Source of the DNA: Streptomyces sp. Go-475 | GTDB lineage: Bacteria > Actinomycetota > Actinomycetes > Streptomycetales > Streptomycetaceae | Direction of reading: 5' to 3' | Length of the DNA: 64,000 nt | Assembly (NCBI RefSeq): GCF_003330845.1 | Contig: NZ_CP026121.1 | Span: 2,895,501 to 2,959,500, forward strand | Part shown: positions 1 to 64,000 of the stretch, piece after piece | How positions within the stretch are numbered: the stretch's first letter is position 1 | How the letters are laid out: the number at the start of each line of letters is the position of its first letter | Made by a program: the position numbers and the translations under genes | The notes under the pieces: generated by a model | The model's database searches: none | What the model was told of the DNA's origin: nothing | Seen by the model: only the letters and a program-made list of their open reading frames with translations

Positions 1-242
1 ATTACGGGACGTTAACCCGTGACACCCGACGAGCGGGCCGATTCGCCGCGTTCGGGCCGCATGTCCGTAAAGCACATAGCGGGTTTTCCCCATGCGTCCA
101 TTTCGTTTCGGTCAACCATCCCCAAACTTCCGTCCCTTGCGTAAAGCTGTGCGATCGTCCGGGCTTGCGTTCCGGACGGTCGCGACCAGGACCGATCGGA
201 CCCGGTCGCTCCCGCTCGTTCCTTTACCTACAAGGGATGCCG

Positions 243-3200
243 ATGACCCTCACCCCCCAGCGTGACCCGATAACGGGCCCGAGACGAGTGGCGCGCATCG
301 CCGTCGCCGCCGGTCTCGTCGCCGCGCTCTCCGCGGCCGGGCCGGTCCCCCTGGCCTTCGCCGCCGACGGCCCCGGCGCCGCCGCGCCCACCGACGCGGA
401 CGTCAAGTCCGCGCACGACAAGCTCGGCTCCGACGACGCGGACCTGCTCGCCGAGGCCAAGGCCGACGGCGACAAGACCGTCACGATGATGATCGCCACC
501 GCGCCCGGGCAGACCGAGCAGGTCGCCGGTCAGCTGGACGCGGTCAAGGGCGGCGTGGTCGGCCGGACCGACGACAAGCTGGGCTACGTCCGCGCCACCG
601 TCCCGACGTCCCGGGCGGACTCGGCCATCGCCGCCGCCGTCAAGCTCTCCTCCGTGCACGGCATCGACCTGCGCGAGGAGATCCCGCTGGACGACCCGAC
701 GCCGAGCGCGGACGCCGCCAAGGGCGCCAAGGCCGCGGGCACCTACCCGGCGCCGGGCAAGAAGACCCCGGCGGAGAACCCGTACAACCCGTCCTTCGAG
801 ACGGGCGCGGTCGACTTCGTCGAGGACCACCCGAAGGCGGACGGCCGCGGCATCACCATCGGCATCCTCGACTCCGGCGTGGACCTCGGCCACCCGGCGC
901 TGCAGAAGACCACGACCGGCGAGCGGAAGATCGTCGACTGGGTGACGGCGACGGACCCGGTCGTCGACAGCGACAACACGTGGCGCCGGATGGACACCTC
1001 CGTCGCGGGCCCCACCTTCACGCACGGCGGCACCACCTGGAAGGCGCCCGCGGGCTCCTACCGGATCAGCACCTTCAAGGAGTCGTACACCACCGGCGGT
1101 GACGCCGCGGGCGACGCCAACCGCGACGGCGACAAGACCGACGAATGGGGCGTGCTGTACGACCCGGCGGCCGGCACGGTCCGCGTCGACCTCAACGACA
1201 ACCACGACTTCGGTGACGACACCGCGATGAAGCCGTACAAGGACGGCTTCCAGATCGGGTACTTCGGCACCGACGACCCGAAGACGGACGTCGCCGAGCG
1301 GCAGCCGTTCGTCGTGGAGATCCGCAAGGACGTCGTGTACAACGGCGCCGGCGCCAAGGCCGACTTCGTCAACATCGGCGTCATCGAGTCCGAGCACGGC
1401 ACCCACGTGGCCGGCATCACCGCCGCCAACGGCCTGTTCGGCGGGAAGATGAACGGTGCCGCGCCCGGCGCCAAGCTGGTCTCCTCCCGCGCCTGCACCT
1501 GGTCCGGCGGCTGCACCAACGTCGCCCTGACCGAGGGCATGATCGACCTCGTCACCAAGCGCGGCGTCGACATCGTCAACATGTCGATCGGCGGCCTGCC
1601 GGCGCTGAACGACGGCAACAACGCGCGCGCCGAGCTGTACACGCGCCTCATCGACACCTACGGCGTCCAGCTGGTGATCTCCGCGGGCAACTCCGGCCCC
1701 GGCGCCAACACCATCGGCGACCCGTCGCTCGCCGAGAAGGTCATCTCGGTCGGCGCGTCCGTCTCCAAGGAGACCTGGGCCGCCAACTACGGCTCGGTCG
1801 TGGAGAAGAAGTACGCGCTGATGCCGTTCTCCTCGCGCGGCCCGCGTGAGGACGGCGGCTTCACCCCGACCCTGGTCGCCCCGGGCGCCGCGATCAACAC
1901 GATCCAGACCTGGATGCCGGGCCAGCCGGTCGCCGAGGCGGGCTACACCCTGCCGGCCGGCTACGGCATGCTGCAGGGCACCTCGATGGCCTCCCCGCAG
2001 GCCGCCGGTGCCGCCGCGCTGCTGCTGTCCGCCGCGAAGCAGAAGAAGATCGACCTCACCCCGGCGACCCTGCGCACCGCCCTCACCTCGACCGCCGACC
2101 ACATCAAGGGTGTGCAGGCGTACGAGGAGGGCGCGGGCCTCATGAACATCGAGGACGCCTGGGACGCCATCCGTGACGGCGCCACCTCCCACGCCTACAC
2201 GGTCAAGGCGCCGGTCGACACCGCGCTCGACCAGTTCCTGAAGACCCCCGGCTTCGGCACGGGCCTGTACGACCGCGAGGGCGGCCTGAAGGCCGGCCAG
2301 AAGAAGACCTACGAGGTGACGATCACCCGTACGTCCGGCGCCGACAAGGCGATCCGGCACGAGCTGCACCTCGAGAACAACGCGGGCGGCACCTTCCGGA
2401 TCGTCGGCTCCGACGAGGTCAGGCTGCCGCTGAACCAGCCGGTGACCGTCAAGGTCCAGGCCGCGCCGAAGTCCGCGGGCATCAAGAGCGCGATCCTGGA
2501 GGTCGACGACCCGAGGACCGAGGGCATCGACAAGCAGGTCCTGAACACGGTCGTCGTCGCCGAGCCGCTGAAGTACACCTTCGCCGCCTCGGACTCGGTG
2601 CAGCGCAACAGCTCGGACCACTACTTCGTCACCGTCCCCGAGGGCGCCAAGTCCCTCGAGGTCGCGATGAGCGGGCTGAAGGACAAGAGCCAGACGCGGT
2701 TCATCTCCATCCACCCGTACGGCACGCCGGCCGACCCGACGTCGACGATCAACTGCTACCCGAACTACCCGAACCCGGCGAACACCTGCCGCCCCGACGT
2801 GCGTTCCTACGCGAACCCGCAGCCGGGCGTGTGGGAGATCGAGGTCGAGTCGCGCCGGACGTCGCCGCTGCTCGACAACCCCTACAAGCTGGACGTCGCC
2901 GTCCTCGGCGCGGCCTTCGACCCGGAGACCGTGACCCTGCCCGAGGCGAAGGTCGGCACCCCGGCCGCCGCCTCCTGGAAGGTGACGAACGGCTTCGCCG
3001 CGCTCGACGGCAAGCTGGTGGGCGGCCCGCTCGGCTCGGCGAAGACGGCCCGCCCGTCGATCAAGCAGGGCGAGGCGCAGCACACGACGGTCGCGGTGCC
3101 CGCGGGCGCGAAGTCGCTGGACGTCACCATCGGCGGCGTCTCGGACGCGGCCGCCGACCTCGACCTCGCGGTCTACGACGCCTCCGGCACGCAGGTCGGC

Positions 3201-3533
3201 AGCTCGGCCGACGGCGACTCCGACGAGTCGGTCTCCATCCCGTCGCCGGCCGCCGGCACGTACACCATCGAGGTCGTCGGCTACGCGGTGCCGGCCGGCA
3301 CCACCGCCTACGACTACCGGGACGTGTTCTTCGCTCCGAGCCTGGGCAGTGTCGGCGTCGACGGCTCGCCGGTGAAGCTCGGCACGGGCGCGTCGGCCAC
3401 GGTCTCGGGCAGCGTCACCGCCACGGCGGCCGCGCCCGAGGGGCGTGAGTTCTTCGGCCAGGTGCAGCTGGTCAACGCGCGCGGCACGGCCGCGGGCGTG
3501 GGCAGCGTGAAGATCGAGAAGGTCGTGCCGTAA
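243..3533 (+). CDS. Secreted S8 (subtilisin-like) serine protease
   Basis: Large extracellular endopeptidase of about 1096 aa. The start at 243 is chosen because AAGGGA (232-237) gives correct spacing; the frame stays open upstream to 165. A signal peptide follows (charged start, hydrophobic stretch near residues 20-40, AFA cleavage site). An inhibitor/propeptide-like region precedes the catalytic domain. The triad is visible: Asp210 in GILDSGVD, His385 in HGTHVAGI and Ser581 in GTSMASP. A long insert separates Asp from His. After the catalytic core come beta-rich domains, including a pre-peptidase-like C-terminal region ending near residue 1090. The family is certain. The substrate is unknown; nutritional proteolysis or a developmental role are both possible. 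It is monocistronic and ends at a strong hairpin. Confidence 0.93.
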   Translation: MTLTPQRDPITGPRRVARIAVAAGLVAALSAAGPVPLAFAADGPGAAAPTDADVKSAHDKLGSDDADLLAEAKADGDKTVTMMIATAPGQTEQVAGQLDAVKGGVVGRTDDKLGYVRATVPTSRADSAIAAAVKLSSVHGIDLREEIPLDDPTPSADAAKGAKAAGTYPAPGKKTPAENPYNPSFETGAVDFVEDHPKADGRGITIGILDSGVDLGHPALQKTTTGERKIVDWVTATDPVVDSDNTWRRMDTSVAGPTFTHGGTTWKAPAGSYRISTFKESYTTGGDAAGDANRDGDKTDEWGVLYDPAAGTVRVDLNDNHDFGDDTAMKPYKDGFQIGYFGTDDPKTDVAERQPFVVEIRKDVVYNGAGAKADFVNIGVIESEHGTHVAGITAANGLFGGKMNGAAPGAKLVSSRACTWSGGCTNVALTEGMIDLVTKRGVDIVNMSIGGLPALNDGNNARAELYTRLIDTYGVQLVISAGNSGPGANTIGDPSLAEKVISVGASVSKETWAANYGSVVEKKYALMPFSSRGPREDGGFTPTLVAPGAAINTIQTWMPGQPVAEAGYTLPAGYGMLQGTSMASPQAAGAAALLLSAAKQKKIDLTPATLRTALTSTADHIKGVQAYEEGAGLMNIEDAWDAIRDGATSHAYTVKAPVDTALDQFLKTPGFGTGLYDREGGLKAGQKKTYEVTITRTSGADKAIRHELHLENNAGGTFRIVGSDEVRLPLNQPVTVKVQAAPKSAGIKSAILEVDDPRTEGIDKQVLNTVVVAEPLKYTFAASDSVQRNSSDHYFVTVPEGAKSLEVAMSGLKDKSQTRFISIHPYGTPADPTSTINCYPNYPNPANTCRPDVRSYANPQPGVWEIEVESRRTSPLLDNPYKLDVAVLGAAFDPETVTLPEAKVGTPAAASWKVTNGFAALDGKLVGGPLGSAKTARPSIKQGEAQHTTVAVPAGAKSLDVTIGGVSDAAADLDLAVYDASGTQVGSSADGDSDESVSIPSPAAGTYTIEVVGYAVPAGTTAYDYRDVFFAPSLGSVGVDGSPVKLGTGASATVSGSVTATAAAPEGREFFGQVQLVNARGTAAGVGSVKIEKVVP

Positions 3534-3552
3534 CCGGTCACGGACATCGTTG

Positions 3553-3582
3553 AGGGCGGGCGTCCGTACGGGCGCCCGCCCT
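3553..3582. terminator. Bidirectional terminator between convergent genes
   Basis: A perfect 10-bp stem (AGGGCGGGCG / CGCCCGCCCT) encloses a loop that is itself the palindrome CCGTACGG. It sits between the protease stop and the stop of the reverse-strand gene, so it can serve both. There is no U-tract, as is usual in Streptomyces. Confidence 0.7.
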
Positions 3583-3587
3583 TCGCG

Positions 3588-4463
3588 CTACTCCTCGCAG
3601 GGATACGTGCGTGACTCGGGCAGGGCGGCCGTGATCCAGGCCCTTTCGCGGGCGATCTCCTGCTCGTCCGTCGTCCACAGGTCGGGCTCCGCGTGCCCCT
3701 GCCGGATGCCGACCAGGACGTGGTCGCCCGGCCGCAGCGGCGGGTCGATCCCGGCGTCCATGGGGAAGACGACCCGGTCCCGGCCCTCGGCGGGCTTGTA
3801 GTGGCGGTCCACGTCCAGGGTGACGCGGTTCCGGCCGGTGCCGGGGACGGCCTCGACCTCGGCGACGGTGCCCTCGACGACGAGCCGGGCGCAGGCGAGG
3901 TAGCCGGCTTCACTGAGCTTGCCCTCCTCGGCCCCGTACCCGGCGCCGCTCTCCGCACGGGCCCCGCTGTCGGCCGCCGAGCTGCTGGCCGTGTCGTTCC
4001 CCGCCCCGGCACCGCTCTGCACGACGACCCAGCCCAGGCCCACGACCGCGGTGGCGACCGCGGCCGCGGCGAGGCCGCGCAGGGCCAGGACCAGGGGTCG
4101 GGGGCGGGTCCGGGGTCCGGGTCGGGGCCGCACCGACAGCGGCGTCACCGCGGACGGGTCGGCTCCGGCCTGTCGCGCCAGGGTGTCCCCGATCAGCCCC
4201 AGCTGTTCCCGCAGCAGCGCCACGTCCGCGGCAGCCGCGCGGTGGGCGGCCATGAAGCCCGCGTCACGGCGGGCCGCCGACGGCAGGGGATCGCCGACGA
4301 GCACGGCCATCAGCGGATCCAGGCCGTCGTACGCGCCACCGTCGTACGCGTCACCGTCGTACGCCTCACCGTCGTACGCCTCACCGTCGTACGCCTCACG
4401 GCCGGGCTCGCCACCGTCGTACGCGTCACCGTCGTGCCGGGCGTCGTCGTTCCGGGCGGTCAT
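3588..4463 (-). CDS. Membrane protein paired with ECF sigma factor (possible anti-sigma)
   Basis: A 291-aa single-pass membrane protein starting one base after the stop of the ECF sigma gene, so the two are translationally coupled. The N-terminus (residues about 14-46) is a run of AYDGE/D pentapeptides. A cytosolic helical segment (about 65-95) precedes a Pro/Arg-rich stretch, one transmembrane helix (about 124-147) and an extracytoplasmic domain with two cysteines (in YLACARL and the final YPCEE). By position and topology it should be the anti-sigma or regulatory partner of the sigma factor. It lacks the HxxxCxxC zinc motif of classic ZAS anti-sigma factors, so that role is inferred only. 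Confidence 0.7.
   Translation of the reverse strand: MTARNDDARHDGDAYDGGEPGREAYDGEAYDGEAYDGDAYDGGAYDGLDPLMAVLVGDPLPSAARRDAGFMAAHRAAAADVALLREQLGLIGDTLARQAGADPSAVTPLSVRPRPGPRTRPRPLVLALRGLAAAAVATAVVGLGWVVVQSGAGAGNDTASSSAADSGARAESGAGYGAEEGKLSEAGYLACARLVVEGTVAEVEAVPGTGRNRVTLDVDRHYKPAEGRDRVVFPMDAGIDPPLRPGDHVLVGIRQGHAEPDLWTTDEQEIARERAWITAALPESRTYPCEE
4326..4430. repeat. 15-bp coding tandem repeat (7 units)
   Basis: Seven contiguous 15-bp units of GTCGTACGCSTCACC on the + strand, with one degenerate unit at 4401-4415. On the coding (reverse) strand they give the AYDGE/AYDGD pentapeptides of the membrane protein's N-terminus. The unit length keeps the frame, so copy number could vary without breaking the gene. 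Confidence 0.9.
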
Positions 4464-4464
4464 G

Positions 4465-5067
4465 TCACACCACCTCGTCCTCGTGCAGGCGGGCGCGCAG
4501 GGCCCGTACCGCCGTGTGCAGCCTGCTCTTGACCGTGCCCTCCGGGACGCCGAGCTGCTCGGCGATGGACCGGACCGGCAGGTCGGCGTAGAAACGCAGG
4601 ACCACGACCTGCCGCTGGGCGTCGGGCAGCGCGTCCAGACCCTGGGCGACGGCGACGGAGAGCACGCTCGTGTCCTCGCCGGAGGGGTGGGCGATCTGCC
4701 GCAGGGCGGCCAGCCGCTCCCCGAGCCGCTCCTGGCGGCGCTTGGCCCGGTGCCAGTCCATGGCGAGGTTGGAGGCCACGACCGCCGCCCACGCCGAGAC
4801 GTCCCGCGGCGCCTCCCGCCCGCTCGCGGCCCGCTCCAGCAGCCGCAGGCGGACCTGCTGTACCCCGTCCGGCAGGTCCGCCTGCGGCACGCCGCCCAGC
4901 GCGAGCACCGCCCGCACCCGGCGCTCCTGTGCCGCGTCCAGCGGATCGGCGTCGTTCAGCTGATCGGCGTCGTTCAGCGGAACAACGTCGCCCGGCGGAC
5001 CGTCGCCGGCACCGGCACCGGCGCGCGCCTCCTCCCGGCCGCGCCGGGCTCTTCCGCGCAGCAGCAC
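4465..5067 (-). CDS. ECF-family RNA polymerase sigma factor
   Basis: A 200-aa sigma-70 family protein of the short ECF type. Region 2 spans about residues 40-105 and contains SAWAAVVASNLAMDWHRAKR. Region 4 spans about 135-190, with the helix-turn-helix SIAEQLGVPEGTVKSRLHTA. The GTG start at 5067 follows a GAGGGGGG ribosome site. The first 40 residues are poorly conserved and contain a duplicated LNDAD motif made by two 18-bp repeats (4944-4979). It directs RNA polymerase to a stress- or envelope-type regulon that cannot be named from this window. The downstream coupled membrane protein is its probable regulator. I see no convincing GGAAC/CGTC autoregulatory promoter upstream. Confidence 0.9.
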   Translation of the reverse strand: MLLRGRARRGREEARAGAGAGDGPPGDVVPLNDADQLNDADPLDAAQERRVRAVLALGGVPQADLPDGVQQVRLRLLERAASGREAPRDVSAWAAVVASNLAMDWHRAKRRQERLGERLAALRQIAHPSGEDTSVLSVAVAQGLDALPDAQRQVVVLRFYADLPVRSIAEQLGVPEGTVKSRLHTAVRALRARLHEDEVV

Positions 5068-6908
<1,841 letters not shown>

Positions 6909-6913
6909 GGAGA

Positions 6914-8149
6914 TCAGACTCGCTCGCGCGGGGCCGGGCCACCGGCGGGATCCGGACGTCGTGTTCCCGCGCTCAGCGCCGCCGGCAGGGCGAGCAGCGC
7001 CAGTGCGCCGCCGGCCGCCAGCACCGCCGTCGGCCCCAGCGCGTCCGCCGTGCGGCCACCCGTGAACGCCCCGAGCGCGATCGCCGTGTTGAAGACCCCG
7101 GCGAACAGCGCCGACCCCGCCTCGCGCGCCCGGGGCGCCGCCGCCGACAGCCAGTTCTGGGCGGAGACCGAGACGCCCCCGTAGACCAGGCCCCACAGCA
7201 CGAGCAGCGCCGTGGCAGCGGGGAGGGAACCGGCCGCCGGGATCAGCAGCAGCACCACGGTGCCGAGTCCGGCCGCGATGGCGGGCAGGGTCCTGCGGGG
7301 GTCGCGGGCGGCCAGTGCGCCGCCGGCGAAGGTGCCGGCGACTCCGGCGATGCCGTAGCCGAGGAGGAGGGCGCTGACGGTGCCCGCGCCGAGGCCCGGG
7401 ACGCGGTCCAGCACCGGGCGGACGTAGGTGTAGGCCGCGAAGTGGCCGGTGACCAGGAGCAGCGCGGCCAGCAGGCCGCGCGCCACGCCCGCCGTGCGCA
7501 GCAGTCCCGCGAAGGTGCCCGGGCGGACCGGGCTCCCGGGCGGCAGCGGGGGCAGAGCGAGGTACAGGGCCGCCGTCACCGCGAGTGCCAGGCCGGCCAG
7601 TGCCGCGAAGGCCCAGCGCCAGCCCGCGAGGGATCCGAGCAGCGTGCCGGCGGGGACGCCGAGCACCGAGGCGACGGCTATCCCGCTGAAGATCAGCGCG
7701 GTCGCCCGCCCGGCCCGCTCCGGCGGCATGAGCCGCGTCCCCAGCCCGGCCGCGATCGCCCACACCCCGCCGATGCACACCCCGACCAGGGCGCGCGCGA
7801 GCAGCAGGACGGCGAGGTTCGGGGCGAGGGCGCAGAGCAGGTTGGCGGCCGTGAGCAGGAGCAGCAGGGCGCACAGCACGGTGCGCCGGTCGGCGCGGCG
7901 GACCGCGAGGGGCAGCAGGGGCGCGCTCGCCGCGGCGACGAGGCCGGGCAGGGTGACGGCGAGCCCGGCCGTGCCGGCGGAGACGTGCAGGCCGGCGCCG
8001 AGCGGGGTGAGCAGGCCGACCGGGAGCATCTCGGTCGTGACGACGGCGAAGGTGGCGGCGGCGAGGGCCAGGACAGCGGGCCAGGGGCGGGCCGGTGATG
8101 AGGTGGCGTCGGTCCCCTGCGGGGCCGTCGCGGACGTCGTGGAAGGCAT
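6914..8149 (-). CDS. MFS efflux transporter (DHA1-like)
   Basis: A 411-aa integral membrane protein with about 12 hydrophobic helices. The ATG start at 8149 follows AAGGTGGAGA. Family signs are TTEMLPVGLL in helix 1, RALVGVCIGGVWAIAAGLG in helix 4, and the intracellular loop RRADRRT between helices 2 and 3. The type is proton-antiport drug/metabolite efflux, in the arabinose-efflux/CmlA-like group. It is divergent from a LysR regulator with 96 bp between them, so that regulator probably controls it. The substrate cannot be read from the sequence. Confidence 0.9.
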   Translation of the reverse strand: MPSTTSATAPQGTDATSSPARPWPAVLALAAATFAVVTTEMLPVGLLTPLGAGLHVSAGTAGLAVTLPGLVAAASAPLLPLAVRRADRRTVLCALLLLLTAANLLCALAPNLAVLLLARALVGVCIGGVWAIAAGLGTRLMPPERAGRATALIFSGIAVASVLGVPAGTLLGSLAGWRWAFAALAGLALAVTAALYLALPPLPPGSPVRPGTFAGLLRTAGVARGLLAALLLVTGHFAAYTYVRPVLDRVPGLGAGTVSALLLGYGIAGVAGTFAGGALAARDPRRTLPAIAAGLGTVVLLLIPAAGSLPAATALLVLWGLVYGGVSVSAQNWLSAAAPRAREAGSALFAGVFNTAIALGAFTGGRTADALGPTAVLAAGGALALLALPAALSAGTRRPDPAGGPAPRERV

Positions 8150-8245
8150 GTCTCCACCTTTTTGCGGCGCCCGCCCGGGAACAACGGCGAAGTCCTCACC
8201 CTTCCATGAGCGGGACTGATCGATCCGAACGGGAGGGAAACCGCC

Positions 8246-9142
8246 GTGGCGGGGCTGGAGTTGCGTGAGCTGGAGTGCTTCCTGGTCCTGGCCGAGGAGC
8301 TGCACTTCGGCCGGACGGGTGAGCGGCTGTACGTCTCGCAGAGCCGGGTGAGCCAGTTGGTGAGCGCGCTGGAGCGCCGGGTGGGCGGCCGGCTGGTGCA
8401 CCGCACCAGCCGCCGGGTCGCCCTGACCCCGCTCGGCGAACGGTTCGTGCAGCGGCTGCGCCCGGCGTACGGCGGGCTGCGGGAGGCCGTGGAGGACGCG
8501 CGGGCGGCGGCCCGGGGTGTCGAGGGCGCCCTGCGGATCGGCTTCCAGGGGACGGCGGACGCCGGGCTGGCGGCGGCGGTGCGGGCCTTCCGGTCGGCGC
8601 ACCCCGAGTGCGCCACGGACCTGGTGGAGATCCCGCTCGCCGACCCTTTCGGCGGGGTGCGGGACGGCGCGGTGGACGCGGCGGTCGTGCTGCTCCCGGT
8701 GCGGGAGCCGGACCTGGTGCTGGGGCCGGTGTTCTCGCGGCGGCCGCAGACGGTGGCGGTCGCCCGGGACCACCCCTTCGCGTCCCGTGCTGCGGTGTCG
8801 GCGGCGGAGGTCGCGGAAACACCGCTGGTCACGGCCGGACCCCCGGCGCCGGCGTACTGGCGGACCGCCCACGCCCCGTCCGCCGTCCCTGGCCCGGCGG
8901 TCAGCACCCTCCAGGAGGGGCTGACCCAGGTCGCCGCCGGGCGCGCGGGGATGCTGCTGTGCCGTCCCACGGCCTCCTACCACCGGCGTGAGGACGTGGC
9001 GTTCGTACCGGTGGAGGGCGTTCCGGAGTCCGCGCTCGGCCTGGTGTGGCACCGGGACGGGGAGTCCGCGGCGGTGCGGGCCTTCGCCCGGACCCTCGCC
9101 ACCCGAGGGGTATCCCTAGGAGACGCCCAGGTCGTCGCCTGA
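8246..9142 (+). CDS. LysR-family transcriptional regulator
   Basis: A 298-aa regulator. The N-terminal winged helix-turn-helix (about residues 5-65, ELHFGRTGERLYVSQSRVSQ) is followed by a LysR substrate-binding domain (about 90-290). The GTG start at 8246 has a GGGAGGG ribosome site. Its divergence from the MFS exporter suggests that it senses a compound handled by that exporter. The effector is unknown. Confidence 0.93.
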   Translation: MAGLELRELECFLVLAEELHFGRTGERLYVSQSRVSQLVSALERRVGGRLVHRTSRRVALTPLGERFVQRLRPAYGGLREAVEDARAAARGVEGALRIGFQGTADAGLAAAVRAFRSAHPECATDLVEIPLADPFGGVRDGAVDAAVVLLPVREPDLVLGPVFSRRPQTVAVARDHPFASRAAVSAAEVAETPLVTAGPPAPAYWRTAHAPSAVPGPAVSTLQEGLTQVAAGRAGMLLCRPTASYHRREDVAFVPVEGVPESALGLVWHRDGESAAVRAFARTLATRGVSLGDAQVVA

Positions 9143-9197
9143 CGCCCGGCCGCCGTGGAAAGATGGCGCAACCCACCCATAACGAGGAGATGACCGC

Positions 9198-11777
9198 GTG
9201 CCTGGCACAAACCTGACCCGCGAAGAGGCGCAGCAGCGGGCGAAGCTGCTCGCCGTTGACTCGTACGAGATCGAACTCGACCTCTCCGGCGCGCAGGAGG
9301 GCGGCACCTACCGGTCCGTGACCACGGTGCGCTTCGACGTCACGGCGGACAACGACGCCGAGTCGTTCATCGACCTGGTCGCGCCGACCGTGCACGAGGT
9401 GACGCTGAACGGGGACTCGCTCGACCCCGCCGAGGTCTTCGCGGACTCCCGGATCGCCCTGCCCGGCCTGCTGAAGGGCCGCAACATCCTCCGGGTGGTC
9501 GCCGACTGCGCGTACACCAACACCGGTGAGGGCCTGCACCGCTTCGTCGACCCGGTCGACGACCAGGCCTACCTCTACACCCAGTTCGAGGTGCCGGACG
9601 CCCGCCGGGTGTTCGCGAGCTTCGAGCAGCCGGACCTGAAGGCGACCTTCCAGTTCACCGTGAAGGCGCCGGAGGGCTGGACCGTCATCTCCAACTCGCC
9701 CACCCCCGAGCCCCAGGACAGCGTCTGGGTCTTCGAGCCGACCCCGCGCATCTCCACGTACGTCACGGCGCTCATCGTCGGCCCGTACCACTCGGTGCAC
9801 AGCGTGTACGAGAAGGACGGCCAGTCCGTCCCGCTCGGCATCTACTGCCGTCCCTCCCTCGCCGAGTACCTCGACTCGGACGCCCTGTTCGAGGTGACCC
9901 GGCAGGGCTTCGAGTGGTTCCAGGAGAAGTTCGACTACCCGTACCCGTTCAAGAAGTACGACCAGCTGTTCGTGCCGGAGTTCAACGCGGGCGCGATGGA
10001 GAACGCGGGCGCGGTGACCATCCGCGACCAGTACGTGTTCCGCTCGAAGGTGACGGACGCGGCGTACGAGACGCGCGCGGAGACCGTGCTGCACGAGCTG
10101 GCCCACATGTGGTTCGGCGACCTCGTGACCATGGAGTGGTGGAACGACCTGTGGCTGAACGAGTCGTTCGCCACGTACACCTCGATCGCCTGCCAGGCCG
10201 CCGCGCCCGGCTCGCGCTGGCCGCACTCGTGGACGACGTTCGCCAACTCGATGAAGACCTGGGCGTACCGGCAGGACCAGCTGCCGTCCACGCACCCGAT
10301 CATGGCGGACATCCGCGACCTGGACGACGTGCTCGTCAACTTCGACGGCATCACGTACGCCAAGGGCGCCTCGGTGCTGAAGCAGCTCGTCGCCTATGTG
10401 GGCGAGGACGAGTTCTTCCGGGGCGTGCAGGCCTACTTCAAGGCGCACGCCTACGGCAACACGCGCCTGTCCGACCTGTTGGGCGCGCTGGAGGAGACCT
10501 CCGGCCGCGACCTGAAGACCTGGTCGAAGCAGTGGCTGGAGACGGCCGGCATCAACGTGCTGCGCCCGGAGATCGAGACGGACGCGAACGGCGTCGTCAC
10601 CTCCTTCGCCATCCGCCAGGAGGCCCCGGCCCTGCCCGCCGGCGCGAAGGGCGAGCCCACGCTGCGCCCGCACCGCATCGCCGTCGGCCTGTACGAACTC
10701 GACGACGACAGCGGCAAGTTGCTCCGCGACGAGCGCATCGAGCTGGACGTCGACGGGGAGCTGACCGCCGTCCCGCAGCTCGTCGGCAAGCGCCGCCCGG
10801 CCGTGGTCCTGCTCAACGACGACGACCTGTCCTACGCGAAGGTCCGCCTGGACGAGCAGTCGCTGGCGTTCGTCACGGAGCACCTCGGCGACTTCGAGTC
10901 CTCCCTGCCCCGCGCCCTGTGCTGGGCGTCGGCCTGGGACATGACCCGCGACGCGGAGCTGGCGACCCGTGACTACCTCTCGCTGGTGCTGTCCGGCATC
11001 GGCAAGGAGTCCGACATCGGTGTCGTGCAGTCGCTCCAGCGCCAGGTGAAGCTGGCCATCGACCTGTACGCCGACCCGGCCGCCCGCGAGGCGCTGCTGG
11101 CCCGCTGGACCGACGCGACGCTGGCCCACCTGCGGGCGGCGGCGCCGGGCAGCGATCACCAGCTGGCGTGGGCGCGGGCGTTCGCGGCGACGGCCCGCAC
11201 GCCCGAGCAGCTGGACCTGCTGGACGCGCTGCTGGAGGGCTCGCAGACGATCGAGGGCCTGGTCGTCGACACGGAGCTGCGGTGGACGTTCGTGCAGCGG
11301 CTCGCCGCGGTCGGCCGGTTCGACGAGACGGAGATCGCGGGCGAGTACGAGCGGGACAAGACGGCCGCCGGTGAGCGCCACGCGGCCACGGCCCGCGCGG
11401 CGCGTCCGACGCCGGAGGCCAAGGCGGAGGCGTGGGCGTCGGTCATCGACTCCGACAAGCTGCCGAACGCCGTGCAGGAGGCGGTCATCGGCGGTTTCGT
11501 CCAGACCGACCAGCGCGAGCTGCTCGCCCCGTACGCGGACCGCTACTTCGAGGTGGTCAAGGACATCTGGGAGTCCCGCTCCCACGAGATGGCCCAGCAG
11601 ATCGCGGTCGGCCTCTACCCGACCGTGCAGGTCTCCCAGGAGACCCTGGACAAGACGGACGCCTGGCTGGGCTCCGCCGAGCCGAACGCGGCCCTGCGGC
11701 GCCTGGTCTCGGAGTCTCGGGCCGGTGTGGAGCGCGCGCTGCGGGCGCAGCGGGCGGACGCGGCGGCCGGGCAGTAG
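9198..11777 (+). CDS. pepN: Aminopeptidase N (M1 metallopeptidase)
   Basis: An 859-aa zinc aminopeptidase that removes N-terminal residues from peptides in the cytoplasm. The exopeptidase motif GAMEN is present. The zinc site is HELAH (residues 299-303) with the downstream NESFATY glutamate. The N-terminal beta domain, the catalytic domain and the C-terminal helical ERAP1-like domain follow the family order and length. The GTG start at 9198 has a GAGGAG ribosome site. There is no signal peptide. It is monocistronic and is followed by a strong hairpin shared with the convergent DMT transporter. The gene product corresponds to the well-known Streptomyces PepN. Confidence 0.97.
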   Translation: MPGTNLTREEAQQRAKLLAVDSYEIELDLSGAQEGGTYRSVTTVRFDVTADNDAESFIDLVAPTVHEVTLNGDSLDPAEVFADSRIALPGLLKGRNILRVVADCAYTNTGEGLHRFVDPVDDQAYLYTQFEVPDARRVFASFEQPDLKATFQFTVKAPEGWTVISNSPTPEPQDSVWVFEPTPRISTYVTALIVGPYHSVHSVYEKDGQSVPLGIYCRPSLAEYLDSDALFEVTRQGFEWFQEKFDYPYPFKKYDQLFVPEFNAGAMENAGAVTIRDQYVFRSKVTDAAYETRAETVLHELAHMWFGDLVTMEWWNDLWLNESFATYTSIACQAAAPGSRWPHSWTTFANSMKTWAYRQDQLPSTHPIMADIRDLDDVLVNFDGITYAKGASVLKQLVAYVGEDEFFRGVQAYFKAHAYGNTRLSDLLGALEETSGRDLKTWSKQWLETAGINVLRPEIETDANGVVTSFAIRQEAPALPAGAKGEPTLRPHRIAVGLYELDDDSGKLLRDERIELDVDGELTAVPQLVGKRRPAVVLLNDDDLSYAKVRLDEQSLAFVTEHLGDFESSLPRALCWASAWDMTRDAELATRDYLSLVLSGIGKESDIGVVQSLQRQVKLAIDLYADPAAREALLARWTDATLAHLRAAAPGSDHQLAWARAFAATARTPEQLDLLDALLEGSQTIEGLVVDTELRWTFVQRLAAVGRFDETEIAGEYERDKTAAGERHAATARAARPTPEAKAEAWASVIDSDKLPNAVQEAVIGGFVQTDQRELLAPYADRYFEVVKDIWESRSHEMAQQIAVGLYPTVQVSQETLDKTDAWLGSAEPNAALRRLVSESRAGVERALRAQRADAAAGQ

Positions 11778-11801
11778 ACCGGCGGCTGTCACGACAGCGG
11801 T

Positions 11802-11828
11802 GGGGCGTCCGGCGGTGCCGGGCGCCCC
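11802..11828. terminator. Terminator hairpin between pepN and DMT gene
   Basis: A 12-bp stem (GGGGCGTCCGGC / GCCGGGCGCCCC, one G-T wobble) with a 3-base loop, located between two convergent genes. Confidence 0.7.
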
Positions 11829-11866
11829 TTCGCTTTCGCCTTCCGCGGCCGGAGACCGCCGTGGGC

Positions 11867-12805
11867 CTACCGCCGCAGCGCCCCGTCCGTGGCGTCCCTC
11901 GCGTCCGGCCGGGCGTTCCCTTCGGGGAAGCGGAGGGTGCGCGCCCTGCGTGGGGTGACGAACTGCCCCGCCACCGTCGCCCCGAGGGCCAGACCCATGC
12001 CCACCAGTTGCACCGGCGTCAGCGCCTGCCCCAGCGCCGCCCAGCCGACCACGGCCGCGGTCAGCGGCGAGAGCGGGCCGAGGAAGGTGACCTGGGTGGC
12101 GGTCAGACGGCCGATGCCGCGGAACCACAGCCAGTACGCGACCGCCGTGTTGGCCACGGCGAGGTAGAGGTAGCCGCCGACCGCCCGGCCGTCCAGCGCG
12201 GGCGGCGCGCCCTCGACCAGGAGGGCGAGGGGCGCGATCAGCAGGCCACCCGCGGTCAGCTGCCAGCCGGTGAGGGCCAGCGGGCCGACGCCCTCGGGAC
12301 GCCCCCACCGCTGGGTGAGCACGGTCCCGGCCGACATCGACGCGGTCGCGGCGAGGGCCGCCAGCAGTCCCAGCGCGTCCAGCGCCCCGGCCGCCCGCAG
12401 CACGACCAGGCTGACGCCGAACGCGGCCGCGACCCCGGTGAGCAGCGTGCGCGCCGACGGCCGCTGCCCGAGCAGCACCGCCGAGAGGCCGGCCACGAAG
12501 AGCGGACCGGCCGAGCTGACGACCGCCGCGAGACCGCCGGGCAGCCGGTACGCGGAGAGGAACAGCAGCGGGAAGAAGGCGCCGATGTTCAGCGCGCCCA
12601 GCACCGCCGCCTTCCACCACCAGGCACCGCGCGGCAGCACCCGGGCGAGGGCGAGCAGCAGCAGACCGGCGGGCAGGGCCCGCATCACGGCGGTGAACAG
12701 GGGGCGGTCGGCCGGGAGGAACTCGGTGGTGACCGCGTAGGTCGTGCCCCAGGACACGGGGGCGAGGGCGGTGAGGGCGATCAGAGCGGGGCGGGACGCG
12801 GCCAT
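11867..12805 (-). CDS. DMT-superfamily (EamA) transporter
   Basis: A 312-aa membrane protein with ten predicted helices in two EamA halves (about residues 8-135 and 150-290), the fold of drug/metabolite and amino-acid exporters. ATG at 12805 is chosen because AAGGG lies 8-9 bases upstream; a GTG three codons earlier is possible. It is divergent from a MarR regulator across a 28-bp palindrome, so it is almost certainly that regulator's target. The substrate is unknown. Confidence 0.88.
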   Translation of the reverse strand: MAASRPALIALTALAPVSWGTTYAVTTEFLPADRPLFTAVMRALPAGLLLLALARVLPRGAWWWKAAVLGALNIGAFFPLLFLSAYRLPGGLAAVVSSAGPLFVAGLSAVLLGQRPSARTLLTGVAAAFGVSLVVLRAAGALDALGLLAALAATASMSAGTVLTQRWGRPEGVGPLALTGWQLTAGGLLIAPLALLVEGAPPALDGRAVGGYLYLAVANTAVAYWLWFRGIGRLTATQVTFLGPLSPLTAAVVGWAALGQALTPVQLVGMGLALGATVAGQFVTPRRARTLRFPEGNARPDARDATDGALRR

Positions 12806-12832
12806 GGGAAGCACCCTTCAATTAGGTCAGTG

Positions 12833-12875
12833 GAAAGTAGCTTAGCGCTAAGCAACTTTCAGTCAAGCTACTTTC
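12833..12875. promoter_or_regulatory. MarR operator: 28-bp palindrome plus half site
   Basis: A nearly perfect 28-bp inverted repeat at 12833-12860 is centred on TTAGCGCTAA. Its arms are GAAAGTAGCTTAGC and GCTAAGCAACTTTC, with one mismatched pair. A second copy of one arm, AAGCTACTTTC, follows at 12865-12875. The element is A/T-rich against the surroundings and lies in the divergent promoter region of the DMT exporter and MarR genes. Symmetric sites of this type are typical MarR dimer operators. The binding itself is inferred. Confidence 0.82.
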
Positions 12876-12910
12876 TTGCGGGTGACCGAGAGGGCGCCGA
12901 TACTCGGGCC

Positions 12911-13420
12911 ATGAGCGAACGCCCCGAGCAGCGCAAGGACCCCGTCGACGCGATCATCGAGCAGTGGGCGGAGGTCCGGCCCGACCTGGACACCACCGCC
13001 ATGGAGGTCTTCGGCCGGGTCAACCGCATCTCGCACGCGATGGCGGACCGGGCGACGAAGGTGTACGCGGCGTTCGGCATCTCCCGCGGGGAGTTCGACG
13101 TCCTGGCCACCCTGCGCCGCTCCGGAGAGCCCTACACGCTCTCGCCCCGGCAGCTCTCCGCGACGCTGATGCTCACGACCGGCGGCATGACCGGCCGGCT
13201 GGACAAGCTGGAGCGCGCGGGCCTGCTGCGCCGCTCCCCCGACCCGCACGACCGCCGCGGTCTGCACGTCACCCTCACCGACAAGGGCCTGGCCCTGGTC
13301 GACGAGGCGGTCGGCGCGGGCCTCGCGGCGCAGACCGAGGCCCTGTCGGCCCTGGACGCCGAACAGGCCGGCCAACTGGCCGGCCTGCTGCGCGAGTTGC
13401 TCCGGTCCGCGGAGGGGTAG
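12911..13420 (+). CDS. MarR-family transcriptional regulator
   Basis: A 169-aa winged-helix regulator. Dimerisation helices flank a wHTH (about residues 60-125) containing LSPRQLSATLMLTTGGMTGR, and the wing has the typical DPHDRRGLHVTLTDKG. It probably represses its own promoter and the divergent DMT exporter through the palindrome between them, and releases on binding a small molecule. Ligand unknown. Confidence 0.93.
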   Translation: MSERPEQRKDPVDAIIEQWAEVRPDLDTTAMEVFGRVNRISHAMADRATKVYAAFGISRGEFDVLATLRRSGEPYTLSPRQLSATLMLTTGGMTGRLDKLERAGLLRRSPDPHDRRGLHVTLTDKGLALVDEAVGAGLAAQTEALSALDAEQAGQLAGLLRELLRSAEG

Positions 13421-13455
13421 CAGCGCCCGCCGCAGGAGCGGCGCCCACGGTCGTG

Positions 13456-13527
13456 GAGCCGCACGCGGCCGGGGAGCCGCACCCGGCCCTGGAGCCGCAC
13501 CCGGCCGGGGAGCCGCACCCGGCCCGG
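13456..13527. repeat. 18-bp noncoding minisatellite (4 units)
   Basis: Four contiguous units of GAGCCGCACCCGGCCSGG, plus a partial fifth copy after 13527. They lie between the convergent stops of the MarR gene (13420) and the monooxygenase (13541). No gene uses it. GGCCGGG-type inverted pairing between units could also act as a terminator. Confidence 0.85.
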
Positions 13528-13540
13528 GAGCCGCGCCGTC

Positions 13541-14983
13541 TCACCCCACGTGCGTGGCGAGGGCCGTCTCGACCGTCCGCTCGTCCGCCGACTCCGCCGC
13601 CCACGCCACATACCCGTCCGGCCGCACCAGCACCGTCGTACGACGGTCGCTCGCCCAGCGTTCGACGGCCAGCCGGTCCTTGCGCTCGGCCCGCGTCTCG
13701 AACTCCTCCGGGGTGATCAGCACGAACCGGCCCCCGCGCTGGGCCTCGTGCAGACGCGTACCCCCGGCCAGGGCGAAGTCCGGCGCCCGCCGGCCGGTGA
13801 AGCGGTGGGCGCCCCGGGGCGCGGGATAGCGGTAGCCGATGCCGGTGACCTGGCCGAGCGCCTTGCGCCGCACCGGGCCCACGGTGTCGACCAGGGAGGC
13901 GGCGGCGGTGCGCAGGGCGATCGTCCAGGGCCGCTTGGCCATGGCGGCGCGCACGATGCCGCCACTGCTCAGCAGCACCGCGCGGCCGACCGGGTGGCGC
14001 TCGGCCTGGTAGGTGTCGAGGAGGGCGTCGTCCGCGTGCCCCTTGAGGACGGCGGCCAGCTTCCAGCTCAGGTTGGCGGCGTCCTGGAGGCCGGTGTTCA
14101 TGCCCTGGGCGCCGGCCGGGGTGTGGACGTGCGCGGCGTCCCCGGCGAGGAAGACCCGGCCCGCGCGGTAGGCCGGGGCCTGGCGCTCGTCGCTGTGGAA
14201 GCGGGACATCCAGCGGGGGTCGTGCATACCGAAGTCCCGGCCGAGGGCGCGCCGGGTGGTCGCCTTGATCTCGTCGAGGCCGACGGGCGCGTCGTCGGGG
14301 AGCTCACGGCCCCGGTCCCAGCAGATGACGCGGTGGTAGCCGTCGCCGAAGGGGACGAGGAAGGCGAAGGCGTCGCCGACGGCGTTGAAGGTGAGGAGTT
14401 CGCCGGGCTGCTCGGTGACCCGTACGTCCGCGAGCATGAGGGAGCGGATCACCGAGCGGCCGGGGAAGGGCAGCCCGACCGCGTTCCGCACGGTGCTGCG
14501 CATCCCGTCGGCCCCGACGACGTACGCCGCCCGCAGCGGCTCCGTACCGCCCCCGGGCCCCCGGACCTCGACCGTCACGCCCTCGGCGTCCTGCGTCAGT
14601 CCGGTCACCTCGGTCTCGTGGCGGAACCGCGCCCCGGCCTCGGCCGCCCGCCGCTCCAGCACCTCCTCCACCTCGTACTGCGGGAGGACCAGGATGTGGT
14701 TGAACCGCGAGGGCAGCGCGGTCAGGTCGAGGGAGAGGCGGCCGTAGAGGCGGAACCGGGCGAGCCGCCGGCCCACCCGCTCCACTTCGTCGGCCATCCC
14801 CCGGGCGTCGAACTGCTCCAGGGTGCGGGCGTGCAGGACGAAGGCGCGGGAGAGGTTGCTGATCCGGTGCGGGCGCTTCTCGACGACGGTGACGGGGACT
14901 CCGGCGGTCGCGAGGTCACCGGCGAGGAGCAGACCGGTGGGGCCGGAGCCGACGACGATCACGGAGCGGGTGGTGCCGTTCAT
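13541..14983 (-). CDS. FAD-dependent aromatic monooxygenase (PHBH fold)
   Basis: A 480-aa class A flavoprotein monooxygenase. The ATG start at 14983 has an AGGGAGG ribosome site. Three FAD/NADPH motifs are present: GSGPTG (residues 12-17), the DG motif in GADGMRSTVRN, and GD in FLAGDAAHVHTPAGAQGMN. A C-terminal thioredoxin-like tail (about residues 385-480) is typical of the phenol hydroxylase/TetX/Rox branch. It hydroxylates an aromatic or polyketide-like substrate with O2 and NADPH. Antibiotic inactivation (rifamycin or tetracycline type) or aromatic catabolism are both plausible. It is divergent from a TetR regulator over a large operator array, so it is probably tightly inducible. Confidence 0.92.
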   Translation of the reverse strand: MNGTTRSVIVVGSGPTGLLLAGDLATAGVPVTVVEKRPHRISNLSRAFVLHARTLEQFDARGMADEVERVGRRLARFRLYGRLSLDLTALPSRFNHILVLPQYEVEEVLERRAAEAGARFRHETEVTGLTQDAEGVTVEVRGPGGGTEPLRAAYVVGADGMRSTVRNAVGLPFPGRSVIRSLMLADVRVTEQPGELLTFNAVGDAFAFLVPFGDGYHRVICWDRGRELPDDAPVGLDEIKATTRRALGRDFGMHDPRWMSRFHSDERQAPAYRAGRVFLAGDAAHVHTPAGAQGMNTGLQDAANLSWKLAAVLKGHADDALLDTYQAERHPVGRAVLLSSGGIVRAAMAKRPWTIALRTAAASLVDTVGPVRRKALGQVTGIGYRYPAPRGAHRFTGRRAPDFALAGGTRLHEAQRGGRFVLITPEEFETRAERKDRLAVERWASDRRTTVLVRPDGYVAWAAESADERTVETALATHVG

Positions 14984-14998
14984 CAGGGCCTCCCTGGG

Positions 14999-15196
14999 CC
15001 AACGTACGTTGGTCAACACGCGTGGGCCAACAGCTGGTTGCCAACGGCGCGGGTGCCGACGGTCGGTTTGACAACGGTGGGTTGCCGACAGCCGGCTTAC
15101 CAACAGCCGGTTGCCAACGACTGTTTGCCAACGCTCGTTGACCAACGTACGGCGCCCACCGGGCAGCGTCAACGGTTGTTGGCCCACGAGTGTTGT
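14999..15196. promoter_or_regulatory. Tandem array of about 13 palindromic operator units
   Basis: Between the monooxygenase and the TetR gene the DNA is a nearly unbroken chain of 14-15-bp imperfect palindromes with consensus CCAACGNNCGTTGG. The first unit (14999-15012) is perfect. Further units start at 15013, 15027, 15041, 15056, 15071, 15085, 15100, 15114, 15128 and 15142, with two more at 15169 and 15183. Eleven are head-to-tail without spacers. This is seen directly. That they are TetR dimer sites is inferred from position and symmetry. Confidence 0.85.
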
Positions 15197-15204
15197 CCTA
15201 CGCT
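15176..15204 (+). promoter_or_regulatory. Promoter of TetR gene, probably leaderless
   Basis: A -35-like TTGTTG (15176-15181) lies 17 bp from a -10-like TACGCT (15199-15204). That places the transcript start at about the ATG at 15212, and no ribosome site is visible. The last two operator units (15169-15196) cover this promoter, which suggests autorepression. Confidence 0.55.
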
Positions 15205-15211
15205 CGCCGAC

Positions 15212-15829
15212 ATGCCCGACAGCACGTCAGTCAGCAGCAGCCCCCCGGCCCCTGCCCCCGCCTCCGCCCCCGCCCCCGCCCGGCGTTCCGACGTCACCCG
15301 CGCCGCCATCCTCGACGCCGCCCGCGAGCGTTTCGCGGCCGACGGGTACGAGCGGGCCACCATCCGCGCCATCGCCCGCGACGCGAAGATCGACCCGTCG
15401 ATGGTGATGCGCTACTACGGCAGCAAGGAGGGCCTGTTCGCGGCGGCCGTCGCCGTGGACATCAGGCTGCCCGACCTGAGCACGCTGCCCCGGCAGGAGG
15501 TCGGCCGCGTCCTCGTGGCGCACTTCCTCGACCAGTGGGAGGGGAACGAGGTGCTCACCGCCCTGCTCCGGGTCGGCGCCGGCAGCCAGGCCGGGGCCGA
15601 GCGCATGCAGGGCGTCTTCCGCGACCAGGTGATGCCGGTCGCCCGCCGGGTGTGTCCCGATCCCGAGCAGACCGCGACGCGCGCCGCGCTCACCGCCGCG
15701 CAACTGCTGGGGCTGGCCCTGACCCGGTACGTCCTGCGGTTCCCGCCTGCCGTGGCGCTGACCCGCGAGGAGATCGTGGCGTGGCTGGCGCCCACCGTGC
15801 AGCGCTATCTGACGGCCCCGCACCCTTAG
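15212..15829 (+). CDS. TetR-family transcriptional regulator
   Basis: A 205-aa regulator with an Ala/Pro-rich N-terminal tail (residues 1-25). The TetR HTH (about 28-75, RFAADGYERATIRAIARDAK) and a C-terminal ligand domain (TetR_C-like, with QVMPVARRV near residue 140) follow. It has no ribosome site, and its promoter suggests a leaderless mRNA. It is divergent from the FAD monooxygenase and separated from it by the operator array it presumably binds. It is probably a repressor that responds to the monooxygenase substrate. Confidence 0.92.
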   Translation: MPDSTSVSSSPPAPAPASAPAPARRSDVTRAAILDAARERFAADGYERATIRAIARDAKIDPSMVMRYYGSKEGLFAAAVAVDIRLPDLSTLPRQEVGRVLVAHFLDQWEGNEVLTALLRVGAGSQAGAERMQGVFRDQVMPVARRVCPDPEQTATRAALTAAQLLGLALTRYVLRFPPAVALTREEIVAWLAPTVQRYLTAPHP

Positions 15830-15995
15830 GAGCGACGGCGCGAAGGCGCGAATGGCGAAGGGATGGAAGCAGGACGGGGCGAAAAAGACGAAGGCGCCGC
15901 CCGCGGCACACGTACGGCGAAAATCACGCGTACGTACGCTGCGGGCGACGCCCTCGGAAAGCCCTGCGGCGGTCCGGGCGACGCGAAGCCCCGCG

Positions 15996-16283
15996 TCAGG
16001 CCTTCGCGTCGGCCTTGTCGCCGGACTTGGTGCTGATGTTGGAGCTGGTCGGGTCCTTCTTCTTGTGCGACTTGTCGCCGATCATCACCAGTCCGGCGAT
16101 GACCAGGTACAGCACGATCGGGGCCACGACGAACAGGCCCAGCGTCTCGATGACGCTCAGGCCCGGGCCGGGGTCGTCACCGTCGTCGCGGGTGAGCGCA
16201 CTCGCGGGGGCCGACATGAGCAGCATCATCAGCGTCGTACCGGCTGCCAGGGCGCCGGCGCGCAGGGCGTTCTTCTTGTCCAC
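15996..16283 (-). CDS. Small secreted/membrane protein
   Basis: A 95-aa protein with a GTG start at 16283 (VDKKNALRAG). The N-terminal hydrophobic segment (about residues 8-27) ends in PASA and looks like a signal peptide. A second helix (about 43-62, LGLFVVAPIVLYLVIAGLVM) is followed by a Lys-rich cytoplasmic tail ending KADAKA. There is no ribosome site; TACTTT lies 6 bases before the GTG, so the gene may be leaderless. I recognise it as a Streptomyces-conserved type but not its function. It lies just downstream of malQ on the same strand. Confidence 0.75.
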   Translation of the reverse strand: MDKKNALRAGALAAGTTLMMLLMSAPASALTRDDGDDPGPGLSVIETLGLFVVAPIVLYLVIAGLVMIGDKSHKKKDPTSSNISTKSGDKADAKA

Positions 16284-16345
16284 GGTGTCAAAGTATCCAA
16301 CGCCGACCGGGGACGCGCGTCCGGGGTGCCGTAAGGAGCCCGGCG

Positions 16346-18430
16346 TCAGGTGCCGGCGTCTCTGAGCACCTCCATCAGGGCGTGCAGCCGCGGCGAGGCG
16401 GCGAGGTCCTCCAGTGTCACGGGGCGCCCCTGCGCGTCGGCGATCGGCAGGCGCCAGTTCGGGTACTGGTCCCAGGTCCCCGGGAGGTTCTGCGGGCGGC
16501 GGTCGCCGACGCCGTCCGGGAGCCAGACGCCGACCATGCGGGCCGGGGTGCGCAGCAGGAAGCGGTGGACGGCCTGGATCTCGGCCTCCTCCGAGGAGGT
16601 GTCGGTGCCGCCGCCGGTGCCGTGCAGCAGGCCGAGTTCGGAGAGCAGCGACAGCCACTCGGCCGTGTCGGCGGCGGCCTCGGCGCGTTCCGTCTCCAGC
16701 GGGCGGGTCAGCAGGCCGAGGCTGTCGCGGAGCTCGACGTGCTCGCCGGTGAGGCGGGCGGCGGTGGAGGGCAGGTCGTGGGTGGTGGCGGTGGCGAGGC
16801 AGTCGGCGCGCCAGCTCTCGGGGGGCAGGGGGCGGCCGTCGCCCTCCCAGTCGCGTTCGAACCACAGGACGGACGTGCCGAGCACGCCGCGCTCGCGCAG
16901 GGCCTCGCGGACGCCGGGTTCGACGGTGCCGAGGTCCTCGCCGATGACCAGGGCCCCGGCCCGGGAGGCCTCCAGGACGAGGACGGCGAGCATGGCCTCG
17001 GCGTCGTAGCGGACGTAGGTGCCCTCGGTGGGCGGGTGGCCCTGGGGGACCCACCAGAGGCGGAACAGGCCCATGACGTGGTCGATGCGCAGGGCTCCGG
17101 CGTAGCGGAACAGGGCGCGCAGCAGCTCGCGGAAGGGGGCGTAGCCGGACTCGGCGAGGCGGTCGGGGCGCCAGGGGGGCAGGCCCCAGTCCTGGCCGCG
17201 GGCGTTGAAGGCGTCCGGTGGGGCGCCGACGGACATGCCGGCGGCGAAGTACTCCTGCTGCGCCCAGGCGTCGGCGCCGCCGGGGTGGACGCCGACGGCG
17301 AGGTCGTGCACGATCCCGACCGGCATCCCGGCCTCGCGGCCGGCGCGCTGCGCGGCGGTCAGCTGGGTGTCGGTGAGCCAGGCGAGCCGGGACCAGAAGT
17401 CGACCCGGTCCATGAGGCCGTTGCGGGCGCGGGTGGTGTCCGTGGAGCGGGGGTCGCGCAGGCCGGTCGGCCAGCGGTGCCAGTCGGAGCCGTGCACCTC
17501 GGCGAGCGCGCACCAGGTGGCGTGGTCCTCCAGGGCCTGGCCCTGCTCGGCGAGGAAGTCGCAGTAGGCGGCGCGCCGGCCGGGGCCGAGGGGGACGGCG
17601 TGGAGCAGTTCCAGCGCCTCCCGCTTGAGTTCCCACACGGCGTCCCGGTCGATGAGGGCGCCCTTCTCCAGTACGGCGGCGCGCAGCCGGCCGGATCTCT
17701 CCAGCAGCGCGCGCAGCCGCTCGGGGTCCTCGGCGTACGCGGTCTCGGGGACGTCCTCGATCCGCAGGTGGACGGGGTCGGGGAAGCGTCGTGAGGAGGG
17801 GCGGTAGGGGGAGGGGTCGGTGGGGGCGCCGGGGACGGCCGCGTGCAGCGGGTTGACCTGGACGAATCCGGCGCCGAGGGACCGGCCGGCCCAGCCGGCC
17901 AGTTCGGCGAGGTCGCCGAGGTCGCCCATGCCCCAGGAGCGGCGGGACAGCAGGGAGTAGAGCTGGACGAGGAGTCCGTAGGAGCGTCCGGTGGGGGTGG
18001 GCAGGCGGGGCGGGGCGACGATCAGGTGGGCGTCCGCGGTGCGGCCGTCGGGGGCGGTGGCGGTCAGCCGGTGGACGCCGGGCGGGAGTTGTTCCGCCGA
18101 GGCGCGCGTCTCGCCCTGCTCGGTGTCGATGCGGAGCCGGCTGCCCTCGGGGAGCGCGGCGAGGGCGGCCGGGGGGCTGCCGCCCCAGCCGACGACGGTC
18201 GGCGGCAGCAGCCGCGCTGCCTGTTCCCGCTCGCGGGCGGCGAGCGCGGCGCGGACGGCGCCGGGCGTGCTCGCGTCCACGCCGAGGGCGGCCAGGGTCA
18301 GGGTGACCGCGGTGGCCGAGGCCGCGACCGTGCGGTCCGGGGACGGGCTGTAGGACGTGGCCACGCCGTGCAGGGCGGCGAGGCGGGACAGGTCCTCGGA
18401 GGGTGCGTCGGCCGGCCGGGGTGCGGTCAT
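16346..18430 (-). CDS. malQ: 4-alpha-glucanotransferase (amylomaltase)
   Basis: A 694-aa GH77 enzyme that transfers alpha-1,4-glucan segments between malto-oligosaccharides, in cytoplasmic maltodextrin and glycogen metabolism. An N-terminal extension of about 140 residues (immunoglobulin-like, typical of actinobacterial MalQ) precedes the catalytic barrel. The nucleophile Asp is in RIDHVMGLFRLWW, the acid/base Glu in VIGEDLGTV, and the third acid in TTHDLPST. The ATG start lies directly against the TAG stop of a small upstream gene, with no spacer. It may therefore depend on that gene's ribosome traffic. Confidence 0.96.
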   Translation of the reverse strand: MTAPRPADAPSEDLSRLAALHGVATSYSPSPDRTVAASATAVTLTLAALGVDASTPGAVRAALAAREREQAARLLPPTVVGWGGSPPAALAALPEGSRLRIDTEQGETRASAEQLPPGVHRLTATAPDGRTADAHLIVAPPRLPTPTGRSYGLLVQLYSLLSRRSWGMGDLGDLAELAGWAGRSLGAGFVQVNPLHAAVPGAPTDPSPYRPSSRRFPDPVHLRIEDVPETAYAEDPERLRALLERSGRLRAAVLEKGALIDRDAVWELKREALELLHAVPLGPGRRAAYCDFLAEQGQALEDHATWCALAEVHGSDWHRWPTGLRDPRSTDTTRARNGLMDRVDFWSRLAWLTDTQLTAAQRAGREAGMPVGIVHDLAVGVHPGGADAWAQQEYFAAGMSVGAPPDAFNARGQDWGLPPWRPDRLAESGYAPFRELLRALFRYAGALRIDHVMGLFRLWWVPQGHPPTEGTYVRYDAEAMLAVLVLEASRAGALVIGEDLGTVEPGVREALRERGVLGTSVLWFERDWEGDGRPLPPESWRADCLATATTHDLPSTAARLTGEHVELRDSLGLLTRPLETERAEAAADTAEWLSLLSELGLLHGTGGGTDTSSEEAEIQAVHRFLLRTPARMVGVWLPDGVGDRRPQNLPGTWDQYPNWRLPIADAQGRPVTLEDLAASPRLHALMEVLRDAGT

Positions 18431-18703
18431 CTAGGGCCTCGTGAAGTCCGGGACGAAGGCCGGGGGCTCGCTGGTGAGGGGGGCGGCTTCGGCGAGCGGC
18501 GGCTCGCTGGTGAGGGGCTCGGCGTCGGGCAGCGGGGGCTCGCTGGTCAGCGGGGGCTCGGTGCAGGTGCTCTCGGAGCTGAAGACGCAGTAGTGGGGGT
18601 CGTCGTAGGAGGATTCGTCGTAGTGGGGGTCGTCGAGGTCGGCGGACGGGTCCGCCACGGGTTTGGACGGGGCCGGGAGCGGAAGGAAAGTCATCGCAGC
18701 CAC
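18431..18703 (-). CDS. Small acidic proline-rich protein upstream of malQ
   Basis: A 90-aa protein of no recognised family. The GTG start at 18703 is preferred because AAGGAGG sits 5 bases away; an ATG three codons in is less well placed. The C-terminal half has three or four copies of (P)LTSEPPL, and the middle is Asp/Tyr/Ser-rich (DDPHYDESSYDDPHYC). Its TAG is immediately followed by the ATG of malQ, so it may act mainly as a translational leader. The repeats and composition suggest a disordered protein. Confidence 0.6.
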   Translation of the reverse strand: MAAMTFLPLPAPSKPVADPSADLDDPHYDESSYDDPHYCVFSSESTCTEPPLTSEPPLPDAEPLTSEPPLAEAAPLTSEPPAFVPDFTRP

Positions 18704-18821
18704 GGGGGCCTCCTTGTCGGGTACGGCATTCGACGGGTTATCGCAGCCCTACCCAGTCGACGCGAAGGCAGACGCCCTGGGCCGAACATCGTGCTTCTGC
18801 TCACATTTCACTCCCCTCCAC

Positions 18822-18851
18822 TCTGACCATATTCCGTCAAATCCGGTCAGA
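18822..18851. promoter_or_regulatory. Inverted repeat upstream of GH84 gene
   Basis: TCTGACC and GGTCAGA are separated by 16 bases in the A/T-rich part of the divergent region between the malQ leader gene and the hexosaminidase. This is a possible operator. TTGACA at 18865-18870 could be a -35 box, but no good -10 follows. Confidence 0.4.
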
Positions 18852-18928
18852 GCGGCCACTCTCGTTGACACTCTCACCGGCCGGGTGGTGGGCTCGTTCT
18901 CCCGGTCGAACACCTGTGGAGGGGGCCT

Positions 18929-21900
18929 GTGGGACTGCGGCGTGGGAAGCGGGCGGCTGCCCTGGCGGTCGCCGTCGTCGCCGGCAGCCTCGGTGCCCCG
19001 CCCGTGGCGGTGGCGGCCCCGCCGGCTCCCGGTACGGCCTCCGCGCCGACCGCGCCGACGCCCGACACGGCCGGGGCGGCGGGCCTGGCGGTGTGGCCGC
19101 GCCCGCAGTCCCTGCGGGCGAACGGCGCCCCGGTGGCGGTGCCGGACGAGGTCGCCCTGGTCGCCGACGCGCGGGCGGACCGTCCGGCCGTCGAGGCCCT
19201 GCGCGAGCTGCTGCGGCAGGCCGGGGCCCGCCGGATCACGGACTCCGCCGCACCCGGGGCCCTGCTCGTCCGCGCGCGGACGGAACCCGTGCGCCCCGGC
19301 GACCGCCACGCGCTCCCCTCCGGCGGGTACGAGCTGTCCGTGGGCCCGGGCGGCGTCAGCCTCACCGGCACCGGCCAGGACGGCCTGTTCCACGCCGTGC
19401 AGACGCTGCGCCAGCTGTTGCGCCCCGACGGCACGATCACGGCGGCCGTCGTACGCGACTGGCCCGGCACCGCCGTACGCGGCATCACGGAGGGCTTCTA
19501 CGGCACCGCGTGGACGCACCGGCAGCGGCTGGCGCAGCTCGACTTCATGAGCCGCACCAAGCAGAACCGGTACCTGTACGCCCCCGGCGACGACCTCTAC
19601 CGGCAGGCCCGCTGGCGCGAGCCGTACCCGGCGGAGCAGCGGGCCGGGTTCCGGGAGCTGGCCGAGCGGGCGCGCCGCAACCACGTGACGCTCGGCTGGG
19701 CGGTGGCCCCGGGGCAGGCGATGTGCTTCGCGTCGGACGCCGACGTGCGGGCGCTGACGCGGAAGCTGGACGCGATGTGGGCGCTGGGGTTCCGGGCCTT
19801 CCAGCTGCAGTTCCAGGACGTCAGCTACAGCGAGTGGCACTGCGAGGCGGACGCCGAGCGGTTCGGCTCCGGTCCCGGGGCGGCCGCGCGGGCGCAGGCC
19901 CGGGTGGCGAACGCGGTGGCCCGGCACCTGGCGGACCGGTATCCCGGGGCGGCCGGGCTGTCCCTGATGCCGACCGAGTACTACGAGGACGGCACGACCG
20001 ACTACCGGCGGGCGCTGGCGGGCGCCCTGGCCGAGGGGGTCGAGGTGGCGTGGACGGGCGTCGGGGTGGTGCCGCGCACCATCACGGGACGTGAACTGGC
20101 CGCCGCGCGGGAGGCGTTCCGGCACCCGCTGGTCACGATGGACAACTACCCGGTCAACGACTACGACCCGGGCCGCGTCTTCCTCGGCCCGTACCGGGGC
20201 CGGGAGCCGGCCGTGGCGACCGGTTCGGCCGCCCTGCTCGCCAACGCGATGCAGCAGCCGGAGGCGTCCCGCATCCCGCTGTTCACCGCCGCGGACTTCG
20301 CCTGGAACCCGCGCGGCTACCGGCCGGGCGAGTCCTGGCGGGCCGCGATCGCCGACCTCGCGGGCGGGGACCGGCGCCGCGAACAGGCCCTGGCCGCGCT
20401 CGCCGGCAACGACGCGTCGTCGGTGCTGGACGAGGAGGAGTCGGCGTATCTGCGCCCGCTGACCGAGGCGTACTGGCGGGCCCGTACGGCGGGCGGCACC
20501 GGCGGGGACGACACCGCCGCGCGCCGGCTGCGCGAGGCCTTCACGGTGCTGCGCGAGCTGCCCCGGCGGCTGTCGGGCACGGCCCTGGCCAGGGAGGTCG
20601 GCCCCTGGGCGGAGCAGCTGGCGCGGTACGGCGAGGCGGGCACGACCGCGCTCGACATGCTGGACGCGCAGCGCGCCGGGGACGCGGCGGCGGCCTGGAC
20701 GGCGTACCGCGGGCTCGGCGGTCTGCGGGCCCGGCTGGAGTCGGCCCGGGTCGAGGTCGGCGGGGACGTGCTCGACCCGTTCCTGCAGCGGGCGCAGAAG
20801 TCGTACGCCGCCTGGGCGGGCATCGACCACGAGCCGCCCCGCGACCCCGGCGACGGCCGCACGCTGCGTTTCCCGCACCCCCGTTCCCTGACCGCCGTGA
20901 CGATCCTGACCGATCCCGGCACGGAGGGCACCGCCGAGGTCCACGTCCCCGGCCAGGGCTGGCAGCCCCTCGGCCACCTGTCCCCCTCCGGCGCCAGCGA
21001 ACTGCGCCCGCGCACCGCGCCCGGACGGGACCCCGACCGGGAGACGACGGAACCGGGCGCGGGCGGGAAGCCCGGCCGATCGACGACGGAACCGGGCGCG
21101 GGCGGGAAGCCCGGGCCGGAGCAGGAGCGGCGGGGCGCCGGTGGGGCCGGTGCGGGCCGGGTCGTGGTGGACGCCGTGCGGGTCGTCGGGGCCGCCCCGT
21201 CCCGTGTGCGGCATCTCGTTCCGTGGTTCGCGGACTCCCCGGCCGCGTCCCTGGAGCTGACGCGCGACCGCGTGGACGCCGAGACCGGCCGGGTCCGGCG
21301 GCTGACGGCCGGGCTCGGCTCGCTGCGTCCGGCCGAGACCCGCGGCCGGCTCACCGTGGAGGCGCCCGAGGGCGTCCGGGTCCGGGTGCCGAGCACCGAG
21401 GTGACCGTGCCCCGCGGCACGACCGTGGAGGTCCCGGTCGAGGTGACCGTGCCGCGCGGCGCGCCGATGCGGTCGTACGACGTCCGGCTGCGCTTCGCGG
21501 ACGCGACCCGCACGCTCACCGTCCGCGCCTTCCCGCCCACCGGCGGCCCCGACCTGGCCCGCACCGGCACCGCCCGCTCCTCGGGCGACGAGACGCCCGA
21601 CTTCCCGGCGTCGGCGGCGAACGACGGCGACCCGGACACGCGCTGGTCCTCCCCGGTCGACGACGGCGCCTGGTGGCAGGTCGAGCTGCCCCGCCCGGCA
21701 CGCCTCGGACGGGTGGTGCTGCGCTGGCAGGACGCGTACCCCTCCGCGTACCGGGTCCAGGTCTCGCCGGACGGCCGCCGCTGGCGCACGGCCGCCGCGG
21801 TACGGGACGGCCGGGGCGGTCGTGAGAGCGTCCGCATGGACGAGCGCGACGTGCGCTTCGTACGGGTGCAGGGCGAGAAGCGGGCCACGCCGTACGGGTA

Positions 21901-21940
21901 CTCGCTGTGGTCGGCGGAGGCGTACGCCGTCACGGAGTGA
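18929..21940 (+). CDS. Secreted beta-N-acetylhexosaminidase (GH84-like) with discoidin domain
   Basis: A 1003-aa secreted protein. The signal peptide ends near residue 32 (VAVAAPPAPG). It is followed by a GH20b-type N-terminal domain (about 55-165) and a GH84-like barrel beginning at VRGITEGFYGTAWTHRQR (about residue 185). A helical domain and a Pro/Gly linker with a repeated TTEPGAGGKPG come next, and the protein ends in an F5/8 type C (CBM32) domain (about 870-1003). In GH84 enzymes the catalytic pair is Asp-Asp; here the aligned position reads FQLQFQDVSYSEW, so Gln296-Asp297. It probably acts on N-acetylglucosamine-containing glycans outside the cell. Family call is firm, activity less so. 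Confidence 0.88.
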   Translation: MGLRRGKRAAALAVAVVAGSLGAPPVAVAAPPAPGTASAPTAPTPDTAGAAGLAVWPRPQSLRANGAPVAVPDEVALVADARADRPAVEALRELLRQAGARRITDSAAPGALLVRARTEPVRPGDRHALPSGGYELSVGPGGVSLTGTGQDGLFHAVQTLRQLLRPDGTITAAVVRDWPGTAVRGITEGFYGTAWTHRQRLAQLDFMSRTKQNRYLYAPGDDLYRQARWREPYPAEQRAGFRELAERARRNHVTLGWAVAPGQAMCFASDADVRALTRKLDAMWALGFRAFQLQFQDVSYSEWHCEADAERFGSGPGAAARAQARVANAVARHLADRYPGAAGLSLMPTEYYEDGTTDYRRALAGALAEGVEVAWTGVGVVPRTITGRELAAAREAFRHPLVTMDNYPVNDYDPGRVFLGPYRGREPAVATGSAALLANAMQQPEASRIPLFTAADFAWNPRGYRPGESWRAAIADLAGGDRRREQALAALAGNDASSVLDEEESAYLRPLTEAYWRARTAGGTGGDDTAARRLREAFTVLRELPRRLSGTALAREVGPWAEQLARYGEAGTTALDMLDAQRAGDAAAAWTAYRGLGGLRARLESARVEVGGDVLDPFLQRAQKSYAAWAGIDHEPPRDPGDGRTLRFPHPRSLTAVTILTDPGTEGTAEVHVPGQGWQPLGHLSPSGASELRPRTAPGRDPDRETTEPGAGGKPGRSTTEPGAGGKPGPEQERRGAGGAGAGRVVVDAVRVVGAAPSRVRHLVPWFADSPAASLELTRDRVDAETGRVRRLTAGLGSLRPAETRGRLTVEAPEGVRVRVPSTEVTVPRGTTVEVPVEVTVPRGAPMRSYDVRLRFADATRTLTVRAFPPTGGPDLARTGTARSSGDETPDFPASAANDGDPDTRWSSPVDDGAWWQVELPRPARLGRVVLRWQDAYPSAYRVQVSPDGRRWRTAAAVRDGRGGRESVRMDERDVRFVRVQGEKRATPYGYSLWSAEAYAVTE

Positions 21941-21988
21941 TTCCCCGGCCGCCGGATCGGCCATCTCCGCATACATTTCGCCGCTCGC

Positions 21989-22018
21989 TATGTACTCAGT
22001 ACATATACTGAGTACATA
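21989..22018. promoter_or_regulatory. PadR operator overlapping a leaderless promoter
   Basis: A 30-bp near-perfect palindrome built from two copies of the inverted repeat TGTACTCAGTACA/TACTGAGTACATA. It is strikingly A/T-rich and ends one base before the ATG at 22019. Its centre contains TATACT (22004-22009), a near-ideal -10 box that would start transcription at about the ATG. Repressor binding would hide the -10, so autorepression by the PadR protein is likely. Confidence 0.8.
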
Positions 22019-22561
22019 ATGCTCGGCATGAGCACCCGCCACATCCTGCTGGGCCTGCTCGCCACGGGTCCGAGCCACGGCTACGACCTCAAGCGACGCC
22101 ACGACGAACGCTTCCCGCAGGCCCGCCCGCTGGCCTACGGGCAGGTCTACACGACCCTCCAACGCCTCGTCCGGGACGGCCTCGCCGAGATCGAGGGCAC
22201 CGACTCGGACGGCGGCCCGGAGCGGACGATGTACCGCGCGACGGACCAGGGGACGAGCGAGCTGTCCCGCTGGGCCGCCGAGATCGCCCCGCCCGCGCCC
22301 TTCGTGACGAACGAGATCTTCGCCAAGGTCGTCGTCGCGATCCTCACGGGCGGCGACCCGGCCGCGTACCTGAGCGCCCAGCGCGCCGCCCACATGGCGC
22401 GAATGCGGGAGCTCACGGCGGTCAAGGCCGCCAGGAGCGCCGACCTGGCGACCGTGCTCTCGGCGGACTACGCCCTCAACCACCTCGACGCCGACCTCCG
22501 CTGGATGAACACCACAGCGGCCCGGCTCACCACCCTGACCGCGGAGGTCGACGCAGCATGA
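22019..22561 (+). CDS. PadR-family transcriptional regulator
   Basis: A 180-aa regulator. The N-terminal PadR winged helix (STRHILLGLLATGPSHGYDL, then QVYTTLQRLVRDGLAEI) is followed by a C-terminal helical Vir_act_alpha_C-like dimerisation domain. There is no ribosome site; the ATG at 22019 fits a leaderless mRNA, with ATG 22028 as the alternative. It overlaps the ABC ATPase gene by ATGA and so heads a three-gene operon. PadR repressors of this arrangement usually control the adjacent ABC exporter in response to a toxic compound or antibiotic. Confidence 0.93.
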   Translation: MLGMSTRHILLGLLATGPSHGYDLKRRHDERFPQARPLAYGQVYTTLQRLVRDGLAEIEGTDSDGGPERTMYRATDQGTSELSRWAAEIAPPAPFVTNEIFAKVVVAILTGGDPAAYLSAQRAAHMARMRELTAVKAARSADLATVLSADYALNHLDADLRWMNTTAARLTTLTAEVDAA

Positions 22562-23244
22562 CCAGACCTGTGCCTGTTCTCACGGCCAGTGGCCTCATGA
22601 AGGCGCACGGCAGGACGACCGCCCTGCGCGGCGCGTCGATCGAACTGGGCGCCGGCGAGATCCTCGCCGTGACCGGCCCGAGCGGCAGCGGGAAGTCGAC
22701 GCTGCTGCACTGCCTGGCCGGGATCGTGCGCCCGGACGAGGGCTCGGTGACCTACGACGGCCGGCGCCTGGAGGACCTGCCCGAGAAGCGGCTGAGCGAG
22801 CTGCGCCGCACCGAGTTCGGCGTGGTGTTCCAGTTCGGGCAGCTCATCCCCGAGCTGACGGCCCTGGACAACGTCGCCCTGCCGCTGCTGCTGGCCGGCA
22901 CCGACCGGGCCGGAGCCCGGGAGCGGGCCGGCGAGTGGCTGGAGCGGTTCGGGGTGCGCGGCCAGCAGGACCTGCGGCCGGGCGAGATGAGCGGCGGCCA
23001 GGCCCAGCGGGCCGCGCTGGCCCGGGCCCTGGTCACCGGCCCGCGGGTCGTCTTCGCCGACGAGCCGACGGGCGCGCTGGACTCCCTGGCGAGCGAGCAG
23101 GTCATGACGGCCCTGGTGCGCACGGCCCGCGAGACGGGCGCGGCGGTCCTGCTGATCACCCACGACGCGCAGGTGGCGGCGTACGCGGACCGCGAGGTGC
23201 GGCTCAGCGACGGGACCGTGGCCGGGCTGGAGGTGACCGCGTGA
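22558..23244 (+). CDS. ABC transporter ATP-binding protein (MacB/LolD type)
   Basis: A 228-aa cytoplasmic ATPase. Walker A is GPSGSGKST, the signature is MSGGQAQR, Walker B is VVFADEPT, and the H-loop is LLITHD. Length and sequence fit the MacB/LolD/FtsE subgroup that works with FtsX-like permeases. It is coupled on both sides: ATGA with the PadR gene and GTGA with the permease gene. It probably powers export or extraction of a lipophilic compound or peptide antibiotic. Confidence 0.95.
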   Translation: MTRPVPVLTASGLMKAHGRTTALRGASIELGAGEILAVTGPSGSGKSTLLHCLAGIVRPDEGSVTYDGRRLEDLPEKRLSELRRTEFGVVFQFGQLIPELTALDNVALPLLLAGTDRAGARERAGEWLERFGVRGQQDLRPGEMSGGQAQRAALARALVTGPRVVFADEPTGALDSLASEQVMTALVRTARETGAAVLLITHDAQVAAYADREVRLSDGTVAGLEVTA

Positions 23245-24602
23245 GTTCCGACCTCCGTCTCGCCCTGGAGCTGATCCGCGGCTCCGACCGCCGGGAGTGG
23301 TGGCGGATCGCGCTCACCGTGACCGGCGCGGCGCTCGCGACCGGCTTCGCGCTCGGGGCCGTCGTACTGGCCTCCCTGCGGGGCGGTCACCAGGTGCCCG
23401 TGGGCCACGGCCTGCTGGACGAGCCCGGCACGCGCTCCGGGGTGATCGTCAGCCTGCTGCTCCTGCTCGTCCCGGTGCTGGGCTTCCTCGGCCAGTGCAC
23501 CCGCATCGGCGCCGTGCACCGCGACCGGCGGCTGGCCGGGCTGCGGCTGGCCGGGGCGACGCCCTGGCAGGTGCGGCGGATCGCGGCACTGGAGACCGGG
23601 CTGGCCTGCCTGCTGGGCTCGGCGGTCGCCACCGTCTGCTCGGTGGTGCTCCTGCTGCGCCTGTGGGCTGAGCCGACCGTCCTCGCCTGGGCGGGCGTCG
23701 CGGCGGTCTCCGTCGGGGTGCCGGTGCTGGGCGCGGCGACGGGCGCGCTGGCCCTGCGCCGCGTGGTGGCCTCGCCCCTCGGCTGGGTGCGCCGGGTGCG
23801 GCCGCGCAGCGGACGGGGCCCGGGGCTGCTGTTCCTGGGCGCGATGCTGCTGGTGGCGGTCCTGGCGCTCGGCGCCGTGCTCAGCACCTCCACCTCCCCA
23901 GGCCGGCCGGGCACGGATCACTGGCGGACGCCGCTGCTGGTGTTCGGCTTGATCATCGCGGTGGGCGCGGGCGCGGTGTGGCTCGCCGGGGCCACGGCGG
24001 GGCTCACCGGGCGGCTGCTGGCGCCCCGGGCCCGGTCGGCGGCGACGCTGATCGCGGCGGAACGGCTGCGCGACGACCCGTGGGCGGCGGCCCGTACGCA
24101 TGCTGCGGTGCTGCTGGTGACCATCGTGGGTGCCGTCTTCACAGGCGTCCGGCAGGTGCTCCTGGAAGTGGTGAACTCGGACAGGCAGCTGAGCGAGAGC
24201 ACGTCCTACTACACCACCGGCCTCGACCTGACGGCCACCGCCATCGCGGTCGGTCTCCTCATCACCCTGTCCGGTCTCGCCGTCGGCACCGCCGAGTCCC
24301 TGGCCACCCGCCGCCGCGGCCTGGCCGCACAGGCCGCCGCCGGGGTGCCGCACGCGGTGCTCGGCCGGGCGCTGCTGCTGGAGACCGCGCTGCCGCTGGC
24401 ACCGGCGGTGCTGCTCGCGGGCGCCGGGGGCGCGGCACTCGGCACCGGATACGCCAAGCTCGCCGACGGCGGACATTGGCCCACGCCATGGACGGCGCTC
24501 CTGGTCCCCGTGGTGGTCTACGCCGCCTGCCTGCTGGCCGCCGCCACCGCGCTGCCCCTGCTGCGCCGCTCGGTGCGCCCCGGGGAGCTGCGGTACGCCT
24601 GA
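23241..24602 (+). CDS. FtsX-like ABC transporter permease
   Basis: A 453-aa membrane protein with a GTG start at 23241 overlapping the ATPase stop. About eight to ten helices form two FtsX-type blocks: one with RRLAGLRLAGATPWQVRRIAALE (about residues 95-118), and a second with SLATRRRGLAAQAAAGVPHA near residue 355. These cytoplasmic loops are the usual ATPase coupling segments. It forms the transporter with the preceding ATPase. The substrate is unknown. Confidence 0.92.
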   Translation: MSSDLRLALELIRGSDRREWWRIALTVTGAALATGFALGAVVLASLRGGHQVPVGHGLLDEPGTRSGVIVSLLLLLVPVLGFLGQCTRIGAVHRDRRLAGLRLAGATPWQVRRIAALETGLACLLGSAVATVCSVVLLLRLWAEPTVLAWAGVAAVSVGVPVLGAATGALALRRVVASPLGWVRRVRPRSGRGPGLLFLGAMLLVAVLALGAVLSTSTSPGRPGTDHWRTPLLVFGLIIAVGAGAVWLAGATAGLTGRLLAPRARSAATLIAAERLRDDPWAAARTHAAVLLVTIVGAVFTGVRQVLLEVVNSDRQLSESTSYYTTGLDLTATAIAVGLLITLSGLAVGTAESLATRRRGLAAQAAAGVPHAVLGRALLLETALPLAPAVLLAGAGGAALGTGYAKLADGGHWPTPWTALLVPVVVYAACLLAAATALPLLRRSVRPGELRYA

Positions 24603-24621
24603 GCGCGCCCCGCATGACGGG

Positions 24622-24654
24622 CCGGCCCGGGGGAACGGGGGTTCCCCGGGCCGG
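24622..24654. terminator. Strong terminator hairpin after ABC operon
   Basis: Arms CCGGCCCGGGGGAAC and GTTCCCCGGGCCGG (one bulged G) with a GGGG loop, between the convergent permease and HNH genes. Confidence 0.8.
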
Positions 24655-24667
24655 TCGGCCGCCCCGC

Positions 24668-24707
24668 GCGGCACTGCCGGAGGGCACGCGGCACTTCCGG
24701 AGGGCAC
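24668..24707. repeat. Two 20-bp tandem repeats
   Basis: Two adjacent copies that share GCGGCACT and CCGGAGGGCAC and differ at one base. They lie in the convergent spacer before the HNH gene stop. Confidence 0.85.
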
Positions 24708-24734
24708 GCGGGAAGACGAAGGCCCGGATCGTCG

Positions 24735-25271
24735 TCAGGCGGAAATGCCGTCGATCCGGGCCAAGGCGTCGTCCGCGCCGTACGGCTGCAAGTACGGCAG
24801 CCAGCGCGGGTCCCTATGGCCGGTCCCGATGATGCGCCAGGCCAGGCCGGTCGGCGGGGCGGGTTTGTGGCGCAGCCGCCAGCCGATCTCGAAGAGGTGG
24901 CGGTCGGCCTTCACGTGGTTGCAGCGGCGGCAGGACGCCACGACGTTGTCCCAGACGTGCTTGCCCCCGCGGCTGCGCGGGATGACGTGGTCGACGCTGG
25001 TTGCGACGCCACCGCAGTACATGCACCGGCCCCCGTCGCGGGCGAACAGCGCCCGGCGGGTCAGAGGAACGGGCCCCCGATAGGGAACCCGGACGAATCG
25101 CTTGAGCCGGACCACGCTGGGTGCGGGGACTGTGACGGTCGCGCTGTGCAGATAGGCGCCGGACTCCTCGAGGCAGACGGCCTTGTTCTCGAGGACGAGG
25201 ACGAGCGCGCGGCGGAGCGGTACGACGCCTAGCGGCTCGTACGACGCGTTCAGGACCAGGACATGCGGCAC
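24735..25271 (-). CDS. HNH endonuclease
   Basis: A 178-aa protein. The GTG start at 25271 (VPHVLVLNASYEPL) has an AAGGAGG ribosome site; the longer frame upstream has none. The C-terminal half carries the HNH domain: CMYC, then DHVIPRSRGG, W-N-V, and CRRCN, giving the catalytic His/Asn and a zinc knuckle. The N-terminal LNASYEPLGVVPLRRALVLV segment is typical of a widespread actinobacterial family. It is a predicted metal-dependent nuclease, probably housekeeping; its role is not known. Confidence 0.93.
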   Translation of the reverse strand: MPHVLVLNASYEPLGVVPLRRALVLVLENKAVCLEESGAYLHSATVTVPAPSVVRLKRFVRVPYRGPVPLTRRALFARDGGRCMYCGGVATSVDHVIPRSRGGKHVWDNVVASCRRCNHVKADRHLFEIGWRLRHKPAPPTGLAWRIIGTGHRDPRWLPYLQPYGADDALARIDGISA

Positions 25272-25584
25272 GGATGCCTCCTTGGACGCCGGCGGCGCGT
25301 GGCTCGCGCCGGGACGATTCGTAGTCAGTCTCCCCTCATGCCTGGTGGAAGCGCCACCATGTCCCCGTAACGGGCTGGGAGTGTTTTCGACCACATCTGA
25401 TTCATCCCCCGGACCATGGCCTGTTCAAGCCCAGGTGAGCACGGTCTCTCCTTCACACATTCCGAGGGAGCACACACAATGCCCCGTTAGTGTGGTGGTT
25501 CTGCCCCTTCGGTGACCCAACCGTGACCTTGACCCCCCAGGACCACCGCACCGGGGCAGACCGCTGCACCTGGAGGTACCTGTC
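25272..25584. other. Divergent intergenic region, HNH / MscS
   Basis: 313 bases between the HNH gene (reverse) and the mechanosensitive channel (forward). It contains a small hairpin, GGTGG-N5-CCACC, at 25345-25359 and the strong GGAGGT ribosome site of the channel at about 25572. I see no further ORF and no convincing operator. Confidence 0.5.
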
Positions 25585-26694
25585 GTGTCCTTGTCCGTTG
25601 CGGACGCCGTCCTGCTGGCCGCCGGCCCGTCGCCGTCGCCGAGCCCGTCGGATATGCAGTCCCCGAGAGTGCCCTCGCTCCAGGACGCCCAGGAGAGCGC
25701 GACGAACGCCGCCGGCTGGGTCGAGCAGAACTGGTCGACCTGGCTCGCGATCGGGTTGCAGGTCCTGCTGGTCCTGGTCATAGCGGCCGTGCTGAGGGTC
25801 GCGGTGCGGCGGGCGATCACCAAGCTCATAGACCGGATGAGCCGCACGGCGCAGAGCTCGGACGGGAGTCCGCTGGGCGGCCTGCTGGTCAATGTCGAGC
25901 GCCGCCGTCAGCGCTCGCAGGCGATCGGCTCGGTGCTGCGCTCGGTGGCCAGCTTCCTCATCATGGGCACGGCCGCCCTGATGATCCTCTCCGCGTTCAA
26001 CATCAACCTGGCCCCGCTGCTGGCCTCCGCCGGTGTCGCGGGCGTGGCGATCGGTTTCGGCGCCCGCAACCTGGTCACGGACTTCCTCTCCGGCGTCTTC
26101 ATGATCCTGGAGGACCAGTACGGCGTCGGCGACACGATCGACGCGGGCGTCGCCTCCGGCGAGGTGATCGAGGTGGGCCTGCGCGTGACCAAGCTGCGCG
26201 GCGACAACGGCGAGATCTGGTACGTCCGCAACGGCGAGGTCAAGCGCATCGGCAACCTCTCGCAGGGCTGGGCGACGGCCAACGTCGACGTCACGGTCGC
26301 CGCCTCCGAGGACCTGGACAAGGTCAAGGCCACGCTCGACGAGGTCGCCGGGAAGATGGGCGCCGAGGAGCCCTGGAACGAGCTGCTGTGGGGCCCGATC
26401 GAGGTGCTGGGCCTGGACAGCGTCCTGCTGGACTCGATGGTCGTGCGGCTCTCGGCCAAGACGATGCCGGGCAAGTCCCTGACCGTGGAGCGCGAGCTGC
26501 GCTGGCGCGTCAAGCGGGCCTTCGACGCGGCGGACATCAGGATCGTCGGCGGCGCCACGGCCCCGGCGGAGGAGGCGCCCGACGACCCCACGGCGGGGAT
26601 GGCGGCCCCGTCGGCGTACGCGAACACGGCGTCCCCGCAGTCGGCGGCGGCGTCCCCGCTCACGCCCCCCGCGCCGACGAGCACCACGAAGTAG
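25585..26694 (+). CDS. MscS-family mechanosensitive ion channel
   Basis: A 369-aa membrane protein with a GTG start at 25585. After a short Pro/Ser N-terminus there is one helix (about residues 50-72) and another at about 116-135. The pore helix then reads SAGVAGVAIGFGARNLVTDF, the conserved MscS TM3 pattern rich in Gly and Ala. The beta domain (GDTIDAGVASGEVIEVGLRVT) and the alpha/beta C-domain follow. The last 50 residues are Pro/Ala-rich and disordered. It opens under membrane tension to release solutes on osmotic downshift. Confidence 0.94.
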   Translation: MSLSVADAVLLAAGPSPSPSPSDMQSPRVPSLQDAQESATNAAGWVEQNWSTWLAIGLQVLLVLVIAAVLRVAVRRAITKLIDRMSRTAQSSDGSPLGGLLVNVERRRQRSQAIGSVLRSVASFLIMGTAALMILSAFNINLAPLLASAGVAGVAIGFGARNLVTDFLSGVFMILEDQYGVGDTIDAGVASGEVIEVGLRVTKLRGDNGEIWYVRNGEVKRIGNLSQGWATANVDVTVAASEDLDKVKATLDEVAGKMGAEEPWNELLWGPIEVLGLDSVLLDSMVVRLSAKTMPGKSLTVERELRWRVKRAFDAADIRIVGGATAPAEEAPDDPTAGMAAPSAYANTASPQSAAASPLTPPAPTSTTK

Positions 26695-26717
26695 CGGCTC
26701 CGAGGCGAAAGCGGCCC

Positions 26718-26758
26718 GAAGAGGGCGGCACCCGGCAGACCCGGGTGCCGCCCTCTTC
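26718..26758. terminator. Terminator after MscS gene
   Basis: A perfect 18-bp stem (GAAGAGGGCGGCACCCGG / CCGGGTGCCGCCCTCTTC) with a 5-base loop, 24 bp after the stop codon. It is the cleanest terminator in the first half of the window. Confidence 0.92.
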
Positions 26759-26831
26759 ACGTGCCCGGAGCACGCCGAGCCGTCCTCCCTTGACGCCCGC
26801 ACGGCGACGGGCCTACCTTCCTCCCCACCGA

Positions 26832-26846
26832 TAGGAAACTTTCCTA
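26832..26846. promoter_or_regulatory. CsnR-type operator upstream of csnR
   Basis: TAGGAAA-C-TTTCCTA, a perfect palindrome about 85 bp before csnR. As I recall, the ROK repressor CsnR of Streptomyces chitosanase genes binds an AGGAAA-TTTCCT palindrome, and its own operon carries such a box. Autoregulation is therefore likely. Confidence 0.82.
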
Positions 26847-26931
26847 ACAGCGCACCGGACCGCAGCACGCGATGGACTTCCGTCCCCGGTCACCGAGAAG
26901 GTGAGCAACCGAAAGGCAGGTGTGGACACAC

Positions 26932-28143
26932 ATGGCAGGAACCGCCGGCACGCCGGGCACCCCGCGCGTCCTGCGCGCCATGAACGACCGGGCCGCCCTC
27001 GACCTGCTCCTGGAACACGGCCGGCTCTCCCGTACCCGCATCGGCAAGCTCACCGGCCTGTCCAAGCCCACCGCGTCCCAGCTCCTGGCCCGCCTGGAGG
27101 CGGCCGGGCTCGTCCTGGCCACCGGCACCACCGCAGGCCGGCCGGGCCCGCACGCCCAGCTGTACGAGGTCAACCCGGCGGCCGGTCACGCCGCCGGGCT
27201 CGACGTCACCCCCGAGCGGATCCTGGCCGCGGTCGCCGACATCACCGGCCGCACGGTCGGCCGCTTCGAACTGCCCACCCCCGGCAGGCGCACCGGCACC
27301 CCGGTCGTCCAGCAGGTCACCGACGCCCTGGACGGCGCGGTGAAGGCGGCGGGCCTCACCCGGGACGACGTCCACCGCCTGGTCATCGGCACCCCCGGCG
27401 CCTTCGACCCCACCACGGGCCGCCTGCGCTACGCCGCCCACCTGCCCGGCTGGCACTCCCCCACCCTCCTGGACGGGCTCGCCGCCGCCCTGCCGATGCC
27501 CTTCGAGTACGAGAACGACGTCAACCTCGTCGCGCTCGCCGAACAGCGCCTCGGCGCGGCCCGGGGCCACGCGGACTTCGTGCTGCTGTGGAACCAGGAG
27601 GGCCTGGGCGCCGCCCTGGTCCTCGGCGGCCGGCTGCACCGCGGCTGGACCGGCGGCGCGGGCGAGGTCGGCTTCCTGCCCGTGCCGGGCACGCCCCTGG
27701 TCCGCCAGGTCACCAAGGCCAACAGCGGCGGCTACCAGGAGCTGGCCGGCGCCCAGGCCGTCCCGCGCCTGGCCCGCGAACTGGGCATCGAGGACATCCC
27801 CGAGGGCCCGTACACCGAGGCCGCCGCCCACCTGCTGGCCCGGGCGGCACAGAGCGACGACGACGCCCACCGCCGCCTCCTCGAGACCTACGCGACCCGG
27901 CTCGCCACCGGTCTGGCCTCCCTCGTCTCGGTCCTCGACCCCGAGCTCGTCGTCCTGAGCGGCGCGGCCCTCACCTCGGGCGGCGAGGCGCTGCGCGCCC
28001 TCGTCCAGGCCGAGCTGGAGGAGCTGGCCGCGTCCCGCCCGCGCCTGGTCGTGGGCGACGTCCGTGAACACCCCGTGCTGCGCGGCGCGCTGGAGAGCGC
28101 GCTCGCGACCACGCGCGACGAGGTCTTCGACACCTCCCGCTGA
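26932..28143 (+). CDS. csnR: ROK-family transcriptional repressor CsnR
   Basis: A 403-aa protein with an N-terminal winged HTH (about residues 20-70, GRLSRTRIGKLTGLSKPTAS) and a ROK sugar-kinase-like domain (about 85-395). The domain includes ENDVNLVALAE and GAGEVGFLP; the usual ROK zinc cysteines are not evident. ATG 26932 follows AGGTG with 9-base spacing; GTG 26920 is possible. Identity as CsnR rests on three points: the operator upstream, the following GH4 and BadF-type kinase genes (csnH, csnK), and the locus position. In S. coelicolor/lividans, CsnR represses chitosanase genes and its own csnR-K operon until chitosan oligosaccharides appear. Here the transporter genes csnE-F-G are missing directly downstream. 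Confidence 0.85.
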   Translation: MAGTAGTPGTPRVLRAMNDRAALDLLLEHGRLSRTRIGKLTGLSKPTASQLLARLEAAGLVLATGTTAGRPGPHAQLYEVNPAAGHAAGLDVTPERILAAVADITGRTVGRFELPTPGRRTGTPVVQQVTDALDGAVKAAGLTRDDVHRLVIGTPGAFDPTTGRLRYAAHLPGWHSPTLLDGLAAALPMPFEYENDVNLVALAEQRLGAARGHADFVLLWNQEGLGAALVLGGRLHRGWTGGAGEVGFLPVPGTPLVRQVTKANSGGYQELAGAQAVPRLARELGIEDIPEGPYTEAAAHLLARAAQSDDDAHRRLLETYATRLATGLASLVSVLDPELVVLSGAALTSGGEALRALVQAELEELAASRPRLVVGDVREHPVLRGALESALATTRDEVFDTSR

Positions 28144-28144
28144 C

Positions 28145-28258
28145 CCCACCCCCCTCGCCCTCCTCGCCACCGTCCTGGTGATGGCGCCCGTGATCCTCGT
28201 GTTCTTCTGCGCCCAGAAGGCGTTTGCAGAGGGTGTCACGCTCACCGGAGTGAAGGGT
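28145..28258 (+). pseudogene. Remnant of sugar ABC permease C-terminus (csnG scar)
   Basis: The frame directly after the csnR stop reads LALLATVLVMAPVILVFF, then AQKAFAEGVTLTGVKG. This is the hallmark last helix and V-K-G end of MalG-type carbohydrate permeases. There is no start and no upstream part of the gene, and the original stop position reads TGG instead of a stop. In related species csnR is followed by csnE (binding protein), csnF and csnG (permeases) before csnH. This stretch is therefore best read as what is left of csnG after a deletion. It also contains the AAGGG ribosome site of csnH, which may be why it survived. Confidence 0.82.
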
Positions 28259-28265
28259 TGGACGT

Positions 28266-29531
28266 ATGAAACTCACCGTGGTCGGCGGAGGTTCGACCTA
28301 CACCCCCGAACTCGTGGACGGCTTCGCCCGCCTGAGGGACACCCTGCCCGTCGGGGAACTGGTCCTCATGGACCCCGCCGAGGACCGTCTGGCCCTGGTG
28401 GGCGGCCTCGCCCGCCGCATCCTGGCCCGCCAGGGCCACCCCGGCCGGATCACCACCACCACCGACCTGGACGAGGCGGTGGACGGCGCGGACGCGGTCC
28501 TCCTGCAACTCCGCGTGGGCGGCCAGGCGGCCCGCCAACAGGACGAGACCTGGCCCCTGGAGTGCGGCTGCGTGGGCCAGGAGACCACCGGCGCCGGGGG
28601 CCTGGCGAAAGCCCTGCGCACGGTCCCGGTCGTCCTGGACATCGCGGACCGCGTCCGCCGCACCAACCCCCGTGCCTGGATCATCGACTTCACCAACCCG
28701 GTCGGCATCGTGACCCGCGCCCTGCTCCAGGCGGGCCACAGGGCGATCGGCCTGTGCAACGTGGCGATCGGCCTGCAACGCACGTTCGCCCGCCTGCTGG
28801 ACGTCGCGCCCACCGACCTCCACCTGGACCACGTGGGCCTCAACCACCTCACCTGGGAGACGGCGGTCCGCCTGGGCGGCCCGGAGGGCGAGGACGTCCT
28901 GCCGAAGCTGCTGACCGCCCACGGCGACACCATCGCCACCGGCCTCCGCCTCCCGCGCCCCCTGCTCGACACGCTGGGGACGATCCCCTCCTACTACCTG
29001 CGCTACTACTACGCGCACGACGAGGTCGTACGAGACCTCCGGACGAAACCCTCCCGGGCGGCCGAAGTCGCCGACATGGAACGGCGTCTGCTGGAGATGT
29101 ACGCGGACCCGGCCCTGGACGAGAAGCCGGACCTGCTCGCCAAGCGGGGCGGCGCCTACTACTCCGAGGCAGCCGTGGACCTGGCGGCGTCCCTGCTGGG
29201 CAACACGGGCACGCCCTACCAGGTGGTGAACACGCACAACAACGGCACGCTCCCCTTCCTCCCCGACGACGCGGTGATCGAGGTCCAGGCGGCGGTGAGC
29301 GCCAAGGGCGCCTCCCCCCTCCCCGTCCGCCCCGTGGACCCCGTCTACGCGGGCCTGATGGCCAACGTCACGGCCTACGAGCACCTCGCCCTCGAAGCCG
29401 CCCTGCACGGCGGCCGGGACCGCGTCTTCCGCGCCCTGCTCGCCCACCCCCTCATCGGCCAGTACGCGTACGCCGAGACGCTCACCGACCGGCTCGTCGC
29501 ACACAACCGGGAGCACCTCGCGTGGGCCTGA
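28266..29531 (+). CDS. csnH: GH4 family 6-phospho-glycosidase CsnH
   Basis: A 421-aa NAD+ and metal-dependent glycosidase. The Rossmann motif GGGSTYTPE sits near the N-terminus. Family signs are NPVGIVT, the metal-binding Cys in GLCN, and the GLNHLTW histidine. GH4 enzymes cleave phosphorylated glycosides by an oxidation/elimination mechanism. With the next gene (sugar kinase) it should split intracellular phosphorylated chitosan oligosaccharides. It overlaps csnK by 10 bases. With the csnEFG importer gone, its substrate must enter by another route, or the gene is losing its purpose. Confidence 0.9.
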   Translation: MKLTVVGGGSTYTPELVDGFARLRDTLPVGELVLMDPAEDRLALVGGLARRILARQGHPGRITTTTDLDEAVDGADAVLLQLRVGGQAARQQDETWPLECGCVGQETTGAGGLAKALRTVPVVLDIADRVRRTNPRAWIIDFTNPVGIVTRALLQAGHRAIGLCNVAIGLQRTFARLLDVAPTDLHLDHVGLNHLTWETAVRLGGPEGEDVLPKLLTAHGDTIATGLRLPRPLLDTLGTIPSYYLRYYYAHDEVVRDLRTKPSRAAEVADMERRLLEMYADPALDEKPDLLAKRGGAYYSEAAVDLAASLLGNTGTPYQVVNTHNNGTLPFLPDDAVIEVQAAVSAKGASPLPVRPVDPVYAGLMANVTAYEHLALEAALHGGRDRVFRALLAHPLIGQYAYAETLTDRLVAHNREHLAWA

Positions 29532-30493
29532 CCGCACGTGTCCTCGCGATCGACGCGGGCAACAGCAAGACGGACGTCGCGATCGTGACGGCGGACGGAG
29601 AAGTCCTGGCCACGGCACGCGGGGACGGCTTCCGCCCACCGGCCGTGGGCCTCGACACGGCGATGCGAACCCTCGCCGAACCGGTCGCCCAGGCCCTCAC
29701 CACCGCCGGGACGCCCTCGGTCACCCACGTCTCGGCATGCCTGGCCAACGCCGACTTCCCCGTCGAGGAGGACCAGTTGGCGGTGGCCCTGAGGTCGCAC
29801 CACTGGGGCACGACGGTGACGGTCCGCAACGACACCTTCGCGATCCTCCGCGCCGGCGTCACCGAACCCCGGGGTGTCGCGGTCGTCTGCGGCGCGGGCA
29901 TCAACTGCGTGGGCATGCGCCCCGACGGCCGCACCGCCCGCTTCCCCGCACTCGGCAGGGTCTCCGGCGACTGGGGCGGCGGCTGGGGCCTGTCCGAGGA
30001 GGCCCTGTGGCACGCCGCCCGCGCGGAGGACGGCCGCGGCGCCCCCACCGCCCTCGCCCACACCCTCCCCGCCCACTTCGGCCTGCCCTCCATGTACGCC
30101 CTCATCGAGGCCCTGCACCTGGGGCACATCCCACCGCCCCGACGCCACGAACTGACTCCGGTCCTGTTCACCACGGCCGCCGACGGCGACCCGATCGCCC
30201 GCAGGATCGTGGAACGCCAGGCCGAAGAGGTCGTCTCCATGGCGGTGGTGGCCCTGACCCGCCTGGACCTCCTGGCCGAGGAGACCCCCGTCCTCCTGGG
30301 CGGCGGCGTCCTGGCAGCTCGCCACCCACAACTCGACGACCACATCGAGCACTTGCTCAGGAGCCGGGCGCCCAAGGCGGTACCACAGGTGGTGACGGCG
30401 AGCCCGGTCCTGGGGGCGGCATTGCTGGGACTGGACAGGGTGGGGTCCGGAAAGGGAGCACAGGAGCGATTGCGGAGGCACTTCGACGGGTGA
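29522..30493 (+). CDS. csnK: BadF/BadG/BcrA-type sugar kinase CsnK
   Basis: A 323-aa ASKHA-fold kinase. The GTG start at 29522 is inside the end of csnH. The phosphate-1 motif is AIDAGNSKTDVAIV, with VRNDTFAIL and GAGINCVGM as further ATPase-fold segments, and SGDWGGGWGLSEEALW as in N-acetylglucosamine-kinase-like members. In S. coelicolor, CsnK phosphorylates chitosan oligosaccharides, which keeps them in the cell and generates the CsnR effector or CsnH substrate. Assignment is from family plus operon context. Confidence 0.87.
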   Translation: MGLTARVLAIDAGNSKTDVAIVTADGEVLATARGDGFRPPAVGLDTAMRTLAEPVAQALTTAGTPSVTHVSACLANADFPVEEDQLAVALRSHHWGTTVTVRNDTFAILRAGVTEPRGVAVVCGAGINCVGMRPDGRTARFPALGRVSGDWGGGWGLSEEALWHAARAEDGRGAPTALAHTLPAHFGLPSMYALIEALHLGHIPPPRRHELTPVLFTTAADGDPIARRIVERQAEEVVSMAVVALTRLDLLAEETPVLLGGGVLAARHPQLDDHIEHLLRSRAPKAVPQVVTASPVLGAALLGLDRVGSGKGAQERLRRHFDG

Positions 30494-30509
30494 GACGCCA
30501 CCCGGCGTC
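30494..30509. terminator. Short hairpin after csnK
   Basis: GACGCC-ACCC-GGCGTC directly after the stop codon. It is short and lacks a U-tract, so it is only a weak terminator candidate. Confidence 0.35.
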
Positions 30510-30682
30510 CCTTGCCGGCACGAGCGGCCCGTCCCCACGGGAACCGAACCCCCTCCCCCGACGTGTACCTACAAGCGGTGTTGCTTCACGCTGCGATCCG
30601 ATCAAGATCGAGGCAAGGCCGGTGCGGATGTCAGTCCCGGCAGCGATACTTGCGGCGACGGATGACCATGGGGGAGGTCACA

Positions 30683-32143
30683 GTGACATACCCGCCGAAG
30701 AGCAGCACACCACCACCGGGCCCCAACCTGCCCACCCTCCCGGCCGTCCCGGCACAACCGGCACCCCCGGCCGCCCCACCCACCAGCACCAACACCGGCA
30801 CCGGCAGCAGCCCCACCCGCCCCCCCCCCCGCCGCACCGCCTTCGCCGAGGGCCTCGACCAACTCCGCGCCGCGGCCACCACCGAACCCGGCCGCCTCCG
30901 CATCATCGGCGCCCTCCTGGCCCTCCTCGTCATCGCCTTCGGCACCGTCACCGCCTGGCAGATGACCACCCGCGCGGCCGCCGCCGACGACGTTCTCACC
31001 AGCAGCCAGCCCCTCAGCTCCGACGCGGCCGACATCTACCGCTCCCTCGCGGACGCCAACACCGCCGCCTCCAGCGGCTTCCTCGCCGGCGGCCAGGAGA
31101 CGGCCGCCACTCGCGACCGCTACGAGAAAGACATTCGCACGGCCGCCGAGAAACTCGTCAACGCCGCCGCCAACGCCGACCCGGACTCCCCGTCCACCGC
31201 GACGATCGCCGAACTCAACCGGCTCCTCCCGGAGTACAAGGGCCTGGTCGAACGCGCCCGCACCTACAACCGCCAGGGCTTCCCCGTCGGCGGCGCCTAC
31301 CTCCGCTACGCCAACGAGAAGATGCAGCAGCAGATGCTCCCGGCGGCGGAGGACCTGTACAAGAAGGAGAACCAGCGCCTGAGGGCGGACTACGCGGACG
31401 CCACGCCCTACCCCTGGGCGGCCATCGCCCTCGGCATCGCCGCCCTCGCCGCCCTCGCCTGGGCCCAGCGTCGCACGTACCAGCGGACGAACAGGGTCCT
31501 GAACCACGGCCTGGTCGCCGCCACGGCGACGGCGACCGTCGTCCTCCTGTGGCTGGTCGTCGGCCACAGCGTCGCCCGCGCGGGCCTGAACGACTCCTAC
31601 GACCACGGCGTCCGCTCCCTGAACGTCCTGCACGACGCCCGCATCGCCTCCCTCAAGGCCCGGGGCAACGAGAACCTGACGCTGGTGGCCCGCGGCGCCG
31701 AGACGAAGAAGGTCGGCGCCGACACGTACGACGCCTACGACTACGACTTCGGCACGGACATCAAGGCCCTCGCCCGGCACCTGGCGGCAGCCGGGAACCT
31801 CGCCGACGACACCTCCGGCGAACAGCCGGTCACCGCCGCCGTCGGCAACATGAAGGAGTGGCAGAAGCGCCACACCGCGGCCCGCGAACAGGACGAGCAC
31901 GGCAACTACCAGCAGGCACTGGACATGGTCATCGGCCCCGAGGGCGCGACCGGCGAGTGCTTCGACAGCGTCGACAAGAACCTGCACACGGCCCTCGTGC
32001 ACGAGGAAGCCGAGTTCAAGCGCGCGGCCGATGACGGCAGGGACGCCCTGACGGGCCTCGCGGCGGGCGCGGCCGTCCTCGCGGTCCTGGGCGCCGCGGG
32101 CGCGGTCCTGGGCATCGGCCGCAGGCTGTCGGAGTACCGATGA
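30683..32143 (+). CDS. glnX: Four-helix membrane protein, GlnX-like
   Basis: A 486-aa membrane protein. GTG 30683 is chosen because GGGGGAGGT lies 4-5 bases upstream; ATG 30662 has no ribosome site. A Pro/Thr-rich cytosolic N-terminus (residues 1-60) precedes helix 1 (about 73-95) and an extracellular helical domain of about 150 residues. Helices 2 and 3 (about 246-264 and 275-300) follow, then a second extracellular domain and helix 4 (about 454-479). The topology and order glnX-glnH-pknG match the mycobacterial system in which GlnX passes an aspartate/glutamate signal from GlnH to PknG. Sequence similarity was not tested, so the name rests on topology and context. Confidence 0.72.
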   Translation: MTYPPKSSTPPPGPNLPTLPAVPAQPAPPAAPPTSTNTGTGSSPTRPPPRRTAFAEGLDQLRAAATTEPGRLRIIGALLALLVIAFGTVTAWQMTTRAAAADDVLTSSQPLSSDAADIYRSLADANTAASSGFLAGGQETAATRDRYEKDIRTAAEKLVNAAANADPDSPSTATIAELNRLLPEYKGLVERARTYNRQGFPVGGAYLRYANEKMQQQMLPAAEDLYKKENQRLRADYADATPYPWAAIALGIAALAALAWAQRRTYQRTNRVLNHGLVAATATATVVLLWLVVGHSVARAGLNDSYDHGVRSLNVLHDARIASLKARGNENLTLVARGAETKKVGADTYDAYDYDFGTDIKALARHLAAAGNLADDTSGEQPVTAAVGNMKEWQKRHTAAREQDEHGNYQQALDMVIGPEGATGECFDSVDKNLHTALVHEEAEFKRAADDGRDALTGLAAGAAVLAVLGAAGAVLGIGRRLSEYR

Positions 32144-32172
32144 ACGGGCCGAGGACGAGAGGAGGCACGACG

Positions 32173-33201
32173 ATGCGCAGCACGCTCAGGGGCTGGGGCG
32201 GAGTGACCGCGATGGCAGTCGTCTGCGCCCTGGTGGCGTTGATCGCCCTGTGCCTCCCCCGAACCGCCGTCACCGCGGACGGCCGCTCCGCCGCCCCGGC
32301 CACCCACACCGGCCAGGCCACCCGGACCCAGGCGGAGGAGGACTGCGGCTCCCCGGAGAAGCAGACCCTCACCCCGTCCGCCGCGGACGGCGACACCATC
32401 AAGGCGATCAAGAACCGCAAGGGCGAGAAGCGCAAGCTGATCGTCGGCGTCGACCAGAACAGCTACCGCTGGGGCTACCGCAACCCCAACAGCGGCAAGA
32501 CCGCGGAGCTCGAGGGCTTCGACATCGACCTGGTCCACCGCATCGCCGAGGACATCCTCGGCGACCCGGACGCCGTCCAGTTCAAGGCGATCCCGACGAA
32601 CCAGCGCATCCCGGCGATCAAGGACGGCCGCGTGGACATGGTCGTCCGCACGATGACGATCAACTGCGAGCGCATCAAGGACGTCGCCTTCTCCGCGCCC
32701 TACTTCAAGACGGGCCAGCAGGTCCTGGCCCCCAAGTCCTCACCCGTCAAGGGCTACGACGACACGCTCGCGCACCGCAGGATCTGCACGGCGGCGGGCT
32801 CCACGGCGTACTCGACGCTGGAGGAGGACCAGAAGGACGGCGAACTCCCCTCCACCACCGACATCTCCACGACCGTCCCGAACCAACTCGACTGCCTGGT
32901 GCGGCTCCAGCTCGGTGAGGTCGACGCGGTGGTGACCGACGGCGCGCTCGCCGCGAGCCAGGCGGCACAGGATCCCACGGTCCAGCTCAAGGGTGACGCC
33001 TTCACTGCCGAGTACTACGGCGTGGCGATGAAGAAGGACGCCGACGATCTGGTACGCCGGGTCAACCAGATCCTGGTGGACTACCGCAGGGACACGGCGA
33101 ACGGCTGGCAGGCGTCGTACGACAGATGGCTGTCGGCAACACTGGGCAAGGATGCGAGGAAGTCGGAACCCCCGGCACCGCAGTACCTCCGCACGACCTG
33201 A
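32173..33201 (+). CDS. glnH: Extracellular solute-binding protein, GlnH-like (Asp/Glu sensor)
   Basis: A 342-aa family 3 solute-binding protein. ATG 32173 follows GAGAGGAGG; an upstream in-frame ATG at 32140 overlaps the glnX stop. The N-terminal hydrophobic segment (about residues 8-30) anchors or exports it; ALIALC is not a canonical lipobox. Binding-domain signs are LIVGVDQNSYRWG, LEGFDIDLVHRIAEDI and GRVDMVVRTMTI. No ABC permease or ATPase accompanies it, which argues for sensing rather than transport. In mycobacteria the homologous GlnH binds aspartate/glutamate and controls PknG activity through GlnX. Confidence 0.82.
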   Translation: MRSTLRGWGGVTAMAVVCALVALIALCLPRTAVTADGRSAAPATHTGQATRTQAEEDCGSPEKQTLTPSAADGDTIKAIKNRKGEKRKLIVGVDQNSYRWGYRNPNSGKTAELEGFDIDLVHRIAEDILGDPDAVQFKAIPTNQRIPAIKDGRVDMVVRTMTINCERIKDVAFSAPYFKTGQQVLAPKSSPVKGYDDTLAHRRICTAAGSTAYSTLEEDQKDGELPSTTDISTTVPNQLDCLVRLQLGEVDAVVTDGALAASQAAQDPTVQLKGDAFTAEYYGVAMKKDADDLVRRVNQILVDYRRDTANGWQASYDRWLSATLGKDARKSEPPAPQYLRTT

Positions 33202-33249
33202 CCACTGGACCGACCCCCCGACCGGCACTACCGCAGCGAGAGGTGATCG

Positions 33250-34581
33250 ATGGGCGTCACGGGATCCACCGGGCCGGTGATGGACCGGGACGAGGTGGAC
33301 CGTGCGCTGGCGCGGCTCGGCGCGGAGCACGAGGCGATAGAGACCTCGCTCCTCGCCCTGCAGGACCACGCGGGCCGCAGGCTGCTGGAGGGCGCCGAGC
33401 TCACCGGCGTCACCCGGGAGCGCTGGACGTCGACGGAGGCGTCGATCACGCTGCTGTGGACGTACTTCGACGCGTACACGGACGCGCTGCGCACGGCCCG
33501 CGAGATCCGGGCCCGCCGCCGCTGGTCCAGCCGCGAGGACCTGGTGGAGCTGACGGAACTCCTGAGCGGCGAGTCCGTCACGGTCGCGGGCAGCGCCACC
33601 GCGACGGCCAACGCCCCGACCCTGAACGGCACTGCGAACAAACTCAGCGAACGCTACTCGCTCGCCACGCTCGTCGACCGGATGAACGAGCTGTACGCGA
33701 CGAGCCTGGACATGGTGGTCGCCGCCGACGCGGTCTGGTCGGCGCTGCCGGCCCGGATCGACCTGCTGGCGGCCGAACTCCAGCGCACCCGCCGGCTCGC
33801 GCACTCGGTCGGCGTCCGCCCCGGCGAGCACCCGGCGGGCGACGACCTGGAGCGCATCACGCGCACGCTGACGAAGCTGCGCGCGGAGGTGGTGTCGGAC
33901 CCGCTGGCGTACTGGGTCCCGGCCGAGGGCAGTTCGGCGCCGGGCGGCGGCCGGCCGGACACGACGGTGTACGACCGTGAGGCGCGCGCCCTGGAGGACG
34001 TGCGCCGGGAGATCGACGCGGTGCTGACGGTTCGTCAGGACGCCGAGAAGCGGATCGTCAAGCTGCGGGACATCCTCAGCCGCGCGGACCGCACGCTCGC
34101 CGAGGCGCGCACCGCCCGCGGCGAGGTCCTCGCGAAGATCGCCGCGACGGAGGTGCCGGTCGTCAGCGGCCCGCCGACCGCGCTGCAGGAGCAGCTGGCG
34201 GCGGCCGCGGAGTACCGCCGGCAGGCGCAGTGGCACCGGTTGTCCCCGCTGCTGGAGTCGCTGGAAGAGAAGGCGGAGGACGAACTGCTGCGCGCCCGCG
34301 AGTCGTTGACGGCGGTCACCGCGCCGCTGGCGGTCCGCGCCGAGCTGCGCGGCCGGCTCGACGCGTACAAGGCGAAGGTCGCCCGGCACGGCTTCGCGGA
34401 GGACACGCTGCTGGTGGAGCGCTACGAGAAGGCGCGCCGCATGCTGTGGAGCGCCCCCTGCGACCTGCGCGCCGCCGAGCAGGCGGTGCTGCGCTACCAG
34501 CAGGCGGCCGCGGAAGTGCTCGGCGGCCCGCGGGTGCCGGACCAGGGCGTCGTGGAGGACGACCGGAGGGGGAGTCCATGA
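33250..34581 (+). CDS. Coiled-coil protein of the PknG locus
   Basis: A 443-aa soluble, strongly helical protein with no recognised domain. Long charged helices (about residues 10-60, 180-225, 255-310 and 320-390) suggest coiled coils. The middle has a Thr/Ala-rich low-complexity segment (SATATANAPTLNGTAN). ATG 33250 has GAGAGGTGA just upstream. Its last bases overlap the pknG start as ATGA, so the two are made together. It could be an adaptor between the membrane module and the kinase; that is inference from position. Confidence 0.72.
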   Translation: MGVTGSTGPVMDRDEVDRALARLGAEHEAIETSLLALQDHAGRRLLEGAELTGVTRERWTSTEASITLLWTYFDAYTDALRTAREIRARRRWSSREDLVELTELLSGESVTVAGSATATANAPTLNGTANKLSERYSLATLVDRMNELYATSLDMVVAADAVWSALPARIDLLAAELQRTRRLAHSVGVRPGEHPAGDDLERITRTLTKLRAEVVSDPLAYWVPAEGSSAPGGGRPDTTVYDREARALEDVRREIDAVLTVRQDAEKRIVKLRDILSRADRTLAEARTARGEVLAKIAATEVPVVSGPPTALQEQLAAAAEYRRQAQWHRLSPLLESLEEKAEDELLRARESLTAVTAPLAVRAELRGRLDAYKAKVARHGFAEDTLLVERYEKARRMLWSAPCDLRAAEQAVLRYQQAAAEVLGGPRVPDQGVVEDDRRGSP

Positions 34582-37109
34582 GTGAGGCACGCACATGTCA
34601 ACGCCCCACCTGCGACGGCAGCTACGAGGACGTGGGCGGCGGCGAACTGTACTGCGACACCTGCGGCCTCGCCCCGGTCGTCGCGCCTGGGGGTCCCCCC
34701 TCCGGGGGAGGCCTGGTCGGGTCACCCCCCACCGGCATCACCGCCGGCGGCAAGGGCGGCTCGGGGGGCAGCGGCAGCTCCCGCTCCGGCAGCCGCAGTT
34801 CCCGTACGTCGTCGCAGTCGTCGAAGTCGCGCCGCTCGGTGTCGGGACGCCTCTCGCGCTCCCTGTCGGGCAAGTCGACGGGCCGCTCGGTGTCGGTGCG
34901 CAGCTCCGGTTCCGCCGCCGGTTCCTCGTCCCGGGGGCGGCTGGGTGCCGGGCTGGTCCAGGTCCCGCCGATCCCGCGGCCCGACCCGCGCGCGATGGTC
35001 CTGGACAACCCCGAGGTGCCCGAGCGGAAGCGGTTCTGCTCGCGCTCGGACTGCGGCGCCCCGGTGGGCCGGGCGCGCGGCGACCGGCCGGGGCGTACGG
35101 AGGGTTTCTGCACCAAGTGCGGGCACCCGTACTCGTTCGTGCCGAAGCTGAAGGCCGGGGACGTGGTGCACGGCCAGTACGAGGTGGTCGGCTGCCTCGC
35201 GCACGGCGGTCTCGGCTGGATCTACCTCGCCGTCGACCGGGCGGTCTCGGACCGCTGGGTGGTCCTCAAGGGCCTGCTGGACACGGGCGACCAGGACGCG
35301 ATGGCCGCGGCGATCTCCGAGCGGCGCTTCCTGGCGGAGATCGAGCACGCCAACATCGTGCGGATCTACAACTTCGTGGAGCACCTGGACCAGCGCACGG
35401 GCTCGCTCGACGGCTACATCGTCATGGAGTACGTCGGCGGCAAGTCCCTCAAGGAGATCGCCAACGCCCGCCGCACCCCGGACGGCCGGCGCGACCCGCT
35501 GCCGGTGGAGCAGGCCTGCGCGTACGGCATCGAGGCGCTGGAGGCGCTCGGCCACCTGCACAGCCGGAACCTGCTGTACTGCGACTTCAAGGTCGACAAC
35601 GCGATCCAGACCGAGGACCAGCTGAAGCTGATCGACATGGGCGCGGTGCGCAGGATGGACGACGAGGAGTCGGCCATCTACGGCACGGTCGGCTACCAGG
35701 CGCCGGAGGTGGCCGAGGCCGGCCCGTCGGTGGCGAGCGACCTGTACACCGTCGCCCGCACCCTCGCCGTCCTGACCTTCGACTTCCAGGGCTACACGAA
35801 CGTCTACGCGGACTCCCTGCCCGACCCGGACCACATCGAGGTCTTCCGGCAGTACGAGTCGTTCTACCGCCTCCTGGTCCGCGCCACGGACCCCGACCCG
35901 GCCCGCCGGTTCGCCTCCGCGCAGGAGATGACCGAGCAGCTCACGGGCGTCCTGCGGGAGGTCGTCTCCCTGCAGACGGGCCGAGCCCGGCCGGCCCTGT
36001 CCACGCTGTTCGGCCCGGAGCTGCGGGTCACGGACACCGAGCTGTTCCCGAAGCTCGACGGTGAGGTGTCACGGCTGGGTGCGCGGGCGGTCCGCACCCG
36101 GCGCGGCGCCCCCGCGCTGCCCGCCGTCCCGGCTCAGCCGCAGCGCCCCGGCAGCGCCCAGGGCCTCGTCAAACCGGTCGACACCGGTGCCGCCGCCCTG
36201 GCCCTGCCCGTGCCCCGGGTCGACCCGACCGACCCCAACGCCGGTTTCCTGGCGGGCCTGATGACCTCCGCGCCGGCCGAGCTGCTCGGTGCCCTCGCGG
36301 CGGCTCCGAGCCCGTCGATCGAGACGCGGCTGCGACAGCTCCGGGCCTGGCTGGAGACGGGCGATCCGGCCGCCGCGCTTCAGGCCCTGGCCAGGCTGGA
36401 GGGCGAGCGGCCCGACGACTGGCGGGTGGTCTGGTACCGGGGCGTGGCCGCGCTGGTGACCGGCGACGACGAGGGCGCCGCCCTCGCCTTCGACGCGATC
36501 TACGACGCGTTCCCGGGCGAGATCGCGCCCAAGCTGGCGCTGGCGCTGTGCGCGGAGGTGCTGGGCCAGCTCGACAACGCCGCCGAGTACTACCGGCTGG
36601 TGTGGTCGACGGACCTGAGCTATGTGAGCGCCGCCTTCGGGCTGGCCCGCGTGCAGTTGGCGACCGGGGACCGGCGCGGTGCCGTACGGACGCTGGAGTC
36701 GGTCCCGGAGTCCTCCATCCACTACACGGCCGCCCGGGTGGCGGCCGTCCGCGCGCGGCTGCGGCAGCGCACGGCGACGGCGTCCGACGTGCCGTTCCTG
36801 GAGGACCTGACGGCCGCCGCGGCGCAGGTCGAGGCGCTGGAGGCGTACGGTCTGGATCCGGCGCGCCGGGAGCAGTTGTCGGCCGAAGTCCTCGGCTGCG
36901 CGCTGGACTGGGTACTCTCCGGGGGCCAGGGTTCCGCCCCTCCCGCCGCCGGAGGACGGACGCTGCTCGGCAGCGGCCTGGACGAACGGGGCCTGCGCTT
37001 CGGCCTGGAGCGTTCGTACCGCACGCTGGCCCGGCTGGCGCGGGGCGGCGAGGAGAGGATCGACCTGGTGGAACGTGCCAATCGTTACCGCCCCCGGACG
37101 TGGGTGTAG
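34578..37109 (+). CDS. pknG: PknG-type serine/threonine protein kinase with TPR domain
   Basis: An 843-aa cytosolic kinase. The N-terminus holds one zinc ribbon (C7, C12, C26, C29), then a Ser/Arg-rich disordered stretch (about 60-125), then a second ribbon (C154-xxxxx-C, C178-xx-C181), like the rubredoxin module of PknG. The kinase domain spans about 195-470: glycine loop CLAHGGLGWIYLA, Lys231 in VVLKGL, catalytic Asp336 in YCDFKVDN (HRD changed as in PknG), and Asp353 in LIDMGAV. A TPR region fills residues about 560-830. In mycobacteria PknG phosphorylates the FHA protein GarA to control glutamate metabolism. Here an FHA protein and a PP2C phosphatase follow in the same run. Confidence 0.92.
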   Translation: MSEARTCQRPTCDGSYEDVGGGELYCDTCGLAPVVAPGGPPSGGGLVGSPPTGITAGGKGGSGGSGSSRSGSRSSRTSSQSSKSRRSVSGRLSRSLSGKSTGRSVSVRSSGSAAGSSSRGRLGAGLVQVPPIPRPDPRAMVLDNPEVPERKRFCSRSDCGAPVGRARGDRPGRTEGFCTKCGHPYSFVPKLKAGDVVHGQYEVVGCLAHGGLGWIYLAVDRAVSDRWVVLKGLLDTGDQDAMAAAISERRFLAEIEHANIVRIYNFVEHLDQRTGSLDGYIVMEYVGGKSLKEIANARRTPDGRRDPLPVEQACAYGIEALEALGHLHSRNLLYCDFKVDNAIQTEDQLKLIDMGAVRRMDDEESAIYGTVGYQAPEVAEAGPSVASDLYTVARTLAVLTFDFQGYTNVYADSLPDPDHIEVFRQYESFYRLLVRATDPDPARRFASAQEMTEQLTGVLREVVSLQTGRARPALSTLFGPELRVTDTELFPKLDGEVSRLGARAVRTRRGAPALPAVPAQPQRPGSAQGLVKPVDTGAAALALPVPRVDPTDPNAGFLAGLMTSAPAELLGALAAAPSPSIETRLRQLRAWLETGDPAAALQALARLEGERPDDWRVVWYRGVAALVTGDDEGAALAFDAIYDAFPGEIAPKLALALCAEVLGQLDNAAEYYRLVWSTDLSYVSAAFGLARVQLATGDRRGAVRTLESVPESSIHYTAARVAAVRARLRQRTATASDVPFLEDLTAAAAQVEALEAYGLDPARREQLSAEVLGCALDWVLSGGQGSAPPAAGGRTLLGSGLDERGLRFGLERSYRTLARLARGGEERIDLVERANRYRPRTWV

Positions 37110-37112
37110 TTG

Positions 37113-38529
37113 ATGTCGCAGATGCCCCAGTTGTCCGCCTGCCCGAGTTGCGAGGAACCCCTCGAGTCGGGTGACCGTTTCTGCGGCGCGTGCGGATACG
37201 ACCTGTCCGCCGTGCCGGCACGGCCTCAGGACAACCCCACCATCACCATGAACGGCTCGGTGCCCGTCCAGGGCGCTCCGGCCGGTGCGTATCCCGAGCC
37301 CCCGGCGGCGCCCCCCGCCGGCGCGCCCTGGCCCGCCCCCGGGCCGGACGGCCCGGGCACCCCGGGCGCGGCGCACCTGCCGACGGACCTCCCGGGCACG
37401 GACTCGGGCGGCTCCGCCCTGCCGCCGGGCACGCCGCCGCCGCCGGCCGCCCCGCCGGCCCCGGCCACGGGCGTGCGGTTCGACCGGCCGCCGCAGCCCG
37501 ACGGGTACGCGGGGCCGGCCGAGGTGTACCGGACCCAGCCCGACGAGTACCCCCTCCAGGCACCGGACCCCCGGGTGTCCGCCGAGCTCGCGGCCCCGGC
37601 CGCGGGCGCCGGCGGCAAGGTCTGCGTGGCCTGCCGAGCCGGCCGCGTGGACGACGACGGCTACTGCGAGAACTGCGGCCACGCCCAGCCGCGCGAACGG
37701 GACCACATGGAGCAGGAGTCCGGCCCGGTGGCCGCGGTCAGCGACCGCGGCCTGCGCCACCACCGCAACGAGGACGCGTTCGCCCTCGGCACCACCGCGC
37801 TGCCCGACGGCTCCCCCGCCTCGGTGGCCATCGTCTGCGACGGCGTCTCCTCGGCGACCCGCCCCGACGACGCCTCCGCTGCGGCGGCCAGGGCGGCGAG
37901 CGAGACCCTGCTGGCGGCGCTGCCGCGCGGGGCCCACCCGCAGCAGGCGATGCACGACGCGATCGTCGCCGCCTCGCGCGCCGTCAACTCCCTCGCCGAG
38001 GAGCCCGCCACGGCCCGCGAGCACGCCCCGCACCAGAACGCCCCGGCGTGCACGATCGTCGGCGCGGTGGTGACGTCGGGCCTGCTGATCGTCGGCTGGG
38101 TCGGCGACAGCCGCGCCTACTGGGTCCCGGTCGACCGGAGCGCTCCCCCGGCCCGGCTCACCGAGGACGACTCCTGGGCCGCGCAGATGGTCGCCGCGGG
38201 CCTGATGAACGAGGCCGAGGCCTACGCCGACGAGCGCGCCCACGCGATCACCGGCTGGCTCGGCGCGGACGCCTACGAACTGGAGCCGCACACCGCCGCG
38301 TTCAAGCCGGACCGGCCGGGCGTGGTGGTCGTCTGCACGGACGGCCTGTGGAACTACGCCGAGGCGGCGGAGGACATGGCCCGGGTCGTTCCGCTCGACG
38401 CCGCCGCGCACCCGCTGCACAGCGCCCGGGGTGCTCGTCGGCCACGCCCTGGACGGCGGGGGCCACGACAACGTAACAGTGGCGCTCGTGCCGTTCCCGG
38501 CCGTGCCCCAGGGGGCAGGATCGGCCTGA
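37113..38529 (+). CDS. PP2C-type phosphatase with apparent frameshift
   Basis: Zinc-ribbon PP2C protein phosphatase, probably the opponent of PknG. Two CxxC-type ribbons are present (ACPSCEEPLESGDRFCGACG and CVACRAG...YCENCG), separated by a Pro/Gly-rich linker. PP2C motifs follow: RNEDAFALG, VCDGVSS, GWVGDSRAYWV and VCTDGLWNY. After HPLHSAR the frame as given drifts into Arg/Pro-rich sequence to 38735 and overlaps the next gene by about 100 bases. Removing one G from GGGG at 38428-38431 restores VLVGHALDGGGHDNVTVALV, the last PP2C metal-binding motif, and a TGA at 38527-38529. Either the gene is inactivated or the base is an assembly error. ATG 37113 or 37122 are possible starts. Confidence 0.85.
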
Positions 38530-38629
38530 GGCCACGTACGGGGGCGCCTCGGCGGACCGGAGGGGACCGGTCCGCCCAACCGTCAGCACCCCGCCGCGGT
38601 GGGGGCTTTGGAGGGGGATCGAAGCAGCC

Positions 38630-39976
38630 ATGGCGAATTTCTCGAAGTCGAACGTGCCCCAGTTCTCGGTGGACGTGTACCAGAACGAGTACCTGCCGGA
38701 GGGCGCCGGCGAGGTCAACGCCATCGTCACGGTGACGGCGACCGGCGGCGGCACGATCGGCAGCGCGGTCGCGGCGCCCCACCTCTACTCGCCCGGCCAG
38801 GGCCCGTCCGCGGCCATGGCGCTCATGGTCGACTGCTCGGGGTCGATGGACTACCCGCCGACCAAGATGCGCAACGCCCGGGACGCCACGGCCGCGGCGA
38901 TCGACACGCTGCGCGACGGCGTCCACTTCGCGGTGATCGGCGGAACGCACGAGGCCAAGGAGGTCTACCCCGGCGGCGGACGCCTCGCGGTCGCCGACGC
39001 CACCACCCGCGACCAGGCCAAGCGGGCGCTGCGTTCGCTCAGTGCGGGCGGCGGCACGGCCATCGGCACCTGGCTGAAACTGGCCGACCGCCTGCTGTCC
39101 TCCGCGGACGTCGCCATCCGGCACGGCATCCTGCTCACCGACGGCCGCAACGAGCACGAGTCGCCCCAGGACCTGAAGGCCGCGCTCGACGCGTGCGCCG
39201 GGCGCTTCACGTGCGACGCGCGCGGTGTGGGCACCGACTGGGAAGTGAAAGAAGTCACAGGGATCGCCTCCGCCCTGCTCGGCACGGCCGACATCGTCGC
39301 CGATCCGGCCGGGCTCGCCGCCGACTTCACGCGGATGATGGAGACGGCGATGGGCAAGGAGGTCGCGGACGTCTCACTGCGGCTGTGGACCCCCGTCGAC
39401 ACGACGGTGAAGTTCGTCAAGCAGGTCGCGCCCACGGTCGAGGAACTGACCGACCGGCGCACCGAGGCGGGCCCCCGGGCGGGCGACTACCCCCTTGGTT
39501 CCTGGGGCGACGAGTCCCGTGACTACCACGTCTGCGTGGAGGTCCCGGCCGCGAACATCGGCCAGGAGATGCTGGCGGCCCGGATCTCGCTGGTCATTCC
39601 GCAGCCCGACGGCAGCGTCCAGAACCTCGGGGCGCAGGGCCTGGTGCGGGCCGTGTGGACGGACGACATGGTCGCCTCGACGTCGATCAACCCTCAGGTC
39701 GCCCACTACACCGGCCAGGCCGAACTGGCACAAGTCATCCAACAAGGGCTGGATCTCCGCAAGTCGGGAGATATGGACGGAGCAACGGCCAAACTGGGCA
39801 GGGCCGTTCAGCTCGCGAGTGCGTCGGGGAACGCCGATACTGCGAAACTGCTTGCGAAGGTGGTGGACGTGGTCGATGCCGCGACCGGTACTGTGCGACT
39901 GAAGGCGAAGGTCGAGGAGGCCGACGAGATGACGCTCGAGACCCGGTCCACCAAGACTGTTCGCGTGAAGAAGTGA
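38630..39976 (+). CDS. VWA-domain protein of the PknG locus
   Basis: A 448-aa soluble protein with a strong GGAGGGGG ribosome site. The von Willebrand A domain (about residues 60-240) has an intact MIDAS: DCSGSM (Asp68), a conserved Thr in GGGTAIGTW, and the Asp of HGILLTDGRNEHE. A beta-rich domain (about 250-360) and a helical C-terminal region (about 360-430, QVIQQGLDLRKSGDMDGAT) follow. VWA proteins of this kind mediate metal-dependent protein contacts. Its place between phosphatase and FHA protein suggests a scaffold in the same signalling route. Confidence 0.88.
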   Translation: MANFSKSNVPQFSVDVYQNEYLPEGAGEVNAIVTVTATGGGTIGSAVAAPHLYSPGQGPSAAMALMVDCSGSMDYPPTKMRNARDATAAAIDTLRDGVHFAVIGGTHEAKEVYPGGGRLAVADATTRDQAKRALRSLSAGGGTAIGTWLKLADRLLSSADVAIRHGILLTDGRNEHESPQDLKAALDACAGRFTCDARGVGTDWEVKEVTGIASALLGTADIVADPAGLAADFTRMMETAMGKEVADVSLRLWTPVDTTVKFVKQVAPTVEELTDRRTEAGPRAGDYPLGSWGDESRDYHVCVEVPAANIGQEMLAARISLVIPQPDGSVQNLGAQGLVRAVWTDDMVASTSINPQVAHYTGQAELAQVIQQGLDLRKSGDMDGATAKLGRAVQLASASGNADTAKLLAKVVDVVDAATGTVRLKAKVEEADEMTLETRSTKTVRVKK

Positions 39977-40020
39977 CCTAGAGCAGTGGCCTAGAAGGAA
40001 CGAAGGAGGGACGCGCCGAC

Positions 40021-41473
40021 ATGCCGACCTGCCCGAACGGACACCAGTCGGGTTCCGACGACTGGTGCGAGGTCTGCGGTCACCGCATGGCGGGTGCCGT
40101 GCCTCCGCCTCCTCCCCCCGCCGCCCCCGCCGGGCGGCGGCTACGGCTTCCCGCCCCCCGCCGGTCCGGGCGGCCCCGGCGGCCCCGGCGGCCCTCCCGG
40201 CGGCCCGGGTGGGCGCCCGCCGCACCTGTCCGCCGTGCCGAACGCCGAGCCGGAGCTCTGCCCGCAGTGCCGCACGCCCCGTGAGGGCGGCGCCCCGTTC
40301 TGCGAGGAGTGCCGGTGGAACTTCCTGACGAACACGGCGACCTCGTACACCCCCGCCGCCCCGCCCCCGCCCGGCCCGGGCGGGCGTTTCCAGCCACCGG
40401 GCCAGCCCGGCCCCGGAGGCCCGTCGTACGGCGGCGGTGACGGATACGACTACCAGAGTTCGCGCCCGTCGCAGATGAACCGCCCGGCCGAGCCGATCCC
40501 GCCCTTCGGCGGCGACCCCTCGGCCCGGCCCGGCGGCCCCGGCCCGGGTGGTCCCGGCGGTCCGGGTGGCCCCGGTGGTCCTGGTGGCCCCGGCCCCGGC
40601 GCTCCCGGTGGCCCCGGCGGTTTCGGTCGCCCGGGTGGTCCCGGCGGCCCGGGTGGTCCCGGCCAGGGCGGCTACGGCTACCCGCAGCCCGGCCCGCCCC
40701 AGGGCCCGCCCGGTCCCGGCGGTCCGAACGGTCCCGGCGGTCCGAACGGTCCCGGCGGTCCGAACGGCCCCGGTGGGCCCGGCGGCGGTCCGCAGGCCTT
40801 CCAGCAGTCCGGCCCGCCCGCCCCGCCCGGTTTCCCGCAGGAGACCCGGCGGCCCCCGCAGCAGGGCGGCCCGTCCTTCGGCGGCGGTGACGACGACTGG
40901 GTGATCCCCCCGCCGTCGTCCACCGGCCCGGGTGGCCACGGCGGCCCGGGTGGTCATGGCGGCCCGGGCCCCGGCCAGGGCGGCTACGGCTACCCGCAGC
41001 CCGGCGCGACCCAGGCCCCGCCCGGCCCCGGCGGCTTCCCGCAGCAGCCCCAGGCGCCCCAGGGACCGGCGACGTGGACCGCGACCATCGGCCCGGACCG
41101 CGAGTACTTCATGGCGATGATGCAGCGCTCCGGCCCCGAGGCCGCGGGCCTGAACCTGCCCGCGTACTCGCCCGAGCAGCAGCGCACGCTCACCGGCAAC
41201 CAGATCACGATCGGCCGTCGCCGGCACTCCACCGGCGACACCCCCGACATCGACCTGTCGGTGCCGCCGGAGGACCCGGGCGTCTCGCACCAGCACGCGG
41301 TGCTGGTCCAGCAGCCGGACGGCAGCTGGGCGGTCGTCGACCAGAACTCGACGAACGGCACGACGGTCAACGGCTCGGAGGAGCCGATCCAGCCGTTCGT
41401 GCCCGTGCCGCTGCAGGACGGCGACCGGGTGCACGTGGGCGCCTGGACGACGATCACGATCCGCCGCGGCTGA
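40021..41473 (+). CDS. FHA-domain zinc-ribbon protein with apparent frameshift
   Basis: Phosphothreonine reader, possible PknG substrate or partner. ATG 40021 has a GAAGGAGGG ribosome site and opens MPTCPNGHQSGSDDWCEVCG, a zinc ribbon. The frame then hits a Pro run; skipping one base in the six-C run 40114-40119 joins it to the frame that ends at 41473. That frame has a second ribbon (CPQCRTPREGGAPFCEECRW), a long Gly/Pro-rich collagen-like linker, and a C-terminal FHA domain. FHA signs are ITIGRRR, VSHQHAVL and STNGTTVNG. As given, the reading frame is broken. The same type of one-base insertion is seen in the PP2C gene 1.7 kb upstream. Confidence 0.85.
40535..40800. repeat. Gly/Pro-rich coding repeat tract in FHA gene
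   Basis: Many near-copies of GGTCCCGGCGG and GGCGGTCCGAACGGTCCC encode GGPGGPG and NGPGGP repeats of the linker. Three NGPGGP units lie at about 40725-40770. Such tracts are prone to slippage. Confidence 0.8.
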
Positions 41474-41484
41474 GCGAGCCCGTT

Positions 41485-41530
41485 CGGCCCGGTCAACCGG
41501 GTCGGCCCGGTCAACCGGGTCGGCCCGGTC
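41485..41530. repeat. 18-bp palindromic tandem repeat after FHA gene
   Basis: Two and a half copies of CGGCCCGGTCAACCGGGT. Each unit contains the palindrome CCCGGTCAACCGGG, so the RNA can form stacked hairpins. The tract lies between the convergent FHA and methyltransferase genes and probably acts as a terminator. Confidence 0.75.
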
Positions 41531-41555
41531 CCGGTCAGCCCGGTCAGGAGCCTCG

Positions 41556-42563
41556 TCAGGACGGGAGGGGCCAGGCGTACGGCCCCTCCGGGTCGTCCAG
41601 CCAGGCCCACTCCCGCTCACCGCTGACCGTGATGCCGTAGCGCTCGCGCTGCGGCCTGCCCTCCTGCTCCCACAGCGCGAGGGCCTCCTGCGGGTCGAGG
41701 CTGCCGCGGGTCAGGGCCAGCAGGAAGCGGAACAGGTCGTCCTCCCTGGCCCGGCGCGGTACTCCGCCGAGCTGGACCGGCTCGCCCCCGGGCCGGCTCG
41801 CGCCCCGCAGCGGCACGAAGTAGGCGGGCGTGTGCAGGAAGCGCCCCTCGGCGTGCTCGGCGTCGCTCACCGTCAGGACGACCAGGCCGGTGGCGAGCGG
41901 GATGAGGATCCGGCCACCGGGGCGGCTCTGCGCGAGCCAGGCGCGCGGCACGGTGCCGAGGGCGCAGGTGGCGATGATCCGGTCGAACGGGGCGCGCTCG
42001 GGCACGCCCCGGGCGCCGTCGCCGGTGACGACGACCGGGTGGTACCCGGCAGCGGCCAGGTGCCGGCGGGCCGACTCGGTGATCTCCGGGTCGAGATCGA
42101 CGGTGGTGACCCGGTCGTCGCCGAGCCGGTGGGCCAGCAGGGCGGCGTTGTACCCGGTCCCGGCGCCGATCTCCAGCACGGAGTGCCCGTCCCGCACGTC
42201 CAGCGCGGCCAGCATGTCCGCCATCAGCGACGGCTGGCTGCTGGAGGACAGCAGCTCGCCGTCGCGCAGCCGGGTCGCCAGCGGGGTGTCCTCGTAGGCG
42301 CCGCGCACCCACCGCTCGCGCGCCTCCCGCTCGGGGCTCTCGCCCCAGCGGCGTTCGTAGCCGCCGGCGACGCCGACGTAGTAGTACGGCACGAAGAGGT
42401 GGCGCGGGACCGCGGCGAACGCCTCCCGCCACACCGGGTCGGCGGCCCAGGCACCGCTCGCGTCGATCCGGCGCACCAGCGCCGCCCGCGCGGAGGCGGC
42501 GAGACCGTCCAGGTCCCTGTCGGCTTCCGTGTCGGCTTCCCTGTCGGGAGCATGCCCGCCCAT
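41556..42563 (-). CDS. Protein-L-isoaspartate O-methyltransferase-like protein
   Basis: A 335-aa SAM-dependent methyltransferase of the PCMT fold. An N-terminal segment (about residues 1-110, VPRHLFVPYYYVG) is followed by the PCMT marker SSSQPSLMADML and the SAM site VLEIGAGTGYNAALLAH. Motif II contains FDRIIATCALGTVP. A C-terminal region of about 100 residues extends beyond classic PCMT. It may repair isoaspartyl residues or be a PCMT-like enzyme with another substrate; stand-alone copies of this long form are common in Streptomyces. Confidence 0.85.
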   Translation of the reverse strand: MGGHAPDREADTEADRDLDGLAASARAALVRRIDASGAWAADPVWREAFAAVPRHLFVPYYYVGVAGGYERRWGESPEREARERWVRGAYEDTPLATRLRDGELLSSSSQPSLMADMLAALDVRDGHSVLEIGAGTGYNAALLAHRLGDDRVTTVDLDPEITESARRHLAAAGYHPVVVTGDGARGVPERAPFDRIIATCALGTVPRAWLAQSRPGGRILIPLATGLVVLTVSDAEHAEGRFLHTPAYFVPLRGASRPGGEPVQLGGVPRRAREDDLFRFLLALTRGSLDPQEALALWEQEGRPQRERYGITVSGEREWAWLDDPEGPYAWPLPS

Positions 42564-42629
42564 ACCCCCACACTAAGGGCACGGGGGCCGGTCCTAGGCC
42601 TTGAGTCCTATGTCCCCGTGTCTGAGAGC

Positions 42630-43043
42630 ATGGAGGGCGTGAAAGAGATTCGGCGCGGCACGCTTCAGGAGCAGACCTTCTACGAGCAGGTCGGCGGGGA
42701 GGAGACCTTCCGTCGGCTCGTCCACCGTTTCTACGAGGGAGTCGCGGAGGACCCGCTGCTGCGGCCCATGTATCCCGAGGAGGACCTGGGCCCGGCCGAG
42801 GAGCGGCTCACGCTCTTCCTCATCCAGTACTGGGGCGGCCCCACGACGTACAGCGACAACCGCGGCCATCCCCGCCTGCGGATGCGGCACGCGCCCTTCA
42901 CGGTCGACCGCGCGGCGCACGACGCCTGGCTGAAGCACATGCGGGTCGCCGTCGAGGAGCTCGGGCTGTCCGAGGAGCACGAGCACACGCTGTGGAACTA
43001 CCTGACGTACGCGGCGGCGTCGATGGTGAACACCCCGGGCTGA
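42630..43043 (+). CDS. Truncated hemoglobin (group II, HbO type)
   Basis: A 137-aa two-on-two globin. It has TFYEQVGGEETFRRLVHRFY with the B10 tyrosine, YWGGPTTYS, the proximal histidine in MRHAPFTV, and the G8 tryptophan in HDAWLKHM, all marks of group II truncated hemoglobins. ATG 42630 is the likeliest start; no strong ribosome site is visible and GTG 42618 is possible. It binds heme and O2/NO and is thought to help respiration or NO/ROS defence. It is divergent from the methyltransferase gene. Confidence 0.92.
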   Translation: MEGVKEIRRGTLQEQTFYEQVGGEETFRRLVHRFYEGVAEDPLLRPMYPEEDLGPAEERLTLFLIQYWGGPTTYSDNRGHPRLRMRHAPFTVDRAAHDAWLKHMRVAVEELGLSEEHEHTLWNYLTYAAASMVNTPG

Positions 43044-43064
43044 CGCGCGGGGGCGTGGCGCCGG

Positions 43065-43733
43065 TCAGCGGACGCTGACGTCCAGCGCCCCGAGCCCGGC
43101 CCGCCGTACGGCGACCGACCCGTACGGTGTGCGCAGCCGGAGCCAGGCGCCCGAGGAGAACAGCGCCGGCGGCGCTCCGGGCCGCAGGAAGCCGAGTGAC
43201 TGCGCGGCGTGCACGGCCCGGACAGGCAGCCGGGTGTCGCCGACCGTGCGGGACCAGATGTCCCGGCCGATCCGGTCCAGCTCGGCCCGGGTGCGCCGCT
43301 CGTCGGGCAACTCCTGCGTGCGGGCGCGGAACTCGGCGACCGCGGCGGCCACCAGCGAGCGCAGGGCGTCCGGCGCGGGCAGCCCCGGCTCTGGCCGCCA
43401 GCCGCCGCGCGGCGGCAGCACGCCCGCCCACGGCGGCCCGGTGACGGCACCCGGCACGACGGCCGTGGCGCCCGCCTCGTCCACCGACTCCAGCAGCTCA
43501 CCGGCGGACACGGTCACGTCCAGCGTGACGTCGAGCCCGTTCTCGTACGGCTTCGCCAGCCGCACGGCGCGGATCGCCAGCACTTCGAAGGACGGCGGCC
43601 GCCCGAAGACGGCGAGCGCGGTGCCCGCGGCCTGCAGGCGCACCGCGGCTCCACGGTCGTAGTGGAGCAGCCGGGAGAGGAAGGCCGCGAGATCCGCCGC
43701 CTCCCCCTCGTCGGCGAGGTGGAGCACCGTCAT
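43065..43733 (-). CDS. Uncharacterised protein coupled to thioesterase gene
   Basis: A 222-aa soluble protein that begins MTVLHLADEGEAADLAAFLS. It has no domain I can name. Two alpha/beta segments (residues 20-100 and 130-220) include RPPSFEVLAIRAVRL and DIWSRTVGDTRLP. Its ATG overlaps the thioesterase stop (ATGA), so it is the last gene of the ettA-thioesterase operon. It is conserved in composition with its neighbours and shows no sign of transfer. Confidence 0.75.
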   Translation of the reverse strand: MTVLHLADEGEAADLAAFLSRLLHYDRGAAVRLQAAGTALAVFGRPPSFEVLAIRAVRLAKPYENGLDVTLDVTVSAGELLESVDEAGATAVVPGAVTGPPWAGVLPPRGGWRPEPGLPAPDALRSLVAAAVAEFRARTQELPDERRTRAELDRIGRDIWSRTVGDTRLPVRAVHAAQSLGFLRPGAPPALFSSGAWLRLRTPYGSVAVRRAGLGALDVSVR

Positions 43734-44143
43734 GCGGCGACGGCCTCCCCCTCGTCGTCGTCCGTGTACTCCTGGAGGAACTCGCGTTCCTCCGCGGTGA
43801 TCCGGCGCGGGCGCTGGGCCTCGAAGTCGAACGGCACTATCACCGTCGAGGCCCGGACGTAGACGACGTCGTCGTCCTTCACCTCGTAGGTGAGGGTGAA
43901 GGACGCGGCCCTGATCTCCGTGACCCACAGCTCGATGTCGACCGGGTGGTGCCGGTGGACGAGCTGCCGCTTGTAGTCGATCTCATGGCGAGCCACCACG
44001 GACCCCTGCTTGAAGTCCTTCTCCGGGCGGAACAGGAAGTCGATACGGGCCTCCTCCAGGTAGCGGAGGAACACCACGTTGTTGACGTGGCCGTACGCGT
44101 CCATGTCCGCCCAGCGCAGCGGGCAGCGGTAGATGTGCCGCAA
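43730..44143 (-). CDS. Acyl-CoA thioesterase (hotdog fold, YbgC/4HBT type)
   Basis: A 137-aa hotdog-fold thioesterase. It begins at TTG 44143 (LRHIYRCPLRW), two bases after the ettA stop, with GGGGCTGA in the ettA tail as ribosome site. The active-site segment is WADMDAYGHVNNVVFLRYLEEAR, the family signature with catalytic Asp. It hydrolyses acyl-CoA or aromatic-CoA thioesters in the cytoplasm. Confidence 0.88.
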   Translation of the reverse strand: MRHIYRCPLRWADMDAYGHVNNVVFLRYLEEARIDFLFRPEKDFKQGSVVARHEIDYKRQLVHRHHPVDIELWVTEIRAASFTLTYEVKDDDVVYVRASTVIVPFDFEAQRPRRITAEEREFLQEYTDDDEGEAVAA

Positions 44144-44145
44144 GA

Positions 44146-45810
<1,665 letters not shown>

Positions 45811-45981
45811 GAGAAACCGTCCGGCAGCTTGAAACTGGCAGTGGGCAGATACACCCCATCTTGCCGTACGGCTACCCCTGGGTGGAAACGCGTATGGGTG
45901 GGGGGCTGTGACCTGGGGGTTCGTGGTGGGCGGCCGAGGCTCGCGCCGTGCGCCACGCCCCAGCACCGAGGGGTGGGCGGA

Positions 45982-46434
45982 CTATGCCGGATCGATGACC
46001 TTCTTGCGCATGTGCCCGTAGACCACCGACGTCCGTACGTCGGCGAGTTCCGGGCGCTTCGCCAGCTTCTCCAGGACCACCGCGTGCAGGTGGTCGGTGT
46101 CCCGGACGGCGACGTGCACGAGGAAGTCGTCGTTCCCGGTGAGGACGAAGATCGAGATGACCTCCGGCATCCCCTCCAAGAAGGTCTGGAAGGTCTCGAT
46201 CACAGCACGTGTCGGCGGACGGACCCGTACGGCGATCACCGCCTGCAGCCCGCGGCCGATCGCCGCGAGGTCCGCCTCCGCGTGAAATCCCGTCAGGACG
46301 CCGCTCTTGCGCAGCGACCGGATTCGCTCCAGACAGGTGGACGGGGCGATACCGAGTTCCTGGGCCATGTCCCGGTTGGTGCGCCGACCGTCCTCCTGGA
46401 GCATCCGCACCAACGCCGAATCTAGTTCGTCCAC
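45982..46434 (-). CDS. Lrp/AsnC-family transcriptional regulator
   Basis: A 150-aa regulator starting at GTG 46434 (VDELDSALVRML) after GGAGTGAGGC; the longer frame upstream is unsupported. The N-terminal HTH contains RDMAQELGIAPSTCLERIRSL. The C-terminal RAM domain (about residues 70-140) contains PEVISIFVLTGNDDFLVHV. It probably senses an amino acid and controls the divergent DMT transporter, as in many Lrp-exporter pairs. Confidence 0.93.
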   Translation of the reverse strand: MDELDSALVRMLQEDGRRTNRDMAQELGIAPSTCLERIRSLRKSGVLTGFHAEADLAAIGRGLQAVIAVRVRPPTRAVIETFQTFLEGMPEVISIFVLTGNDDFLVHVAVRDTDHLHAVVLEKLAKRPELADVRTSVVYGHMRKKVIDPA

Positions 46435-46452
46435 GCTTGCCTCACTCCACCG

Positions 46453-46475
46453 GATTCCGAAGGTAATTCGGACTC
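46453..46475. promoter_or_regulatory. Lrp-type palindrome in divergent promoter
   Basis: GATTCCGAA-GGTAA-TTCGGACTC, 9-bp arms with one mismatch, just upstream of the Lrp start. Symmetry and position fit an Lrp/AsnC operator. Confidence 0.6.
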
Positions 46476-46517
46476 TTCGCATCACCTTCGATGATCTTGT
46501 TAGCCTCCAGCCTAGTC

Positions 46518-46536
46518 GACCGATGTTTGTTCGGTC
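46518..46536. promoter_or_regulatory. Second inverted repeat in Lrp/DMT promoter region
   Basis: GACCGA-N7-TCGGTC lies about 45 bp before the DMT transporter start. It is a second possible regulator site. Confidence 0.45.
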
Positions 46537-46580
46537 ACGTCGCGGTGGGCGCAGTGGGTAGCGGAGAGGGGCGACTTGGT

Positions 46581-47624
46581 ATGCGCAAACGAGGACCCAC
46601 GGTGTGGGCGGTGTGCGCGGTCATGGCGGCCGCGCTGTTCTGGAGCAGTTCGTACGCGGTGACCAAGCAGGTGCTGGAGGACGTCGGCCCGCTCAGTATC
46701 GGCGCCATCAGGTTCACCCTCGCGGCGTTACTCCTGGGCGTGATGGTACGGCTGAGCAGGCACCGCCCGGCCCGTCCGGACCCCCGGCAGCGGCGGCAGC
46801 TCTACCTGAGCGGCTTCCTCGGCATCACCGTGTACTTCATCCTGGAGAACGTCGGGGTCGACCTGTCCACGGCCTCCGACGCGTCGCTGATCGTGGCCAC
46901 GTACCCGCTGATGACGATGCTGGTGGAACTGGTCGTCCTCCGCACCCGGATGCCGCTGCCGCGTGTGACGGGCGTGCTGCTGGCCACCGTCGGCGCCTTC
47001 CTCGTCGTACGCAACGGCGCCGAGGTCGGCGGCAGTGCGCGCTGGCTGGGGGACATCCTGCTGCTGCTCGGCGGGCTGGCCTGGGCCGGCTACAACGTGC
47101 TCGGCAAGCGCGCGAGCGCCGGCCAGGACGCCGTGAGCGTCACCTATTACCAGACCCTGGCGGGTGCGGCCGGCTTCCTGCTCGCGTCCCTGCTGGAGGC
47201 CGACGACTGGCGGATGCCGGGCGCGACCGCCTCATCGCTGCTGGTCTATCTGGCCGTGGCGTGTTCGGTCGGCGGCTTCCTGCTCTACAACTACGGCCTG
47301 CGCAGGATGGCGTCGAGCGTCGCGGTCAACATCCTCAACCTGGTACCGGTCTTCGGCGTCATCGGCGCCGTCGTGATCAACGGGGAGTCGATCCGGCTCG
47401 CCCAGGTGACGGGCGGCCTGATCATCATCGCCGGGGTGGCGCTCGGCATGATCGAGCAGGGACAGGATGACGCCGCGCATCCGCGCGCGAAGGGAAGCGA
47501 GCCGTCCGGGGGTGCGACCGCCCGGACCGGGGGCGCTCCGTCCCCGCCCCTGGAGTCGGGGACTCACGGTGGATACGGTTCGCAGGCCTCTCCGTCGCCG
47601 TCCCGGTCGAGATGGGGCGCGTAG
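46581..47624 (+). CDS. DMT-superfamily (EamA) transporter
   Basis: A 347-aa protein with ten helices in two EamA repeats (about residues 8-140 and 155-290) and a disordered hydrophilic tail of about 55 residues. ATG 46581 follows GAGAGGGG. It is divergent from an Lrp/AsnC regulator, which suggests amino-acid or metabolite export under that regulator. The last 61 bases overlap the convergent lipoprotein gene; the tail region probably lost its original stop. Confidence 0.88.
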   Translation: MRKRGPTVWAVCAVMAAALFWSSSYAVTKQVLEDVGPLSIGAIRFTLAALLLGVMVRLSRHRPARPDPRQRRQLYLSGFLGITVYFILENVGVDLSTASDASLIVATYPLMTMLVELVVLRTRMPLPRVTGVLLATVGAFLVVRNGAEVGGSARWLGDILLLLGGLAWAGYNVLGKRASAGQDAVSVTYYQTLAGAAGFLLASLLEADDWRMPGATASSLLVYLAVACSVGGFLLYNYGLRRMASSVAVNILNLVPVFGVIGAVVINGESIRLAQVTGGLIIIAGVALGMIEQGQDDAAHPRAKGSEPSGGATARTGGAPSPPLESGTHGGYGSQASPSPSRSRWGA

Positions 47625-48277
47625 CCGGGCTCGCCCGTGAACAGGGGTGCGTCGCCGGCGGCTCGTGCCGCGTCGCAGTTCTCGTAGTAGGGGGAGGCTT
47701 CGTCGGGTGGCGGGTCCAGCTCGGTCACCTCTCGTATGTCGGCCCCCACGATCGTGCCGCCGCGAACCGTGTAGGTGCCCTCGAAAATCCGCAGCGTGCC
47801 GTCGGTCTGTGTGGCCTCGAGCGTGACCGAGACGGTGTCGCCGTCCGCGCGGAGGATGTGCACCGTGTCGTGGGCGGTGGTGGCGAACCCGTCCACGAAG
47901 GCCTGGTAGGAGCCGGAGAGGTTCTTGCCCCCGAGATCCCATGCCCGCCGGTAGTCCCGAGCGTTGATCGCGGCGATATAGTCGCGGACCACGGACGACG
48001 CGCTGTCGGCCGTCGGTGACTCGGCCGGCCGAGGGGACACGGGGGCCGACGGCGTCGACCGCTCAGGGGCCGGCGGCGTTTCCGTCGGCTCTGGCGTCGG
48101 GGTCGGAGGTGGAGTGGGCGTCGGCGTGGCCGTCGAGGTTGTGGGCGCCACGGTGATGGTGTTGGTCACCGTGGCCGGGCTCTGCGTGGGCGTCGAGTCG
48201 GTGCCCTGGCAACCGGTCACGGCCACTACCGCCGACAACAGCAGCAACAGGACTCCCAGATGAATAAGGCGGCCCAT
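47564..48277 (-). CDS. Lipoprotein with Excalibur calcium-binding domain
   Basis: A 237-aa exported lipoprotein. The signal peptide has the lipobox VTGC (Cys near residue 23). A Thr/Pro-rich wall-spanning linker (about 30-85) follows, then a domain with VVRDYIAAINARDYRRAWDL typical of NTF2-like extracellular domains. The C-terminal Excalibur motif has YYENCDAARAAG and the calcium loop DRDGDGEACE. It is anchored to the outer face of the membrane. Its function is unknown. Confidence 0.85.
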   Translation of the reverse strand: MGRLIHLGVLLLLLSAVVAVTGCQGTDSTPTQSPATVTNTITVAPTTSTATPTPTPPPTPTPEPTETPPAPERSTPSAPVSPRPAESPTADSASSVVRDYIAAINARDYRRAWDLGGKNLSGSYQAFVDGFATTAHDTVHILRADGDTVSVTLEATQTDGTLRIFEGTYTVRGGTIVGADIREVTELDPPPDEASPYYENCDAARAAGDAPLFTGEPGYAPHLDRDGDGEACEPYPP

Positions 48278-48452
48278 CTGCCCCACCTCGCGAGTTGGGT
48301 GCCTGTCTTCAGAGTGCGCCCCCGATCGGCGGACGGCAACGCTCGCTCGGAGCCGTCGTCGCGATGAGTTCCGGCCCGGCCCGGAGTCTGTTCCGGTGAG
48401 CGTCGCGGCATGCCGTACGAGGCTGCCCGGCACGAGAACCACGGAGGACACC

Positions 48453-49277
48453 ATGACGACCACGCCGGACGATCCGACCACCACGCCGGACGATCCGACC
48501 ACCGCGCCGGACGATCCGACCACCGCGCTGCCCGGCCGCCCGCCCGTGGTCGACCTGGCCACCTGGCAGGCCGCCCGCGACGAGCTGCTGGTCCGCGAGA
48601 AGGCCCACACCCGCGAGGGCGACGCCCTCGCCGCGGCCCGCCGCCGGTTGCCGATGGTGGAGTTCGACGGGACGGTCGAGGTCGTCGGCCCCGACGGCCC
48701 GGTCCCGTTCCTGGACCTCTTCCAGGGCCGTGACGAGCTCGTGGTCTACCAGCACATGTGGTACGACGGCGCCCCGCACCAGGGGCAGTGCGAGGGCTGC
48801 ACGACCACGGCCTGGCACCTGAAGGACGCCGTCTACCTCAACGCCCGCGGCGTCTCCTTCGCCGTCCTGACCACGGGCCCGTGGGACGAGGTCGCCGCCT
48901 ACGTCGAGTTCATGGGCTACACCCAGCCCTGGTACTCGGTGCGCGGCGTGGACGCCCCCGTCGGCGGCGCCATGGGGTACCTCACCTGCTTCCTGCGCGA
49001 CGGCGACCGCGTGTTCCTCACCTACTCCACGACGGGCCGCGGCAACGAGCGGGTCAACGGCTCCCTCGGCCTGCTCGACTTGACGCCCTACGGGCGCGGC
49101 GAGGCGTGGGAGGACAATCCCGAGGGCTGGCCCGAGGGCGGCAGCCCGTGCTGGTCCTGGCGTTCGGACGCGGACGGCAACGCCACCTGGGGCCCGACCA
49201 GCCGCCCCGTGCCGCAGTGGACCCGCCCCGGCGCGACCCCCGTGGAAACCCTCGGGCGGCACGGCCACCACCACTGA
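48453..49277 (+). CDS. DUF899 thioredoxin-like family protein
   Basis: A 274-aa protein with ATG 48453 after ACGGAGGACACC. Residues 5-25 are three PDDPTT(T/A) repeats. The DUF899 domain covers the rest: LVVYQHMWYDGAPHQGQCEGCTT in two parts, a peroxiredoxin/thioredoxin-like fold with CxxC-like cysteines, then WYSVRGVDAPVGGAMGYLTC and VFLTYSTTGRGNE. The gene ends in a His-rich tail (GRHGHHH). The family is thought to be redox-related; the substrate is unknown. Confidence 0.88.
   Translation: MTTTPDDPTTTPDDPTTAPDDPTTALPGRPPVVDLATWQAARDELLVREKAHTREGDALAAARRRLPMVEFDGTVEVVGPDGPVPFLDLFQGRDELVVYQHMWYDGAPHQGQCEGCTTTAWHLKDAVYLNARGVSFAVLTTGPWDEVAAYVEFMGYTQPWYSVRGVDAPVGGAMGYLTCFLRDGDRVFLTYSTTGRGNERVNGSLGLLDLTPYGRGEAWEDNPEGWPEGGSPCWSWRSDADGNATWGPTSRPVPQWTRPGATPVETLGRHGHHH
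48465..48527. repeat. 21-bp coding tandem repeat (3 units)
   Basis: Three near-identical units that begin CCGGACGATCCGACCACC encode PDDPTT-x heptads at the N-terminus of the DUF899 protein. Confidence 0.9.
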
Positions 49278-49292
49278 CACACCGCCGACAGC

Positions 49293-49320
49293 GGCACCGG
49301 CAGCGGCCTCAGCCGGTGCC
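49293..49320. terminator. Bidirectional terminator hairpin
   Basis: GGCACCGGC and GCCGGTGCC (perfect 9-bp arms, 10-base loop) between the convergent DUF899 and BamE-like genes; it overlaps the last codons of the latter. Confidence 0.65.
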
Positions 49321-49590
49321 GTCGACGGGTTCCCCGCGGCCCGGCACGGGGCCCGTGAGAACCTTCTCCACTCGCCCCCGTCTGAAGTGGATGAACGTCG
49401 CGAGCCCCGCGCGCGGGGTGTCCGCGTACACCCAGGCCTCGGACCGGCTCCGGCGGCGCCAGATCCTCAGGTCCAGGGAGGATCTTGTCGCGTACCGGCC
49501 GAGGTACTGCCTGTCGTCGACAGCTTCCGTGGGGCTTCCCAGCAGGCGTCTCACCTGTCTGCGCGTCATGCCCGGCTCGACCTGGATCAT
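49309..49590 (-). CDS. Small BamE/SmpA-like protein
   Basis: A 93-aa protein. VEPGMTRRQVRRLLGSPTEA followed by a basic RIWRRRSRSEAWVYAD strand and FIHFRRGRVEKV resembles the two-helix, beta-sheet BamE/SmpA-like fold. There is no signal peptide, unlike true BamE. The start is uncertain (ATG 49590 or ATG 49569), and there is no clear ribosome site. Function unknown. Confidence 0.6.
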   Translation of the reverse strand: MIQVEPGMTRRQVRRLLGSPTEAVDDRQYLGRYATRSSLDLRIWRRRSRSEAWVYADTPRAGLATFIHFRRGRVEKVLTGPVPGRGEPVDGTG

Positions 49591-49639
49591 GGGCGCAGGG
49601 TAAGTGGAGCCTGCCGGGACCGGTCCCCGAAGCCGCCGG

Positions 49640-51052
49640 TCAGTCCCCCGCCGTCGCCTCCCGGCGCCGCAGCACGACGAGCGTCGCCCCGCCGATCAGG
49701 ACCAGGCCGATGGCGATGCCCGTGATCAGCGGCGTGACACCGGAGCCGCCGGTCTCGGCGAGGTTGGTGTCCGAGGCCGTGCCGCCCAGCGCGGCCGGGC
49801 TCGGCTCGCTCAGGGTCTGCGTGGCGGTGCCCGTCCCGCTGCCCTGGATCCGGCAGTCCAGCATGCCGGTGAAGCGCTTCGTGAAGCTCCCGGGGCCGTG
49901 GATGGTGAAGTCGTAGGCCTGGTCCTCCTGGAGCGGGACCGTCACCGTGCGGGTCTCGCCGGCGGCGATGGTGTGCTCGAGGCCGGCGAGTTCGAAGGTG
50001 AACGGCTCGTCGCCCTTGTTGGAGGCGATGACGTCGACACCGCCCTCGGCGCAGTTCTTCGCCGCCGTCAGGGCGGGGACCGGGCCCTGCTTCAGCCAGG
50101 TCGCCTCGGCCGTCGCCGACACCGTCGACTCGCTGGACCCGGCCAGGATCTGCGTCTGGCTCCGGCTCTCGGAGGCGAAGGCGCGGCCGACCGGCACGGT
50201 GGTGGAGGCCTGCACGGTCAGCTCGGCCGTGCCGGCCGCCGCGTCCTCGGGCACCTCGAAGAACACCTGCCCGCCGTCGGACGTGGAGGTGACGGCCTTG
50301 CCCTGCTTGTCGACGATCCGGACCCCGCTCGTGGCGGCGTCGGCGGGCGGGGTGACCGTCGCGCTGCCGCCGTTGGTGCGCACCGTCACCGGGCCGAGCA
50401 GCTCACCCGGGCGGCCGGAGACCGCGGACGGTTCGAGCGTGAGCGAGGCGCGGGGCTCGGCGAGGTTCCGGGCGCTCTTCTCCAGGTAGTCCGCGAGCTG
50501 CTCGGCCTGCGGGTCGAGCGCGTCGACGGCCACGTCGTCCGAGTAGCGCCAGATCGCCACCTGCGTACCGGACGCCGCGTCCTGCTCGGTCAGCGCGCCG
50601 CGGACACCCGCCTTGCGGGCGAGCGCCGCGAGGTCGTTCACCTGCGGGTAGGAGTTCTGCAGGATCCAGCGGATCTTGCCGGCGTCCTTGTTGGTGCCCA
50701 GGGAGGTGCCGCTCCAGGGCGTCTCGTGGTACTCGGCGTCCCGTTGCGTGGGGTTGTGCAGGTCGACGCAGTACGTCTGCAGCGTGCCACCGCCCTCGAC
50801 GGACATCTCGAACAGGCCCGCCGACACGTGCTGGTCGCCGGTGCCGCCGTGTATCACCGCGGTCCCGAAGGTCTTGAGCCCGGCTATCGTCGCGGTCGCT
50901 CCGCCCTGGCTCTGCGTCGTCCCGTCGGCGGCCGTCGCCTGGCCGGCACCGGCCAGACCGCCGGCGGTGACGAGCCCGGACATCACCGTCGCGGCGGCGA
51001 GGCGGGCTGCCCCTCGCCTGCGGACGAACAGCTCAGAGAACGAAGCAAACAC
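49640..51052 (-). CDS. LAETG-anchored thioester-domain (TQXA) surface protein
   Basis: A 470-aa cell-wall protein. GTG 51052 follows AAGGGG. The signal peptide (residues about 14-40) ends near QATAADG. The thioester domain has Cys95 in TYCVDLHN and Gln164 in TQVAIWRYSDD. These two residues form the internal Cys-Gln thioester in TIE/TED proteins, which bond covalently to host or matrix amines. Two beta-sandwich stalk segments follow. The sorting signal is LAETGG, then a hydrophobic helix and a basic tail RRREATAGD, suited to the Streptomyces class E sortases. It is probably displayed on hyphae. Confidence 0.88.
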   Translation of the reverse strand: MFASFSELFVRRRGAARLAAATVMSGLVTAGGLAGAGQATAADGTTQSQGGATATIAGLKTFGTAVIHGGTGDQHVSAGLFEMSVEGGGTLQTYCVDLHNPTQRDAEYHETPWSGTSLGTNKDAGKIRWILQNSYPQVNDLAALARKAGVRGALTEQDAASGTQVAIWRYSDDVAVDALDPQAEQLADYLEKSARNLAEPRASLTLEPSAVSGRPGELLGPVTVRTNGGSATVTPPADAATSGVRIVDKQGKAVTSTSDGGQVFFEVPEDAAAGTAELTVQASTTVPVGRAFASESRSQTQILAGSSESTVSATAEATWLKQGPVPALTAAKNCAEGGVDVIASNKGDEPFTFELAGLEHTIAAGETRTVTVPLQEDQAYDFTIHGPGSFTKRFTGMLDCRIQGSGTGTATQTLSEPSPAALGGTASDTNLAETGGSGVTPLITGIAIGLVLIGGATLVVLRRREATAGD

Positions 51053-51218
51053 CAAATTCCCCTTCGAGCAGGACCCGTTGACGTGGGGGGACGGTCCCAC
51101 CAGCAGAATCAGAAGCCTCACAGGCCCCAAGAGCCCCGAGAGCCATGTCCGGCATCCTAGGGACGCGGCGAGCCGTGCTCGCCGGTGAGACGGCCGGAGG
51201 GGTGATCCGACTCGGAAT

Positions 51219-51297
51219 CGTTATCGCCAAGACCCCTTGTGAGCAGGGCTTATCGGCAAGTCACCGCTGGCCGTACGGTGCGCACTCGCCGATAAGC
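51219..51297. repeat. TTATCG repeats upstream of surface-protein gene
   Basis: CGTTATCGCCAAG (51219-51231) and GCTTATCGGCAAG (51248-51260) are direct copies. GCCGATAAGC (51288-51297) is the exact inverse of the second. They lie in the 289-base spacer between the surface-protein gene and ssbB. Possible operator cluster or stem-loop. Confidence 0.55.
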
Positions 51298-51341
51298 CGC
51301 AGTTCGGGCAGCCGGTGGACGGTGATCGACGGTGATTGACG

Positions 51342-51818
51342 TCACGTCAACGCCGGTGTCTCCACCTGCTGTTGAGGAGGCCCGCCGGTGGCCGGCCCGG
51401 AACCCTCGGGCGGCGTCTCCCAGTTGGGCTCCGGCTGCTGCGGCGACGCCACCGTCTCCGGCTTGCCGCCGCGCCGGAAAGCCGAGGTGCCCCAGGCGAG
51501 GTCGTGGCCGATGGCGACCGCGTCGATGTCCGCCGAGGTCCAGTTCTGCCCCTCGCGCACGTCGGTGCGCACCTTCAGCCTGCCCTGCACGATGACGGGC
51601 TCGCCCACCGTCAGCGACGCCGCCGTGTTCGTGGCGAGCTGGCGGTTGGCCCAGACCGTGAAGAAGTTGGTGTGCCCGTCCGTCCAGGTGCTCTTCTCGC
51701 GGTCCCAGTAGCGCGCGGTGACCGCCAGCCGGAACCTCGCCGACGGGCCGGACGCCATCTCCCGGTACACCGGCTGCGTCGCCACGCGACCGACCGCGCA
51801 GACCATCGTCTCGTTCAT
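51342..51818 (-). CDS. ssbB: Single-stranded DNA-binding protein SsbB
   Basis: A 158-aa OB-fold protein starting at ATG 51818 after GGGAGGGG. The OB domain (about residues 1-110) has MVCAVGRVATQPVY, RFRLAVTARYWD, FFTVWANRQLATN and GEPVIVQGRLKV. The C-terminal tail is Gln/Pro-rich and lacks the acidic DDIPF tip of the essential SsbA. That, and its place next to the dynamin genes, identify the paralogue SsbB. In S. coelicolor, SsbB acts in chromosome segregation during sporulation. Confidence 0.87.
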   Translation of the reverse strand: MNETMVCAVGRVATQPVYREMASGPSARFRLAVTARYWDREKSTWTDGHTNFFTVWANRQLATNTAASLTVGEPVIVQGRLKVRTDVREGQNWTSADIDAVAIGHDLAWGTSAFRRGGKPETVASPQQPEPNWETPPEGSGPATGGPPQQQVETPALT

Positions 51819-52054
51819 CGCGAACCCCTCCCTCGCCCGGAGTCCGACACCGGGCCGACACACGTACGGGCCGGTCCCGTACGGCTGTGTCCCAAAGACT
51901 GCCGCCGCCGGGCCGGGCCCGCTGAGCGCTGTGGACCACCGACTGCCTGTGGACAACGCCGCCACCCGAACGGGTGAGCCGAGCGGTGCGGCACGTCCGG
52001 TACAGGTGTGCCGACAGACGGTCTGCGCGGGCTTCGCCGCAGTGCACCGCTCGC

Positions 52055-52366
52055 TCAGCCCGCGGCGATCACAGCCTGGATCAGACCCGGGAAGCGGCGG
52101 TCCAGGTCCTCCTTGCGGAGGCGCATGTACAAGCCGTTCCCGGCGTCACGCTGATACACCAGGCCCGCCTCGCGCAGCACTCGCCAGTGGCGGGTGCGAC
52201 TGGACTTGCCCACCGGCAGGTCGAAGGAAGCGCACAGCCGTTCCTCATCCGGTCGTTCGGCCAGTTCCGCCACGACCCGACGTCGGTTCGCGTCGGCCAG
52301 CGCCAAGAGGATGGGCCCCACCTCCAGCTCCTCGACACGAGGGTGCGCCAACTCGCCTTCCGCCAT
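52055..52366 (-). CDS. ArsR-like winged-helix transcriptional regulator
   Basis: A 103-aa regulator. Helices of the wHTH: PILLALADANRRRVVAELAE, then LPVGKSSRTRHWRVLREAGL. The wing reads VYQRDAGNGLYMRLR. ATG 52366 is preferred; TTG 52384 would start inside the operator. The ArsR metal-site cysteines ELCVC are absent (EERLCASF has one Cys), so the signal is probably not arsenic. It lies divergent from a 33-codon ORF across two palindromic operators. Confidence 0.87.
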   Translation of the reverse strand: MAEGELAHPRVEELEVGPILLALADANRRRVVAELAERPDEERLCASFDLPVGKSSRTRHWRVLREAGLVYQRDAGNGLYMRLRKEDLDRRFPGLIQAVIAAG

Positions 52367-52384
52367 CACTCCACCCCTCGACAA

Positions 52385-52433
52385 GGTACGCCCAGTTGCG
52401 TACCTTCCTCAGAGGTACGCAACTGGGCGTACC
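52385..52433. promoter_or_regulatory. Twin palindromic operators of the ArsR-type regulator
   Basis: Two 20-bp sites, GGTACGC-N6-GCGTACC, at 52385-52404 and 52414-52433. Each is a palindrome, and the second is the exact reverse complement of the first, giving a perfect 23-bp inverted repeat (52383-52405 / 52413-52435). They lie between the regulator start and the small ORF. Such pairs usually bind two cooperating dimers. Confidence 0.85.
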
Positions 52434-52453
52434 TTACCGCTGCCGGGGGAGTC

Positions 52454-52555
52454 ATGTCCGTACCCGCGTCACCGCGCCGCCGCGTCCTGTCACGCATCCG
52501 CATGTCGCTGCGCAAGCTGCTGCTCATCGAGCACTCGCCCTTCATGAGCCTCTGA
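52454..52555 (+). CDS. Possible 33-aa cationic peptide
   Basis: ATG 52454 follows GGGGGAGTC. The peptide (33 aa; begins MSVPASPRRRVL, ends IEHSPFMSL) has nine basic residues in the first 21 and a hydrophobic LRKLLLIE core, so it could be amphipathic. It is the only reading frame downstream of the twin operators on this strand before 52625. No family is recognised. It may be a real small gene, a leader, or chance. Confidence 0.4.
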   Translation: MSVPASPRRRVLSRIRMSLRKLLLIEHSPFMSL

Positions 52556-52624
52556 CCCGGGGCAGCACCCTGCCTTCCCGCGGAGGCGTTCCGGCGGCCG
52601 GACACCCCCACAGGAAACGCCACC

Positions 52625-54529
52625 TCAGGCCCCCACCACCCGCCCGTACTGCTCCCTGACCTCCCGGTACCGCAGCAGCTCCGCGGCCACCGGATCCAGC
52701 ACCCGCGCCCTCCCGCACCCGGCCGCCGCCTCCCGCAGCCGGCGTTCCGCCTCCAGTCCGTAGCGCCGGGCCGGGCCCCGGGCCGCCATCCGGCAGCTCC
52801 ACTCGATGAGCGGGCCGCCGACGATGCCGATCACCATCAGCAGCACCGGCACCCCCAGGTTCGGCGCCATGACACCGACGATCTGGCCCAGCAGCCAGAG
52901 CCCGCCCAGGAACTGCAGGATCGTCATGGAGGCCTGCGAGAGCACGGCCACCGGCCACCACCCCGGCCGGGGCGGCCGCCCGGCCGGCACGCCCGCGCGC
53001 ACGGACAGCTCGTCCAGCACCTCGGGCAGCCCCTGCGAGCCGCGCACGGCCGCCTCGCGCACGGCCTGGGCCCACGGCGCGGGCAGCCCGGCCGAGGCCC
53101 GGTCGGCCACCGTCCGCACGGCCTGCTCGACCCGCTGCCGGGCGGTGGCCTCCTCGTCGGCCTGCGTGCGCGAGGGCAGCCGCCCCGTGGTGGGCTCGCC
53201 GCGGTCCTGGTACCAGCGCCACAGCCGCAGCCAGGGCGTGCCGCAGGCGCGGTTGGCGTTGCGCAGCCAGGCGCGTTCGGCCGCCTCGCCCGCCGCCGTG
53301 GCGCCCACCGCGTCCGCGAGCCGGTCCGAGAACTCCTCCCGGGCCTGCTCGCTGAGGCCGGTCCGCCGCTGCGTGGCGTAGACGGGCCACAGCCGCGCCG
53401 CCGCGATGTCCACGTCGGCCGAGATACGGCGGGCCGGTGCCCCGCGCTCCGCGACGAACTGGCCGAGCGCCTCACGCAGTTCCCCGACGCCGTCCCCGGT
53501 GAGCGCGGACAGCGCGAGCACGGTCGTCCCCGGTTCGCCGTACTCCCCGAGGGCGATGCCGTCCTCGTCGAGGAGCCGTCGCAGGTCGTCGAGGACCTGC
53601 TCGGCGGCCTCCCCGGGCAGCCGGTCGATCTGGTTGAGGACGACGAACATGACCTCCGCGTGGGCCGCCATGGGCCGCAGATAGCGCTCGTGGAGGACGG
53701 CGTCGGCGTACTTCTCCGGGTCGACGACCCAGATGACGGCGTCCACGAGCCCCAGGATGCGGTCGACGTGCTCGCGGTGCTGCACGGCCGCGGAGTCGTG
53801 GTCGGGCAGGTCGATCAGGACGAGCCCGCGCAGCTGGGACTCCGCGTCCCCGGTCGGCAGCGGACGGCGGCGCAGCCGGGGCGGGATGCCGAGCCGTTCG
53901 ATGAGGCTCGCCGCCCCGTCGCTCCAGCTGCACGCGATGGGCGCCGCGGTGGTGGGGCGGCGCACTCCGGTCTCCGAGATGGTCACCCCGGCGAGCGCGT
54001 TGAACAGCTGCGACTTGCCGCTGCCGGTGGCGCCCGCGATGGCGACGACGGTGTGCTGCCCGGAGAGCCTGCGGCGCGCCGACGCCTCGTCGAGCACCCG
54101 GCCGGCGCCCGCGAGCGTCCGGCTGTCGAGCCGGGTGCGGGAGAGCCCGACGAGTTCGCGCAGCGCCTCCAGCCGGGAACGCAGCACGCCGTCGTAGACC
54201 AGCGGGGTCACCGCGGCCGGGGCGGCGGACCGGCTGTCCGAGGCGTGGTACCGCTCTCCCCCGGTGGTCTCGTCGACCCGCCGTGCGATGAGCCCGTCGT
54301 CCCAGGCGCCGCCGGAGTCCGTACGACCGTCGCGCCCGCGCGCGTGGGGGCCGTGGTGCTCGGCGCGCTCCTGGGAACGCCCGCGCCCGGAGGTGTCGGG
54401 GGAAGCCTCGGCCGCGGAAGCCGGTTTGGAACCCCCTGCGGATCCCGCCTGGCCCGCGTCGTTCGACTGGTGCGCGTCGTCCGGCTGGTCGGCGTGCTCG
54501 GTGTGGTCCTGGTCAGTGACGGCGGTCAC
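52625..54529 (-). CDS. dynB: Dynamin-like GTPase DynB (membrane-integral)
   Basis: A 634-aa GTPase. An acidic disordered N-terminus (about 1-100) precedes the G domain: P-loop GATGSGKSQLFNAL (about 165), switch Thr in RRPTTAAP, DLPD (G3) and NQID (G4). Helical stalk regions follow, and two transmembrane helices lie at about 530-576, an arrangement described for DynB. In Streptomyces, DynA and DynB stabilise FtsZ ladders at sporulation septa. GTG 54529 lies 3 bases after the dynA stop. Naming relies on the paired organisation and remembered neighbourhood next to ssbB. Confidence 0.85.
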   Translation of the reverse strand: MTAVTDQDHTEHADQPDDAHQSNDAGQAGSAGGSKPASAAEASPDTSGRGRSQERAEHHGPHARGRDGRTDSGGAWDDGLIARRVDETTGGERYHASDSRSAAPAAVTPLVYDGVLRSRLEALRELVGLSRTRLDSRTLAGAGRVLDEASARRRLSGQHTVVAIAGATGSGKSQLFNALAGVTISETGVRRPTTAAPIACSWSDGAASLIERLGIPPRLRRRPLPTGDAESQLRGLVLIDLPDHDSAAVQHREHVDRILGLVDAVIWVVDPEKYADAVLHERYLRPMAAHAEVMFVVLNQIDRLPGEAAEQVLDDLRRLLDEDGIALGEYGEPGTTVLALSALTGDGVGELREALGQFVAERGAPARRISADVDIAAARLWPVYATQRRTGLSEQAREEFSDRLADAVGATAAGEAAERAWLRNANRACGTPWLRLWRWYQDRGEPTTGRLPSRTQADEEATARQRVEQAVRTVADRASAGLPAPWAQAVREAAVRGSQGLPEVLDELSVRAGVPAGRPPRPGWWPVAVLSQASMTILQFLGGLWLLGQIVGVMAPNLGVPVLLMVIGIVGGPLIEWSCRMAARGPARRYGLEAERRLREAAAGCGRARVLDPVAAELLRYREVREQYGRVVGA

Positions 54530-54532
54530 CGG

Positions 54533-56140
54533 TCACCTCTCCTTCTGCAGTACGGACAGCGCGGCGATGAGTTCGGCCTGGGGCTCCGGATGGACGTCGA
54601 GCGCGTCGAGCGGGGCGAGCCGGCGCTCGCGTTCGGCGTGCAGGACCCGGTCCACGTGCTCGGTGAGCAGCCGTCCGGCCCGGTCGCGCAGCCGCAGCGC
54701 CCCGTGCGCGCTGATCCGCTCGGCGAGGCTCTCCCCGGCCATCCGTCCCCGGCGGCCGCCGAGCAGGGAGGTGGCGACGAGAGCGGCGACCAGCTCGGGG
54801 TCGGGCGCGAGGTTCCGGTCGAGTTCGCGCACCTCGTCCTCGGCGTACTCCTCGAGCTCGCGCCGCCAGCGCCGTACGGCGAGCCCGATCCGATGCTCGG
54901 CGCTGTCCGGCGTGGAATCGCGCGCGGCGAGCTCCGGTGCGGCCGCCGCCGGTTCGCGCCGCCAGGCGTCGTCGACGCGTTCGTCGGCGGCGGTGACGGC
55001 GCACAGCAGCAGGGCGCTGAGGCTCTCCACGAGCGCGTCGAGCAGTTCTCCGGCGGTGCAGTCCAGGGGGAAGGCGCGCCACCGCTTGAGCGCGTCCCCG
55101 GCGAGCACGGCCCCGGACTGCAACCGGCTCCGCACGCGCGTGTGCTCGCTGTCGTACGCACCCTCGACGGCGGCGGTGAGCCGCAGCGCGGCGGCGTACT
55201 GCGCGGCGGCGGCACCGGCCAGCTCGGGCATCCGGGACTTGAGGGAGTCGAGGACGCCGTACGCGGTGCGGGCCAGGACGTGCTGCCGGGCCTCCGGGTC
55301 CTGGGCCTGGTGGATGAGCCAGTTGCGCAGCTGGGCGACGGCGGTGGCCGGCAGCAGCCCGCCGCCCCAGGCGGACTCGGGCAGTTCGGGCACGGTGAAG
55401 CGCGGCACCTCGCCGAGCCCCGCCTTGGTGAGCAGGGCCCCGTACTGCCGTGACACCTCGTTCACCACCTGGTGGGGCACCCGGTCGAGGACGGTGACGA
55501 GGGTGACGTCGTACTCCTTGGCGGTGCGCAGCATGTGCCAGGGGACGGCGTCGGCGTAGCGGGCGGCGGTGGTGACCATGACCCAGATGTCGGCGGCGCA
55601 GATGAGTTCGGCGGCCAGGACGCGGTTGTCGGCGACCAGGGAGTCGATGTCGGGCGCGTCGAGCAGGGCGAGGCCGGGCGGCAGCGTCTCGGCGGTCTCG
55701 ACGCGCAGCACGCGCGCGGGGTTCTCGCCGGGGAGCAGCAGGTCGTCGGTGGCGTCCTGCTGGGGGACCCACACGCGGGTGAGGTCGGGCAGCACCCTCA
55801 TCCCGCTGAACCAGTGGTGATCCTCCGGGTGGCAGACCAGCACGGGCGTCCGTGTCGTCGGCCGCAGCACGCCCGCCTCGCTGACCCGCCGCCCGACGAG
55901 GGAGTTCACGAGCGTCGATTTCCCGGCTCCGGTCGAGCCGCCCACGACGGCCAGAAGCGGCGCTTCGGGCTCCCGCAACCGGGGCACCAAGTAGTCGTCG
56001 AGCTGCGCGAGCAGTTCGTCGCGGTTGGCACGCGCGCGTGGGGCCCCCGCCAGGGGCAGCGGGAAGCGTGCGGCGGCGACACGGTCGCGCAGGGCGGAGA
56101 GTGCGTCGAGCAGCTGAGGCCGTACGTCCAAGGTCACCAC
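54533..56140 (-). CDS. dynA: Dynamin-like GTPase DynA
   Basis: A 535-aa GTPase without membrane helices. P-loop [15 protein letters not shown] (about residue 66), RPTTRTP (switch), LLDAPDIDS (G3) and TVLDRVP (G4-like) precede a long helical region (about 270-520) typical of bacterial dynamins. GTG 56140 ([10 protein letters not shown]) is preferred; no ribosome site is evident and TAAAAT lies just upstream, so the leader is very short. It is first in a two-gene operon with dynB. DynA and DynB act together in sporulation septation. Confidence 0.85.
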
Positions 56141-56461
56141 ATGCGAAGAATGCCCAATTTTAGGGGAATTCTGAAGCATATGAGCATGTCTGCGCGCCGA
56201 CAGAACACAAGGGACGGAAGGGACGTCTGGGACACGGGCACACTCCAGGCATAACGAGTGCACAACACCCGATGCGTCAGGCGCCAAAAGCGGTGCACGA
56301 TTCGTACCTGCCTGCGATTATCAGGACCGCTTCACCGAACCTCCACATCGAGCCACGGAGGCGAAGCAACAGGGACAAGGACGCGGGAGCCCTATCCTTG
56401 TCCCCGGCAACGTCACGGATCAGCCCACACCAGGGCACCACGACAGAGGCCACCACAACCG
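56141..56461. other. Intergenic region between dynA and tRNA-Arg
   Basis: 321 bases with no supported gene. It holds the dynA promoter region (A/T-rich, 56145-56180). It also holds a perfect inverted repeat, GGGACAAGGA (56372-56381) / TCCTTGTCCC (56395-56404), with a 13-base loop, about 58 bp before the tRNA. The hairpin could end an upstream transcript or mark the tRNA leader. Confidence 0.6.
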
Positions 56462-56534
56462 GCCCCCGTAGCTCAGTGGATAGAGCAGGCGCCTTCTAAG
56501 CGCTTGGCCGCAGGTTCGAGTCCTGCCGGGGGCG
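56462..56534 (+). tRNA. tRNA-Arg (anticodon UCU)
   Basis: A full 73-base cloverleaf. The acceptor arm is GCCCCCG / CGGGGGC, D-stem GCTC / GAGC, anticodon stem GGCGC / GCGCT with loop CTTCTAA (anticodon TCT), T-arm GCAGG-TTCGAGT-CCTGC, discriminator G. The CCA end is not encoded. It reads AGA (and probably AGG), the rarest arginine codons in Streptomyces. Confidence 0.97.
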
Positions 56535-56543
56535 CAAGTCTCC

Positions 56544-56568
56544 GCCCTCCCTTTGGGGAGGGCTTTTT
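56544..56568 (+). terminator. Intrinsic terminator of tRNA-Arg
   Basis: GCCCTCCC-TTTG-GGGAGGGC followed by five T. This is the only classical hairpin-plus-U-tract terminator in the window. Confidence 0.95.
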
Positions 56569-56938
56569 GCTGGTCAAGGCGGTGGGCGATGAAACCTCTT
56601 CCGCTGACGTCAGGCGGCCGCGAGACCACGTTCCGACATGCGTGGCGGCGAAGCCCGGGGATTCAGGTCGGCGGTCCGCGACGACGCTGGAGGGGGGTGG
56701 TGTCGAAGCTGCACGAGGTCTCGGACCGGCGTGGCTCGGAGAGCTCTTCTGAGCCACCCCCCTTGGTCGCGCTCCCGCCATCCCGCGGCAGCTGACCGAC
56801 CCAACGCTCAGCAGCGTACGGGCAGCCACTGACAGCGCGGCCGCGGAGGGCCGTCCGCGCGCTGCTGCCGGGCGCCACCGGCAGCCCGGTCAGGCCCGCG
56901 CGGGTCGTCCAGCACGAGCGCCCGGTAGCTTCACCGCC
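56569..56938. other. 370-base intergenic region after tRNA-Arg
   Basis: No ORF with supported start or composition. Frames on the reverse strand that run into the tRNA are artefacts. There is no integrase, no second tRNA 3' end and no obvious repeat. Just before the next gene, TAGCTT (56926-56931) could be a -10 box for a leaderless start at 56939. Confidence 0.5.
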
Positions 56939-57553
56939 ATGGGACTCGACATCACCGTGATGATCGCCGACCGTTCCTGGCTGACGCAGGTCCCTCCGCG
57001 GGAGCGGGTGTCGCGGCTGCGGAATGCCTGGTACGCCGATGAGACGGGGCTGTGGGACCACGATGTGGCCGTGGCCGAGGAGGGATGCGGTTGGGTCTGG
57101 CCCCGGGGGGTCAGCGGCACCTTCTTCGCCGTGTACGAGTTCGCGCACACCCTCGGCTCGTTCAAAGCGCACTTCTGGGCCGGGCATCGGTGGGAACGCG
57201 TCCGCGACCATGTGGACCCGTTGCTGCGGACCGAACTCGACGCACTGCTGGGCGGGCTCATTTGGGACGGGCTGGACGGCGAGGCGCAGCACGCCGACCC
57301 GGACTTCTTCGGCGAGGGCGGCTACGGTGTCCTGCTCGCACGGTCGCCGGAGAGTGTGCGGGAACTGGCAGCGACGTGGGGCCGCGTTCCGCCTCACCTC
57401 GGCCGGATGCGAGAGGCCTTCGGCGAGCATGCCGCGGTCCCCTCCGGCTGGGTCCGGGACTTCGACGCGTTCGTGGACCTGCTGACGCAGTGGGGACAGG
57501 TGCTGACCGAAGCAGCTCGGCGAGGGTGGTGCGTCGTGGGGCTGAGTGAGTAG
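56939..57553 (+). CDS. Uncharacterised protein
   Basis: A 204-aa soluble protein that begins MGLDITVMIADRSWL. It is rich in Trp (WVWPRGVSG, FWAGHRWER, GLIWDGLDG) and predicted alpha/beta. I do not recognise the family; similar-looking stand-alone proteins occur in many actinomycetes. No ribosome site is visible and a -10-like TAGCTT sits 7 bases upstream, so it may be leaderless. The next gene begins 130 bases later. Confidence 0.72.
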   Translation: MGLDITVMIADRSWLTQVPPRERVSRLRNAWYADETGLWDHDVAVAEEGCGWVWPRGVSGTFFAVYEFAHTLGSFKAHFWAGHRWERVRDHVDPLLRTELDALLGGLIWDGLDGEAQHADPDFFGEGGYGVLLARSPESVRELAATWGRVPPHLGRMREAFGEHAAVPSGWVRDFDAFVDLLTQWGQVLTEAARRGWCVVGLSE

Positions 57554-57593
57554 TCGCCCTCCGCGGCAGGCGCGTGCGGCAGGATCGACGAGG

Positions 57594-57640
57594 TGCCGTC
57601 GACTCATCTTTCGTCGGGATGCCGTCGACTCATCATTCGT
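57594..57640. repeat. Two 21-bp direct repeats upstream of DinB gene
   Basis: Copies at 57594-57614 and 57620-57640, sharing TGCCGTCGACTCATC and TTCGT with one mismatch and starting 26 bp apart. They end about 43 bp before the DinB start. They could be a regulator site or a duplication. Confidence 0.75.
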
Positions 57641-57683
57641 TAATCGGTCGACGGGCCCTCCGTCCTGGGAGATCCTTCTCGCG

Positions 57684-58199
57684 ATGACACGACGAACCGA
57701 TACGCCTCCCGCCTGGGACGAGCGCACGCAGCTGCTGACCTTCCTGGACTACGCCCGTGACACGGCGCGCGAGAAGTGCGAGGGCGTGTCCGCGGAGGAC
57801 GCCCGCAGAGCTCCGCTCCCCAACTCACCGCTGATGACCCTGTGCGGCCTGATCAGCCATCTGCGGTGGGTCGAGCACCACTGGGTCCAAGTGATGTTCC
57901 TGGGTGAGGAACCCACGGGTCCGCTCACGGAGGCGAGCGACGACGACCCCGACCCCGAGATGCGGACGGCGGTCGACATTCCGTTGCCGCGGCTGCTCGC
58001 CGAGTACGAGGAGCAGAGCGAGCGCTACCGTCGCCTGCTGTCCGACCACGATCTGAACGCGAAGGCCGTGCGCCCCATCGGCGACGGCCGCCATGTGGAT
58101 CTCCGCTGGGTGATCCTCCACCTCGTCGAGGAGATCTCCCGGCACAACGGCCACCTCGACATCGTGCGGGAGCTCGTCGACGGACGGACCGGCGTCTGA
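57684..58199 (+). CDS. DinB/DUF664 family protein
   Basis: A 171-aa four-helix protein of the DinB superfamily, DUF664 branch. The metal-binding histidines appear in GLISHLRWVEHHWVQVMF and in EEISRHNGHLDIVRELVDG near the C-terminus. ATG 57684 follows GGGAGAT. Members include mycothiol-dependent transferases and hydrolases. A link to mycothiol is plausible but not shown here. Confidence 0.9.
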   Translation: MTRRTDTPPAWDERTQLLTFLDYARDTAREKCEGVSAEDARRAPLPNSPLMTLCGLISHLRWVEHHWVQVMFLGEEPTGPLTEASDDDPDPEMRTAVDIPLPRLLAEYEEQSERYRRLLSDHDLNAKAVRPIGDGRHVDLRWVILHLVEEISRHNGHLDIVRELVDGRTGV

Positions 58200-58349
58200 A
58201 GCCCTTCGGCCGCCCACCGCCCACCACCAGCCGCCCACCACCAGCCGCCAGCCGCCAGCCGCACCATTTCCCCGCCCCATGGATATCGATCGCATGTACG
58301 GAAAGGATCTGTCCGAGCGGTCGGTACTTACACGCGGTGGGGGGCCCAG

Positions 58350-60491
58350 GTGCGGAGTCACGAGCTCAGAGTCCAGAACGAACTGAGCGGCACGGTGCAC
58401 GGCGCGACCATCCAGGCAGGAGCCGTGCACGGCGGCATCCACTTCGGCACGGCCGAGGCGAAAGCCGTCGCGCGGACTCCCTGGCAGCTGCCGCCCGCCG
58501 TTCGCGTGATCGACCGATTATCGGAGCTGGAGGCGCTGGAGCAGCACCGCACGCGCGCGATGCGGGAGGAACGCCCCGCACTGGCGGCCGTGAGCGGACT
58601 GGGCGGGATCGGGAAGACCACGCTCGCGCTGCGGTGGCTGCACGCCCTGCGCCCGCAGTTCCCGGACGGCCAGCTGTACGCGGACCTCGGCGCCCAGGAC
58701 CCGGCCGGCGGGGTCCTCCCGGACGAGGTGCTCGGGCGCTTCCTGCGGGCCCTGGGCGTCTCCGCGCAGGACGTACCCGTGACGCTCGCCGAACGGACGG
58801 CGCTGTACCGGTCCTTGACCGCCGAGCGGCGCCTGGTCGTGCTGCTCGACGACGCCGCGACGGCGGCCCAGGTAAGGCCGCTGCTGCCGGCGGGCCGGAG
58901 TGTCACCGCGGTGACCAGCCGCGGGCGGATGCCGGGGCTGACGGTCGACGGCTGTTACCCCGTCCATCTGGAGCCGCTCGGCCCGGACGCGGCGATGGAA
59001 CTGCTCGCCGACACCCTGCCCGACGACCGGGTCGCGGCCCAGCCCGATGCCGCCCGTCTCCTGGTCGAGTTGTGCGCCGGGCTGCCGCTGGCCGTCCGGG
59101 TCGCCGGCGCCCGGCTCGCGGCCCGGCCGGAACGCCGTATCACCACGATGGTGCGCGCGCTGACCGAGGAACGCGACCGGCTGGAGGTGCTGGCCATCGA
59201 CGGCGACCACGATGTGCGGGCCACGCTGGACCTGTCGTACCGGACGCTGCCCCCTCGGGCCGCCCGGCTGTACCGGCTGCTCGGGCTGCATCCCGGCCCG
59301 GAGTTCGGCAGCGCGGTGGCGGCGGCCGTGCTCCCCGGGGGCGGAGCGGCGGCACTGCTGGAGAAGCTGCACGACGCCAGCCTGCTCCTCGGCCGCGGTG
59401 AAGAGCGCCATCGCTTCCACGACCTGGTACGGCTGCACGCCGCCGGGAAGGCGGTGGAGGACGAGTCGCCGCAGGAGCGGGAGCGGGCCGTGCGCCGGAT
59501 CGCCGACCACTATCTGGCGAGCGCCACGAGAGCCGAGGAGATCATCGACCCCCAGCACCGCACCATGGCCCGGGACTACGGTGCCGGCCCGGTGGTCGTC
59601 GCCGACGTCGGGGACGACGCCGAGGCGGCCCTGGACTGGCTCGAACGGGAGCTGCGCAATCTGATGGCCGTGATACGGCAGGCGCGTCCCGCGGGGTTCC
59701 CGACCGTCGGCTGGCAGCTCGCCGACGCCCTGTGGCCGCTCTTCCTGCGCCGCAAGTTCTACGACGACTGGCACGCCGCCCATGAGGAAGGGCTGGCGGC
59801 CGCCGTGGAGTTGGGTGACGCGGCGGCGGAGTGCCGGATGCTCACCTCCGGCGGCGTGGGACGGCTCGGTTCCGGCGACCACGACCGGGCCCTGGCGATG
59901 TTCGAACGCGCGGCGCGGCTCTTCCTGGAGCGCGACGACCGGCTCGGGCACGCCCGCACCTTCAACTACCGGGGCCTCGCCCTGCAACGGCTCGGGCGTC
60001 CCGACGAAGCCGCCGATCTCTTCCGGCGGGCCGCGGCGGAGCTGCCGTCGCGCGGAGACCGCCGCGCCGGCGCGCTGGCCCGGCTGAACCTCGCCGACGT
60101 CGCGCTCACCACGGGCCACGCCGAGGAGGCGGTCCGCCACGCCCGTGCCGCTCACGCCTCGCTGCGTGACGCGGGCGACCTCTACAACGCCGCCCGCGCG
60201 ACCAGGGTCCTGGGCCGCGCCCACCTCGCCGTGGACCGGCTCGACCAGGCCGAGGAGCACCTGTCGTCCGCCCTGTCGACGCTGCGCGGCATGGCCGCGC
60301 ACTACGAGATGGCCCACGCCGTCGGAGGCCTGGCGGAGGTCTCCGAACGGCGCGGGCACACCGATACCGCCCAGCAGCGGTACCGAGAGGCGCTGGAGCT
60401 CTACGCCTCCGCGGGCCGGTCGGGATCACCCGAAGCCGAGACCGTCCGCCACCGACTGCGACGGTTGGACGCGGGCGGGTCGGGGGGCTGA
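58350..60491 (+). CDS. STAND ATPase (NB-ARC-TPR) with N-terminal RHIM-like motif
   Basis: A 713-aa signal-transduction NTPase. GTG 58350 is preceded by GGGGGG. Residues 13-32 read SGTVHGATIQAGAVHGGIHF, resembling the RHIM-like/BASS amyloid signalling motifs at the N-termini of actinobacterial NLR-like proteins. The NB-ARC domain follows: P-loop GLGGIGKTT (about 83-91), Walker B LVVLLDD, VTSRGR sensor, GLPLAVRVAG and an MHD-like RFHDLVRLHA. TPR-type helices fill residues about 440-700. Such proteins are sensors in immunity or regulated-death pathways, or AfsR-like regulators without a DNA-binding domain. No effector with the same motif is adjacent. Confidence 0.9.
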   Translation: MRSHELRVQNELSGTVHGATIQAGAVHGGIHFGTAEAKAVARTPWQLPPAVRVIDRLSELEALEQHRTRAMREERPALAAVSGLGGIGKTTLALRWLHALRPQFPDGQLYADLGAQDPAGGVLPDEVLGRFLRALGVSAQDVPVTLAERTALYRSLTAERRLVVLLDDAATAAQVRPLLPAGRSVTAVTSRGRMPGLTVDGCYPVHLEPLGPDAAMELLADTLPDDRVAAQPDAARLLVELCAGLPLAVRVAGARLAARPERRITTMVRALTEERDRLEVLAIDGDHDVRATLDLSYRTLPPRAARLYRLLGLHPGPEFGSAVAAAVLPGGGAAALLEKLHDASLLLGRGEERHRFHDLVRLHAAGKAVEDESPQERERAVRRIADHYLASATRAEEIIDPQHRTMARDYGAGPVVVADVGDDAEAALDWLERELRNLMAVIRQARPAGFPTVGWQLADALWPLFLRRKFYDDWHAAHEEGLAAAVELGDAAAECRMLTSGGVGRLGSGDHDRALAMFERAARLFLERDDRLGHARTFNYRGLALQRLGRPDEAADLFRRAAAELPSRGDRRAGALARLNLADVALTTGHAEEAVRHARAAHASLRDAGDLYNAARATRVLGRAHLAVDRLDQAEEHLSSALSTLRGMAAHYEMAHAVGGLAEVSERRGHTDTAQQRYREALELYASAGRSGSPEAETVRHRLRRLDAGGSGG

Positions 60492-61150
60492 GCCGACACC
60501 TCTCTCGACCGGACACGATCGACCGAGATCAAGGCCGTGGCCGTGGCCGAGACGAAGACCGTGGCCGAGACCACGGCCGTGGCCGAGATCAAGGCCGTGG
60601 CCGAAGTCAAGGCCGTGGCCGAAGTCAAGGCCGTGGCCGAAGCCAAGGCCGGCACCACCCCGCACCGGCTCCAGCCGTTGGACCCTCGCGAGCCCGGGTC
60701 CTGGGCCCGCCAGGCGTACGACGTCGACCGTCCGAACCCCTCGGCGGGCAACCCGGCCACCAGCCAGGCATGGGCCAACGAGGCAAGGGTTTCCCACAGT
60801 TCCCCGGGATCCCCCGGCCCCGCGGCCTCGAAGGCCAGGACGGCCGGGCCGCCGGTGCCGAGCCGCATCCAGCAGTGGGAGCCGTCGTGCACCGCCACCA
60901 CCAGGGCCCCCGGATGGGCCACCGCCGTCTCCGCCGCCCTCCTCGCTCCCGTGCCGCGCTCGATCAGCACGTCCCCGAGCCGGGACCAGCCCTCGCCCGC
61001 CGGGAGACGGACGCTGACGTGTTCCTCGACGGCCGGAGCCCGGGAGCCCGGGCGCAGCAGCACCGTGCGGACCCGGTGCACCGGGCCGCGACCGCCTGAC
61101 GCCGTGCCCCAGGTCAGCGCGGTCCGGGACACCACGGCGAGCAGCGTCAT
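60401..61150 (-). CDS. Unknown protein with hexapeptide-repeat tail
   Basis: A 249-aa protein, ATG 61150, coupled by ATGA to the glycosyltransferase-like gene upstream. The first about 160 residues look like one alpha/beta domain (VSVRLPAGEGWSRLGDVLIE, ALVVAVHDGSHCWMR). Residues about 170-205 are repeats of SATALT/SATAVV made by an 18-bp minisatellite. The last about 45 residues are basic and lie antisense over the 3' end of the NB-ARC gene (91-bp overlap), so the natural stop may have been lost by repeat expansion. Not recognised. Confidence 0.65.
   Translation of the reverse strand: MTLLAVVSRTALTWGTASGGRGPVHRVRTVLLRPGSRAPAVEEHVSVRLPAGEGWSRLGDVLIERGTGARRAAETAVAHPGALVVAVHDGSHCWMRLGTGGPAVLAFEAAGPGDPGELWETLASLAHAWLVAGLPAEGFGRSTSYAWRAQDPGSRGSNGWSRCGVVPALASATALTSATALTSATALISATAVVSATVFVSATATALISVDRVRSREVSAQPPDPPASNRRSRWRTVSASGDPDRPAEA
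60525..60650. repeat. 18-bp minisatellite (7 units)
   Basis: Units GTGGCCGARRYCAAGGCC repeat head to tail from 60543 to 60650, with one more partial copy from 60525. They encode the (SATALT)n tail of the reverse-strand gene. Two adjacent units (60597-60614, 60615-60632) are identical, which suggests recent expansion. Confidence 0.92.
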
Positions 61151-62403
61151 GGCGTGGCCACGCTGCCCGGTTCGTCGTAGTGCACCGTGAGCGGGAGCCG
61201 GGCCGGTTCCGTCGTCGTCCGTGCGCGGGGGGCCCGCAGGCGCAGCTTGCGGTAGAGCAGTGCGCGCATCTTGCGGGAGAACTGGCCCGGTTCCGAGGAG
61301 ATACGGGCCGCGACCCGCTCGTAGCGCTGGGAACGCCAGGCCGCCGAGGCCCGTTTGAGCTGGGCGCGCAGCGAACGGTTCTCGCGCAGGCGCGGCGCGA
61401 AGGACATCAGCTCGGCCAGCGGCGAGCCCGGGTCGACCTCGGCGTCGGCCCGTCCCGCCATGAGGACGGGTACGCCGGTCATCGCGCCGTACAGCGACAC
61501 CGAACCGTGGTCGCCCACGATGTAGTCGGCGGCGACGACCGCCCCGGTCCAGTCACCGTACGGGCTGACCAGGGTCAGGCCCGAGCGGGCCAGCCCGGCG
61601 AGCCAGGCGCGGACCTGCCAGTCGCCGTGTGCGTTCCACACGTGCGGGTGCAGCAGGGCGACGACGCGGAACTCCTCCCGTGGCAGCTCTCCGACCAGTC
61701 GCTCCAGTACCTCCCACCCCTGTCCCAGGAGCGAGTCCGGGCCCCAGGTGGAGCAGACCAGGACCAGCCGCTGCCCCGCCTTCGCGCCCAGGGCGTCCCG
61801 GTACAGCGCCCGGGACGGCAGGCTGGCGGCGATGCGGTCGAAGCAGGGGTCGCCCACCACCTCCGCTGCGGGCAGGGCCTCGGGACACTCACGCCCGAGC
61901 CTGGTCAGCTCCTCGTGATGGGCGAGGACGATCACCTCGGGCACCACAGCGCCGTCCCGAACGAGACGCTGCCTGCTCAGTCCGTACACCCCGCGCTGCG
62001 CCGCCGGACGGCCGGGGCGCCCGGCGGGGGTGATCTTGTTGTGTCCTGCCCCGTGCGGCAGCACGATCACAGGACTCTGCAGTTCGTGGAGGCTGCCGTG
62101 GCTGGCGGCCAGCGCCAGGTCGAAGCCGGTCTGCACGGCCTGGCTCCATGGCATCACCAGGCCGCCCAGCTGTTCCAGGAACTCGGACACGCCGTTGCCG
62201 AACACGTCGGGTGCCTGGGTGAAGATCGTCTGCACCCTGATGTCGCCTTCCAGCAGGCGTATCGCGTCGAGCAGCCGCTGCCCGGATATCACCGTGTGCA
62301 CCACGACCAGGACCCGCCTGCGGGTCCGTCGGGTGGCCCAGCGCTCGACGTCCAGCCGCACCGGCACGTGACGCCAGTGGGGTTCGGGCACTGTCACACT
62401 CAT
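61147..62403 (-). CDS. Glycosyltransferase-like / CDP-glycerol transferase-like protein
   Basis: A 418-aa protein, ATG 62403 after GGGGGACA. The overall plan is GT-B-like. The N-terminal half has RRVLVVVHTVISGQRLLDAI and HGAGHNKITPAG. The C-terminal half has VLVCSTWGPDSLLGQGW, VVALLHPHVWNAHGDWQ and DYIVGDHGSVSLYGAMTGVP, where a GDHGS loop could bind a nucleotide sugar or polyol. This resembles the CDP-glycerol glycerophosphotransferase / UDP-GlcNAc 2-epimerase-like fold. There is no membrane helix; the extreme C-terminus is basic. It heads a two-gene operon of unknown role. Confidence 0.65.
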   Translation of the reverse strand: MSVTVPEPHWRHVPVRLDVERWATRRTRRRVLVVVHTVISGQRLLDAIRLLEGDIRVQTIFTQAPDVFGNGVSEFLEQLGGLVMPWSQAVQTGFDLALAASHGSLHELQSPVIVLPHGAGHNKITPAGRPGRPAAQRGVYGLSRQRLVRDGAVVPEVIVLAHHEELTRLGRECPEALPAAEVVGDPCFDRIAASLPSRALYRDALGAKAGQRLVLVCSTWGPDSLLGQGWEVLERLVGELPREEFRVVALLHPHVWNAHGDWQVRAWLAGLARSGLTLVSPYGDWTGAVVAADYIVGDHGSVSLYGAMTGVPVLMAGRADAEVDPGSPLAELMSFAPRLRENRSLRAQLKRASAAWRSQRYERVAARISSEPGQFSRKMRALLYRKLRLRAPRARTTTEPARLPLTVHYDEPGSVATP

Positions 62404-62497
62404 CGTTGTTGTCCCCCGGATTCTCGTGCATGCCTTCACGACCGCGGCCCCGCGCGATCGATGACAGAGGCGTGCCCCGGGGGCTGGATGCTCGGCT

Positions 62498-62512
62498 TGC
62501 AGGAATCCTGCA
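62498..62512. promoter_or_regulatory. 15-bp palindrome upstream of the reverse operon
   Basis: TGCAGGA-A-TCCTGCA, perfect, in the 267-base divergent region between the glycosyltransferase-like gene and the SARP gene. Possible operator for either. Confidence 0.55.
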
Positions 62513-62670
62513 CTCCTGTGGACCCATGCTGTGCACCGGTTCCGTGCGCCCCATCGCGCTCCAGTGCGCCCCTGTCTCCCCCGGGGCACCCCGCAGAACA
62601 GTGGATCGGGTGCCGCACACACAGGCGGGAACTGCCGACACGGCAGGAAGAAGCACACCCGGCGGGGGTG

Positions 62671-64000
62671 ATGGTGGAACTTCTTGCTCTGGGACCTCTC
62701 GAACTGTGGCAGGGTCCGCAGCAGTACGAGCTGGGATCCGTGAAGGAGCGCTGCCTGCTGGCGGCGTTGGTGCACGCCCGGGGCGAGCCGGTCTCCGTGG
62801 ACACGCTGATGGACCGGGTGTGGAACGGCGATCCGCCGCCCACCGCCACGGAGACCCTGCACAGTTACCTCTCCCGGCTGCGCAGCCGATTACGCAGGAC
62901 CGTGGGCGACGACCTGGCCCAGGTGGTCCGCCCGTCACCCCGGCTGTACCAGCTGCGGGCCGACCCTGAGGACATCGACCTGCTGCGCTTCCAGCGGCTG
63001 CGGACGGACGCGGCGGCCGCGGCGGCGCGGGGTGACCAGGAGCTGGCGATCGGGCTGCTGCGCACCGCCGAGGCACTGTGGCGCGGCGAGCCGCTGACCG
63101 AGTTCGCGGGCAACGCCTGGGCGCTGTCGGCGCGGGCCCGGCTGACCGAGGAGCACCGCCGGGTCCGCGAGGAGCGGATCGCCCTGGAACTGGAGTTGGG
63201 CCGGCACGCGGACCTCGTCGGCGAGCTTCAGGAGCTCGCGTCGCAGAACCCCTTCGCCCAGCAGGTGGTCGGCTCGCTGATGCTGGCGCTGTACCGCTCC
63301 GGGCGCCACGACGAGGCGCTCGCCGTCTTCCGGCACACCCGCGAGAAGCTGCACGAGAGCCAGGGCATCGAGCCGGGCGCGGAGCTCCAGGAACTCCACC
63401 TCCGCATGCTCGAACAGGACCACACCCTGCTGAACACCCGGCCCGCCCCCGTCACGGCGCCACCCCGGCCACAGCCACAGCCGCAGCCGCAGCCGCAGCC
63501 GCAGCCGCGCAACTGCCTGCCCCGGGACACACGGGACTTCACCGGCCGGGCCGCCGAACTGCGCATCCTGCTCGACACCTCGGACGCCGACGACAGCGCG
63601 GTGAACGCCCTGCCGGTCACGGTCGTCCACGGCATGCCGGGCATCGGCAAGACGGCGCTGGCCGTGCACGCGGGGCACCTCCTGGGCCCGTCGTATCCGG
63701 ACGGCCGGTTCTACGTGGACCTGCGGGGGTACAGCAGCGAGCGGCCGCTCGACCCGGCGGAGGCACTGGCCGTCCTGCTGCACTCGGCGGGCTGGTCCGG
63801 TGAGCTGCCGGCCACTGCGGCCGAGCGGGCGGCGAGGTGGCGGGAGTGGATGGCGCGGCACCGCGCGCTCGTGGTGCTCGACAACGCCCGGGACGCCGGC
63901 CAGGTCGAGCCCCTGCTGCCGGGGAACCCGGCCTGCCGTGCCATCGTGACCACCCGGAGCCGGCTGGCCCGTCTCGAGGGCGCCTCGTCCCTGCGGGTGG
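62671..64000 (+). CDS. AfsR-type SARP regulator with NB-ARC domain (partial)
   Basis: The first 443 codons of a large regulator, cut by the window end. ATG 62671 (MVELLALGPLELW) follows GGCGGGGG; GTG 62668 and 62674 are alternatives. The OmpR-type winged helix (about residues 1-90, TLMDRVWNGDPPPTATETLH) and the BTAD domain (about 95-250) form the SARP head. A linker of (Pro-Gln) repeats follows (six 6-bp units at 63472-63507), then the NB-ARC domain with P-loop GMPGIGKTA (about 325) and LVVLDNARDA. A TPR region is expected beyond the window. Full-length AfsR relatives activate secondary metabolism or differentiation genes. Confidence 0.92.
   Translation, partial: MVELLALGPLELWQGPQQYELGSVKERCLLAALVHARGEPVSVDTLMDRVWNGDPPPTATETLHSYLSRLRSRLRRTVGDDLAQVVRPSPRLYQLRADPEDIDLLRFQRLRTDAAAAAARGDQELAIGLLRTAEALWRGEPLTEFAGNAWALSARARLTEEHRRVREERIALELELGRHADLVGELQELASQNPFAQQVVGSLMLALYRSGRHDEALAVFRHTREKLHESQGIEPGAELQELHLRMLEQDHTLLNTRPAPVTAPPRPQPQPQPQPQPQPRNCLPRDTRDFTGRAAELRILLDTSDADDSAVNALPVTVVHGMPGIGKTALAVHAGHLLGPSYPDGRFYVDLRGYSSERPLDPAEALAVLLHSAGWSGELPATAAERAARWREWMARHRALVVLDNARDAGQVEPLLPGNPACRAIVTTRSRLARLEGASSLRV

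Follow-up and report, generated by a model that had tools for sequence, protein, structure and literature searches.

A short csnR-csnH spacer in Streptomyces sp. Go-475 as the probable scar of a csnEFG importer loss, one of many in the genus

The window, a 64,000-nucleotide stretch of Streptomyces sp. Go-475 (contig NZ_CP026121.1, positions 2,895,501 to 2,959,500), carries a csn locus in which a repressor gene, csnR, is followed after a 122-base spacer by the genes csnH and csnK. The features of the locus and of the spacer are as follows, in window coordinates:

25585..26694, + strand: upstream neighbour gene of the csn locus, which we take to encode an MscS-like channel
26833..26845, no strand assigned: CsnR box AGGAAACTTTCCT (genome positions 2922333-2922345), an exact match to the consensus given in the available part of PMC6097792
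26932..28143, + strand: csnR, ROK-family repressor, 403 aa, intact (Pfam ROK and winged-helix)
28144..28156, + strand: remnant of the csnR-csnE intergenic region, by alignment to the Streptomyces olindensis locus (L032)
28155..28170, + strand: TCGCCCTCCTCGCCAC, probably left over from the csnE signal-peptide region (exact 16-base match)
28165..28259, + strand: 3'-terminal csnG remnant, with 31 codons as far as VKG and the stop replaced by TGG (alignment to S. olindensis L032)
28253..28257, + strand: probable csnH ribosome site AAGGG, within the last csnG codons (direct reading)
28266..29531, + strand: csnH, GH4-family glycosidase, 421 aa, intact (Pfam Glyco_hydro_4 and 4C)
29522..30493, + strand: csnK, BadF/BcrA-type ATPase and putative saccharide kinase, intact (Pfam BcrAD_BadFG, scanned from 29525)

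According to the accessible portions of PMC6097792, csnREFGHK is an operon under CsnR, CsnEFG is involved in the binding of chitosan oligosaccharides and in their transport, and (GlcN)2 is the strongest competitor for CsnR binding in vitro; the portions available of PMC5635096 and PMC6520443 agree. The order csnR-E-F-G-H-K, which the first-pass annotation of this DNA had given for S. coelicolor and S. lividans, matches the same portions of PMC6097792. The window shares with the csnREFGHK of S. coelicolor and S. lividans the gene order, the ROK repressor with its upstream CsnR box, and a GH4 gene (csnH) followed by a kinase gene (csnK). Repressor, glycosidase and kinase remain, as the annotation had held; all three frames are open and matched to their Pfam families, and csnR is 96.8% identical to that of S. 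olindensis. Unlike the S. coelicolor and S. lividans operons, the window has no csnE, csnF or csnG between csnR and csnH, where only 31 csnG codons and a probable csnE fragment are left in the 122 bases after the csnR stop.

This spacer (28144-28265) encodes a MalG-type C-terminus that ends in VKG and has neither start nor stop. In intact relatives the CsnG protein ends in LTMAATVLVMAPVILVFFFAQKAFVEGVTLTGVKG and a stop codon comes next; the spacer reads ...ATVLVMAPVILVFFCAQKAFAEGVTLTGVKG, with TGG at the position of the relatives' stop. Positions 28165-28259 match the end of the S. olindensis csnG at 90 of 95 bases (score 82.5), and a different scoring gave csnG a best value of 87, compared with at most 17 across 60 shuffles, a comparison biased slightly toward the observed value in that 98 reference loci were used for it and 30 of these for the shuffles. 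The 67-residue open frame across the spacer matched no family in a Pfam scan, and the identification of csnG therefore rests on alignment to relatives. The alignment bears out the earlier reading of the spacer as the end of a MalG-type permease without start, body or stop, and the suggestion that the remnant supplies the csnH ribosome site agrees with the position of AAGGG. The earlier estimate of about 38 remnant codons has to be corrected, with csnG contributing 31 (28166-28258).

The 16-base match of the putative csnE piece occurs once in the 3242-base csnR-csnH interval of S. olindensis, and the piece overlaps the csnG remnant over a shared CGCCAC. In two relatives (L106 and L182), a longer CTCGCCCTCCTCGCCACCG is found at the site of the csnE piece, and CGCCACCG is shared with csnG. 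The longest exact match at this place was 15 bases (from three start points), and 83 stretches taken downstream in other loci gave no match longer than 13. The assignment of 28155-28170 to the csnE signal-peptide region is thereby supported rather than proven. Read from its sequence, the scar looks like a mosaic of an intergenic piece, a csnE piece and a csnG tail that two deletions at short shared sequences would have produced.

For comparison, the best 80 of 524 CsnH loci in the genome collection were kept as relatives. In S. olindensis (L032), the 3242 bases that separate csnR from csnH contain csnE (445 aa), csnF (314 aa) and csnG (297 aa), and csnEFG is found at this same place in three further close relatives (G229, G197 and G026). 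The earlier deletion claim would have failed if close relatives lacked csnEFG here and the stretch did not resemble a permease end; the relatives carry the genes and the stretch is the csnG end, and csnEFG has thus been deleted from this place. Four of the best 80 have short csnR-csnH spacers (sp. 378, 60 bases; SID8352, 79; CC208A, 181; NK08204, 126), and eight have no csnR match, seven of these eight on short contigs. A genus search added G009, with a spacer of 75 bases.

Importer-less csnR-csnH loci (for instance G009/L112, sp. 378/L037, G160/L123 and G090/L174) resemble the window in lacking csnEFG, in having spacers of 27 to 576 bases and, often, in a csnG tail that is still recognisable, and they differ from it by the junction. 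In sp. 378 (L037, whose csnH is the same as that of G281), the spacer includes the csnE ribosome site and runs up to a start codon now used by csnH, such that the csnE start region is joined to the csnH start codon. The junctions of G009 and sp. 378 are both unlike that of the window, and each lies within a clade of intact relatives. Other rearrangements were seen at single loci. S. adelaidensis (L066, 5082-7993) has a partial deletion in which csnR matches to about residue 163 and a csnF/csnG remnant precedes csnH, with no csnE match over 250 residues. In L123 (G160, oriented 1664-2113), csnE 1-106 stands directly before csnG 254-297 in one frame, a would-be chimera of about 150 residues, and a similar join near a contig end in G211 (L128) has the two pieces in different frames. 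In L122 (G172, oriented 1374-1579), the csnR match is split by about 200 extra bases, with no stop inside the frame.

The Go-475 genome is a single contig of 8570609 bases. A genome-wide check for csnE with S. olindensis CsnE as query, as the first-pass annotation had proposed, gave 21 matches, all at 34% identity or less (best E 4.6e-26, at 31%), and hence no CsnE ortholog elsewhere in the genome. The single contig and the different junctions of other genomes make an assembly artefact unlikely.

The distribution of the importer was surveyed in 392 Streptomyces genomes, a sample of the genus that includes Go-475. Genomes were scored CsnE-positive at a match of 1e-120 or better, the negatives having nothing better than 1.5e-40, and CsnH was scored present at 1e-180 or better among CsnE-less genomes, the CsnE and CsnH classes being assigned by eye. 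CsnE was positive in 304 genomes and negative in 88; in the available part of PMC4663542, CsnEFG-type transporters are described as detected in almost all streptomycete genomes. CsnH is kept in 58 of the 88 CsnE-less genomes, doubtful in 4 and absent in 26, and every CsnH-negative genome is also CsnE-negative. None of the 304 CsnE-positive genomes is without a CsnH-level match, a statement about match level and not about intactness; the weakest match (3.1e-96) exceeds paralog level, and no CsnE-positive genome therefore lacks CsnH outright. In about ten CsnE-positive genomes the CsnH match lies between 1e-96 and 1e-180. In one of these genomes (G141; locus L197, 5716-7936), csnH and csnK each match in two overlapping pieces and the csnE, csnF and csnG matches are full length; the apparent frameshifts may be sequencing errors, or else this is a rare instance of hydrolase-first decay.

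Loci were examined from all 62 CsnE-less genomes with sure or doubtful CsnH. Among 195 loci, 99 were intact, 49 (duplicates included) had short spacers of 27 to 576 bases, 16 lacked both csnE and a full csnR end in the more than 3 kb examined upstream of csnH, and 31 were of unknown state. Fifteen of the 16 corresponding genomes have no CsnR match better than 6.9e-73, and csnH and csnK persist in them; the remaining one, L066, keeps a csnR fragment. Similarity to the csnG end exceeded all 60 shuffles in 30 of 47 non-redundant short spacers (by at least 5 points in 24), and similarity to the csnE start did so in 13 of the 47; here too, observed scores drew on 98 references and the shuffles on 30. 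Upstream of csnH, 41 of the 47 have a loose RBS-like motif, a raw count without a chance control. Replacement by a neighbouring transporter was considered and rejected for the 16 loci without intact csnR, where no new sugar transporter was the nearest upstream frame (that frame only, of at least 150 codons and high third-position GC, judged by eye); an MscS-like protein was the nearest upstream frame to csnH in 9 of them, also by eye.

The number of losses was estimated on a csnH tree, a gene tree rather than a species tree, built by quick search with SH-aLRT support from the 192 csnH rows of the 195 loci, or 178 once identical ones were removed. Of the loci with unknown state, 28 short ones were set intact from the CsnE survey and L128 was set to loss; L137 and L154 were left unknown for the tree counts and taken as importer-less, from the CsnE survey, in the kinship-paired test described below. 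The window is sister to S. olindensis (SH-aLRT 99), and the clade nearest to it is mostly intact. G009 falls among the intact S. coeruleorubidus, S. swartbergensis, S. africanus and S. afghaniensis (support 99). Similarly, sp. 378 lies within an intact clade (98), with weak support for its exact place beside G197 (53). With gains allowed, the fewest state changes were 23, or 20 when short-spacer loci alone were used. When losses only are permitted, the resolved tree needs 31, a count that falls to 25 if branches below 80 are collapsed and to 14 if those below 95 are. On these counts, Streptomyces appears to have lost this importer repeatedly and independently.

The usual companion of the csn genes outside the operon, a GH46 chitosanase under a CsnR box, was not found in this genome, which has no GH46 (PF01374) match; S. 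olindensis has one. According to the portion of PMC4663542 available, a chitosanase mutant has higher sensitivity to chitosan. GH46 occurs in 283 of the 392 genomes: in 248 of 304 CsnE-positive genomes (56 have none) versus 26 of 58 that are CsnE-less and CsnH-positive (Fisher p 4e-8, kinship ignored), with a full or nearly full match in 24 of these 58. It is present in 8 of the 26 genomes without CsnH and in 1 of the 4 in which CsnH is doubtful. In a test that respects kinship, with 14 independent pairs, an average of 4.6 pairs went the same way and 0.6 the other way (median p 0.125); p was 0.07 with two GH46 fragments counted as absent and 0.06 with short-spacer loci only. The trend toward co-loss of importer and GH46 persists under kinship without reaching 0.05. 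Genome size is a partial confounder of the association: importer-less genomes are smaller (7.44 vs 8.67 Mb; 80 genomes, with hand-chosen comparators), and importer state still adds on top of size (p 0.005).

Among the 17 genomes of the loci singled out by name, 13 have GH46, namely all 10 intact members of the wider clade of the window (including S. olindensis), SID8352, L066 and L080, and it is absent from the loss strain CC208A, from the intact relatives of that strain (L100 and L103) and from NK08204. GH46 fragments were seen in two importer-less genomes (G281, C26:30847-30996; G088, C1:3701897-3702199), as if chitosanase genes were decaying there too. A CsnR box one base off the consensus lies upstream of GH46 in 7 of 8 loci scanned, including that of S. 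olindensis. In the Go-475 genome, a backwards control pattern gave 5 matches versus 2 for the box, and one-mismatch boxes alone therefore mean little; a possible second CsnR target with such a box, at 4740107, was set aside as it sits within a reading frame. The chitosanase families searched were GH46 and GH75. A GH75-family gene is present in the Go-475 genome (G000, C1:409914-410309, 72.5 bits). It was rejected as the missing chitosanase: such genes were found in 18 of 19 genomes tested (this one and 17 of 18 others), and are therefore uninformative on importer state.

YN00 estimates of selection on the remaining csn genes were unstable, and changes were counted instead, polarised with relatives. 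The ratio of nonsynonymous to synonymous changes in the csn genes was 44:37 on the window branch versus 18:43 on that of S. olindensis (p 0.004). The neighbouring genes gave 106:81 versus 33:75, and 38:38 versus 20:58 when abcB, which has many ambiguous sites, was left out. As the neighbours also gained an excess of nonsynonymous changes on the window branch, relaxed selection specific to csnR, csnH and csnK was rejected. The first-pass annotation had offered two consequences, a decaying locus or another importer that feeds the pathway. Decay gains indirect support from the absence of GH46 here and its presence in S. olindensis; the open frames and the lack of extra relaxation leave room for another importer.

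Two explanations would remove the loss itself. An assembly that collapsed or omitted csnEFG is very improbable, given a single-contig genome without a CsnE ortholog, a remnant that carries substitutions, including the lost stop, and junctions that differ in other genomes. That the importer-less arrangement is ancestral here, with csnEFG gained by relatives, leaves scarcely any room for belief. Tree change counts alone cannot separate gain from loss, but the csnG remnant contradicts ancestral absence at this locus, as do, more widely, the csnG-end similarity of 30 of 47 short spacers, the intact sister and a nearest clade that is mostly intact.

Other explanations concern what the remaining genes now do. 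Another importer, such as a chitobiose or multi-sugar ABC system, could supply the substrate of a working csnRHK pathway in which csnEFG was redundant. DasABC and NgcEFG, for instance, are like CsnEFG in being ABC importers of chitin-derived sugars in Streptomyces, and differ in being described for N-acetylated sugars (available part of PMC6167110). The intact genes and CsnR box, the lack of csn-specific relaxation (44:37 versus 106:81 in neighbours on the window branch), the retention of CsnH in 58 of 88 CsnE-less genomes and the GH75-family gene are all consistent with such a substitute. Nothing in the genome exceeds 34% identity to CsnE, although a different importer need not resemble it; the 16 loci without intact csnR have no new sugar transporter as nearest upstream frame (by eye), and GH46 is more often missing from CsnE-less genomes. 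This explanation is possible but on the unlikely side. A further step down in probability is an import-independent job for csnRHK, for example on amino sugars released inside the cell, for which the genes would be kept wherever the importer goes. The asymmetry between 0 of 304 CsnE-positive genomes without a CsnH-level match and 58 of 88 CsnE-less genomes with CsnH would fit it, as would the persistence of csnH and csnK in 15 genomes without a good CsnR match; but that asymmetry is equally expected if losing csnH does harm only in cells with a working importer, and any such job is dispensable, since CsnE and CsnH are both missing from 26 genomes. Equally doubtful is the specific proposal that csnR-csnH-csnK survives deletion of the importer as a minimal unit, controlled by CsnR, that serves an inner source of amino sugars; the usual route to it would be repeated csnE-csnG deletion, the csnH ribosome site lying within csnG.

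It is quite likely, instead, that csnEFG was lost in place here and left the spacer as its scar, one of many inferred losses in Streptomyces in which the importer goes and the hydrolase and kinase stay; the best reading of this strain is that importer and GH46 chitosanase are gone and that repressor, hydrolase and kinase are intact. One deletion probably fused the last csnG helix to the csnE signal-peptide region at the shared CGCCAC(CG), and another probably took the csnE start; both would be younger than the divergence from S. olindensis. The 3' edge of csnG was probably kept because the csnH ribosome site lies in its last codons. The known chitosan-oligosaccharide route would thereby be lost to the strain. 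The importer may be the harmless first gene to lose, since oligosaccharide import without CsnH would lead to their accumulation. The evidence favours importer loss preceding hydrolase loss, and a loss of chitosan feeding. As a counterpoint to this best reading, open csnR, csnH and csnK with an exact CsnR box are an outcome that simple decay does not predict.

No mention of csnEFG loss was found in the portions of open-access literature searched. With 88 of 392 genomes lacking a CsnE ortholog, chitosan-sugar uptake looks like a trait that has been lost many times. Intact and deleted strains can be compared in close pairs, and the deleted ones serve as natural knockouts for asking what CsnH and CsnK do without the importer. 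Why csnHK outlasts the importer is the interesting part of the finding.
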